Positions 1 to 46,739 of a stretch of 46,739 bases of DNA are shown piece after piece; position 1 is the stretch's first letter, and every line of letters starts with the position of its first letter. Both the position numbers and the translations under genes were made by a program. This stretch comes from Candidatus Methylacidithermus pantelleriae. Its GTDB lineage: Bacteria; Verrucomicrobiota; Verrucomicrobiia; Methylacidiphilales; Methylacidiphilaceae. The notes under the pieces were generated by a model that ran no database searches, had not been told where the DNA came from, and was given only the letters and a program-made list of their open reading frames with translations. Where the stretch lies: the NCBI RefSeq assembly GCF_905250085.1, contig NZ_CAJNOB010000008.1, positions 1-46,739 of the forward strand. The letters run 5' to 3'.

Positions 1-1246
1 TTCTGCGGCAGTCACTTACGTCACTAGATAGCGGAAGTTCAGTTAAGGACTCCCCCGCATCGGGATCCCTCCCCGAAGAGAAGCTTCGATAGAGTTGTCC
101 AAACCCTTCTCTAGCTGGGCCATATTTGGGAGCATTGAGAATCGAGCACTCGGCTTCTTCGGCCTTGCGGTAACGCCGTCTCAACAGCTCGTTTAAGACT
201 TCTGTCGTTTTGCGGGCCCGCTAGTGTTCCTGACTCGTCTTTAGGATCCACTTCCAAAAGCGCTACCCAGACACCAGAAGAAACGTCCCTTACCGAGAAC
301 TTTCTGGAAACGCGAGATCCACGTGCTTGGAGCACTCCGAAAATCCCTTCCTCGACGTGTTGCGTTCACTCCCGCCCACCACATTCTCTGAAAGAAGTAA
401 CCCTTCTCCCCGGTTGTCGACAGCAACGATCGCCAACGTGCAAGAGCCTTTGATAACGGACTCGAAGCCCATCCTAAGTCCCATCTGGCCATCCGGATAC
501 GTATGGTTGATTGAACCGATTTCTAATAACACCAGCTCTCCTATCCCTCCTCCCACGGGCGCGTTGACCTCGCTTGAAGACCGACAGTCATAACCCTGCC
601 TTCTTCGCTGCTAAAACACCTCCAACGCCCCTCGGAAGCGCCCTATGAAGACTTTCTTTCAAAAAGAAGAAAAAACCACTGCTTGCCTGGGACGTTTCCT
701 CACGAAGGGAAGATTCCCCTGGACAAGAGCCATCCCCATTCCAAAGCACGGTCTCCTAGAAGATACCCGTCACGCAGACCCGCCCAGAGCGAACCGCACT
801 CATCCCAATAGCGCTCAACCAGTCCATCTACCTGCCCGTACCGAAGGCTTTCCACTAGCTATTCCTCTCCCACGTTCACCCTGCCCGAAAAACGACAGCC
901 GTCCGCTGGCATCCCGCAAACAAATTCGGCGCCCTCCAAGCAATGTTCTATCGATTTATGGCCCAAACCCAACCCGCTCGTCGCTCCTGCTCATTTCCCA
1001 CTACATTTTTATCTCCGTCCCCGCAGTAGCCGTCCCGCTCTCCTCTACCTCCACCCTCACACCTTAACCTCGTCATCCCAGCCTATCCCACGCCCCGAAA
1101 CACCCGAGCCTAATTCGCCTTCGCTTCCCTTCTTTTACCGGTCATTCTCCAAACGGGACAGCCACGCCTCCTCCGCCATTCCCATGCTCCTCGACGACTC
1201 TTCAGGAACCACGTTTCTCATCCCCGCCACGCCTGCCCCCTGCCGT
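1..1246. other. Gene-free left end, possible decayed reading frames
   Basis: No gene can be supported here. Open frames on both strands are short and none matches a family I recognise with confidence. The minus strand from about 556 down to 190 reads as a beta-rich protein fragment with a stop and a frame change (pieces such as MGLRMGFESVIKGSCTLAIV at about 470-410 and SGVWVALLEVDPKDES near 275-230). Its pattern faintly resembles the C-terminal glycan-binding domain of Wzt-type ABC transporters, but no ATPase part could be found in 600-1246, so this is only a guess. Pyrimidines dominate the plus strand from about 640 to 1200. Confidence 0.4.
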
Positions 1247-1936
1247 TCACAAACTCGAACATCGCAAAAGCATCCCTTCACACGACTGAAGGTCCCCGAT
1301 CAGCAAACCACTCAGGTACTGCAACCTTGCGTCCGGATGACTAGCACAATATGCTCTAATTATCTTCTGCGCCTCCCTGCACTCGCCGGGCCCGTTGAGA
1401 GCGTAATCTTTATCAGAATCGCTATTATCGAGATAAAGGTATCCCCCAGGCTTAATTTTTTCTAAGACGTTTCGAACACATGCCTTTCGATTCCACCCAT
1501 CCACAATCGCCAAATCAAAGTAGCGATCCGGGAATTCATCGACACACGGATAGGTTTCATCGTCCCTAAGAAGTAGCTTCACATTCTTTACCCCGACTTT
1601 TTCCAGCCGACCTTTCACTCGCTCGTACCACTTCGGATCGTTTTCGATGGACACCACTTCTCGCGAACGTCTCGCGAGCCACAAGGTCGAGCTCCCCGAT
1701 CCGAATTCTATGACCCTCCATTCGGGTCTCAATATAGCCTTAATGGCTTCAACGGCCGGGAAAGGCCACCAAGGAAGTTCGGGCCGCTCTCCGAGGACTT
1801 TCGACTGAAATATGTAAATTACATTCTCGGGAAGACGAGCCATTTCTCGCCACCCGATAAACTTGCCATCCCAGTTATGAAACCTGCCTCCTAGGTGGTT
1901 GTCAGCCGTAATAATACTTTTGAAAGATCTTTTCAT
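1247..1936 (-). CDS. Class I SAM-dependent methyltransferase
   Basis: A Rossmann-fold methyltransferase of about 229 residues. Motif I is seen as VIEFGSGSST at residues 75-84, followed by an acidic residue ending strand 2 (SIEND, 96-100), a central DLAIVDGWN segment and a late KPGGYLYLDNSD segment, the usual order of the fold. The substrate cannot be read from the sequence; in this setting a sugar or an acyl group on the polysaccharide is likely. The frame stays open upstream to a TTG at 2047, but the ATG at 1936 is preferred: a GGAG lies 12 bases before it and the 37 upstream residues carry no domain. It is the last gene of the cluster in transcription order and stands 1.5 kb from its upstream neighbour TylF, so it may be expressed separately. 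Confidence 0.85.
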   Translation of the reverse strand: MKRSFKSIITADNHLGGRFHNWDGKFIGWREMARLPENVIYIFQSKVLGERPELPWWPFPAVEAIKAILRPEWRVIEFGSGSSTLWLARRSREVVSIENDPKWYERVKGRLEKVGVKNVKLLLRDDETYPCVDEFPDRYFDLAIVDGWNRKACVRNVLEKIKPGGYLYLDNSDSDKDYALNGPGECREAQKIIRAYCASHPDARLQYLSGLLIGDLQSCEGMLLRCSSL

Positions 1937-3454
1937 GCGGGCTTTTTTCTCCGTTCGAAGTCCACAACTTTTTATCTTTCGGCTGAGGAGCTGTATCTTA
2001 CCGAAGGCGACGCCTGTTGAAAAGCTCGCCTTTCTGCACCATTCCAAACGAGGTCTTTGGTTTCCCTTGATCCAGCCATTACAAGATGGCGCAGATCACC
2101 GCAAAAAAGGGTGTAGGAAACAAAACCAACCGCGTGGACTCGGTAGTCATCATCCACTTGGGAGTTCACCCTCGCCCTTCCACCTTGCAGCACCTGACGG
2201 TTCGGATGGTCCCCTCCGATCGGTTAGCCCGCTCTCCAGAAGCGCGATTTTCAACCTTTACGCTTTTTTGCTCTTTTCGCCCGGTCAACCCTGATTCCGC
2301 TGGTTAACGAACATTCTTAACCAAGACCATTGATCGTCTGTCCTTAAGAGCGATAGGAGGCCGTAGACTTAAACGAGGCTCTCAAGGTTTAGTAACTCCT
2401 GAACGCTATGTTTCTACAGCAAGACTTGGTGAGGCGTTGTGGTTTTCACATCGAGGAAACTTTGTGGGTGGCTAGTGCAAACGGCCGCGCCAGTTTTCCC
2501 GTTTGGCCTTTCCACCATCGTCACTGGCTGGAACGACCTTAAGCTGGGCAAGTAGCACTCACTTCTCAATGCTCGTAACACTCCTCAAACCCATAGGATG
2601 AGCCCGCCTCCTTAGGTGCACCGCATCAGATGGAATTTGTAAACCTCTTCCCTTTCTGTCTAAGAGAAGGAGGGATCTTCCGAGACGGCTGTTCGCTCGC
2701 ACTTAAAGGAAATGCGTAGTGGCCATGATCTTTGGTCCCTTCGGTTGAAGCAAACGGCGGCGGTTTGCCGACCGTCTTGCCAACGAAACGATAATGGGCC
2801 ATAGGTTCCCCCAGCTATTGCACGTAGCGATGTAAGAACCCCATGACAATACAAGACTAACAAGAAAGGTACCCCTTAAAGAGCGTGGCTGGCCCGAGGC
2901 ATCGTAGAAGATCCCGTTCGTCCAACAGTTAGACCCGAGGCTGATCCGCTCGCACAAGATTGAACCACCGACGACCCCTGAATCTGCTAGCCGAAGCTGC
3001 CTACGGACCAAAACCGACAACTTCTCCTTAGCCCTGTGCCGATCATTGAAATCCCGTAGAACGTTCGGCTTGCCTCCATGATGGCATGGCCTTCCCCGAA
3101 CCGAGGGATTCCTTCCTTATCTGCACGCGCACTTCCTCTGGTAGCTCCGAATCGGTAAGTTTTACCCCTCGGATCGCCACACAGATGGCCGGCGAGATCT
3201 TCGGATTCCTTTCCAGTTTTATTCTCAGGCCTTACCTTTGGATTTCCACCTTCTCACAATCTCCTCGCGCACTTTCCACAAGATCATCAAGGAACGGTGA
3301 TTTCCAGAACGGATGATGAGAACCTTCACCACTTGCCAACCTCCCTCTTCTACGCCTTTCCACAGCTCACGAGCAATCCCATCTTCTCCACAAACCCATA
3401 TCACCAACCCCCAGGAACGGCCTCCCTTTTTTTAACACAACAGCCACCTAGCAC
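1937..3454. other. Gene-free stretch with a possible decayed gene
   Basis: About 1.5 kb without a supportable gene. Two abutting minus-strand frames between about 3407 and 3090 read like parts of one diverged protein: the first has DGIARELWKGVEEGGWQVV and ends in a stop at 3225, and a neighbouring frame continues with ISPAICVAIRGVKLTDSELP. Another minus-strand piece lies at about 2860-2660. I recognise no family in any of them. No tRNA, hairpin terminator or repeat was seen. Confidence 0.35.
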
Positions 3455-4354
3455 TTACTCTTTTTTCCAGTATACACCGACTCCATCGATCTCACGTAAC
3501 GGCGATAGAATCCCCCTCTCCTTGCGAAATTCCTCGACGGCTACCCTACAGCCTTTGATAGCATAATAATCATCAATGATGCAATATCCTCCAACACTCA
3601 GCTTCTCATACAGAGAGGTGAGAATCGCCATGGTCGAACTATATAGGTCCCCGTCGGCGCGGAGAATCGCAAGCTTCTCGACTGGGGCAGTAGGAAGTGT
3701 TTCCTCAAAATAGCCTCTAAGGAACACCACCCGATTGTCCAAAAGGCCGTAGCGTCGGAAATTATCTCGGACCTCCTCTTCGGAAACTGCAAAATAGGAT
3801 ACCTCGTGCCATCGTGACCCGGCGTCGGCTGGATTCTTCAAAGGATCCGGCGGAGGTAACCCGGCAAAGGAGTCGGCAACGAAAACTTTCCTTATCGTAT
3901 CTCCGTAGGCGGCAAGCATACCCTTCATGAAGATCGCACATCCTCCTCGCCAAACCCCCGCCTCCAGGAGGTCCCCCTCCACTGCATTTGAAAGAACGTC
4001 TTCAACACATTGCTGGAGATTTGTCAGCCGCTTCCAGCCAACCATCGTGTGCGCGTATACTGGCCAGAGAGAACCGTCCAACGCGCTTTCTTCGGGATAG
4101 CGTTTTGCTAAAATCAGCCCCCGTTGCTCAAGCGAACGCAGAAACCACCGCATAACCTCATTCAACCAACGGGACCGACGCCATACGTTTAGCACCCCGA
4201 TTTGTTCGCGGTACAATCGAAAGGTAAGACTCTTTTTCAAAAGATCCAAATAAAGGTTGCGAAGGTAGGAAACATCACCTTCGTCATAAAAACCAATGGT
4301 TTTCATCGTTGCATTCGTCATGTTGGACACGTTGTCTTGGCTAACTTGGTCCAT
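3455..4354 (-). CDS. TylF/MycF-family O-methyltransferase
   Basis: This 299-residue protein has the marks of the TylF/macrocin O-methyltransferase family, whose characterised members methylate sugar hydroxyls in a metal-dependent way. Visible are the SAM-binding LLEAGVWRGG (129-138), ADSFAGLPPP (160-169, the conserved DSF.GLP block), the metal-site DGD (234-236) within LRADGDLYSST, and GGYCIIDDYYAIKGC (255-269) with the DDY pair. An N-terminal region of about 90 residues precedes the fold. The start is an ATG with only a weak purine stretch before it; further ATGs at 4321 and 4306 are possible. A role in O-methylating a sugar of the cluster's polysaccharide is inferred from the family and the neighbours. 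Confidence 0.93.
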   Translation of the reverse strand: MDQVSQDNVSNMTNATMKTIGFYDEGDVSYLRNLYLDLLKKSLTFRLYREQIGVLNVWRRSRWLNEVMRWFLRSLEQRGLILAKRYPEESALDGSLWPVYAHTMVGWKRLTNLQQCVEDVLSNAVEGDLLEAGVWRGGCAIFMKGMLAAYGDTIRKVFVADSFAGLPPPDPLKNPADAGSRWHEVSYFAVSEEEVRDNFRRYGLLDNRVVFLRGYFEETLPTAPVEKLAILRADGDLYSSTMAILTSLYEKLSVGGYCIIDDYYAIKGCRVAVEEFRKERGILSPLREIDGVGVYWKKE

Positions 4355-4659
4355 AAATAGATGAAACTCTTTCCATTACAGGCTCCTTCTAATCAAGGTC
4401 CTCAAAGAAAGATCCGTCAAGGGGTTCCGGTGTACACAACCAATACCAAGCTAACATGTGATCGGAATGTGGCGTGGCCCTTCCTCACGACGTACTTTGG
4501 TTCCTCGTTGAGTCAATATTCTCTCGCGAATTCGCCCATGTGAGTAGTACCTAAGGCCGGGAAAACTCTATGCCTTCCTTGCGAGCTTCTTTCGCCTTCT
4601 TAAGCACCCAACTGGGAGATATGCGCGCCCTAGCGGGCTCGAGAGGATCCGGATCCCTC
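4355..4659. other. Short gene-free spacer
   Basis: About 305 bases between the TylF-type gene and the propeller gene upstream of it. No open frame, hairpin followed by a T-run, or repeat stands out on either strand. It would have to hold the promoter of the TylF-type gene if that gene is not read through from above, but no convincing -35/-10 pair could be picked by eye. Confidence 0.4.
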
Positions 4660-5880
4660 TTACTGCTTGAAAAAGATGACTAAATCACTACCGATTGGGC
4701 CTGGCGTATTTCCCACTCCGCAGACAAAATCCGGTCCCGAGGAAAAAAAACCATTGATGTTCTTTGCGCCGCTAAGAACTTCCTGCCACGTTTTCCCGCC
4801 ATCCGAAGTCGCGAATACGGCCGCTCCTAATTGACGAAAGTCCGAATTGTCGACAGCCACATACCCACGGCCCAGAGAATCACACCAGAGCGCCTGGATT
4901 GGACGCCTCTCAGGGAAAGGCAGCTTAATCCAGCTCTCTCCCCCGTCCTTTGTGGCTAAAAGCACCCCATCCTCCAGGCCCATCCATCCCTGCCAGCTTG
5001 TCGAAAAGAAAATTGTTCGGGGCCTTGGAAGCTTTTCAAAAAAAGCCAGCTCCCTCCAAGACCGGCCCGAATCAGTACTTTTAAAAACTTGGGGCACTCT
5101 CCGGTGCCCCGAGCTGCCTGCACAGAGCACGTATACAACAAAGCCCGTTTCTATCCGGACATCGCCAGGGATCGCCGCTCGAATCCCGCCCAAGAAAGGG
5201 AGCGGCGCCCAGCTCTTACCTTGATCAAGGCTCCAATAGCTTGTGAAGTCCCCGCAAAGAACCATCCTCAGGTTACCTCTGCACACAAGGTCAGTAGCGC
5301 TCAAGAGCTTGCCAGGCAAAACTTCCGCCCATGAGCTCCCATCGTCCGTCGAATGCCAAAGCCAGGCTTTGGCTTGCCCGTGAATTCCTTCCAGAAGCCA
5401 GATCTCCCGTGAGCCGGTCATCTGCAGACGATAATAATTCAGTCCCCACCCAGGCCTCGGCTTTTTTGGGATCCAGGTCCAGCCTCCGTCTTGCGTTTGA
5501 AAGACCCCACTAGACCCACACACCCAGCCGACCTCCGCGTTCCAAAAAAAGACATCTCTGAGAGAACCTCGCCCCCCAGGGTTGCTGACCCGATAGCGAA
5601 ACGGAAATGTGGATGAGTTTGTAGCAACCTCACCCCCCTCCCTGCCTTGCCAATAGCCCTGACCGTTGCCTGGCTCGAACATCAACCAGGTAACAAGAGA
5701 GACCAGCAAAGGCAACGGTTTAAACAAACCCTTTGCCGTGTTGTCGACTGGAATCTGACCGCGTTCATTCCCGTAGTTATGGTCAGATTGAGTGAATGAA
5801 CGTAATGTTTTATTGCGTGAGACGGCCCTCCTTCCCTTCTCAGCTTGAATGGTCACTTTTATGCCTTCCCTCGAGGTCAC
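4660..5880 (-). CDS. YCF48/BNR-repeat beta-propeller protein, exported or membrane-anchored
   Basis: A 406-residue protein with six copies of the S/T-x-D-x-G-x-x-W (BNR/sialidase-type Asp-box) motif, for example QTQDGGWTW, STDDGSSW, SLDQGKSW, STDSGRSW, TKDGGESW and TSDGGKTW, spaced as blades of a propeller. This architecture is shared by YCF48/Hcf136-like proteins and by many secreted proteins of unknown role. A hydrophobic stretch (about residues 52-68, LFKPLPLLVSLVTWLMF) precedes the propeller and probably acts as a signal peptide or anchor. The start is a GTG with GGGGAG 11 bases upstream. The roughly 50 residues before the hydrophobic stretch are polar, low in recognisable structure and lie next to a decayed transposase, so the true start is uncertain. 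No glycosidase catalytic set is visible; a structural or binding role outside the cytoplasm is an inference. Confidence 0.8.
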   Translation of the reverse strand: MTSREGIKVTIQAEKGRRAVSRNKTLRSFTQSDHNYGNERGQIPVDNTAKGLFKPLPLLVSLVTWLMFEPGNGQGYWQGREGGEVATNSSTFPFRYRVSNPGGRGSLRDVFFWNAEVGWVCGSSGVFQTQDGGWTWIPKKPRPGWGLNYYRLQMTGSREIWLLEGIHGQAKAWLWHSTDDGSSWAEVLPGKLLSATDLVCRGNLRMVLCGDFTSYWSLDQGKSWAPLPFLGGIRAAIPGDVRIETGFVVYVLCAGSSGHRRVPQVFKSTDSGRSWRELAFFEKLPRPRTIFFSTSWQGWMGLEDGVLLATKDGGESWIKLPFPERRPIQALWCDSLGRGYVAVDNSDFRQLGAAVFATSDGGKTWQEVLSGAKNINGFFSSGPDFVCGVGNTPGPIGSDLVIFFKQ

Positions 5881-5989
5881 TTCTAAGGCGACTCCCCACC
5901 ATGGGCACGTCCCACCCTAACCACCGTTGGTTGTTTGGGTAGCTACGACGACCCTAGGTCATGACTCGCATTGCCTTGCTCACCGCTGT

Positions 5990-7581
5990 CGCTCAATCCA
6001 CCCCTCAAATGAGCCTTCCCCGTCTCCTTCTGTTAGCCCCAAAGACAATGGAAAAGTCCGACGGTCAGTTAAGGCATCTTTCGGTTTTGCGGACCCAGAA
6101 GCGCTTCTGGCGGTCTTTACAATAACCTTCCATGAGCGCACCCAGAAGCCACGTAAACCCTGTGCTACCGCCCAACTGGGAGAAAGGTTTGGCTCCGGTG
6201 CTTTTCGTCCCAATAGCTACTCGGGCAGCTACGGGTGGGCCGGCCCACACACGACTTTCCATGACGGAACAATGCTTTGGTTTCTCCTCGTTGCCGCCAT
6301 GATTATTAGGGTCCAGTACCTTTGACCATGAGGTCGACGCAGGTTTGCCCATCCTATCGACCCACCCCCAGAGACACGGTTGTTCGGCAACGTCAAGGAG
6401 TTGAGCAATGCGATAGAGCAGAGACTAAGCCGGGTCTGTCCGTATGTGCTGCCTCCCGTACCTTTCCCTGCCCTCCGTTTCCACTACCCGCTCGACCCAA
6501 CCGAACCTGCAGATTTGCCGCACTCGACTTTAGAGCAAGGTTGTGGCCAGGATTCCGAACACCGCAGCCTCTCCGGCCTGTCTTTGCTTTCTCCTGCAAC
6601 GTCTCCCAGAGCTGCCAAGCCCGCCAGGGAAATTCTACGCTCCTGGTCATTCTCCCACGCCTTTTGCTCCTTTCCACATTTCCGTCCGCACCGACCTCTA
6701 GACCCCTCCTCCTCAGATCTTTCTCCGAGCTCAACGGTACAATGGACCTCTCCGGCTCCCACCTGGGCCGCTCCGACCCCTCAAGAGGCAACAGTCGGAC
6801 CGTTTGGATCTAATCCAACCTCTCGACCAGGCGGTCCCTTGTCCTTGACACACATGCCCACGCCCGAGACCTCGGGGCGCCTTTCTGCAACGTACCTATG
6901 GATCTCCTACTCAGGGAAGCGTGGGCTATCGCTTTTCTCGCCCACACTCGGCACCCGCATTACTGGTTTTGAGGTCTTAGTAGAGCGTTCGCTTTCGTTA
7001 GGCCTCTTTGCCGACCCGCCCGCTTTCCGGGCTTTTGCCGAAGGCCTCAACCCCCATCTGCCGCCCCCGGTGCTTCCGCCAGAAGCCATAGTTACCCGGT
7101 GGGAACCCCTTCCTCCCCATTGGAAGATACACTCCTTTGACGGCGCACAACAGATGGCTGGCGCGCCAGCTTTCCTATTTCTGTTCCCATTGCCGCTTCC
7201 ACTCCAAGCGGCTTCAAGCACTCGGCCGAGAGAGCTCGTTGGCTTTTAGGCCTCAGCAAGAGTTCTAGTGCCCGTCAGATCTTTCATATGGAGAACCACC
7301 GATACCGCATGCGGCTCCTAACCTTGGCAACCTTGATATCCGTAGAACCGACCTCGGGTAGAATGTCCCGCGCCCGAAGGACCCGTTGCCTATGACCAGG
7401 CGGCGGTCCAACCCATCCGTGATCTGGGCGTGTATCTTGAGAGTTCTTCCATGGCTGCCTCCGTGGACTCTTGGATTGAAGGCTTGGCTCCTCGTCTCTC
7501 TAGCTCCGTCGAGGGATCGCCTACGCCTTTTGGTATATGTATATCAAACTCAACTCCGCTATCTGGGTTATGGTTCCGCAC
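5990..7581 (-). pseudogene. Decayed IS256-family transposase (copy A)
   Basis: Pieces of an IS256 (mutator-type) transposase can be read in the correct order across shifted minus-strand frames. From 7518 downward comes GDPSTELERRGAKPSIQEST, matching the family's N-terminal DPLTE.LR.GAR....A.EAEV block. Then RARDILPEVGSTDIKVAKVR (about 7375-7310) matches LPER.I.TG.GPV.VKVPKVR, and MGRKGFPPGNYGF (about 7125-7080) matches LYLKGISTGDF. AVAQGLRGFW (about 6171-6142) matches AVGDGALGFW and KRFWVRKTERCLN (6106-6065) matches QRCWVHKTANVLN, with the expected spacing of about 13 residues between these two. The second catalytic Asp is lost. The C-terminal third, with the catalytic Glu, is missing because the propeller gene begins at 5880. 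No intact terminal inverted repeats were recognised. Confidence 0.82.
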
Positions 7582-7668
7582 CTTCTTCTCTCCTTCCCAT
7601 TGTTGTCAAAGCCATCCGGGCAGGGCTCTCAAACACTGCAACACACCACTTTAAAGTAACAGCTCGAT

Positions 7669-10600
7669 TCATCGCTGGATCTCAAAAAGCCCCCACTGGG
7701 CAGGATCTATGGATGCCTCGGTAGCAACGTCGCTTACGATCCCTGTGCGTCGATTGGCCCAGAACATCCGTAACCGGTCGCTGGTCCCTGTCGGATCAGA
7801 GTAAATGATGCCAAAATCCCCCCAGTAAACCGAACCAGGGGTCAGATGCAGTCCAAGAGCAGCAAGAGGTAGGGCCGCATAGAGGGAATAGCCGTCAACG
7901 TCTCGCTCTAGCTCGATGCGAGCTTGTCGGATCATTTGAACTCGGTCAATCCGCGTAACTCCAATGGGAGAGGCAAACTCCACGGGTTCCTTCGTTCCCG
8001 CCTCCCGATAGCAATAGACGACCGCAATAGGTTTCCCCTGGTAGACACTCAAAACAAGGCGAAAATCTCCTTCAAGAACGGTTGACATTGGCCCAGACCG
8101 GCCTCTTCCGAGCTCAAAGACCGCACAGTCTCCCGTTTTAAACAGCCGAGTTGGATCATTACCCCGGTTAATCATGGGCGTTGGATCCTTTACTGATTGA
8201 AACCCGAGGTAAAGAAACCGGTCGTCAAACGTCCAGGCCGCCAAAGCGGAATGCCTTGGGTCAAAGGCCCATTGGGCCGTCCGCGTGGGAGAAGACCAGT
8301 TAAACAGCCGTTGGCTCGGGATACCTCCAGCTGACTCCTTCAAAGGAATGATCGAAAGGCGAGGCCGGGCTGCTTCTTCCGTGTTTGAACTACCCGCTCC
8401 AAGAAAAGATTGCGAAAGATAAAGAGGCTGCGATGGTAGCCGATGAATGCTCTCAAGCCCTTTAACCTGAGAAATGACGCAGCACTCCCGTGCCTCGGAA
8501 ACAGGTCCACAAAGGTAGTAAGCACCATCAATCGGATTCCGGAAAAACTGGCCGCCGAAAGGCTCCCCACCTGCAGTCGTCCCGTCCAGTCTTGCCCCAC
8601 GTATGATTCGCGAAGGCAGGGAATCGGGTGCAGCCCGGCAATCATGGAAGAGCGCAGCCACAAAGAGGCCATCAACCGTAAAGAGGTACCGTTCGCCCAT
8701 GTTGCCGCTCAGGCAGAAAACCTCCCCCACCTCCGGGCCTACATCTGCCGAACCCAGCACGTAGAGAGGACCAATCAAGCGGCCCGGGTGACTTTGAGGA
8801 GCGGTTACCGAGCCGTGCACTCCTGGCCAAGGATTGGGATACTGCCAGAGCACCTTCCCGTCCGGAGAGATCATCTCGAGAGGATCATGATTGACCAGTA
8901 AGTTTCCCCGAGAGTCAAACCAGCAGGAAGCCGCGTCAGGAACCGGTCGCCTTCGATCCACAAGGACCCGTCGAGCATCCTCAAGCCGGTACACGGGAGC
9001 CCCCACTGCACTCCACCCCGAACAGGGGATCCGCCAAACCGTCATCATTCCTTCTGTTTCCGCGACCCAGCCGATCGAAAAATCGGAAGCAACCGCTGGA
9101 AGCCAGCCACTGCGAAAATCAGGACCTCCTCGCTCCTCTTTGGAAAAGAACACGATCTCCTCTGCCTGGACGCGACCATCCCCATTCTGATCAACCCATA
9201 AAAACGTGTGGCGCAGCGGTCTTCCCCGGGCAGCCGCCTCCCGACGCATTACCCACCAGTAAGCATCCAATCGGCTCGCGCGCTGCCACCCCACACCCAG
9301 GAAAACTGACGGGAAGCGGGTCATCGCCCATTGTACATCGTCGCGATTGGAAAAGAGCCCCTCGCGAATCAACCGCGGAAGGGCTTCGTTTCCGCGCAAA
9401 AAAATGGAGACGTCCCCAAGGGCCACAAGGGGACGGGCCAGGCCACTCGGCTCCAGGCGGCTCACGGAAACAAAGTCGTGGGTTCCATTGATCCAAAAGA
9501 TTTCCGAGCCTTTCCGCAAAAAGCGGCTAATTCCATCGGGCGCTGGGCCAAAGAGGTCATCAGCATGTTGGGGCCTCCAGGGCGTGCCAGCAACCCGCCA
9601 CAAACCCCGCCTCCAGTCCAGATCGACCATATTCCCCGTGACGAACCCTCGCGTTGGAAAGAAAGAGTCAATCGCACACCCCATAGCGGCGTAGTAGGTT
9701 GTCCCGCAAAACTCCCGCAGCAATTGCCCTCGGCGGTTCCAAACGCTGATCCTACGCGGAGAGCTATCCCACTCGGCAACCCACAGTCTATCCAGCCCGT
9801 CGACCGCCAACCCCCAGGGCCGAAACATTCCATCCGGCTTGTAGGGACCGACGAGAGGCCTGCCTCCCGTCTGACCGATCGTCCGCAACAGCCGGCCAGT
9901 ATGGTCAAAAACCTTCACATTCATTTCCCGACCCCAGTCCGACACATAGATAGACGCGTCGGGTCCAGTCGCCAGTCCGATAGGAGCGGAAAGGCCTGAA
10001 ACGGAAACTGGGGTAATCCGGCCAGCCGCATCGATGCGCACCAAATGCCTATCACTGATCGCTAAGAGATCGCCGTTACTCGCAGTCGCCAGACCAGAAG
10101 GCCTTTCCAGGGGAATCTCGCCCAGAATCTTCCCTTCTCCATCGACAACGAGAACCTTGTCCTCAAAGTAGAGAGAGACGTAAAGCCGATTACCGCATCC
10201 CGCCAGGCCCATTGTCTGTCGCTGGCACCACGCAGGCCCAAGGCCTCCTTGCTCAATTGCCTCACCTTCGGGATTCCGGGGGGGTGGCGCTTTTTGGGGA
10301 TTAAAGCGGCCAATCACCCGAAAAAAGCTTCCGTCTCCGAAGGGAACCGGATCGCCATTATTGGGATTGTAGCGAACCAGCCGAATTTCCCCGGCCGGAA
10401 TTCCAGCAATGGAAGCGGAGAGAGCACCTCCCACCACCATATAAAGATATCTTCCCATCCGGGCGACAGGACCTCCGGCAATTCCACCAACCCCCCAGCA
10501 CTTCCTCCCGTCCTGGTCAAGAGCCATCAGGGCGCACGCCCCTTCCGCCATCGCAGCGGCAACATAGATCCGGTTGCGATCAGAAGCTACGAACATCGGG

Positions 10601-11724
10601 TTTTCGTGGTTGGACAGCCAACCGCCATGCCCGTCCAGCGTGATCCATGGTGGAACACCCGGATTCCCGTACGCAAAAACATACTCAAGATGAAAAGGCC
10701 CATGGTAGAGCCCCCGAACCGTGTAGTTTCCTGGAGGTAGTGCATTGCCCCAATCATCCCTCCCGTCCCAAAAATCCTGGTTCCAGCCCGCCTTTCGCGG
10801 GTAGTCGGCAATCAAGTTCCGCACCCTTCTTCCCTTCTCATCCTCGATTACCAGGGTGACAAAACCTTCGGAGGGAAGCTTGTAGACGATCGGAACGCTT
10901 CCCCTAGTGCTGAAACGCCCCGGAGCGCTCTCCGTCCTCGGGTTCCCTTCGCCCGTCACCCCGGATACCGGCGCAAGGTTCCCCTGGCGGACGAGCTCGA
11001 TCCTCCCCCAGGTTTGGGGTGCCTCCCAAAGGAAAGAGCGTTGGGGATTTTGGGCATCAATGAGATCCGCATAATGGTGTTGCGGCCAGCTCGAACCCTT
11101 TGGGCCGCCCCAGAAGAACTCCATGCCGCATCGGAACGAGTGTGCCGGAGCTACTCCGCTTTGGGTCAGCAGCTTCCACGGGATCGCAAGCTCCTGGACA
11201 TACCCCTGCCCCCCCGAAGCTTTTCGAAAAGCGACCTGAAGTCCAGCGGATCTTGCATCATTAAGGTCCCGGGCTCTAGAGTCCTCCTCCCACATCCCGT
11301 AATGGAGGCTCGCCCATGGACGCTTACGCTGGGTGTCGTACCAAGAGGTAAGGTGGACGATCTGATCAGTTTGAAAGCGAACCTGGACGGCGTCACCACG
11401 CCAGCCACCTTGGGGATCGAGATCCGGGTTGACCCAGTTTTCCATGGGCGTTGGATCGCGAAACCGGAAGGAGAGATAAAATGCGCTGTGATCGTACATC
11501 GCAGCCACCCGCACCGAATAGCGCTTCCGCAGCTTCGCCACGTCGTAGCAGGCTTCAATGGTCCCAGAGAGATCCCAGTCCCCCAGATCGCCATCAATCC
11601 GCACCGAACCTGGGGCTGGCACGGCGACCAGAATGTGGTTATCGGTCTGTTGCGCCAAGACCCCGGGCAGCCATCCAACAATGAGAAAAAAGACTTCCGC
11701 CAGCCTTAGGAGCGTCTTCCTCAT
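7669..11724 (-). CDS. Large secreted CBM9 / FlgD-Ig / NHL-propeller / CBM9 protein
   Basis: A 1351-residue protein starting with a typical signal peptide (MRKTLLRLAEVFFLIVGWLP, cleavage probably after GVLA). Domains in order: a CBM9-like carbohydrate-binding module (about 38-245, with IDGDLGDWDL and RDPTPMENW); a FlgD/Ig-like module (about 275-345, ending WGNALPPGNYTVRGL); a long region of NHL/six-bladed-propeller repeats (about 375-700, e.g. PSGLATASNGDLLAIS, APIGLATGPDASIYVSDWG, RPWGLAVDGLDRLWVAEW); an EF-hand-like calcium loop near residue 840 (DQNGDGRVQAEE); and a second CBM9-like module at the end (about 1180-1350) that repeats the DPTPM motif. Longer frames reach 11853, but the ATG at 11724 puts the signal peptide at the N-terminus. 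Such proteins are expected outside the cell. Binding of the polysaccharide made by this cluster is an inference; no hydrolase or lyase catalytic centre was recognised. Confidence 0.88.
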   Translation of the reverse strand: MRKTLLRLAEVFFLIVGWLPGVLAQQTDNHILVAVPAPGSVRIDGDLGDWDLSGTIEACYDVAKLRKRYSVRVAAMYDHSAFYLSFRFRDPTPMENWVNPDLDPQGGWRGDAVQVRFQTDQIVHLTSWYDTQRKRPWASLHYGMWEEDSRARDLNDARSAGLQVAFRKASGGQGYVQELAIPWKLLTQSGVAPAHSFRCGMEFFWGGPKGSSWPQHHYADLIDAQNPQRSFLWEAPQTWGRIELVRQGNLAPVSGVTGEGNPRTESAPGRFSTRGSVPIVYKLPSEGFVTLVIEDEKGRRVRNLIADYPRKAGWNQDFWDGRDDWGNALPPGNYTVRGLYHGPFHLEYVFAYGNPGVPPWITLDGHGGWLSNHENPMFVASDRNRIYVAAAMAEGACALMALDQDGRKCWGVGGIAGGPVARMGRYLYMVVGGALSASIAGIPAGEIRLVRYNPNNGDPVPFGDGSFFRVIGRFNPQKAPPPRNPEGEAIEQGGLGPAWCQRQTMGLAGCGNRLYVSLYFEDKVLVVDGEGKILGEIPLERPSGLATASNGDLLAISDRHLVRIDAAGRITPVSVSGLSAPIGLATGPDASIYVSDWGREMNVKVFDHTGRLLRTIGQTGGRPLVGPYKPDGMFRPWGLAVDGLDRLWVAEWDSSPRRISVWNRRGQLLREFCGTTYYAAMGCAIDSFFPTRGFVTGNMVDLDWRRGLWRVAGTPWRPQHADDLFGPAPDGISRFLRKGSEIFWINGTHDFVSVSRLEPSGLARPLVALGDVSIFLRGNEALPRLIREGLFSNRDDVQWAMTRFPSVFLGVGWQRASRLDAYWWVMRREAAARGRPLRHTFLWVDQNGDGRVQAEEIVFFSKEERGGPDFRSGWLPAVASDFSIGWVAETEGMMTVWRIPCSGWSAVGAPVYRLEDARRVLVDRRRPVPDAASCWFDSRGNLLVNHDPLEMISPDGKVLWQYPNPWPGVHGSVTAPQSHPGRLIGPLYVLGSADVGPEVGEVFCLSGNMGERYLFTVDGLFVAALFHDCRAAPDSLPSRIIRGARLDGTTAGGEPFGGQFFRNPIDGAYYLCGPVSEARECCVISQVKGLESIHRLPSQPLYLSQSFLGAGSSNTEEAARPRLSIIPLKESAGGIPSQRLFNWSSPTRTAQWAFDPRHSALAAWTFDDRFLYLGFQSVKDPTPMINRGNDPTRLFKTGDCAVFELGRGRSGPMSTVLEGDFRLVLSVYQGKPIAVVYCYREAGTKEPVEFASPIGVTRIDRVQMIRQARIELERDVDGYSLYAALPLAALGLHLTPGSVYWGDFGIIYSDPTGTSDRLRMFWANRRTGIVSDVATEASIDPAQWGLFEIQR

Positions 11725-11932
11725 TGAACCCAGCCAATTACCTTCTGGCTTCCTGGACAGCCGGAGGAAAAGACTGCCTCGTCCTTGCAAGAAAGCATCA
11801 TCACCGGCTTCACGAAGACTCTCACACACCACGCATGAGCACGATTCAAGCACTAGCTTTTTAGACAGGCCCTTCTGCCCCAGGGTGACAAAACCTTTCC
11901 CCCATCCATTCCGAATTGGTGGGAACTACGAC

Positions 11933-12715
11933 CTACACCCCTGTGCAGTGGGAACGCTCCCTGAGGGCAATAACCACTGCACCTGGTGAATCGTAGAAAG
12001 GTTGCACGCCATGTCCCCCCATATTCATGAGATGAACGCGAAAACCCGCCTGTTCAATCTGAGCAAGATTCTCGAAAACCGAATACGAATAGGCCAAACC
12101 ATCCCCGTCGGACACATAGTATCCCTTCCCCCCAGTGCGTAACACGTTTATGATGGGCCAAAGACCGCTCCTCCGCAAAAGACCCTTGACACGCCGTGCG
12201 ACCCAGTTTCCCTGCCCAACATGGTTCACATCGCAAATGAAAACGCCCTTACGGGAGACTCGTAACATTTCGTGGACCACCCGGCTCGGCTGCGGGACGT
12301 GATGAAGGACTCCCAAAGCCACGACTAGGTCAAAGGATCCATCGGAAAAAGGTAGATTGGCCCCGTCGCCTGCAACGATCTCTTCCTCAGCAAGCTTTCG
12401 TCTTTCCACGGCAATCCTACGAAGGGCTGCCACAGGTTCAATGCCTACGAATCGAAGCTTGGGCCATTTGCTCTTGAGAAACGCAATCGTTCTTCCAGTC
12501 CCAGCACCCACATCGAGCAGTGATTCAGCCTCTATATATACAACAACGCCGAGCAGTAAGGACTCCGCGAAATGCAATGCCCATTCATCGCCGCCACGCA
12601 TTTCGTCATAGGTCGCCGCAGTTTTTGTGTAATATTCATGCTGCACTGCCTGTGGGTTGCTGACATCACCTGTAGGCTGGACGTCGGCTCTCATTGTTGA
12701 CTCATCACGTGACAT
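11933..12715 (-). CDS. Class I SAM-dependent methyltransferase (Methyltransf_11 type)
   Basis: About 260 residues. Motif I reads LLDVGAGTGRT (66-76), followed by FVGIEP, then VAGDGANLPFSDGSFDLVVA with the acidic motif II region, and GVLHHVPQPSRVVHEMLRVS, the hallmark post-II segment of the Methyltransf_11 family. The N-terminal HEYYTKTAATYDEMRG is typical of family members that methylate small molecules or glycan ends. The frame is open to a TTG at 12745, but the ATG at 12715 has GGAAG seven bases upstream and is preferred. It lies about 250 bases from the next methyltransferase gene upstream, so the two may share a transcript. The substrate is unknown. Confidence 0.88.
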   Translation of the reverse strand: MSRDESTMRADVQPTGDVSNPQAVQHEYYTKTAATYDEMRGGDEWALHFAESLLLGVVVYIEAESLLDVGAGTGRTIAFLKSKWPKLRFVGIEPVAALRRIAVERRKLAEEEIVAGDGANLPFSDGSFDLVVALGVLHHVPQPSRVVHEMLRVSRKGVFICDVNHVGQGNWVARRVKGLLRRSGLWPIINVLRTGGKGYYVSDGDGLAYSYSVFENLAQIEQAGFRVHLMNMGGHGVQPFYDSPGAVVIALRERSHCTGV

Positions 12716-12966
12716 CTGCGGCTTCCAAGAAGAGTTTCGTTTCAATCTTCCTCAACCTGTCCCTCTGGTAGCCCGTGGATCAACTGGGTGAACTGTGATG
12801 CCAGTTAAGTTGGGATGACTCTACCCCTACGTGGGCGATGCGCTCCCGCTGATTTACCTCAGTGAACCAGTTACGTCCCGATGACAGTCGAAGTCCATCC
12901 CTAGGGCTAGACCACTGCTCTCTGCCGCCCTCGCTCTTTCTCCTTGATGAGCTAAAACCATTTTCC

Positions 12967-13665
12967 TTAGGAACAAGCAGCTGGCTTTTGAGCTACGGCC
13001 AAGAGGTTGTCGCTGAACCGGACCCCTCGAGCCAAAGGACCGAGAACCCGCTGCCAAGGACACCGGAAAATCGGACACCAACCAACATCGCTGTACCGGA
13101 AAGCGATCGAGACAAAACCTGCCTCAGAAAGAATACGCTCGATATCCATCCTCACCAGCGCAGTAATATGCGCCGGATAGCTTTGTCCTAAGAAAAAGCT
13201 GAAATGGCCCTTTATCACCAGCGCAGCAAGAGAACGCCAGCTCTCGTTGTTCGGAGTGGTCAGGATCAAGATACCTCCCGCACGAAGCAACCGAAACCAT
13301 TCCCGAGCGAGCGCCCGCGGATTTTCCAGATGCTCGATTACCTCAGCTGCAACAATCAGATCGAATGCCTCCCGGGGAAGCTGGGTTGGTTCGTTTAGAT
13401 CGCCAACATGCCATTCCACCCCTTCCGGCAAGCCTGGCGGCCTTGCAAAAAGATCGACGGCACTGACTCGATGGAAGCGTCCCGACATGGCCAACCGTTT
13501 TGTATAAATCCCGCGGCCTGCCCCAAAATCAATTACACTCCCTTGTAATCCTTTTTCCTCAATAACCCGATCGATCATCTCATAAATCGGCTCCGCACTT
13601 GTTCCGCCACTTCTCTCGGCCGCTTGCCTTCGCCATTGTAGCAGAACTGAGCTAGTTCCCCTCAT
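12967..13665 (-). CDS. Class I SAM-dependent methyltransferase (Methyltransf_11/UbiG-like)
   Basis: About 232 residues, with motif I VIDFGAGRG (44-52), the acidic VSAVDLF (67-73), DLIVAAEVIEHLENP (102-116) and LLRAGGILILTTPN, the order seen in UbiG/Methyltransf_11 enzymes and in methyltransferases of glycan loci. The frame is open to an ATG at 13794, yet the ATG at 13665 has AGGGGG seven bases upstream, and the extra 43 residues are not part of the fold, so the shorter form is chosen. The role is inferred as methylating a sugar or polysaccharide end; the sequence does not show the acceptor. Confidence 0.87.
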   Translation of the reverse strand: MRGTSSVLLQWRRQAAERSGGTSAEPIYEMIDRVIEEKGLQGSVIDFGAGRGIYTKRLAMSGRFHRVSAVDLFARPPGLPEGVEWHVGDLNEPTQLPREAFDLIVAAEVIEHLENPRALAREWFRLLRAGGILILTTPNNESWRSLAALVIKGHFSFFLGQSYPAHITALVRMDIERILSEAGFVSIAFRYSDVGWCPIFRCPWQRVLGPLARGVRFSDNLLAVAQKPAACS

Positions 13666-14373
13666 CCCTTGACCCCCTATTCGCGTCGCACAGATTTCCC
13701 TGTTTAACCCCGGCACAGACGAACCAACCGCCACAAGTCGTTGACGGCTTGTCTCCGCTTCTTTTGCCATTGAGAAAGCGCATTTTTGCAACATTCACGG
13801 CACACACAATCGAAGCCTCAGCATAACCCATGTACGGAAGGATACACCGTTTTTTGTCGCTCAAGGAAGGAAATCGACTCAACTCCATCACGATGTTTTG
13901 GGAAAACTTGAGCCTCCTTGCTCCCCACAGAACGAATTAACAAACAGCCGAATCACCCATTCCCTTTTTCCAGCGACCACGTCAAGTTCCCACTCCTTAG
14001 CCCCCGACCGAGCCTATCCAACCATCCTAAGGAGATTTCGGTACTACCACTTACGTGAAGCCGTTGTCTCATCGACACAAGAGCATGAAGTGGAGGGGCC
14101 GGGAATAAAACCTGCCACTGGATTGCGCGACCAGAATACGAAAGAAACTTCAAGCTCTGCTACGGCCAGTAAAGAACTTCAATCGCTATAGCGATCTCTT
14201 GGATAGCACAAACCAATTACCAATCGTACTAAGTGCAAGTGTGGAATCCCATTCAAAGCGCTCGGTAGCTACAACCAACCTATTCCAGATGAGATGTGGA
14301 TCTACTGGAAGGCTACTTTTTCCTTCCTGGGGGAAATCAAACAACGAAGAAAAGGTGACAAGTGACAATTCTC
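13666..14373. other. Gene-free spacer
   Basis: About 700 bases between the flippase gene and the methyltransferase downstream of it. Part of this is the unlikely N-terminal extension of the methyltransferase frame. Small minus-strand frames (14186-14368 and 13953-14153) show no family resemblance. No repeat or hairpin terminator was recognised. Confidence 0.4.
13673..13678 (-). promoter_or_regulatory. Ribosome binding site deciding a start
   Basis: AGGGGG on the minus strand, seven bases before the ATG at 13665. It supports the 232-residue form of the downstream methyltransferase over the 275-residue form that starts at 13794, which has no such site. Confidence 0.6.
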
Positions 14374-15783
14374 CTATCTATTGGCTCCTTGGCCAACGCA
14401 TTCTGGAACCACCTGGAGATCCTCACAGGCTTTGGGATTCACAAGGCGATAGGTAAAATAGGCGATACCCGGCAAGAGTGTTAACACCTCCAGAGCAACC
14501 AGGGCGATCAGACTGCTCGGCTTTACGAGGATCACCAGGGCTGTCCGGAGAACAACCAAAAACGCGCTGGCAAAGCGATGGTCCGCCCTTCCTCGAGCCA
14601 CAAGCACGGTATCCAGACTCACGTAGGCGATGCCTTCTCCAGTATAGATGAGCGATAGAGCGAAAGCCCACGGATGAACAAGGCTATAATGGTGCCAATA
14701 ATGGCCAGCGGCAACATAGAGGCCCATAAGACCGCAGGCAAAGGCTCCGTAGCTAGCAAGCGAGGTTACCAGATAGTGGCAGGCCAACTTGTTCTGATTT
14801 TTCGCCGAGTGCTGAATGCAAAGACAACGTCCGACAAACTGGTTTATGGGACTCCAGAAAAAGACGATCAACCCCCGAACCTTTTGAAACACTCCGTAGG
14901 GCGCAATTTCGGCAGGGGTCGCAAAGTGGCTCGCTCCAAAAAGTGTGACGGTTGAAGCTAACCCCTCAAAGAGAACCCACACCATCGAAGGTGGCAGAAA
15001 TTTTCGAAGTTCTCGTCGAGCTGCCAAAATTTCAGCAAAAGAAGGGGGTTGGCCCTGCCGTAATCCCATCCCCACTGCCACGCCCCAAGTGAGGCACGCA
15101 GCTCCGACTTCGACAAAGACCAATGAAGGGCCCGACAGTCTTCCTTGCGTCCAGACAAGCAAGACAACTAGAACCAGGCGCGCAATCGAACCGAGTGACT
15201 GAACAAGAAAGAACACATTGAATCGCCCCTCCCCAAAAGCAAAGCAACCCGCCAGCTGTACACGCGCCTGCATTAGGCCCGCTGCGACAAAGCCAAGGAG
15301 AAAATAGGGATCTAGGCGCGGGTTTTGGTGAGACTGCCATTGAGCGAATAAAAAGCTCGCAGGAATCAAGACGGCCGCGATCGCAGGGACGATTGCCAGC
15401 GCGCACCGCCAGGAAGCCAACCGGTAGGCGGAAACCGTGGCAACCTTGCCCCGGGCAACCAGCACCTGGATGCTCGACCCAAGCCCCGCATCGAACCAAG
15501 TTGCGGCAAGAGTCTGGACCCCTTGTCCAACAGTGTACGCGGCAAAGACGCCGATGGGGGCATAAGCAACGACCAACAAGAGAGTAAGGGTGTTTCCCGC
15601 GTAAACCACCGCATTGCTCGAAAAAAGCTTCGCCAGATCCCAGCGATGCCGTCTCAGTCCATCGAAAATCCTTTTTAACACACGCTCTCCTGCCAGCTCC
15701 AAGCGACCTTTCCGACAGACTCGCCGAATGGAACCAAGCTCCCCCGCAATTGCGAAGGAATACGCATCAGCGACCCTATCCAC
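14374..15783 (-). CDS. Polysaccharide flippase (Wzx-like, MATE/MOP superfamily)
   Basis: A 469-residue polytopic membrane protein with roughly ten to twelve hydrophobic segments, for example near 55-85, 124-148, 160-182, 188-212, 220-241, 268-286, 300-320, 336-360, 370-395 and 403-446. The arrangement, length and position among glycosyltransferases fit Wzx-type flippases, which move lipid-linked repeat units across the inner membrane. No single motif proves it, as this family is poorly conserved in sequence. A soluble N-terminal tail of about 50 residues is longer than usual. The start is a GTG with GGAGG only three bases upstream, so the true start may differ. It follows the FkbM gene at a short distance (45 bases), suggesting co-transcription. 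Confidence 0.8.
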   Translation of the reverse strand: MDRVADAYSFAIAGELGSIRRVCRKGRLELAGERVLKRIFDGLRRHRWDLAKLFSSNAVVYAGNTLTLLLVVAYAPIGVFAAYTVGQGVQTLAATWFDAGLGSSIQVLVARGKVATVSAYRLASWRCALAIVPAIAAVLIPASFLFAQWQSHQNPRLDPYFLLGFVAAGLMQARVQLAGCFAFGEGRFNVFFLVQSLGSIARLVLVVLLVWTQGRLSGPSLVFVEVGAACLTWGVAVGMGLRQGQPPSFAEILAARRELRKFLPPSMVWVLFEGLASTVTLFGASHFATPAEIAPYGVFQKVRGLIVFFWSPINQFVGRCLCIQHSAKNQNKLACHYLVTSLASYGAFACGLMGLYVAAGHYWHHYSLVHPWAFALSLIYTGEGIAYVSLDTVLVARGRADHRFASAFLVVLRTALVILVKPSSLIALVALEVLTLLPGIAYFTYRLVNPKACEDLQVVPECVGQGANR

Positions 15784-15828
15784 CAGCCTCCACGAGCCGA
15801 TTCCCTTGTCCCCGGATTCCTTTCGTCC

Positions 15829-16734
15829 TCAATCGCCCAGTTTTCCCGAAAGACAGAACCAGCCCGGTCGCCCAAGCCGGTCCAAGAGCCTTTTCGGCTC
15901 GCATGTAGCTAAAAAGTTTTCCGTCATCTCTTTTTTGATCCCACCAGTGAGAGGAATCGGACGCAGCCCATTGAACGACTGCTGGATCGCAAACACGGTG
16001 TACCCGCAGCCCCAGAGAAGGGCTGTTGCCGGATTTGGATGGGGTATAAAGGACTCGTACACGATGTCTCGAATCTTCCTTTTCTCCAACAGGGAGCCGC
16101 AGCCTTGAAACACACTTAGCTCATGGCCTTCCACATCGACCTTCATCACCCCGATGCTGGATGCCTGCACCATACTTTCAAGGCGAATCCCGGGCACTTC
16201 TAGAAGTGCGCCCTTGGAGCTAGAAGGAACGGTCACATCTAGCACACGGCTCACTCCCCGGTTATAATGAAACAAATCCGGTACCTCCAACCTCACCTTT
16301 CCGTCGCAACGGGTCGCAGCCGCTTCGACCATCTTGATCTCCGCAAATCCAGCCTCCCGTGGCCAGCGAGTTACATTGGCTTTCAGCTCTTCGAAAAGAA
16401 TCGGATGGGGCTCAATCGAATACACTCGACCATCGGTGCCTGACCGAAGCGCCATCAGGTTGGTCATCAACCCGATGTTGGCGCCAACGTCTATGCACCA
16501 GTCGCCGGGATCGATCAATCTCCATAAACATTCAAGAACACACAGATCGTGTACACCTGTTCTCCAGATATTGCTTCCTTGAGACTCGCCAATATTCACC
16601 CTGATCTTAGACCCCCACGGCAACCTCACGATCCGAAAGCCGGTCGGGAACGGTTCAAGCTCACGGAGCATCCGGACAAAGATCTGGCTAGGCCGAAGTC
16701 GATACTCGGGGGCAAAAACCCGGGAAAGTTTCAC
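15829..16734 (-). CDS. FkbM-family methyltransferase (first of three)
   Basis: A 301-residue protein with the FkbM signature: CIDVGANIGLMTNLMAL (80-96) as motif I, VYSIEPHPILFEELKANV (104-121), and MKVDVEGHELSVFQG (197-211), the strongly conserved D-x-E-G-x-E block of the family. FkbM members O-methylate sugars and polyketide hydroxyls; many sit in polysaccharide loci. The start is a GTG with AGGG about ten bases upstream. It ends 45 bases before the flippase gene, so the two are probably one transcription unit. The acceptor is unknown. Confidence 0.93.
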   Translation of the reverse strand: MKLSRVFAPEYRLRPSQIFVRMLRELEPFPTGFRIVRLPWGSKIRVNIGESQGSNIWRTGVHDLCVLECLWRLIDPGDWCIDVGANIGLMTNLMALRSGTDGRVYSIEPHPILFEELKANVTRWPREAGFAEIKMVEAAATRCDGKVRLEVPDLFHYNRGVSRVLDVTVPSSSKGALLEVPGIRLESMVQASSIGVMKVDVEGHELSVFQGCGSLLEKRKIRDIVYESFIPHPNPATALLWGCGYTVFAIQQSFNGLRPIPLTGGIKKEMTENFLATCEPKRLLDRLGRPGWFCLSGKLGD

Positions 16735-18962
16735 AATAGATTGTCCCTAATTCCAACTGGCAACCTTGAAATGCCTCGCCCTAGGTCAACGTAACCAAGT
16801 CGCCTAACTCACGGGCGCTCTTGCTCAATTGCTTTCGCTTGCTCAGGACCTGACCAGGTGGCACACCAAATCTTTCTCGCTCGCATCTCTCACAAACGTT
16901 GTCCTGTGACCTGCGGGCGGAACCCCGCTGCCCCGTTGAGCTTACTTAGCTAGATTCTATCCCAGAGCTCCGCAGAACACCAGTATGGCTCGACATACGA
17001 CCATGACCTTTCCCCGCTCCCCATCCACGGACATCACTCGAAAGCGAATAGCCTGCTGAGCTTAGCCCTGGTGAGCTAGAAATAGCCACGAACTTATCGA
17101 TGGATTGCCCTTAAGAACGGCCAATGGGAATCACTTCCATACAGAAGACACACCCACCGTCCAACTGGCCAAAGCTACCACCGTTTTTGCACAGGGCGCC
17201 TTTACTTGGCACACTCACCGAAAGCCGCGCCTAATGTTCATATAGGCTTCCCCAACCGCTTGAGGACGTACCCAATATAGCGTTGGCTCCCATTTTTCTT
17301 CCCCTTTTCGGATGTTCCAGGAGCCCGAGCAGGATGATAATCAAACTTTATACCAAAAAATGATCCTCCATTGGTTAGCAGCTCTCCTAGTGCTCTCCGG
17401 TTGCCCCGCGGATTTCTATCCCCTCTGTGAACCTCGCCTGCACTGGATGGTCTTGAAGCCAAGGGCAAATCGCCCGACGCGCCCACTTTTGTCCACGCGC
17501 CCGCCCAGTTACAACCATGGCCAGGATTGTTTTCCTCCTGGCACACCATCCGGTTCCATTCGTTTGGTGGTAGATGTTGGTGACGGCCGATTCGATAGGG
17601 TTCGCCCGTCGAACCGGCAGCCACCGTTCGCAAGGAAAACCCCAAAAACCAAGCAATTCCTTGGGCGATCAATCGTTGAAGAACTCCACACGAGAACGCC
17701 CACGCTATTGTGCACAAATGGCTCGGTTTTGGCATTCTAGATCTGACGCAGGCTCCCCTCCTTTGGCTTTGAGCTGCGTTCCTCTTGCCATCTCGTTTAA
17801 CTTGTTCGCCGTTTGGTAGACCCCCAGCGCTCCTGGCTCGTCTTCAAGATACCCTTTCGAAAGGACTCCCCAGAAGCTAAGGGCACCGCCCCACCTACCG
17901 ACAACTTGGGAAAAACGCTGAACCATTCGGCTGCTTTGGGTCCCAAAAGCCTGTCCCGCTAGCGCTTGTCCTGATTCCCTGACATCCTATTCTATGGATA
18001 AAAAATACTTCTCCCACGCTCGTTGACCCCCAGGATGAGGAAGGCGCAAGAGGCTTTGACGACTGACTTGAAGGCCGCGAGCCTATCGCACGCATTCGTA
18101 TAGGAATCTTTCCTGAAACACATCCCTAGAAGCGCTACCTTTCCTATTCCTCTTGCCACGGATTCTTCACACCGGCTTGAGGACCAGCCGGGAGTACTTC
18201 TTGACTCCTCGGCCCCACCAACACCACCCGCGCCTCTTAGATCTCTCCGGCGGGAAATTCCCGTTCCATCAAGCCCAAGGCAAAACGCATCGTGCACCCG
18301 TCGGGCCTTTGGAACAAAGAGCAGAACCAGAGAAGAACAGAAAACCATCGGTTTCCCCCGTGCCGGCTCGTAACTTTGAGATCTCTCCATTGTACAGGGC
18401 CGATCCCCGTTCAAAATCTCCTGCCCCAGGAACATACGTATCGCTTGCGATCGCACGCCGGCTTTACCTCTACCTCTGTCACATCTGGGCATACTGATCC
18501 AAAGAGTCCCTCCAACTCCGCGTCAACACCCTGATGCATCCAACATTTGGCTCCCTTTCCTAGTAGCTCTGTAGAAGGATCGACGGCGATGTCTCTCGGC
18601 CCACACGACCCAACCGCGTTCCTTTTGCTTAACTTGGCATTCGTCCTTCGGTCCTTTCCATTGTGATCCAACCGGTTTCCGGAGAGTACGCACACAAGCG
18701 TTTCTCCAAGCGCTTAGCCAATAGCGCCGAGGGCAAAGCTGTTAGTTCCAGCTGGGATCAAGACCAACGCACCAAAAAAGGGACGTGCCGCCGTGCAGAA
18801 CCGCAGATAAAAGTGGCCGTAACCGGGAAAAAGGAAAATTCTGGCACGAGCGCTATTGTGCTTACCAAGCGAAGGATCTTCGCATGAGACGCGCGGCAAG
18901 AAGAACACGGAAGAACGCTCGCAGAGGAGTCGCCGGCTAACAGTCAGGGACTCCCAGAGTCA
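16735..18962. other. 2.2 kb gap holding a transposase remnant
   Basis: Between the second polymerase gene and the FkbM gene downstream of it. Most of the stretch (about 17387-18590) is the decayed IS256-type transposase listed separately. The flanks, 16735-17380 and 18700-18962, have no supportable gene, no clear inverted repeats and no terminator that I could pick out. Confidence 0.5.
17387..18590 (-). pseudogene. Decayed IS256-family transposase (copy B)
   Basis: Readable in order over at least four minus-strand frames. VDPSTELLGKGAKCWMHQG (from 18584) matches the N-terminal block DPLTEVLR.GAR. FCSSLVLLFVPKARRVHDAF followed by LGLDGTGISRRRDL (about 18340-18240) matches FRSSLLPPYLRR..SVEE.LPWLYLKGISTGDF. 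YTNACDRLAAFKSVVKASCA then FLILGVNERGR (about 18100-18010) matches the YVN.RLED..QC.LVLIGV..EG region. VVGRWGGALSFW (from 17902) matches LAVGDGALGFW, with the catalytic Asp changed to Trp, and is followed by VYQTANKLNEM for CWVHKTANVLNKL. VRRANPIESA (about 17615) matches LRTTNPIES with the catalytic Glu kept, and FTEGIEI closes the C-terminus. Several frameshifts and stops make it non-functional. Confidence 0.87.
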
Positions 18963-20408
18963 TCAGCTCGTGTATCCGGCCGCATCGACCCTTAGCTGAT
19001 GAAATTCGGGCCGACCCAAGGTGGGCTGAAGCCCCAAGCTCGAACGTCGTCTTTGTAGTTGGCCATGGGCAACCTGACTCGCCGCAAGACAAAAACCTGC
19101 AAAAAGCCATACATACCCATGTACGCTCCCCTGTCCGGTTATTAATCCATAGAAAAGGTTAGGAGCAAGGAAACCCACAAGAATCATCGGCAACGGATTG
19201 CGCAGTTGACGTGCCGCCTTCTGCGCCCTCCAGCCTATGAACGCAAGAAGGCCACAACGGTAGGCGATATACAGCAGCCCAATTACCGGCCCTAATTCCG
19301 CAACATTCCGTGTCCAGCCTGCCTCCGCGTCGTAGGGTATTTGCCCCATACCCAATCTTAGTGCTGCATTCCCTGCAGAACCCAATCCGAATCCCAAAAA
19401 CGGAGTTTCATCCAAGACACGCCAAAACTGGCTCATATCGTACGCAATCCTGCGTACCATGAAAAATCCCCCTTCCGCTTCCGCCGCCCCAGTCCATCGC
19501 GTCACCATTGCATCAACCACCTCAGGAAAGACGTTCGTCACAAGGACCCAGCTGACTCCTCCGGCAAGAACGAGCAGCACAACAACATTAATGACCCGGC
19601 GGACATGATGAGGGGATCCAGTCCCCAAAACTGCAAAACCAAGCGTTATCAGCGCACCCAGGTAGGCCGACCTACTTCCGGAAACAAGGAGGTTGGTCAC
19701 CACCCCGACTGTGACAATCCAAAGGCTTCTCAGACTCATCGACCGATGGCAACGCGGTTGCATCCAGAAATAAAGCAAGAAAGCGACGCAACTTCCCACA
19801 AAGAGGCTCTGCCCCAGGGGGGCAGAAAAGGTTCCAGACGCGCGCACAATGTTTCCATATACTCCGAAGGCAACGAAAGCACTCTCGTCCTCTCCCATGC
19901 CGACATTGAGAGGGGAGCTGGCGGGAGCGTGGACTTGGAGCTGGCAAAGCAGCCCCATAGGAACGGAGAGATAGAGGGTCCGTCTAGCGATCTCCTCGAG
20001 CTCCTGTTTTCGTAGGACCCATTGGCAAACAAAAGCAAGCGGCAGGTAGAGAAAATAGTTCCGCCAGCCATAAGCAACCAACAAAGGCGATTGATCGAGG
20101 AACACGATCTGCAGAATGCCGATTCCAGCTCCCACAAGCGCTAGTGGAACCGCGAGCAGGAGCACTGGGGGGGGACGAGACCAAAATCCCATCCGTGCGG
20201 CCAAGAAATAAACAAGAAGAACCAGCGGATCCTTGAGAAAAAAAAGCGCCTTCTGCTGGCTGGGCAAGACCCACTTCCGAATCGCTCCCTCGAAGATGAG
20301 AAGCCAGTAGATCCAACTAATCAACCGGACGAGCAACAAGCGGTTACGCTCGGCTGCTGGAACCACAGGACCGCACCGAAGAGCTCTATGAAACGGAGAG
20401 GAGGTCAT
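18963..20408 (-). CDS. O-antigen polymerase/ligase-type membrane protein (Wzy-like)
   Basis: About 481 residues, highly hydrophobic with some ten or more membrane segments. Near the N-terminus it has WLLIFEGAIRKWVLPSQQ, close to the E-G-A-x-R-K-W-x-L-P motif common in a group of O-antigen ligase/polymerase-like proteins, and a large periplasmic loop followed by a GFGLGSAGNAA-type segment late in the chain. The inferred role is polymerising or ligating repeat units on the periplasmic side. The ATG at 20408 is preferred over a TTG at 20435; it overlaps the stop of the upstream glycosyltransferase gene by 23 bases, so the two genes are probably translated from one message. It is one of two polymerase-type proteins in the window. 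Confidence 0.85.
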   Translation of the reverse strand: MTSSPFHRALRCGPVVPAAERNRLLLVRLISWIYWLLIFEGAIRKWVLPSQQKALFFLKDPLVLLVYFLAARMGFWSRPPPVLLLAVPLALVGAGIGILQIVFLDQSPLLVAYGWRNYFLYLPLAFVCQWVLRKQELEEIARRTLYLSVPMGLLCQLQVHAPASSPLNVGMGEDESAFVAFGVYGNIVRASGTFSAPLGQSLFVGSCVAFLLYFWMQPRCHRSMSLRSLWIVTVGVVTNLLVSGSRSAYLGALITLGFAVLGTGSPHHVRRVINVVVLLVLAGGVSWVLVTNVFPEVVDAMVTRWTGAAEAEGGFFMVRRIAYDMSQFWRVLDETPFLGFGLGSAGNAALRLGMGQIPYDAEAGWTRNVAELGPVIGLLYIAYRCGLLAFIGWRAQKAARQLRNPLPMILVGFLAPNLFYGLITGQGSVHGYVWLFAGFCLAASQVAHGQLQRRRSSLGLQPTLGRPEFHQLRVDAAGYTS

Positions 20409-21420
20409 CGATGATTTGCAGGTAACGCTCCGCAATCACTCTACTCGTCAGGGGACGAAGGTGCGCGGGCGCATGCGCCAAAAGTTCCCGGAAGCGCTCT
20501 GGCTTCAAGACGAGTTCTTCAATCCTCGCCGCAAGCGCCCTCGCGTCTCCGTTTGGGAAGGTTAACCCACACGGACCGATGGCCGCTTTCAGGCCACCTC
20601 CTTCGGATCCAACTACTGCGCAGCCGCAGGCAATCCCCTCGACTGCAACGATTCCGAAGGGCTCCTGCCATATCGAAGGAACGACCAGTATCCGATGCTT
20701 TCGCATAAGCTGCGCCACTTCCTCACCCACCCGAAAACCTTCGAATTCCACCCAATCCTCCATCCCCAACTGGCGTACCCGTTCTTTCACCTCTGGCAAC
20801 ATCGGCCCATCGCCCACGAAAGTCGCACTAAGGTGGTGTCCTTTTTGCCGTAAAAGATCGAGAGCTTCGAGGAATAGAAGCGGCCCTTTCTCCTGGACCA
20901 TTCTCCCAACGAAGACGCAGTCTCGTGTCCGCTTTTCTTCCCCCGTGGTCCAAAAGATCTCCTCGTCGTAGGGGTTTGGCACAATCACGGAACTCACTGG
21001 CAAGTGTTGAGCAATCGCCTCGCTAATCGATACACAACAACCGACCCGCCGGAGAAGGCAACGAAAGGCTGCTCCCCGGACTGCCGAGAAGGAACACCAA
21101 GTTTGCACTGCCACCACAAAAGGCTTCCCAATCCCCAGAAGAGGCCAGCCAAGTCGCAAGCTGGGATGGTTTTGGAGGACGCATCGAGCGCTCGTTATTA
21201 AACGGACTACGGTGGCAGGAGACGGGCAACGAATTACAGGATAAGGGAAAGGCTCCTCCCCGTCGTATGGAGTTTCGGTAACGACGCTCACCAAGCGGCC
21301 GGCTTCCCGGAAACGCCGGGCCAGCATCTCCGTCACTGATTCGATCCCACCGATTCGCGGCCAAAAACTATAGCTCGTCAAGAGGATCTCGGTTTCCACA
21401 CCGCAAGGATCCCGACCCAT
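20386..21420 (-). CDS. Family 4 glycosyltransferase (GT-B)
   Basis: A 344-residue GT-B enzyme. The N-terminal glycine loop appears as PRIGGIESVTEMLARRF (21-37), the donor-domain entry as VFVGRMVQEKGPLLFLEAL (169-187), VGDGPM (202-207), and the retaining-family E-x7-E pair at E253/E261 in EPFGIVAVEGIACGCAVV. These are the features of Glycos_transf_1/GT4 enzymes that use nucleotide-sugar donors. The donor and acceptor cannot be told. The ATG is preceded by AAGG at seven bases. Its end overlaps the next gene (polymerase), and its start lies about 200 bases from the end of another GT4 gene. Confidence 0.93.
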   Translation of the reverse strand: MGRDPCGVETEILLTSYSFWPRIGGIESVTEMLARRFREAGRLVSVVTETPYDGEEPFPYPVIRCPSPATVVRLITSARCVLQNHPSLRLGWPLLGIGKPFVVAVQTWCSFSAVRGAAFRCLLRRVGCCVSISEAIAQHLPVSSVIVPNPYDEEIFWTTGEEKRTRDCVFVGRMVQEKGPLLFLEALDLLRQKGHHLSATFVGDGPMLPEVKERVRQLGMEDWVEFEGFRVGEEVAQLMRKHRILVVPSIWQEPFGIVAVEGIACGCAVVGSEGGGLKAAIGPCGLTFPNGDARALAARIEELVLKPERFRELLAHAPAHLRPLTSRVIAERYLQIIDDLLSVS

Positions 21421-21616
21421 GCCGACGCCTTTTGTGCCAGAGCACCCGTAAATGAAAACCCCTCCGATCCCTTCACAACGTTCTCTTTCCGAAATGCCCG
21501 ATCCAACGCAAGAACACCGAGCGCAGTTCGACGCTGGTGGTAATCCGTTCCGTTAGGCCAAGATAGCAATCCCCCGGACTTCCCAACCCACCATCGAGCT
21601 CCAAAACCCATCCGCC

Positions 21617-22789
21617 CTAAGAGAATACCTGACTCCTTGCCTCATTGCTGCTCCCCACTCGTTTGTACCATTCGATTAGCCGCCGCGCGTACGCTTCCCA
21701 CGACATTTTTTCCCGGGCCTTTCTTGCGGCGTTTTCCCCCATCCACCGCCGCCGGTCGGGATCTCGATACAATTTTTCAATTGCCTCCCCGATTCTTTCA
21801 GGAGAACGAATGGGAACGACGAACCCATTTACACCAGGATCTACCATATCCGCGGCCCCGGTATTTTCCGTGACAATTACAGGCAACCCTGATGCCATTG
21901 CTTCGAGCACCGCTAGGGAAAAACCGTCTTCGATCGAAGCGAGGGCAAAAACGGATGCGCGGTTATAAACCTCATTCACCTGATCGAAACTGCACGATCC
22001 ACCGTGACGAAATTGCCCACGATACCTCTCCAAAACAGGCACCATCTCATGATCAACCGTCCCGAAAAAAAGAAGCTCTGCGTTCTTCAGTCCCAATATC
22101 TTCCAAGCCTCCAAAAGATCCACATGGCCTTTCCGCGGCGTTATCTGAGCCACACAGAGAACTCGAAAGCCGTTCGGGTCCCTTCCCGCCGGCCGAAATC
22201 TGCGCACATCGACCCCATAGGGGATAATCTCGATTCGCTCGGCAGGATACCCGCGCGAAACAAAGGAATTCCTGATCCAACGAGAAGCAACCAAAAGATA
22301 ACTGGTTCTTTCGACCTCCTCCAAAAGCCGACGATGCCATTCATGAAAATGGGATCTTTTCTTTAGCCCCAAGCGCTCATCTTCTTCCTCTAGCAGCTTC
22401 GCCACCTGCGCTGGATGAGCATTCACCGCTTCCCCAACCACCACTGCTCCCTCCTCGTGAGCACGCGTGATGGCCCTCTTCGCAGTGCCCATAAGCATAA
22501 AATGCCACAGGTCAGCTCTCTTCCACCGCCGCAAGACTCCTGTGTCCCACAAGCCCAGATAGTAAGGCACCAACTGTTCGTAACACCAATTGCCAAGAAA
22601 GTAACTGTGGGCACGCAAAAGATACTCCTTGAGCCACAGATTGACTTCGCTCTCACGCGCTTGAGGAAGGATCCTCTTGTCCACTCTGTGCGAATAGTAA
22701 AATCGCCCCAACAGTCCCCGTTCCGCCAGATGCCCAATGTAATTATGGTAATGAAAACGTCCGCACACAGCCACATTCACACGCAGCAC
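21617..22789 (-). CDS. Family 4 glycosyltransferase (GT-B)
   Basis: A 390-residue GT-B glycosyltransferase. Seen are IIPYGVDVRRFRP (188-200), VLCVAQITPRKGHVDLLEAW (210-229), and SIEDGFSLAVLEAMASGLPV (285-304), where an Asp (288) takes the place of the first Glu of the E-x7-E pair with the second Glu at 296, a variant known in GT4 enzymes. The end ENTGAADMVDPGVNGFVVP is the usual sugar-nucleotide loop region. The N-terminal 100 residues are less typical and probably bind the acceptor. It starts with GTG, well supported by GGAGGT seven bases before it. The substrates are unknown. Confidence 0.93.
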   Translation of the reverse strand: MLRVNVAVCGRFHYHNYIGHLAERGLLGRFYYSHRVDKRILPQARESEVNLWLKEYLLRAHSYFLGNWCYEQLVPYYLGLWDTGVLRRWKRADLWHFMLMGTAKRAITRAHEEGAVVVGEAVNAHPAQVAKLLEEEDERLGLKKRSHFHEWHRRLLEEVERTSYLLVASRWIRNSFVSRGYPAERIEIIPYGVDVRRFRPAGRDPNGFRVLCVAQITPRKGHVDLLEAWKILGLKNAELLFFGTVDHEMVPVLERYRGQFRHGGSCSFDQVNEVYNRASVFALASIEDGFSLAVLEAMASGLPVIVTENTGAADMVDPGVNGFVVPIRSPERIGEAIEKLYRDPDRRRWMGENAARKAREKMSWEAYARRLIEWYKRVGSSNEARSQVFS

Positions 22790-23475
22790 GGCTACGACCT
22801 CCGCTAATTCTGTGTACCCGAGTGGCGCTCATAGAACAATGATGTGCCTGGCCAGCCCATCTCTAGAACTACAATCATACGTTACTGATACGCAAGACAA
22901 ACATCCCTAGTTGGCACTCCATGAGCCAGTTGAGACCGACTGGCTTGACCGTGCTCCTAAGAATGCATTCTTAAGCCAGAAAGGATCCCCCTGCCCTGGT
23001 GGTTTTCGGCCGCGTTTTCCCCCGGGAAGGCCAACACCACGAGTTTTTCATTCTCCTCGCAGAACCACAGCGTGAACAAACACGATCAGCCAGGATTACC
23101 CTCTTCGTCCCAACGAAGCATTCGCAAATCAAACCATTCGCAGCAACGGCGCTTCACACACCGGCACGTCATCTTATTTCCTTTTCCTTTTCACACCTAG
23201 AGCGGCCATCCCCGAGTGCCACCATGAGAAAAAGGCCACCGACCCCCTCCGATGCACCCTCAAAGCGACCTTTTTTGCACCTGCCCTCCGCCGCTTATCT
23301 CTCGAGGGTGATCCCAATCGCTCTAGACAACGACCCTTATGGACCGATCTTCTGGCCCAACAAGCTAGCCACAACGGAAGATCACATTCGCAACCAACGG
23401 CAAAGCCAAAGCGTCTCCTCCTGGATTTTTTTTCTTTTCTTCGATTTGCTCGGCCTCAACCACGCCTGAACTTCT
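22790..23475. other. Gene-free spacer
   Basis: About 690 bases between an FkbM gene and the glycosyltransferase downstream. Apart from the ribosome binding site at 22797-22802 I see no gene, no recognisable remnant and no clear terminator. The plus-strand frame at 22999-23469 has no homology I can name and runs against the direction of all genes here. Confidence 0.4.
22797..22802 (-). promoter_or_regulatory. Ribosome binding site for a GTG start
   Basis: GGAGGT on the minus strand, seven bases from the GTG at 22789. It fixes the start of the downstream GT4 glycosyltransferase on a non-ATG codon. Confidence 0.65.
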
Positions 23476-24411
23476 TTAAGAAGACTCGATCTTCTCAATT
23501 CCGAACTCGGCCGCCAAAACTCGTTCCCTTACCCAATCGATTTTTTCCTCAGCAATGATCAAACAATTAGCCCTCACTCGCCATGGCGCGTCCCTCCAAT
23601 CAAACTCCCCCCGCTCCGCATCAAATATCCCCATGCGGTATCCCTTACGTCGCAACCGGGCAGCCAATTCTTCCTCACTTACGCCAAATCGCCTACACTT
23701 CCCGTTAATCTCCACGATCCAAACCGGTGGATTCCGGTTCGATAAAAGCCTTTCCGCACCCTCGAGAGCGAGCGGTTCAGCTCCTTCGATATCTAATTTC
23801 GCCAGAGCATAGTCACCGTGAAGCGCGTCGTCTAACCGGACACATTCCACCTGGCAGGTATCATTCCTCTCCTTTGCGTCTTCGACCAACTCGCTAAGCG
23901 CATCTTTTCCACTCACAAACTGTCCAATTCCAGGCCGATTCGTGGCGGCCACTTCATGCACCCTTACCCAGAAAAAGCCGTTCAGTATAACATTATCCCG
24001 AAGGCGCTGTGCCGAACAACGGTCAGGTTCAAATGCCTCTATCTTTCCTCTCTGACCAACTCTCTTGGCAGCCAAGAGCGTCCAAAGTCCGACGTTGGCC
24101 CCGACATCAATGAACCCATCTCCCGGCCGCAGATATCGCAGCATAAAGACCATATCGTCAAACTCGGGTAACCCTCTACAATAAACAGCAAGACTTGACT
24201 GCACGCTGTTCCGATAACACCAGATCCGCACCCCACTCGGAAGGGTCACTACTTTGGGGCGGAGCGTCAGTCTTTTCTGAATCTGCCACATAGCCAAACG
24301 GCCCAATGCTCGCACCCTTCCCTCTTTATTCGCTGGATGAGTCCAAATAAACTGCAAAAGATGCAGGACGTCCTTACATCTTTTGTGCAACGCCACGCGT
24401 CCGAATGCCAT
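23476..24411 (-). CDS. FkbM-family methyltransferase (second of three)
   Basis: A 311-residue FkbM protein. Motif I is GFIDVGANVGLWTLLAAKR (99-117), followed by KIEAFEPDRCSAQRLRDNV, and the family block AKLDIEGAEPLALEGAERLL late in the chain. The N-terminal 95 residues, with VTLPSGVRIWCY, resemble the leader region of other FkbM proteins. It begins with ATG without a strong ribosome binding site. Its upstream neighbour is a decayed transposase, and the next active gene upstream is 1.6 kb away, so it probably has its own promoter. Inferred to methylate a sugar hydroxyl in the repeat unit. Confidence 0.93.
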   Translation of the reverse strand: MAFGRVALHKRCKDVLHLLQFIWTHPANKEGRVRALGRLAMWQIQKRLTLRPKVVTLPSGVRIWCYRNSVQSSLAVYCRGLPEFDDMVFMLRYLRPGDGFIDVGANVGLWTLLAAKRVGQRGKIEAFEPDRCSAQRLRDNVILNGFFWVRVHEVAATNRPGIGQFVSGKDALSELVEDAKERNDTCQVECVRLDDALHGDYALAKLDIEGAEPLALEGAERLLSNRNPPVWIVEINGKCRRFGVSEEELAARLRRKGYRMGIFDAERGEFDWRDAPWRVRANCLIIAEEKIDWVRERVLAAEFGIEKIESS

Positions 24412-26007
24412 CTTGGCGCTTTGCCCGCCGAGCCTTGTCAGCAGGACAACGCGTTAGTTAGCCAAAACGGGAACTTCAATGAGAAGGGAAGCTATAGTCA
24501 AATGTCGTCTGTGAGGACCCTTATGTTGGTCAGGTAGCGTTGCTGCTTTCGTCGTCCTCTGGGCTAACTTCTATACCATCCTGACTGAACGACTCGGATC
24601 ACCCTCGGAAGATGCTCAAATGTAAGGATACGACACCATTACCTCTGGAGCGGTCCTGGCAGGTTTGGAGATCGTGACGAGAATGGTCCTTTTCTTGACA
24701 CCTCTCTTGTTTTTCTCCCTTCGGTGCCGGACGGTAGCAAAAAGAATTTCAATGGGGATCGTGGTTCTAATATAAGGTCTGCGCTCACCAGGAAAATCAT
24801 AGAAAGCCGACCACTTCTCCCAGTCCTTCTTCCCGTTATCTGCCCCTTCTGATACTTGTGAAGCAGGAGATCCTGAGAAAGTAATCGAAAGCCATTTCTC
24901 GCACCGCCTTGGAATTGGAGCATGCGAGATCTGGCGCAGCGGCTCTTTGGCCCTGGGGTTCCATTGCTCTCGGAAGGTAATGCACGACGTTTGCCGCTTT
25001 GTGGACCGCGAGCGCTCGTGGCGGCTCTTTAGAACCGACTTCCAAAAAGTCTGGCCAGAAGAGCCCAAGGCCACCGTCTCCTATCGCTCAATCCGCAGCA
25101 ACGTGTAACCCAGCTGGTTTGAGTCCTAAACGCACTTCCCGCCATCTCTGCGTGAATTCCCGTACGGGCTCCTCCCGCAACACCCATCTTCTATGGGTAA
25201 GAAATTGTTTTCCCCACGATCGCGGACGCACCGCGTGACCGTAGCACACAACCTTTGATAATCCGCCCCACGTCGGCGCTGCCAGTCCCACTGGCTCACC
25301 ACTCCATGTTGATAGGATAGATCCCCACGACGCCAGCTCGCATACTTCTTTTGCCATTGGCGCGTTGGGGCTTGCTTGAGTACCGAGAAGGATAACCCTT
25401 GCGCTTTCGGCCCCAGTACCCACTGCCGTGGCCCTGGGCCTCTTGTAGTGATCATTTCTCTTAACCAAAACCCCAAGGCAAGGCTGCCTCCAACTGGTGA
25501 GCCGTCCCAACGTGCGCAGGGGCGAAGGAGGGTCGAAAACCACCGAGCCCCGATGCCAGCTCCTCAGCGTAGAACTTTTCCACGACATAACGCCTCTCCC
25601 TGAGGGAATATGCCGAACTGGGGAGACACGCATTTCGGACCACCGCTCGCTACCTCGCTCATTCCGAAGATGCGTCTACCGATCCAGACAATTCCTCCAT
25701 TTCCCCTTAAGAAGCCTCCTGGATCCTGAGGCTAACTTGCTCTCTCAGGAAGTCGGTCAAACTACCCACAATCACCTCTCATGCACCAAATCTAGCTCCG
25801 TCCTTTTGACTCACAGCGGCATACGTTCTTGCCTCTTTCCGTTCTTCTCCAACCGATTTTTTAAGAGGAAGCGACTTTCGATCTTAGCCCTGAAAACCGT
25901 CTTCTTCCCTTAACGCCTTCCCACGATCCTCGCTTTTCGTTTGAATAGAGCCAAAACTCGACGTCCAAGCCTTCGGGTGACCCCAGCCCGTCCGAAGAAC
26001 CTTTTCT
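24412..26007. other. 1.6 kb gap holding a transposase remnant
   Basis: The gap separates the polymerase gene (upstream) from the FkbM gene (downstream). Most of it is the decayed IS256-type transposase at 24616-25640. The remaining upstream part, 25640-26007, shows no recognisable coding fragment, inverted repeat or terminator. Confidence 0.5.
24616..25640 (-). pseudogene. Decayed IS256-family transposase (copy C)
   Basis: This is the clearest of the three remnants. In order on the minus strand: TAHQLEAALPW (about 25500) for S.E.LLPWLYLKG, then VLGPKAQGLSFSVLK and YASWRRGDLSYQHGV (about 25415-25300) for LLGP.A.GLS...I.RLK and W..RDLS...YVY. WREVRLGLKPAGL, a stop, then AIGDGGLGLFW (about 25090-25055) corresponds to LAVGDGALGFW with the catalytic Asp kept. 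VHKAANVVHYLPRAMEPQGQ (about 25000-24940) corresponds to the WVHKTANVLDKLPKS.QP.AK block. FYDFPGERRPYIRTTIPIE (about 24810-24755) then FATVRHRREKNKRG matches FYDFPAEHW.H.RTTNPIESTFATVRHRT..TKG, with the catalytic Glu kept. At least three frame changes and an internal stop separate these pieces. Terminal repeats were not found. Confidence 0.93.
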
Positions 26008-27459
26008 TTATCCCAAAGTATTTTCCTTATTTGAATGAATCGCTCTTAAACAAGAGACACCACTGGCCGAAAAGGACCCGTTACTTACAAAATAATGATG
26101 AGATTTACCTTCTTTGAAGAAGCTCCATCCAGCACCCAAGAGAAGAGCAATATACAATTGGATCGCAGGAATTTGAAAAGGAAAGTCGAAAAAAGCATGG
26201 ATCGAAACCCCAAAGAGGGAGAGGATAATACCCCAACATACTTTTGAGCCTGACCGAAGGAACCTATGCACCCAGCCAACAAGCCCGCCCGCGTACCACA
26301 CAACCCAAACAATGAACCCCACCCACCCCCATTCAATAATCGTCTGAAGGTAATCCTCATGTGCTGTTTCCCAACGAAAGCCAGCCAGGCTACCAAGCCT
26401 TCCGAATTTGATTAACCCGAATACAGCTTCAAATGTTCCTGGTCCAAATCCCCAAAGGCCCGCCTTGCGAACAAGAAAAAGACAGGCTCTCCAAGCTGCT
26501 ACTCGGCCGGGATCCCAAAGAGACTGATGACGTTTCCAGGCTAAATCCCCGATTCCTGGGGAAACCAAAAGACCGATCCCAAGCACAAGGCCAAGGCTAG
26601 CCCCGTAAACAATCCATGAAAAGCCACGGCCAAGAATCAACCGCTCTCCGTGGCACTGACAAAGCCGGGCAATGATTGGGTAGAGCCCCCATCCCATCCA
26701 AAGCACTGCTGCAATGACAAGCGAACCCATCGACGCATTTACCAGAAGTCCGACAACCAAGATTAGCCAGGTGCAAGACCAGAAGGCGCGACCCAACCAC
26801 CCGCCCGGTTTTCCCAAGTGACGAAGAAGCTGGGCAAAGCAGGGGGGCCAAACCACGTTCAGAAATGCCCCCGCTGCACCGTGATAACGAAAAAAACCAA
26901 ACTCGGTTCCGATTTCGTTTCTCCTCCAGAGCCAAACAAGAAACGGATCCCGAAAAAGCCTGCCCCCTATCCCCACTAAACTCACAACACCCCCGACAAC
27001 TGCCATCCACAAAACCAGCCGTTCGCGCTCTTGATCCGGTAGAAACAAATCGCAACTTACAACGGACAGTCCCATGACAACTGTTACCCATCGCATCGTG
27101 TCGACCGACATCCCCGCATCAGCCGTCCCGGGGACCCAAGGACAAGCCTTGGCCACTGGAAGAATCACGTGAAGGTACGGCACGTACGTCCCCTCCGGAT
27201 TCGCGGCTATGGCCCAGCCCTGAAGAAGAAGAAACCCAGCACTCCCCCCAAGCAAAAAGGGAATCCTCGGAAGCCTTCCGGCCCAAAGATACTCCGCTAC
27301 CCTAACCAGGCAGGTCCCTGCACCCAACACAACAAGGATCGTTTTCCACGGTTCTCGTGTCGAACTGTAAAGACACGGACCTGCTACCATCGTCAGGAAA
27401 AGCAACCCCAAGGTAACTCTTGAATTCCTCACACCACAATTCCCCTTTTCCGCAAACAC
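26008..27459 (-). CDS. O-antigen ligase/polymerase family protein (Wzy_C)
   Basis: A 483-residue polytopic membrane protein with about ten to twelve hydrophobic segments. The Wzy_C/O-antigen ligase hallmark is visible late in the chain: GLWGFGPGTFEAVFG, followed about 20 residues on by TAHEDYLQTIIEWGWVGF, the conserved G-x-G-x-G-x-F and H-x-x-Y-L-x-x-x-x-E-x-G pattern of the periplasmic loop. It starts at a GTG with GAGGAG about eight bases upstream. Another GTG at 27432 with AGGGG is possible. It follows the epimerase gene by about 100 bases and is probably in the same operon. Whether it polymerises repeat units or ligates them to a lipid or protein cannot be told from sequence. Confidence 0.9.
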   Translation of the reverse strand: MFAEKGNCGVRNSRVTLGLLFLTMVAGPCLYSSTREPWKTILVVLGAGTCLVRVAEYLWAGRLPRIPFLLGGSAGFLLLQGWAIAANPEGTYVPYLHVILPVAKACPWVPGTADAGMSVDTMRWVTVVMGLSVVSCDLFLPDQERERLVLWMAVVGGVVSLVGIGGRLFRDPFLVWLWRRNEIGTEFGFFRYHGAAGAFLNVVWPPCFAQLLRHLGKPGGWLGRAFWSCTWLILVVGLLVNASMGSLVIAAVLWMGWGLYPIIARLCQCHGERLILGRGFSWIVYGASLGLVLGIGLLVSPGIGDLAWKRHQSLWDPGRVAAWRACLFLVRKAGLWGFGPGTFEAVFGLIKFGRLGSLAGFRWETAHEDYLQTIIEWGWVGFIVWVVWYAGGLVGWVHRFLRSGSKVCWGIILSLFGVSIHAFFDFPFQIPAIQLYIALLLGAGWSFFKEGKSHHYFVSNGSFSASGVSCLRAIHSNKENTLG

Positions 27460-27563
27460 GAAACGCTCCTCCCCTCACGCTCCATCTTAAACGATCCCAA
27501 CCGACTTCCCACCATAATACACACCTCTCATGAAATCACCCGTCGCACCTTCCCCTATTCTTC

Positions 27564-28532
27564 CTACCGTGCCAACCCCCTCCGCGACAGCTCCGCGTAA
27601 ATCCACCGATACGTTTTCTCTAAGCCCACTTCCAAGCGCGTAGTTGGCTCCCAACCTAGCACTGCCCGTAAACGGCTATTATCGCTATTGCGTCCCCGAA
27701 CCCCCTGAGGTTTATCGGCCTCAAACACAAGTTTGACCTCCTTCCCGGAAATATCCGCAACCATTTTCGCAAGTTCCGCTATGCAAACCATTCGGTCGCT
27801 CCCGAGATTGATCGGCTCCTGCCATTGCGACCGCATAATCCTAACAATCCCCTCCACACAATCGTCCACATAAAGAAATGATCGGGTTTGTTTCCCATCC
27901 CCCCATACTTCCACAACACCCCTTGGTTCCGCCATGGCAACCTTCCGGCACAAGGCAGCCGGAGCCTTTTCCCGTCCCCCTTCGTAAGTACCTAATGGTC
28001 CAAAAACATTATGAAACCTTGCCACACGTATTTTTAACTCCGTCTCTTCTCCATAATATTGATAAAGCTTTTCTGAGAAAAGTTTTTCCCAACCATACCC
28101 TTCCTCCGGCTCAGCAGGATAGGCATCTTCCTCCTTCAACGGCCGAATGTCCTCCTCCCTCTGACGGTATGCCGGATACACACATGCTGAAGAGGAAAAA
28201 AATACCCTCTCCACACCATTGTGGAACGCCGCCTCCAAGACGTGAGCATTAATCAAAACATTGTTCCGCGCCACCTCCCTTCGGTAACGTGAAATGTACC
28301 CAATTCCTCCCATATCCGCCGCCAGCTGGTACACTTCCTCAATACCCTGGGTAACTTTCCTGCACACAGCCTCATCCCGCAGATCATTGATCCAAAATTC
28401 ATCCGCTTTGCTCGGCTCGAACTCCGGTCGTTTAAGATCTACACCCCGGACCCACTCCCCTCTTTCCTTTAAGTAGTTCACTAAGTGATGTCCAATGAAT
28501 CCACCGGCGCCTGCCACTAAGATCCGTCTCAT
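27564..28532 (-). CDS. gme: GDP-mannose 3,5-epimerase
   Basis: A 322-residue short-chain dehydrogenase/epimerase, matching GDP-mannose 3,5-epimerase along its length. The NAD-binding GxxGxxG is at 8-14, followed by AADMGGIGYI (71-80). SSACVYP (114-120) carries the catalytic Cys117, YGWEK (146-150) the Tyr/Lys pair, and GGREKAPAALCRK (185-197) the catalytic Lys189. GVRGRNSDN (277-285) is the GDP-binding block also seen in plant enzymes. The enzyme converts GDP-D-mannose into GDP-L-galactose (and GDP-L-gulose). In plants it serves ascorbate synthesis; a characterised bacterial enzyme is known from Methylacidiphilum. Here it most likely supplies L-galactose or L-gulose for the polysaccharide. 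Its ATG overlaps the stop of the WcaI-like gene (ATGA), and a GGAGGG lies five bases before it. Confidence 0.95.
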   Translation of the reverse strand: MRRILVAGAGGFIGHHLVNYLKERGEWVRGVDLKRPEFEPSKADEFWINDLRDEAVCRKVTQGIEEVYQLAADMGGIGYISRYRREVARNNVLINAHVLEAAFHNGVERVFFSSSACVYPAYRQREEDIRPLKEEDAYPAEPEEGYGWEKLFSEKLYQYYGEETELKIRVARFHNVFGPLGTYEGGREKAPAALCRKVAMAEPRGVVEVWGDGKQTRSFLYVDDCVEGIVRIMRSQWQEPINLGSDRMVCIAELAKMVADISGKEVKLVFEADKPQGVRGRNSDNSRLRAVLGWEPTTRLEVGLEKTYRWIYAELSRRGLAR

Positions 28533-29803
28533 GATTGCCCTCCCTTTTTACTAGCTCTCTTCCCAGTCTTCCGCCGTTTCCCCAGTCGTTCAATGGTATC
28601 GCAAAATGCTTCTAACATTTTCTCCTTCTCCCAGTGGGCGTAAGCATAGAGCGCACCATTCTTTCCCGCCTCTTCGACCATAGCTGCGTTTTGCCTCAGT
28701 TCCCTCACCTTTGAGACGAGCGTTTCGCCCCTTTCCGGCTCCACGACCCAACCGCCGCCCGATTCCCTTAGAACACGAGCCACCTCACTTTCATCATTGA
28801 CAGACGCAACAATCGGCTTCCCTGCACCCATAAGCACCCGTGTCTTGGACGGAAACACGAAATCTAATACCTCCCTGCGCTGGCAAATGAGACAGACATC
28901 AGCGGCTGATAAAAACTCATAAAATCGTCTTCGCGGCAAAACGGGGTAGAATCGCACGTTTGTCAAGCCAAGCGTTTGGGCTTTTCGTTCCAGCGCTCTT
29001 CGAGCGGCTCCATCCCCCACCAGAACCCAAAGGCTCGGGTCGATTTGTTCATCTTGCTGCGCCGCCGTTAAAACGACGTCCAGGCCCTGCTTAACACCCA
29101 TATTGCCCACATGCATTACAACAAATCGCCCGCCCCACCCTTCCTGCTTGCGAACCTGGAGTCCCCTTTCCCTAGAAACCGAACGACGAAGTTCCGGATC
29201 TAACCAATCCGAAAAAACTCCGAGCCGCTCCTCACTAATCCCTTTCCTCGCAATCCGGTCTTTCATCCCTTTACTCACACTCGACACAAGCGCCGCTTCT
29301 CGGTAGCACGCCAATGCAATCCTCTCCAAAACTTCTACGAACCTTCTTGAGCCGAGCATTCCCAGTTCTTTTGCCGTGTCTGGCTGAAGATCCGTCACGT
29401 GCAATACATATGGCACTCCCCACAGCCTGCTCAGACTTTTGGCTAGCATAGCCAGGATCAGCGGCGGGGAAATCACAAAAAGAAGATCTGGCCTTCCGGC
29501 TCCCAACATACCAAGCGCCGCCATGATCCCAAACGAAGTTTCATGCAAGATTCGTTTCACCGTTGTCGGATCTCCCGGAACATATAATGGCACGCGGAGG
29601 ATAGTAACTCCATTGCGCGATTCACGATAACATATTCCTGCTTTATACGGAGGTTGAATGCGCCAGTAAGGATAGTAGGGCGGGGCGGTCACTATGAACA
29701 CTTCATGCCCTCTCGCCGCAAGATATTCGCACTTTCCAACCGTATAGGGCGCAATTCCTGTTTCCTCCGGCCAGTAATTAATCCCAAGAAAAACGATCTT
29801 CAC
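28529..29803 (-). CDS. WcaI-like family 4 glycosyltransferase
   Basis: About 424 residues, close in plan to colanic-acid glycosyltransferase WcaI (about 407). The N-terminus reads VKIVFLGINYWPEETGIAPY, followed by GHEVFIVTAPPYYPYW and RVPLYVPGDPTTVKRILHE, all typical of this subgroup. VLHVTDLQPDTAKELGM and VVMHVGNMGVKQGLDVVLTA belong to the two Rossmann domains, and KTRVLMGAGKPIVASV is the donor-side C-terminal block. A longer frame with ATG at 29860 exists, but the GTG at 29803 has GGGAG eight bases upstream and gives the family's normal N-terminus. Its stop overlaps the start of the epimerase gene by four bases. The WcaI family transfers a sugar in an exopolysaccharide unit; which one here is not known. 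Confidence 0.92.
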   Translation of the reverse strand: MKIVFLGINYWPEETGIAPYTVGKCEYLAARGHEVFIVTAPPYYPYWRIQPPYKAGICYRESRNGVTILRVPLYVPGDPTTVKRILHETSFGIMAALGMLGAGRPDLLFVISPPLILAMLAKSLSRLWGVPYVLHVTDLQPDTAKELGMLGSRRFVEVLERIALACYREAALVSSVSKGMKDRIARKGISEERLGVFSDWLDPELRRSVSRERGLQVRKQEGWGGRFVVMHVGNMGVKQGLDVVLTAAQQDEQIDPSLWVLVGDGAARRALERKAQTLGLTNVRFYPVLPRRRFYEFLSAADVCLICQRREVLDFVFPSKTRVLMGAGKPIVASVNDESEVARVLRESGGGWVVEPERGETLVSKVRELRQNAAMVEEAGKNGALYAYAHWEKEKMLEAFCDTIERLGKRRKTGKRASKKGGQS

Positions 29804-29811
29804 CAGCCACG

Positions 29812-29816
29812 CTCCC
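29812..29816 (-). promoter_or_regulatory. Ribosome binding site deciding a GTG start
   Basis: GGGAG on the minus strand, eight bases before the GTG at 29803. It favours the 424-residue form of the WcaI-like glycosyltransferase over the longer frame from 29860. Confidence 0.55.
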
Positions 29817-29909
29817 ACCAGCGGCTCAGTGTACTTCTGGATCTTGTAACAAAAGCGCACAACCCGGGTCCCGCTTTGAAAACCTTCCTTCCCAAGGGTG
29901 TCGCACTAA

Positions 29910-30737
29910 TTAGGTTACCTGAAAAAAAAGCCGGTTCTGGAGAAAGTTTCCCGCGGGAAAGTGTGGTTCAGACACTCCCCACTCTGCATCGGCAAACCCA
30001 CTTTCAACAATTTTATGCCAAAGATACTTCGAACTCGTACCAGCCGCTACAAGACAACTTTCGTTAAACTCACAGATGACTGCTTTGATCCTCTTCTGAC
30101 GGATAAGTCTCTGGGCTCCCTCCCACGCTTGCTGCTCGCTTCCCTCAATATCCAGCTTTAAAAGGTGGATAACCTCAATCCCGCATTCCTCCGCGATGTC
30201 GTCCAGCGGCCGCACCGGGACTTTCGAAACAAACGTTTCGCCACGAAAAAAACTTGGAGCGTAATTGGTATCATCATCTAAAAACAAGCTAGCTTCGCCT
30301 CGCTTGCTACCTACGGCAACTGGGAGCGGATGGATCCATGATAGATCATTTTTGCTCACCCACTTCGACAGTTTCTCAAAAAGCGTAGGGGCAGGTTCGA
30401 TAGCAATGACCCGGCCTTGGCGACCCACCGTCTTAGCCGCAGCTAACGAAAAAAATCCCACGTGCGCTCCCACGTCCACAAAAGTGTCTCCAGGTCGTAA
30501 GATGGCCTTAAGCCAGCCCAACTCTTCGATCCCGTAGACACCATAGAAAATCCACCGCTGCACAAACTCACTAAGGTCAAGTTCTATCCATGAGCCAAAA
30601 ATTCTTTCGCAAACGATTCCACGCCTCCCGACCAGCCGGTCTAGCACGCGCACCTTCCCCCTGAATTGAAGACCACGGAGCCCTCGCACAATGGTTCTGG
30701 CCCAAACCGGGGGACTCTTATCCAGTACCTCCCGCAT
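29910..30737 (-). CDS. FkbM-family methyltransferase (third of three)
   Basis: About 275 residues. Motif I is TFVDVGAHVGFFSLAAAKTV (85-104), followed by VIAIEPAPTLFEKLSKWV, then LLKLDIEGSEQQAWEGAQRL near residue 200 and AVICEFNESC, the standard FkbM order. The frame extends to a TTG at 30785, but the ATG at 30737 has a perfect AGGAGG seven bases upstream. About 105 bases separate it from the WcaI-like gene, so it probably heads the operon that continues with WcaI-like, epimerase and polymerase. It likely O-methylates a sugar in the same repeat unit; this is inferred. Confidence 0.93.
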   Translation of the reverse strand: MREVLDKSPPVWARTIVRGLRGLQFRGKVRVLDRLVGRRGIVCERIFGSWIELDLSEFVQRWIFYGVYGIEELGWLKAILRPGDTFVDVGAHVGFFSLAAAKTVGRQGRVIAIEPAPTLFEKLSKWVSKNDLSWIHPLPVAVGSKRGEASLFLDDDTNYAPSFFRGETFVSKVPVRPLDDIAEECGIEVIHLLKLDIEGSEQQAWEGAQRLIRQKRIKAVICEFNESCLVAAGTSSKYLWHKIVESGFADAEWGVSEPHFPAGNFLQNRLFFQVT

Positions 30738-30744
30738 GCGACGG

Positions 30745-30750
30745 CCTCCT
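30745..30750 (-). promoter_or_regulatory. Ribosome binding site deciding a start
   Basis: A full AGGAGG on the minus strand, seven bases from the ATG at 30737. It settles the start of the FkbM gene and marks the 5' end of the 30.7-26.0 kb gene run. Confidence 0.7.
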
Positions 30751-32432
30751 AATCTGCCATACGAACCCAGGGCCTCCCCTCCCAATCACCCGCCTTCTCG
30801 CCTTGGTTGCGATCGTTCTTCACCCACTGCAACCGCTCATCGTGCCTCGTGGCACAACGAGTAGTTCCAATTCGACGGGCGGTTCTGGGCAGACGCAGGA
30901 AGAGAAGGATCAAAGACGGTAAGAAAAGGCTGGTCGAGCCTACTGCTACCAATAGAGGGAATGAGCCGTGAACTTGTCACCTTCGCTTAGGACAAGGTCA
31001 TTTCTTGGCAATACCTACACGGAAAAGGTGCGGGTAAACATTAGGAATGCGTTTCCACAAACGTTGGACCCTGTACGCAAAACAGGCACACTGGCACGGG
31101 TCCTCTATCTTGGAATCTTTCCTGATCCGGAAACTTCGAAAAACCTATGACAGGATACATCCCTACCGAAGACCCGTTCGCCTGTTTGGCTCACGCCGTA
31201 CGTAGAGACCGTCGGGCTTCCGTACCAGAAAGCGTCTCCAACAAGCTCAAACGCACCCTTGGCCTCTCAAAACCGGCAATCCTCGGGATCGAGTCCCCAG
31301 CCTGGCCTCCGTTCCAAGCGTTCCCACCTTATAGAAGAGCCAACCCCAAGTCGTCCCCCTTTGCACGACCTCGATGGGCTCCCCATCCGTGAACGACGGC
31401 TATCGACCAGCTTTGGCGCCCAACCGACGTAGCGGCCCGGGGACCACTTCGATGCGAGGTTGCCGCGTGTTCTATACTCCCCAGCACAAACACCCAGCCA
31501 AGCCGAACGTACGCAACCACTTGCTCGTCCAAGCACAGTCCACTAAACCATTGTAACTTTCTTCCCAAACTTCCGTTTTTCTTCCCCGCCTAAGGCAGCT
31601 CACAAACATCCTTCAGGCGCATGCCATCGTTGTGTCTCCTTCGTCGTGTCCCGGTTATTCCTCGGAACCACTCTCTGGCTTTTGCCCTCACCACCTTCTC
31701 GGACTCTCTTTCCTTCTCTCCTATCCCTTTGCGTTCGTCTTTTCTTTGGCCTTCCATCTAACTTCCACTTCGCATCCTCTTTACTTCTCCTCTAAGTCCG
31801 CTCGACACCCACCCCTCTTCAGGTAACCGTACAACACTTTCATCTCCTTTTCGTTTCCGCCACTGTTCTTTTCTCATGAGAGTTTCTTGTGATCTTTCGC
31901 CAAAAGCCTCTTCACTCATCGGGTAGGTCCATTCCCCTCTCTTGCTTGCATAGGTGTACATTGTAGTCGCATCTACACTCCCGTGTTATCTTCCTAAACC
32001 CCCATTTCCCACGCCAACTTCCTCAGTTCCCAAAAAAGACTTCCCATCCGCCTCCCACATATCCCTCCTCAACCGTCACATTGTCTTCATGATCTAGATG
32101 AGTCTTCTCGCAAAGAAACCACCATGCCACAGTATCGGTTTCGCGTCCCGGTGGCTCGAAACACCCCTGGATCCCCAGTAAGTGGCATACCAACAATATG
32201 ACGCAGGGTAGATCCTTAAGCGTCCCCTGCCCCCAGTACGTTTTCCCGAAACTTCCGAAAAGTCTGCCCCTCCCCACCTAAGCCCCAACGCACCCCATCA
32301 TCCTCCGCCACTGACCGGCGCAAAGCATTGCCAAAAGCGTCGGTCCCGCCCGACCAGGGCGCATAAATGATTATGACACCATCATCCCTCGATCAGTTTC
32401 ACAGAAAACATCCGACCGGCTTCCAACGTCTC
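30751..32432. other. 1.7 kb gene-free stretch
   Basis: No gene can be supported. Minus-strand pieces around 31568-31270 (e.g. DEQVVAYVRLGWVFVLGSIE) look protein-like but are broken and not recognised. The plus strand from about 31640 to 31850 is a strong polypyrimidine tract (about 50 pyrimidines of 60 in 31681-31740). It probably includes the promoter of the FkbM operon, but no convincing promoter elements could be assigned. Confidence 0.4.
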
Positions 32433-33410
32433 TCAGTATTGAAAAGACCCAAGACCCTTTTTACGTTCGCGCTGCGGCGTTTCCGAAGACACCTTTTTCG
32501 GCAAGCGTTCTTCCCCCTGGCTATACAACCCTTCGACCGACTTTGTCCTGCGAGCCCAAAGGGCAAAGCGGTTCACTAAACCCAGAGATTCTCCCACACG
32601 CTGTTCCCATTTCCCTGGCGTACTAAAGTACCGGTACATCTCCCACTCAAATCCGCTGCGTTCTAAGATTGTCACAATCTTCTCCTCATCGACCCCCCAC
32701 CGGACTCCATGGTACTCTACCCAATCCTCTGGTGTGTCACGAAAGATCCCACACTTCCGCCGCAACCACCGAAACGCTCCCCCCACCGGGTCCGGCTGAC
32801 TGACCCGCCACATCGCGTAGAGAAGGTCGTCCATTATCGTACTCGTCCAACCCAGCCTCGGACGCCACAAGGGGTCCTCAAAGGTTATGACTTGCCCTCC
32901 CTTCCCTACCAGACCGAGGAAGCTCTCTACGAGCAAAAGGTAATCTGGAACATGATGTAGAAAAGCACTGACTGCTACGACATCATACGTCTTTTGGAGC
33001 TCCTTCAGTCGCACAACCCACTCGCTTGCGTCTCCTTCGATCAGTGTTAACCTTTCCTGAAAGCGTTTGCACCTTTCTCCAAGTTGTTCCAATCGCCGTT
33101 GACTTATGTCAATAGCCGTCACCCGAGCGCCCCTTTCTAACCAGCTAAGCGTCATCGAACCCTCACCTGCACCAAGATCCAATAACTCCCAGTCGTTTCT
33201 TTTCTTTTCCGGCAGGTGAGCTTGGACCCTTTGCCACAACGCCAACCATACTCGCTTCGGACCCTCTTGGCGAATGTGAAACGCGCCTACAATATACCTC
33301 TCACGGTCCAGCCTCTCATAGGCCTCCCGGTTGGCTTTGGCTACTTTTTCGGCGACCTTCACGTTTTCTCTTTCTCCGCCCTTCTCGTAGCACTCACTCC
33401 TTTCTGTCAT
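32433..33410 (-). CDS. Class I SAM-dependent methyltransferase
   Basis: A 325-residue protein. Motif I is LLDLGAGEGSMTLSWLERG (76-94), VTAIDIS with acidic D101, LIEGDASEWV, and YDVVAVSAFLHHVPDYLLLV, the HHVPD segment typical of Methyltransf_11/25 enzymes. A C-terminal extension of about 125 residues (from PLWRPRLGW on) is longer than the basic fold and may hold the acceptor site. The ATG at 33410 has only a weak purine stretch before it. It follows the family-2 glycosyltransferase by 36 bases and closes the 36.3-32.4 kb gene run. Acceptor unknown. Confidence 0.88.
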   Translation of the reverse strand: MTERSECYEKGGERENVKVAEKVAKANREAYERLDRERYIVGAFHIRQEGPKRVWLALWQRVQAHLPEKKRNDWELLDLGAGEGSMTLSWLERGARVTAIDISQRRLEQLGERCKRFQERLTLIEGDASEWVVRLKELQKTYDVVAVSAFLHHVPDYLLLVESFLGLVGKGGQVITFEDPLWRPRLGWTSTIMDDLLYAMWRVSQPDPVGGAFRWLRRKCGIFRDTPEDWVEYHGVRWGVDEEKIVTILERSGFEWEMYRYFSTPGKWEQRVGESLGLVNRFALWARRTKSVEGLYSQGEERLPKKVSSETPQRERKKGLGSFQY

Positions 33411-33446
33411 CTCTTTTATGCCGTCTTTCTAAAACACCGATCTTCT

Positions 33447-34388
33447 TCAGCGCGATCCTATCTTCTCTTCGACAGCCGCAACGCTCAGTTCCTCTTTTCC
33501 CACTCTATCTCTCTGTACGTTCCCACCCAACGACCACTCATACAGTTTCCCATGCACAATCAAAATGTAAAAGGCGCGCAAAAGGCAAGCAAGGAGCCCA
33601 GCCTTGCCCTCCAGGATCCCTAATCGAAAAAGATAGTGGTAGACAAACCACCAAAGCGGTTCTCCTGGAAGCCGAATCGCCACAAGCTTCCAAAACCTCC
33701 GTACCTCTTGGCAATTCCCCATAACGTTCGGCTTGATTCGTTCCAGTCCGTACTGGCCCGATTGCCGGTATCGTTGCCTTACTTTGGCCTCCCATGCAGC
33801 GTACCGCAAATGTCGTTCTACATAAGCGTCCAATCCCTTCCAGTCATCATGAACCAAAGGGACCAAAAGCCTCCCCACCATCCCGTCCACCACCAGTCTC
33901 TCATGCACCTCTACATCCATCCCGCTCGGATCATCTTCAAGCAGCCTCTCGAATCGCGCCTTCCCTCTTCGAAAAAGAACCACCGCTTGAAAAGAAAAAC
34001 CACCAAACCGAAAACGCTTTCCTAAGAAGTGAAATTCTTTTTTCGCAGCAAACGCCACGTATCGCCCTGGGTACCGGACGCGGTACGAGATTTCTAGCCA
34101 TAGCTCATGAGTCACAATCTCGTCCGCATCTACCAGAAGAACCCAATCGGTCTTAATATCGCCGTGATCGAGAACCCACTGTCGCTTCTTTGGATATCCA
34201 CCTTGATAAACAAACGTCACCACCTCGGCACCCAGTCTTTGAGCTAACTCCGGGGTTCCATCCGTACTTTGCGAGTCAACAACAAGAACCCGCTGCGCAG
34301 GTTCGAGACTCCGCAAGCATTTTTCGATGTTCGCCGCCTCGTTTCGGGACGGCACAACCACCGTCACTGGCACACTTCTTTTCTCCAT
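33447..34388 (-). CDS. Family 2 glycosyltransferase (WaaE/KdtX-like)
   Basis: A 313-residue GT-A enzyme. It begins with VTVVVPSRNEAANIEKCLRS (8-27), then VLVVDSQSTDGTPELAQRLG (34-53), GGYPKKRQWVLDH (63-75) and DWVLLVDADEIV (81-92), where DADE is the metal/nucleotide site. The N-E-x-x-N-I, DS.STDGT and KR.W.L series is typical of the WaaE-like glucosyltransferase subgroup acting on lipopolysaccharide cores and related glycans. A weakly hydrophobic C-terminal segment could touch the membrane. It lies 18 bases after the acetyltransferase gene, consistent with one operon. Donor sugar unknown. Confidence 0.92.
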   Translation of the reverse strand: MEKRSVPVTVVVPSRNEAANIEKCLRSLEPAQRVLVVDSQSTDGTPELAQRLGAEVVTFVYQGGYPKKRQWVLDHGDIKTDWVLLVDADEIVTHELWLEISYRVRYPGRYVAFAAKKEFHFLGKRFRFGGFSFQAVVLFRRGKARFERLLEDDPSGMDVEVHERLVVDGMVGRLLVPLVHDDWKGLDAYVERHLRYAAWEAKVRQRYRQSGQYGLERIKPNVMGNCQEVRRFWKLVAIRLPGEPLWWFVYHYLFRLGILEGKAGLLACLLRAFYILIVHGKLYEWSLGGNVQRDRVGKEELSVAAVEEKIGSR

Positions 34389-34406
34389 TCCTTCTCGCCG
34401 CTCCCG

Positions 34407-34982
34407 CTAGGCGATAACCCTAACTCTCTTCTTAGCTGGACGCGCAGGGACACCCACATACACTGTCCAGGGATCCAGGTGTTTCGTAGCAACGGATCCC
34501 AAACCTAGCACCGCTCCTTCTCCCACCTTAACTCCTGGTAAAATGCATGCCTTGGCGCAAATCCACGAGTAGGCACCCAGCTCGACCGGAGCCGTCACAA
34601 TCGGAAAATCTTTTCTATTATAATCATGCGAAGCAGTGCAAACGTATGCGTACTCGGAAATGATGGCATGGCTTCTCACAATCACCCAATCTGCATTATA
34701 AATCACGGCTTCGTCTCCTATGCACGAAACCTCCTCACAGATCAGTCGCCAAGGCGCCCAAATTTTCGCCCTTGGATAAATCCTCGCGCTCGGCGCAACC
34801 TTCGCCCCAAAAATGCGCAGTAAGAACCTCCGCCAACCGTGTGATATCCGAGGCGACGTCTGAAAAAACAAAGCGTATACGATACCCCAAGCTAGACGCG
34901 TTGCCCGATGCCAGAAAGGGTAGTATGCTTCTAGGTATGGATCCCAACATCGGTGGGAGTTAACCAAATCGGCTTCACTCAC
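34407..34982 (-). CDS. WcaF-like acetyltransferase (left-handed beta-helix)
   Basis: About 191 residues, near the size of colanic-acid acetyltransferase WcaF (182). The order of features fits: an N-terminal amphipathic part with FQTSPRISHGWRRFLLRIFG, then hexapeptide repeats (IYPRAKIWAPWRLICEEVSC, IGDEAVIYNADWVIV, SHAIISEYAYVCTASHDY, GAYSWICAKACILPGVKVGE) and the closing AVLGLGSVATK...VYVGVPARPAK. The SHDYN segment holds the catalytic His region of the family. A GTG at 34982 overlaps the stop of the upstream glycosyltransferase as GTGA; a GTG at 35006 is the alternative. It probably O-acetylates a sugar, using acetyl-CoA. Confidence 0.9.
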   Translation of the reverse strand: MSEADLVNSHRCWDPYLEAYYPFWHRATRLAWGIVYALFFQTSPRISHGWRRFLLRIFGAKVAPSARIYPRAKIWAPWRLICEEVSCIGDEAVIYNADWVIVRSHAIISEYAYVCTASHDYNRKDFPIVTAPVELGAYSWICAKACILPGVKVGEGAVLGLGSVATKHLDPWTVYVGVPARPAKKRVRVIA

Positions 34983-36313
34983 GTTCTCACAACCACTGTT
35001 GGGCACAACGTCTTACCATTGGATTTCCCATTCCCCGTAAGCCCGCGAACGATTCCAAGGAGAAACTCAGCTGCCCGCCTAATCCAGAAACGATTTTCGA
35101 AGCACCTCCTGGCCTTTTCCGCATATTGGACTCGTTTCACCTGAGGAATTTGGATCCACGCTTGCAGCGAACCAGTAAGAGACCGCAACTCGTCGTCGCA
35201 CACCATCCCTGCGCCATCGCTTTCGATTTCTCTCCAAATGTTGATGCTTTTTGTGATGAGTACCGGCACGCCGCAGGCAAGAGCCTCGGCTACGACGCGG
35301 CCAAAGTTTTCTTGATGGGAAGGAAGAACGAGAAGCTCACTCGCACGGATCGCCCGCCACTTCCATTCTCCATACAACGGTCCTGCCCACACGATTCTGT
35401 CCCCAACTCGCTTGTCTTTGGCAAAACGTTCGAGGAAATTTCGCCAGCCTCCTTCATCGGGACCAACGAAAAGAAGCCAAACATTGGGATCAAGATGTCG
35501 AACTTGGGAAAAAGCTTCGATCAAAAGATCGCAACCCTTCTTTGGGTGAATCCTACCCAGAAATAACCAAATTTTTTTCTCCTTGAGGTTCGGAAATTTT
35601 TGAGCGAATGCTGCAGCGTCGCCTGCTTTTGCTGGGCCAGGGTCGGGTACGCCATAGGGAATCACAAGATCCCTCCAACCATTATATCCAAAAGACTCGC
35701 GGCCCAGTCTGCGCTCCTCTTCACACGTAAAAAGCACCCCGGAGGCTTCCCGAAGGATTCTCGCCTCGAAAAGATGCCAGTAAACCCATTTTTTCAAATG
35801 TTTGGCCGGATACGCCTTCCGAAACCAAGGGTCAAGCATGCCATGAGGATAGACAAAATATGGAACGCGCTTCCGCAGACCTAGCCAAGTACCCAGCATC
35901 CAATAGCCCCACAGACCGTGGATGAAAACAGCGTCATAGTTTGGTGCCTTTGCCCTTACCCATGACACTAAATTCCCTGTATACCGATACTTTCCTAGAG
36001 CAGGCCCAAGCTGATAAACGGTCAACCCAGCCCCCGTGCCCCAATCAGCCCCTGGGCGATCCAGTGTTAGGATCTCCGCGTCCACGCCGAGAGAGCGAAA
36101 CTCTCGTGCCATGGCCACGCACGCCTCCGGAGGGCCTCCTCCCGAGGGGTCCAGTGACCCAATAACAGAAAGAATCCTTGGAAACCTCAACTCACCATCT
36201 CTCTCAGCATGCCGATGAGGGCCTTTTTCTGTTCCCGACAAGAGCCCGTGCCGCAGCCCCAGTAGGTCTGTTACCTCGGAATCATCCAGGACACAGGTTC
36301 CTTTAATGCCCAA
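34979..36313 (-). CDS. Family 4 glycosyltransferase (GT-B)
   Basis: A GT-B glycosyltransferase of about 400-444 residues. The glycine loop is SLDPSGGGPPEACVAMAREF, followed by FIHGLWGYWMLGTWLGLRKR and YFVYPHGMLDPWFRKAYPAK, typical of the subgroup with an H-G-L-W and P-H-G-M-L motif. The donor domain has IWLFLGRIHPKKGCDLLIEA and the E-x7-E pair in HQENFGRVVAEALACGVPVL. The frame starts at a TTG (36313), but the first 41 residues are not part of the fold and a TTG at 36190 just before RFPRILSVIGS may be the real start; neither is well supported. Its stop overlaps the acetyltransferase start by four bases, so the two are translationally coupled. Confidence 0.9.
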   Translation of the reverse strand: MGIKGTCVLDDSEVTDLLGLRHGLLSGTEKGPHRHAERDGELRFPRILSVIGSLDPSGGGPPEACVAMAREFRSLGVDAEILTLDRPGADWGTGAGLTVYQLGPALGKYRYTGNLVSWVRAKAPNYDAVFIHGLWGYWMLGTWLGLRKRVPYFVYPHGMLDPWFRKAYPAKHLKKWVYWHLFEARILREASGVLFTCEEERRLGRESFGYNGWRDLVIPYGVPDPGPAKAGDAAAFAQKFPNLKEKKIWLFLGRIHPKKGCDLLIEAFSQVRHLDPNVWLLFVGPDEGGWRNFLERFAKDKRVGDRIVWAGPLYGEWKWRAIRASELLVLPSHQENFGRVVAEALACGVPVLITKSINIWREIESDGAGMVCDDELRSLTGSLQAWIQIPQVKRVQYAEKARRCFENRFWIRRAAEFLLGIVRGLTGNGKSNGKTLCPTVVVRT

Positions 36314-36760
36314 CCTCCCACTAACAACCTTTTCCTTGCTCTCATTTTGCTAACAAACTCCCCATAAGAAGGCCAGCCTCACGTGACAGATTCGCAACTA
36401 CTACCACTGGCAGTTCTCTTTTTCGAAAAACTCGGTGTCACTAGCTCTGACCGCAAGAGTTCTCTCTCCGCTCCTACAGCTCACCCTCACGAAGGTCTAC
36501 AGACGGCCCCGCTCCCTGTCGTTGCCTAAAGCACTCTGGGCGCCCTCAAATTCGCGCATCTCCCGAAACCCCCCTTCCGGGCAACCCCGCAGCCCGATCA
36601 GCTGCTGCCTTCTAGCCTAAAAATCCTTCTCGATCCCTCCACGGCTCCTCCCTCTAACACAAGAGCCATGTCCCAGGTCTCAAGCAGTCTTTTTTCGGAA
36701 ACCGCTTCCGTTCTTCTTCCGCTCCGCTTTTTGCCTTTTTTTCCGAAACAACCACTCAAG
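36314..36760. other. Gene-free spacer
   Basis: About 450 bases downstream of the unrecognised 297-residue gene and upstream of the glycosyltransferase run. No frame, repeat or T-tailed hairpin stands out. It must hold the promoter of the 36.3-32.4 kb run if that run is separately transcribed. Confidence 0.4.
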
Positions 36761-37654
36761 TTAAAAGATCTCTGTGTACCCGACGAAACCCTGCAACGTG
36801 AAAGCCGTCACGCCTGGCCCTGGCGTGGCCCCCACGTAGAGATCGATTCCCTCGTCCGGAAACGCAGGCACTGAAATCCATTTCGTGACTCTCCCCGCAA
36901 AAACATTTCCATTCATGTCCATCCCCGGAAACACCGCAACCGGATTGTTCATCGAGTTGGGGAGCGTGGCAGTGGTATTCGAGAAAAATCTCGGTACTCC
37001 CCAGCAGTTGAAGATTGTACATACCGTGCTGTTCAGAGTAAAATCCGTCCCATTGGAGACATCGGCCACATACTGCCATTCCAAACCATCGCCTCCCCCA
37101 AAATTCGTCCGTGCCTCACCAGCATGTCGAACCGTGAAATCCCACGAGCTCATCGAGCCTCCTGTTATTGAAGCCGCCGTAAACATCAATTGCACAATGT
37201 ATCCTTGCGCAAGAGTCCCTGGACCATTCGTATGGATCCTCGTCTGGCTGCGACCCGACGTCCCCGTTAGGCTAAAAGGAGTGTATAAAAGCGTCCCTAA
37301 GATTGGACCCACCGCCGGCCGCTGTTTCAGAAACGAAATGACTGCAACGTTAGGCACGTTCGAAGTGTTGATTTGATGAATAAGAATTTCGATCGTCGTT
37401 CCCAGAAAATAGTTACAAAATACAAAAGTTTTTATACCTGGATCTACCTGGGGATAATACCCTGAGAGATCAAGGAAAACCGTTCCCGCGTCGATGCTGC
37501 TACGGATATCAAAGCGCACGACTCGGTTGCTGTTCCACAAAATCCACGGATAGACATCTTGGACGACAATCGTAACCCGATTTCCTGGCACCAAGTCATT
37601 CGCATCTAGATAAACAGTTACCTGATCCCTGTCTGGTGTGACAACTTGATTCAT
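36761..37654 (-). CDS. Unrecognised 297-residue beta-rich protein
   Basis: I do not recognise this protein. It is 297 residues long, starts at an ATG without a clear ribosome binding site, has no signal peptide or membrane helix, and is rich in Val, Thr, Asn, Gly and aromatic residues with few charges, a composition typical of beta-sandwich proteins. Segments such as VTVYLDANDLVPGNRVTIVV, TVFLDLSGYY and GYIVQLMFTAASITGGSMSS alternate polar and hydrophobic residues. It has four Cys. Compared with neighbours it is poor in Lys and Glu, so it may have a different origin. It is isolated, with about 450 bases below and 940 above. It could be a surface or chain-binding protein, or unrelated cargo; nothing in the sequence decides. 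Confidence 0.75.
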   Translation of the reverse strand: MNQVVTPDRDQVTVYLDANDLVPGNRVTIVVQDVYPWILWNSNRVVRFDIRSSIDAGTVFLDLSGYYPQVDPGIKTFVFCNYFLGTTIEILIHQINTSNVPNVAVISFLKQRPAVGPILGTLLYTPFSLTGTSGRSQTRIHTNGPGTLAQGYIVQLMFTAASITGGSMSSWDFTVRHAGEARTNFGGGDGLEWQYVADVSNGTDFTLNSTVCTIFNCWGVPRFFSNTTATLPNSMNNPVAVFPGMDMNGNVFAGRVTKWISVPAFPDEGIDLYVGATPGPGVTAFTLQGFVGYTEIF

Positions 37655-38597
37655 CTTTTTGTTCTTTGTTTTTCACCGGCTCTCGACGAGCCAATCATTC
37701 TAATTAGGAATAGCCCCCTAAGAAGCGTCCTTTCGTGAAAAGCCAATGCCACAAACAAAACACGTCACGGAATGCTAGCCTTTAGGTTTGAGAGCACTTT
37801 CGAAGATGTGCATTACCTTTGCAGGCTCCAGAACCCTCCACCCTAGCGATCCGCACCAGCCGCCTCCGAGAACCCCGGGGAATCTCAGGGAGGGTTTTTT
37901 ACTCGATCGAACATCCTTCCGGTGCCTATACACGCCATGAGGGGTGCCTCCTATGAACTTGAACCCCGGAATCACTCTTGTCCGTCCGATTTGTCGTCGA
38001 GAGGACCTCCACGGGTGGTTTTTCGTCAGACTTCACGGCCCAGGAGGTCCCTTGCAAAACGATACATGCTGTCGATTCATTTCCTTGTGTTCGAACTACG
38101 CCACGTAATTGGCCCAGGCGTTTCCAACTCTTTGGCTCATGATCCCATCGAGCAAGATGCCGACGCGCAGCATGGCTCCCCATCTTTAGGAGCTCCCCCG
38201 GTGCATCTAAAGGCCATATCATGCGATGAAAACTCGAGCTGTCGCCGTGGTTATGAATCACAAATCTCCGTGGACCAGCTTCCGGTTGCACACGTACTTC
38301 GCCGAGCGGTTACAACCCACTCTTCTGAGGCACATCCCACTTCTTGGTGGAATTGATTTATGGCGTCTTCCCTATACCCAGTAACCCATTCGATCCTCAG
38401 CCAATGGCCGATCGATCGCCAGGACGAATTCCTCCGCCCGTCCGTTCCAAACCAATTCGCCCTTTTTGGCCTTTGGGACGGCACCAGATTCAACCGGAGC
38501 TTCCTTAGGGCAGCCCCCAGGTCCCCGAGAGCACCCACTCGCCAGCTTCCTAGGTCTTCGCCGATCGGCACCCAGCCATGCATCGCTTTCCCTCGAT
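37655..38597. other. Gene-free stretch with protein-like fragments
   Basis: About 940 bases. Two minus-strand frames (38601-38251 and 38291-37926) overlap end to end and read like parts of a decayed protein (e.g. FVIHNHGDSSSFHRMIWPLD, INQFHQEVGCASEEWVV), but no family was recognised. No IS256 blocks were found here. Confidence 0.35.
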
Positions 38598-40076
38598 TCA
38601 CCTGCTTGATCCCATCATTCCATCCGTGCTATCGCCATGACCTGCACAGCTGTATTCGTGAGCCAGCTCTCGAAGCCTCTCCCAAGCCGTCTTCTTTCGA
38701 AGAAGCCAAAGCATAGCCTTTGCGCACATGTTTTCCACGTTTTCTACTTTCCTACCCCCGACGGTGTTTTTCTCTCTCATTGACATCCAAAGCTCCTCGT
38801 ACACGCCCAGGTATTCAGCCACCATTCGTGATACCGAAAAACGCCTTGCATTGGCCAGGCCAGCCAGGATCCGTTTTCGCTTGCTCGTTTCGTCTTCATT
38901 CAGCAGGGCAACCACCTTCCGGGCACTTCCCTTCACATCATCCGGATTAATGTATACCGCTGCCTCCCCTCCAATCTCTGTCATCGGAGGCCGATCCGTG
39001 GTAACCACCCGACAACCGCATGCCTGCGCCTCTAGAATAGGCCATCCAAATCCTTCATAGAGCGAAGGAAAGAGCAGCAGCTCAGCCTCGTGATACAAAA
39101 GACACAGATCTCTATCGGAAAGCCATCCCACATCCCGCGCCCATCCGTCACGGAACACCGGATGCCGAAAACCGTAAACCTCCCCCGCTCTCTCTCCTGC
39201 AAACACAAGTAGTGGAGGATCTGGGACAAGCCCCCTCAACGCCTGGTAGATATCTAGACACCGATCCCGTCCCTTGTACCAAACGTTCGCTCCTACATGC
39301 ACGATATACCTTCCCCCTATTTCCCTTCGCCAGCGTTCTGTGTCATCTCTCCCTGCTCTCGTCTCTTCCGCTACTTCCCAAACCGCAGGGTCCACGCACA
39401 AAGGTATCACCCGACTCCGCAGCCTCGCCGATTGCCCACAAACCTCCTCCAAGTCCAACGCTGTTGACTCCGACACGCACGCCCGAAACTCGCACCGCCT
39501 CAACCCGCTGGCAATCACCCTCTGTAAAAGCCGCCCCTTCCATCCAACCCTTTTCCCATCAAAGAACCCCATCGCGCTTTTCACCGCAATAAGATCATGC
39601 ACCGTCACGACCACCGGCCGTCTCCTCAGAATCCAGTAATACACCGCATTCGAGTGATCACAGATATGACAAATGGTTTCCTCTGGCCTTCTTCCGATCC
39701 TCTTCAATATCCTTTTCAACGCCAAAGGAAACAAAAGATATTTATCCACATAGGATAGCCACTTCCCCACCTTTCCCCTATCATTGATAGCACCAATGAT
39801 TTTCCTTGGCCGAATTGTGATTATTTCCCAATCGCTCTCTTCCCATGACAGTCCTCCCTCCAAAATCCTCCGAAACCGATCCATACTTCCCTTTTCACCC
39901 TCGTAGTTACCAATGAGAACAACCGTTCTCTTCTTATTTATCCGAGGGCGCTCACACTCGGACCTCGTACCCACTTCCACCCGAGGTCGCACGAACCGAT
40001 CTGCAGAAGCACTTGCCATGTACCGGCTTCCATCCTCACCTGCTCTAGACATCGGAAAGATTCCAACTGTTTTCAT
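38598..40076 (-). CDS. Family 4 glycosyltransferase (GT-B)
   Basis: A GT-B enzyme of up to 492 residues. PVVVTVHDLIAVKSAMGFFD and ACVSESTALDLEEVCG belong to the acceptor domain, and YIVHVGANVWYKGRDRCLDI to the donor-domain entry. LLLFPSLYEGFGWPILEAQA holds the E-x7-E pair, followed by CGCRVVTTDRPPMTEIGGEA and AVYINPDD. This series is the one seen in mannosyl- and glucosyltransferases of the WbaZ-like type. The C-terminal 55 residues and the N-terminal 50 are outside the fold; the ATG at 40019, with GGAAG seven bases upstream, is an alternative start to 40076. The gene stands alone, with about 1 kb gaps on each side. Sugar donor unknown. Confidence 0.9.
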   Translation of the reverse strand: MKTVGIFPMSRAGEDGSRYMASASADRFVRPRVEVGTRSECERPRINKKRTVVLIGNYEGEKGSMDRFRRILEGGLSWEESDWEIITIRPRKIIGAINDRGKVGKWLSYVDKYLLFPLALKRILKRIGRRPEETICHICDHSNAVYYWILRRRPVVVTVHDLIAVKSAMGFFDGKRVGWKGRLLQRVIASGLRRCEFRACVSESTALDLEEVCGQSARLRSRVIPLCVDPAVWEVAEETRAGRDDTERWRREIGGRYIVHVGANVWYKGRDRCLDIYQALRGLVPDPPLLVFAGERAGEVYGFRHPVFRDGWARDVGWLSDRDLCLLYHEAELLLFPSLYEGFGWPILEAQACGCRVVTTDRPPMTEIGGEAAVYINPDDVKGSARKVVALLNEDETSKRKRILAGLANARRFSVSRMVAEYLGVYEELWMSMREKNTVGGRKVENVENMCAKAMLWLLRKKTAWERLRELAHEYSCAGHGDSTDGMMGSSR

Positions 40077-41137
40077 CGCTCCGACTCACTGTACGAGCCT
40101 AGACTTTTTCTTTACCAGTGAAACAGGCTTTCTACCCGATAGGCTTCTCAGATTCGTATCATTACACATTTTCCGAGCAGAGAATAGGATACGGTAACCT
40201 AGACCATTTTTCGGTCTCAACAAACCGGGCGAACCAAAGAGGGCCTTTTTCCCGATCGAGGGTTTTCCATCCGGTGACTTACCGCTCTTCCGGAACGGTT
40301 ATAGGCGTTCGCTCCGGCGATCCGAACAAGGGAAACACTTTCCCTACGCATCGCACATGTCGCCTTATATACAACCAGGAAAATCCACCAATAACACCGC
40401 TTCGATAGCTTGGAGCCCCTAGGCCAAATGGTATGGTTGACGGACGAATCAGCGAGGTACGAAACGAACCGATGGGCCTTTCGCCTCTGGCGATAAACCG
40501 GCGATCAAGCCATCTGGGTTCAACCCTGTTCTAGATACGGGTCCCCAAAGTACACCGGTGCTGTAACCCCTCCGTTTGCATCCCGCGGCCGCCTTCTTAC
40601 CGAATCCACCATCGACTTCAGGCTCGATCGCCTGACCACCGAAAAGCGGTGTGCTAAGAAAAGCACCAACCGCGGAAGCAACGTCCGTGGTCATAATTCG
40701 GAAAAGAAAACGATCATTGAGAATAGCTCGAGGATGCCAAAACAGAGAATGAGGACCCATTTTCCTCAACGATCCTCCTGTGCTCCATGTTTTGGTCCCA
40801 TCCTTACAATCGAGCTTACCTAACTCCATACAAGAGCGCTCAAGTCGTGGCCTTTTCCACTTTCGTGGGCCCCACGTCAAACCCAGAAGCACATATCTTC
40901 TTTTCCGAGCAACCACCCACCAAGTGCCCCGGGTCCACTTTTGAAACCGAGCACGATCTATTCGGTCGGATTCCGCGGGAGACCCTTGGACCAACGACCG
41001 CTACCGATCCCACGCACCCGGATCTTGAGAAGCAATAACCCTCTCCGCCCCATGACGCTAGCCGGCAACCATCACCAGTCTACCCTCGAACACCCTTTCA
41101 ACCATCCTCCCAATTACCTTCTGCCCTCTCCAATCCC
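40077..41137. other. Gene-free stretch, one long unassigned frame
   Basis: About 1.06 kb. The longest minus-strand frame (40994-40449, 181 codons) has pieces such as LGKLDCKDGTKTWSTGGS, but no ribosome binding site, no complete domain and no recognised family. It may be a decayed gene or chance, as the G-rich minus strand has few stops. No repeat or terminator was seen. Confidence 0.35.
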
Positions 41138-42346
41138 TCACACCTCCCCCGCAACCTTTTCTTTTCGCCCCACTGCCGCAAGACACGCCTTGATAATGCC
41201 ATCGGCACAAACTCTGGGAGTGTACCGATTCACAATCTCCCGACTCACTTCTCCCATCCGCGCCCTCAGCGCCGGATCTCCCAATACCCTGTCGATCGCC
41301 TTGGCCAGAAACACCGGGTCTCCCGCTGGAACTACAAATCCGTTCTCCCCTTCCAAGACTAGATCCGGTGCACATCCGACTCTCTCCGTAACAATGATTG
41401 GCAAACCAAAGTTCATCGCCTCATTCACCACGAGTCCCCACGTTTCTCCCCACCGAGAAGGCAATACCAATACATCCCCGATGCAATACGCCTTGCCTAT
41501 CTCCTTTTGATTCAGAAAGCCGACCATTACGACACGCTTTAAGCCGTTCTGGCGCACGTACTCCGTCACCGCCCTCCGCAATGGCCCGTCACCCACCAAT
41601 AGCAACCATGCTTTCTCCTTTATCTTTGCGTATGCTTCCAATAAGCCCAAAGGGTCTTTCTTGGGAACCAACTTTCCACAAAACAAGATTACAGGCAAAC
41701 CATCGGTAATCCCAAACTCCTGCTTCCAACGCTTCTTACTCTTGCCAAGCGCTTGATCTTGTTCACGAAAAAACTCGTTATCCACACAGTGGGGAGCTGC
41801 GAATAATCTCTCTTTGTTTACCCCATAGTGGAGAAAATACTTTTTATTCAGCTGCCCCACGTAAAGACCCCAACACCGCCTGAAGAACACCGGCAAAACT
41901 CTCTCCTTCAGCCATCCCACCAACGGCGGTCTTGGGTCCACCAGGTTGGAGTCCATTCGAAGTAGCACTGGCCTCTTCCGGCCCCAAGCCAATAAGCCTG
42001 CGAGTAGGTGTGTTACATACGTGTATCCGTGAATCCACACGACATCAAAGGAAGTTTCCTGCAATTCCCGAATGACATCCCACCTTGGAAACTCAAAAAA
42101 GGGGTCCGGTGGAGGCTTCCCATACCCATACTTCGAAAAGCGATAGGCGTATCCGTTTAGAAGGGGAATGTCCCATTTCACTTTGCGGCAAAACCCGGGA
42201 TCGAAGCAAGAGGTTACGGAAGCGTCCGAATAAAAGTATACTCTAAGCTCGACCTCCCTCCTGTTAGCAATCTCCTTATATACGGGCGCAAAATACTGGA
42301 TTGGATGAGACACAAGATGAGCGATCCGAATGCACCGAGCTGGCAT
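41138..42346 (-). CDS. Family 4 glycosyltransferase (GT-B)
   Basis: A 402-residue GT-B enzyme. The N-terminus IRIAHLVSHPIQYFAPVYKE (6-25) is the H-P-I-Q-Y-F-A-P-x-Y motif of a well-marked GT4 subgroup. The donor domain shows VILFCGKLVPKKDPLGLLEA, LLLVGDGPLRRAV and PSRWGETWGLVVNEAMNFGL with the E-x7-E pair, then ITVER-like IVTERVGCAPDLVLEGENGF. ATG start with AAGG eight bases upstream. It is separated from the export genes by a 2.6 kb gap and from the next glycosyltransferase by about 1 kb. Donor and acceptor cannot be told. Confidence 0.92.
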   Translation of the reverse strand: MPARCIRIAHLVSHPIQYFAPVYKEIANRREVELRVYFYSDASVTSCFDPGFCRKVKWDIPLLNGYAYRFSKYGYGKPPPDPFFEFPRWDVIRELQETSFDVVWIHGYTYVTHLLAGLLAWGRKRPVLLRMDSNLVDPRPPLVGWLKERVLPVFFRRCWGLYVGQLNKKYFLHYGVNKERLFAAPHCVDNEFFREQDQALGKSKKRWKQEFGITDGLPVILFCGKLVPKKDPLGLLEAYAKIKEKAWLLLVGDGPLRRAVTEYVRQNGLKRVVMVGFLNQKEIGKAYCIGDVLVLPSRWGETWGLVVNEAMNFGLPIIVTERVGCAPDLVLEGENGFVVPAGDPVFLAKAIDRVLGDPALRARMGEVSREIVNRYTPRVCADGIIKACLAAVGRKEKVAGEV

Positions 42347-44942
42347 GAGCTTGACCTTACTTCTCTTTTATGGAATCGTGTCCTGTCCGAGGCATTCTCC
42401 CGACCCCGGGCTTGGTCATGCAAAAAAACCAGCGCCTCTGAAACACCTGGTGAAGCTGGACTGTTTTGTCTTTTGCTTCCCAACCACGTAGCTCCGAAAT
42501 AGCCAAGCGGTGCAAGCGCAACTGGTGATCGCTTTGATCTTCCAAGGATCTAACCACGCTGCCCTTCCGGTTTAGAGATTTGCTTAAGGGTTTTACCGCA
42601 AGACATAGAAGCCACGGCTCCGCATCGCATGTAAGTGCCGCGCTGGGCCACAAGGGCAATGGAATCTCCAAGCAGACCCTGGGAAGCAACCACCAATGTG
42701 TGTAAGATCCCCGGGGTACCTTGTCCCAGTCGCTCGAGGAAGCGTCTCCGTATTGGGAACCACCAGAAATACCAGGGGGAGGATATGATCGATCACCGCC
42801 GAAAACCCAGAAAAAGAATTAAGGCCAGCCCCAATCGGTCCGCGGCCCCAGGCGTGGTAAAACCTGACCCGGATACCAGCTCCGGTTTCCCAAGGTTGAG
42901 ATTGGGTACCAAGTTCAAACACCTTTTCCCTGTATCGCGTGAGACCGACGAGAACACCTTTCCACGCGGGCTCAAGGATTGTCTGGCCAGGAAATTCCCA
43001 TCGTCAACCTACCCCCACCAGCCGACCCATTGACGACATCACATGCAGGCGGATCACAATCCCAATCGATCCAACGTACACGGCAGCTGAACTACGCTCG
43101 AATAGACCCTTGCTCGAGGTGCTACTCGATACATCCTCCGTCTCCTTCTCGCCAATCGGAGGATAAAGGAACTAGCAAGGCGTGCCCAGCTATTCGATCG
43201 ACTTACCCCCCCATAAGATCTTTTTGCTAGACTCAACACAACGAACTGCGCCCAATAGGGCTTCGCAATCGCACCGAAAAAAAGAAGACCCGAGCAGTAC
43301 CTCCCAACACAAATCAGAAGAGCCACATACGCCCTGCGTTCGACTCAGGGCATATCGTATGAACCCGATGCTTTTAGAAAAACTCGCCATGAGCCACGCC
43401 CCGCGCTCGGCACCGGAAGGAAAAGTCAACCTGACAGGAGAGGACCTTCCAAGACTGGTCCTTACGAAACAAAGCGACTTCGTCCCTGACGATCCCCCAA
43501 CCGAACGCCACACTATTGTTGCTGTCTCTCCCAGAAGCCACGCGCTTTTCTTCCTTCCTACGCGACCCACCCGAGAAGCTACCGCTAAACCCACCTTCCC
43601 GATATCCCACCCGCGCGCCTGAGCGCGTCTCGCCAATGCCCCCAGAACGCTCCTCCCTCCTCCTCGCTACTGACATTGAGCCCACGCATTGCACACTTAT
43701 CCTCAGTTATCCCCTACCGCGTCACACCTTGCCTCTCCCATTCCCCACCACCGCCAAGGCGGTTCCCAGCTTTCCACCGTTCCCATAAACAAAAACCCCA
43801 TCTCTTTGCCACGCGGTTTTACCTATCCAGACCCGCTCGCCATTCCATAAGACCGTCCCAGTCCACCTCCCCTCGTTCCCCGTAGGTACCTTATAACACC
43901 CCTCTCACCTCAAAGCTCCAACTCACACATTCTCATTCACGCCCTTCGAGGCGATCCCTTTCCTCCAATCCCACTCCTCCCATCCTCCATGATACCCTTT
44001 TCCAGCCGCTCTTCCACATATGTCCAAAGAAGCTCCTCCGCATGCAGGATCATCGGCCATAGGGTCGTTCCCATCTTGACTCCTATCTACAACCACGCCA
44101 CTCATTGCCTTGACCCTTTGCAGCCAGTTCCCAATCAACACACAAGTGATCCTCCCTCAGATACCTTTTCAGCTTGCAGCCACCCTCGCGCAGCCATTCC
44201 ACGCTCCACACATCTATCTCATCCATGTCCACCCATACAACAACAAGAGGCGCGTTAGGAACCTGCGATAAGACTCCCAACCCCAGTTGAGACGATCACG
44301 CCCTTTTTTCACACATAGCGTAGTAAGATAAGACCCTTGTGCTCCCATCTTCGTATAAGGCCTCCCCACGACACCCATTCCTTCCTCCTCGAACCTCCCA
44401 GGGCAAGCCATTCTTTCATGGCCATCCCACAACACGAAGACTTGCCCTAGCTACCGGCCACTCACCACCGCTCACGTCCAAAGCCCTCACATCCTCACTC
44501 CACTCGTCAGGCTCGTTTCCAGCTGCCCACGAGCCAACCTCAACTTCATCCAATCCGAGTCGCCTCTGGCGCGTCACACGCCATATCGACAAGAGAAAGA
44601 TGCGTAGAAACACCCCGCAAGAGTAGCTACTACCCGTCTACTCGCTCTTCGCCAGGAACAAAAAGGCACTAACCCATTCGACTCCAAGCCCGATCCCACT
44701 ACTTAAGAAGGTCCCGTGCAAGCTCTTGACCGTCCCGCTCCCAGCCGGCACTCGGTTGGACTTCGTGCAGCTATTTACTGACAAAAACCTTCCTGCCATT
44801 CCACCCATTTGAGACCTGCTTTACTCCACATCCCATCCAGGCCAACCACGCTTAGCCTCCTCCGATAACGACGATCCCGCCTCCCGCGCACTCACCAACC
44901 CCAAAAAGTAACCCACTCGGAACCAATCCCGATGGCGCCGTT
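42347..44942. other. 2.6 kb gene-free, strongly C-over-G skewed stretch
   Basis: No gene can be supported in the largest gap of the window. The plus strand is very C-rich and G-poor from about 43500 to 44900 (in 44341-44400, about 29 C against 6 G of 60), so the minus strand has few stops and many long meaningless frames. Some minus-strand pieces look protein-like, for example MILHAEELLWTYVEERLEKG near 44060-44000 and APLVVVWVDMDEIDVWSVEW near 44260-44200, and VIDHILPLVFLVV near 42800. None could be assigned, and they are broken by stops. Decayed cluster genes are possible. Confidence 0.4.
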
Positions 44943-46289
44943 TTAAAAAAAAACCTCCACCGATACTCCCCCTTGCCAGTCTTCCACAACCGCAGGAATT
45001 TCAAATTGTGACCACCGGATAAAGACGCGCAATTTGTACCGATCTTCGAAACTGTAGGCGAGTTCAGGCCACGCTCCAAATACGCGAGCTTGAGCAGTTA
45101 GCAGAGGAAGACTCCGGTTCGTGGTAAAGTAGGACAGTTCCTGTGCGATCCCATAGACGCTTGCCATCCATCGCTCTGACAGTTTCCAGCCTAACCGGAT
45201 TTCACCGCCGGTTACGATAAAATCTTGCGAACCAAAAAGAAGCGAGGGATCAAAGTCTCGGTAACCCCGAAAGTCTAGCAGGATCTTTTCGGTTGGGACA
45301 TAGCGGCACCCAAGGCTAAACACACCAATGGTCTTTTGCACCCCGCCAGTCGTCGCCAAAAAAGCAACTCCACCACCTGCAGTTAGGGAAGTCTTTGGCC
45401 CATATTGGTAGACGATTCTCCCACCCACGGTTTGCCAATCTTGTTGTGGGTTGGCCACCTGATGAAGCACTCCTGCTCGACCGTATATGCCGATCTGAGT
45501 TTTGGCAAAGGCCTGGTAGAGAACCCCGCCTCCGATTCTTTCTTTTTTAACGTCAGGAATCCCCGAATCAAAATTATAGATCTCGTACGCACCATCCCAA
45601 TCCAGTCGAATTCGTGGAGTGATATCATAAGTGGTACGGACCATGATGGGCATGTACTCGGCGTGCGTGGTCACAAGCCTTAAAACTTCTGGAAGAGCAA
45701 CGACCGGAAGCGGTGCTACGGCAAAGGTAGACAAATCCTGAACCCCTAGGAGATATTTCTGATAGCCTCCAGAGAGTTCGAATCGCAATTTTTCTGTAAT
45801 CCATGCTCCATTTAACAGGACCGAACGGTTGAAGTAATCGAGGTCTCCGTGATCCCAGTAGAGAACTCCCCCTGGAGCGGCCAGTAAAGACAAGTAGGTT
45901 CGTTTTTTTTCCCTGGTATCTCCTAGACCAAGAAGAAAGCCCCCGTTTACCCTCGTTACAAAATCGCCTACCAGGTCGCGAAATCGGCCAAAGATGTTAC
46001 TGTCATAGTAGGTATCAACTTGAAGGTCGCAATCCAGGTTAAGCCAATCGACTCGCAGGAGACTTTGTGCTTTCTGAAACTCGGAAGATTCTCTGGTTAT
46101 TGGTAGTGGTCCTTCCGTAGAACCTAGCCCTGGGACGGCCTCAGTGGTCGTGCTTAGATCCAAAGGGCTAGCCCGCTGAAGCGGCCCGAAGAAGTAGAAC
46201 GCGAGCGCAAAGAGGGAAGAAATCCTCCAGGGTCTCAAAAGGAGATACCCAAAATTCCTCTGCCAGGCTTCTTGCCCGTTCTCCCGCAT
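44943..46289 (-). CDS. Outer-membrane beta-barrel protein of the polysaccharide cluster
   Basis: A 448-residue protein. It begins with a probable signal peptide (about 1-42, hydrophobic ISSLFALAFYFFG), then a short linker and from about residue 75 a long series of amphipathic strands rich in Tyr, Trp and Gly, with VDTYYDSNIFGRFRD at the first strand, the D/Y-D-S/D-N-I/V-F motif of outer membrane beta-barrel (BBP2_2-like) proteins found in exopolysaccharide loci. It ends in VEVFF, with the C-terminal Phe typical of proteins inserted by the BAM machinery. The gene follows the tyrosine kinase by 77 bases, so both likely form one transcript. A role in secretion or anchoring of the polysaccharide is inferred. 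The last codons and stop lie in a run of nine T, a place prone to slippage. Confidence 0.85.
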   Translation of the reverse strand: MRENGQEAWQRNFGYLLLRPWRISSLFALAFYFFGPLQRASPLDLSTTTEAVPGLGSTEGPLPITRESSEFQKAQSLLRVDWLNLDCDLQVDTYYDSNIFGRFRDLVGDFVTRVNGGFLLGLGDTREKKRTYLSLLAAPGGVLYWDHGDLDYFNRSVLLNGAWITEKLRFELSGGYQKYLLGVQDLSTFAVAPLPVVALPEVLRLVTTHAEYMPIMVRTTYDITPRIRLDWDGAYEIYNFDSGIPDVKKERIGGGVLYQAFAKTQIGIYGRAGVLHQVANPQQDWQTVGGRIVYQYGPKTSLTAGGGVAFLATTGGVQKTIGVFSLGCRYVPTEKILLDFRGYRDFDPSLLFGSQDFIVTGGEIRLGWKLSERWMASVYGIAQELSYFTTNRSLPLLTAQARVFGAWPELAYSFEDRYKLRVFIRWSQFEIPAVVEDWQGGVSVEVFF

Positions 46290-46366
46290 CCTGGGTGCTG
46301 CTAGAATCTCTCCACGGAACCAGCCAATTAGTTTGCCTCAGTAGCGAACGGGCTCTTGGGGTTTTT

Positions 46367-46739
46367 TCATTTACGCCCAAGGAGAGACCGGTAGCACGCC
46401 TCAAGATAACGACCGAGTTCGCCCCACGAGAACGTTTTCGCCGTCCTTACAATGCCATCGTGTATACCGTCCTTCCCAGGAGTTCCGGCTTTTGGGAACT
46501 GTTCTACCGTTGTCGTGTTGCGCCGATATCCCCTATAGCCATAGTAATAGGCTCCGGAATAACCCGTGTAGCGGTCAAGATCCAGCGGGCGAAATCCATT
46601 GGCCAAAAGAACAACCTCCCGAGCACCACTCCGGAAAAGATTCTCGATTCCCCGTAGGGTTGTCGTTCGGGGTGTTTCGTGCATGCGTACTGTAAAACAG
46701 ACAAGATCCACATAGGAGACCATTGCCATCGTGTGACCG
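46367..46739 (-). CDS. C-terminal part of a bacterial tyrosine kinase / polysaccharide co-polymerase (partial)
   Basis: The frame runs off the right edge of the window, so only the last 124 codons are visible. VSYVDLVCFTVRMHETPRTT corresponds to the A.. VD.VLLVVR...T segment of Wzc/CpsD-type BY-kinases, followed by a GAREVVLLANGF segment in place of the usual G..VLGVVLN. Then comes the Tyr cluster YTGYSGAYYYGYRGY with seven Tyr, the normal autophosphorylation site. Unusually, about 50 residues follow the cluster instead of it ending the protein. These kinases control chain length and export with the flippase/polymerase system. The gene is first in transcription order in this window and precedes the outer-membrane barrel gene. 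Confidence 0.78.
   Translation of the reverse strand, partial: GHTMAMVSYVDLVCFTVRMHETPRTTTLRGIENLFRSGAREVVLLANGFRPLDLDRYTGYSGAYYYGYRGYRRNTTTVEQFPKAGTPGKDGIHDGIVRTAKTFSWGELGRYLEACYRSLLGRK

Follow-up and report, generated by a model that had tools for sequence, protein, structure and literature searches.

A gene nested in a polysaccharide-biosynthesis locus of Candidatus Methylacidithermus pantelleriae encodes a large exported protein with a putative carbohydrate-binding CBM9 module at one end, a CBM9-like module at the other and a propeller between them. The chance is about even that this CBM9-propeller protein is secreted as an accessory factor, probably without catalytic activity, that specifically serves the polymer of the surrounding Wzx/Wzy-type locus. 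As it is kept only in relatives keeping the matching polysaccharide genes, it most likely binds or handles their polysaccharide. The original prediction had placed it inside such a locus, and the tight linkage found in related genomes bears this out.

The window, i.e. the whole stretch of 46,739 nucleotides that was analysed, corresponds to one whole contig. The features considered are as follows.

7669..11724, minus strand: CBM9-propeller gene (1351 aa, 149.6 kDa), ordered CBM9, FlgD Ig, NHL/PQQ-type propeller with EF-type loop, CBM9-like; from open frame, Pfam and orthologues
11653..11724, minus strand: signal peptide, residues 1-24 (MRKTLLRLAEVFFLIVGWLPGVLA), AxA-type cleavage; from sequence and hydropathy, orthologue N-termini being similar
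10975..11643, minus strand: N-terminal CBM9, residues 28-250, clamp W108 (11401-11403) and W233 (11026-11028); from PF06452 and profile against 1i82
10690..10917, minus strand: FlgD Ig-like module, residues 270-345; from PF13860 and FlgD crystal structures
9565..10692, minus strand: NHL-type propeller blades, residues about 345-720; from NHL Pfam and propeller profiles
9157..9198, minus strand: predicted EF-hand-type calcium loop WVDQNGDGRVQAEE, residues 843-856; from conserved D845, D849 and E856
8395..9147, minus strand: further PQQ-like blades, residues about 860-1110; from profile match
7672..8349, minus strand: C-terminal CBM9-like module, residues 1126-1351; from hhalign, PF06452 in homologues, AlphaFold2 and Foldseek
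4660..5880, minus strand: YCF48-like secreted BNR propeller, conserved partner gene; PSII_BNR 1.1e-12
14374..15783, minus strand: polytopic membrane protein, Wzx (flippase)-like; from topology (hydropathy) and sequence pattern only
18963..20435, minus strand: Wzy/O-antigen-ligase-like membrane protein (HpsL-like); from Wzy_C and HpsL below cut-off
20386..21420, minus strand: GT4 glycosyltransferase; from Pfam, next to the Wzy-like gene here and in several related loci

Reading frame and export

The CBM9-propeller gene runs from an ATG at 11724 to a stop at 7669 (1351 codons plus stop) on the minus strand, the strand having been left unstated by the original prediction. The plus strand of the same interval is rich in stops throughout, and shuffling the window 20 times gave no stop-free run longer than 315 codons, against 1351 in the gene. 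The frame is also open upstream, as far as a GTG at 11853; the ATG was chosen as start because the signal peptide lies directly 3' of it and orthologues begin at about the same position. Full-length conservation is found in six other Methylacidiphilaceae genomes and in G147, a distant member of the Verrucomicrobiota, at 48-68% identity, with third positions dominating the changes by codon position (0.24/0.18/0.55). The copy of genome G011 is carried by two contig-end pieces. No lipobox cysteine is present in the signal peptide, so that a lipoprotein was dropped as a candidate, as was a C-terminal sorting tag, none being seen. Neither paralogues within its own genome nor relatives among viral contigs were found.

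Domain architecture

The N-terminal module matches Pfam CBM9_1 (PF06452) over residues 69-245 with 25.6 bits (cut-off 23.4), and its family profile matches 1i82 with an E value of 7.8e-9 over residues 7-187. In the latter alignment, W108 and W233 coincide with Trp71 and Trp175, which form the aromatic clamp of TmCBM9-2 (PMC8280721). Such a tryptophan pair does not guarantee binding, as CBM9.2 carries it without detectable binding (PMC8280721). Both residues are kept in 8/8 aligned orthologues, including that of G147, and W108 is accompanied by an aromatic residue at 233 in 21 of the 22 family members having the module. Judging from these alignments, both CBM9 clamp residues are retained. The module is comparable, by whole-domain profile match and by both tryptophans, to the xylanase CBM9 modules TmCBM9-2 (PDB 1i82) and CkCBM9.3 (PDB 7nwn), whereas in the present protein a propeller lies between the modules and no catalytic domain is recognised.

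The C-terminal module is predicted to adopt the CBM9 fold as well. Pfam gives no CBM9 match for the module itself; PF06452 is matched by the C-modules of 18 of 34 homologues (best 1.7e-12), and the C-module profile aligns with that of the N-module across 200 columns (hhalign, 99.2%). Its AlphaFold2 model (pTM 0.73, pLDDT 68) has 1i82 as best Foldseek match (1.7e-7) and reaches Z scores of 11.2 (VIA) and 12.2 against CBM9-fold crystal structures, so that the structure prediction proposed as a check agrees with the expected fold. Compared with TmCBM9-2 and CkCBM9.3, the predicted fold is the same (Z 10.6-11.2), whereas the clamp is absent. Indeed, its first position is occupied by F1195, a residue that is Phe in the family (Tyr in two, never Trp), and no aromatic stands at the second position in the window protein. 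Lacking both clamp aromatics, the module is named CBM9-like; it displays invariant residues of its own (R1222, R1319, D1332, E1336 and W1344). Thus, of the two CBM9-like end modules originally proposed, the fold holds at both ends by Pfam and prediction, and the sugar clamp in the N-module only. Sas6 of Ruminococcus bromii and BACUNI_03838 (4jpq) are likewise secreted CBM9-fold proteins, described as carbohydrate-binding surface or putative proteins, to which the C-module compares with Z 8.2-12.2. They are found in the setting of starch or diet glycans and, unlike the CBM9-propeller protein, include neither an NHL propeller nor a FlgD module.

Between both ends, FlgD_ig (PF13860) covers residues 287-336 with 30.3 bits (cut-off 27) and is found in 24 of 25 members scanned, the profile of this module also matching FlgD crystal structures (e.g. 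7eh9, 2.3e-8). The NHL family of Pfam is matched at residues 635-652 with 25.5 bits (cut-off 20) and in 21 of 25 members scanned, and the profile of the NHL stretch matches the TRIM71 NHL and designed Pizza propellers with E values down to 6e-36. For residues 690-1125, the profile search gave PQQ propellers (best 1.5e-6). AlphaFold2 run on residues 270-1351 with a three-sequence input gave a pLDDT of 41 and a pTM of 0.36. The segment WVDQNGDGRVQAEE follows the EF-type pattern DxNxDGxxxxxE, with D845, D849 and E856 all kept in 39/41 family members, and is a predicted calcium-type loop in the propeller region. NHL blades are shared with TRIM71 and with ScyE and ScyF of scytonemin clusters, the nearest NCBIfam names (2.8e-5 and 1.2e-4), with scores far under their cut-offs. 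These models match the NHL stretch alone and include no CBM9, FlgD or EF loop. The FlgD/Ig-like module, the NHL-type propeller, the EF-hand-like loop and their order had all been anticipated and were recovered by Pfam and profile searches. The architecture is not one of a kind, since, among 41 relatives sampled throughout Verrucomicrobiota, 22 have the complete domain order.

Polysaccharide locus and partner gene

The window resembles Wzx/Wzy-type loci such as those of the hormogonium (HpsL) and colanic-acid (WcaF-like) systems, as it likewise includes HpsL-like and WcaF-like genes, several GT4, one GT2 and a Wzx-like gene. To our knowledge, these systems have no secreted CBM9-propeller member. 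The names Wzx and Wzy remain weak, sequence-based assignments in this locus. The Wzx-like protein has no family match and no PDB match, while the protein encoded at 18963..20435 matches HpsL under its cut-off (8.3e-11) and Wzy_C with 22.0 bits. A second Wzy candidate reaches 29.0 bits; both being below the curated cut-off of 31.7, they are named Wzy-like. Neither Rfam matches nor tandem repeats were found in the window.

The same locus also includes the YCF48-like propeller, which the original prediction had not linked to the CBM9-propeller protein. Its family profile matches HCF136 (2.6e-13) as well as HCF136/Ycf48 structures, and it scores 54.7 bits with the Ycf48 equivalog model, below the cut-off of 326. 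In photosynthesis, YCF48/HCF136 is an assembly factor of photosystem II. The partner is a secreted BNR propeller too, whereas it belongs to a methanotroph without photosystems and stands inside a polysaccharide locus; the literature search gave no report joining YCF48-like proteins with exopolysaccharide. In every genome with readable gene order, the YCF48-like gene is adjacent to the CBM9-propeller gene or a few genes away. The intergenic gap between them displays no similarity to related loci and no meaningful repeats.

Intact CBM9-propeller proteins are encoded by 8 of 13 Methylacidiphilaceae genomes (G000, G001, G003, G005, G007, G008, G009 and G011), and exactly these eight carry Wzx-like and Wzy-like genes. 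This co-occurrence (8/8 against 0/5) has a chance probability of 1/1287, without correction for shared descent, and counts few independent events; it may reflect the plain loss of one linked block. The YCF48-like gene is present in the same eight genomes and in G002. In G002, where both Wzx-like and Wzy-like genes are absent and the YCF48-like gene is intact, the CBM9-propeller gene is reduced to a decayed 3' remnant for the last 282 residues only, the remainder of the region carrying an rmuC-like frame on the opposite strand. Gene order around the CBM9-propeller gene is kept in five Methylacidiphilum genomes. In most Methylacidiphilum loci, the CBM9-propeller gene adjoins the YCF48-like gene with the Wzx-like gene close by, and in some the reading frames nearly touch or overlap.

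Outside the family, G147 keeps the pair next to a heparinase/alginate-lyase-like gene; a search of G147 and three further genomes for a Wzy-like gene, run without positive control, gave no match. Distant paralogues are widespread in Verrucomicrobiota. Some distant relatives adjoin GH95, GH2, GH5-like, sulfatase or polysaccharide-lyase genes, which is consistent with polysaccharide as a shared ligand class. Other paralogues adjoin unrelated genes, and none of the distant paralogues inspected is located by Wzx/Wzy. The same architecture thus recurs beside Wzx/Wzy-like genes in the family orthologues, which lie inside the locus, and not in these distant paralogues.

Proposed role and alternatives

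By its sequence, the CBM9-propeller protein is exported by the signal peptide and has no membrane or lipid anchor. As an accessory factor, it would grip a chain end or a segment of the polymer with the W108/W233 clamp, whose conservation is observed. A rigid platform would be formed by the FlgD-Ig module, the propeller, which includes the calcium-type loop, and the C-module. Having no clamp but a set of invariant residues of its own, the C-module more likely packs against this platform, against a partner or against a different ligand. The genetically linked YCF48-like propeller may act jointly with it, possibly by direct contact, and together they would keep the polymer in place, order it or direct it, either on the cell surface or in the periplasm. 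"Matrix protein" is a label that we infer.

An enzyme that modifies the polysaccharide (a lyase, a hydrolase or the like) and trims or edits it through an unrecognised propeller active site seems rather unlikely. Many polysaccharide biosynthesis loci carry their own depolymerase, propeller polysaccharide lyases exist, and CBM9 is usually joined to enzymes. All 41 members share E394, E651, Y678 and E1054, and R658 is highly conserved; with the invariant set of the C-module, these positions leave room for an active site. The enzyme genes beside some paralogues and beside the G147 orthologue point the same way. However, no polysaccharide lyase or glycoside hydrolase catalytic domain is matched in Pfam, NCBIfam or PDB profiles, just as no catalytic site had been recognised originally, E651 may be structural because its NHL-blade position is usually acidic, and in paralogue loci catalysis is already supplied by the neighbouring enzymes.

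Both proteins are exported, and in most Methylacidiphilum loci their genes are adjacent and close to that of the Wzx-like protein. The CBM9-propeller gene is strictly co-present with Wzx/Wzy-like genes. This would suit a periplasmic assembly or export scaffold, formed with the YCF48-like propeller by analogy with the assembly role of YCF48 in photosynthesis, that docks on the polymerase/flippase or on an outer-membrane exporter and guides the chain towards the outside. Such a scaffold is nevertheless unlikely, as the G147 pair lies beside polysaccharide-lyase genes with no visible synthesis locus and the YCF48-like gene outlasts the Wzx/Wzy-like genes in G002. It is very unlikely that the protein is a drifting secreted member of a large Verrucomicrobiota family, located there by chance and with no functional tie to polysaccharide. 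Distant paralogues do occur in many contexts and several Methylacidimicrobium-like genomes do without the protein, whereas gene order is kept at about 50% identity between genera, and the only genome to have lost the Wzx/Wzy-like genes while keeping the partner carries a decayed copy.

Although each component of the CBM9-propeller/YCF48-like pair is known, neither their conserved pairing nor its link with polysaccharide synthesis appears to have been described. In the literature searched, a single paper combines three of CBM9, FlgD, NHL repeat and Verrucomicrobia, and by its title and abstract it does not concern such a protein; that literature also says almost nothing on the extracellular polysaccharides of acidophilic verrucomicrobial methanotrophs. 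Tentatively, the pair might represent an undescribed two-protein secreted machine that handles the bacterium's own polysaccharide and occurs in polymer-making and polymer-degrading Verrucomicrobiota; the distant relatives of the large protein would then make up a wide class, as yet without a name, of propeller proteins that handle polysaccharide throughout the phylum. The presence of the CBM9-propeller protein follows one polymer locus, which makes the protein a means of locating, isolating and labelling that polymer. The same unusual architecture seems to connect Verrucomicrobiota that synthesise polysaccharide with others that break it down.

The gene and its modules

The gene occupies the minus strand, where 1351 codons run from the ATG at 11724 to the end at 7669, and a stop scan of this interval reveals no open frame on the plus strand. 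The frame is considered real because shuffled sequences of the window's composition reach only 315 stop-free codons (20 shuffles) and because differences from the nearest relative fall on the three codon positions as 0.24, 0.18, and 0.55. A signal peptide stands at the N-terminus, with neither a lipobox nor, after it, a membrane segment detected by sequence and hydropathy. The predicted secreted protein of 1351 residues is thus recovered, on the minus strand. The features discussed are as follows.

4660-5880, minus: YCF48-like gene, secreted BNR propeller
5881-7668: intergenic stretch
7669-11724, minus: CBM9-FlgD-propeller-CBM9 protein
14374-15783, minus: Wzx-like membrane protein
18963-20435, minus: Wzy-like membrane protein
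26008-27459, minus: second Wzy/ligase-like membrane protein
36761-37654, minus: 297-residue protein
44943-46289, minus: 448-residue protein, signal-like N-terminus

The CBM9, FlgD-Ig, and NHL domains all exceed Pfam cut-offs in the protein itself, and a profile of 25 relatives matches crystal structures of NHL propellers, FlgD, and CBM9. Residues 690-1125 include PQQ-like blades (profile match) and a canonical EF-type loop retained in 39 of 41 family members, so that the domains first proposed are borne out.

The alignment of the N-terminal CBM9 profile with TmCBM9-2 (1i82; 7.8e-9) spans the full domain and places the conserved W108 and W233 on Trp71 and Trp175, which form the sugar clamp of TmCBM9-2 (PMC8280721). 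The C-terminal module also adopts a CBM9 fold, judging from PF06452 matches in 18 of 34 homologues, an hhalign score of 99.2% against the N-terminal module, and a moderate structural model (pLDDT 68, pTM 0.73) whose best Foldseek and VIA matches are CBM9 structures, as the original prediction had anticipated. That both ends are of CBM9 type therefore stands, but the clamp belongs to the N-terminal module only: in the C-terminal one, Phe almost always fills the first clamp position, and no member has Trp there. The latter module is nonetheless better conserved than the N-terminal one, with R1222, R1319, D1332, E1336, and W1344 invariant.

Family distribution

The complete domain order is found in 22 of 41 sampled Verrucomicrobiota members, the N-terminal module being missing or replaced in the others. 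While its individual domains are already known, the full architecture is named in no domain library, in agreement with the initial view. In the tree, seven Methylacidiphilaceae sequences and that of G147, a genome placed elsewhere in the phylum, form one fully supported clade separate from paralogues. Paralogues with the propeller-CBM9 core are expanded in some heterotrophic relatives within the order (about ten copies in G033, others in G021 and G034; L034-L049, L052), partly in tandem. The distant members examined neighbour GH95, GH2, GH5-like, sulfatase, and DUF6785 genes, along with others that are unrelated or unrecognised.

The full-length G147 orthologue (48% identity) overlaps a YCF48-like gene, and beside this pair lie genes for DUF1961/DUF6250 and heparinase/alginate-lyase-like proteins. 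Within G147's class, a close YCF48-like relative occurs in 2 of 198 genomes, namely G147 and one contig-edge match. The overlap and the lyase-like neighbours indicate that the pair persists over a long distance in a polysaccharide setting that is not always biosynthetic; the expected link of homologues to polysaccharide loci thus holds for the family orthologues, but at G147 only as regards polysaccharide, not its synthesis.

Locus and presence pattern in Methylacidiphilaceae

In five genomes taken to be Methylacidiphilum, the gene is surrounded by glycosyltransferases, Wzx-like, YCF48-like, GT2, and methyltransferase genes. The locus is locally rearranged in G005 and G009, the Wzy-like gene of G009 lying some 8 kb further away. 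In G011, assigned to M. cyclopophantes, a contig end interrupts the gene, its 5' part lying with the Wzx-like and Wzy-like genes (C119) and its 3' part adjoining the YCF48-like gene (C231). The G008 pair shares one contig, with Wzx/Wzy-like genes on a different one. In G008 and M. cyclopophantes, the paired orthologues almost touch. The ~1.8 kb separating them here (5881-7668) holds no convincing gene and no similarity to related loci. G007 (L026:4217-7916) has an intact target, while its glycosyltransferase gene, its Wzx-like gene, and its YCF48-like gene are all split or shortened, through sequencing errors or recent decay.

Elsewhere on the contig, the two distinct Wzy/ligase-like proteins suggest either that a ligase accompanies a polymerase or that two polysaccharide clusters have merged. 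The protein at 36761-37654, within the locus, has no Pfam or NCBIfam match; that at 44943-46289, at its edge, matches no family and looks, from its sequence, like an outer-membrane barrel.

Of the 13 genomes, the eight with an intact target, and no others, carry the Wzx-like and Wzy-like genes. The YCF48-like gene occurs in these eight and in G002, where it is intact and adjoins a decayed target (L029:8549-9400) reduced to the last 282 residues and fused to unrelated sequence, with an opposite-strand upstream frame that, from its sequence, we take to be rmuC-like.

Proposed role

Searches of open-licence literature yielded no description of the conserved pair or of its link to synthesis genes. 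On the most parsimonious account, the protein would be a secreted polymer holder: the N-terminal clamp would hold the polymer, the propeller, calcium loop, and C-terminal module would serve as a platform, and the YCF48-like propeller would be its partner. Its main competitors are an enzyme that has escaped recognition, where the preferred account supposes a non-catalytic protein, and a periplasmic export scaffold. The presence pattern may also reflect loss of one linked block. Although it involves few independent events, it fits a protein that would lose its use once the polymer-synthesis genes go.
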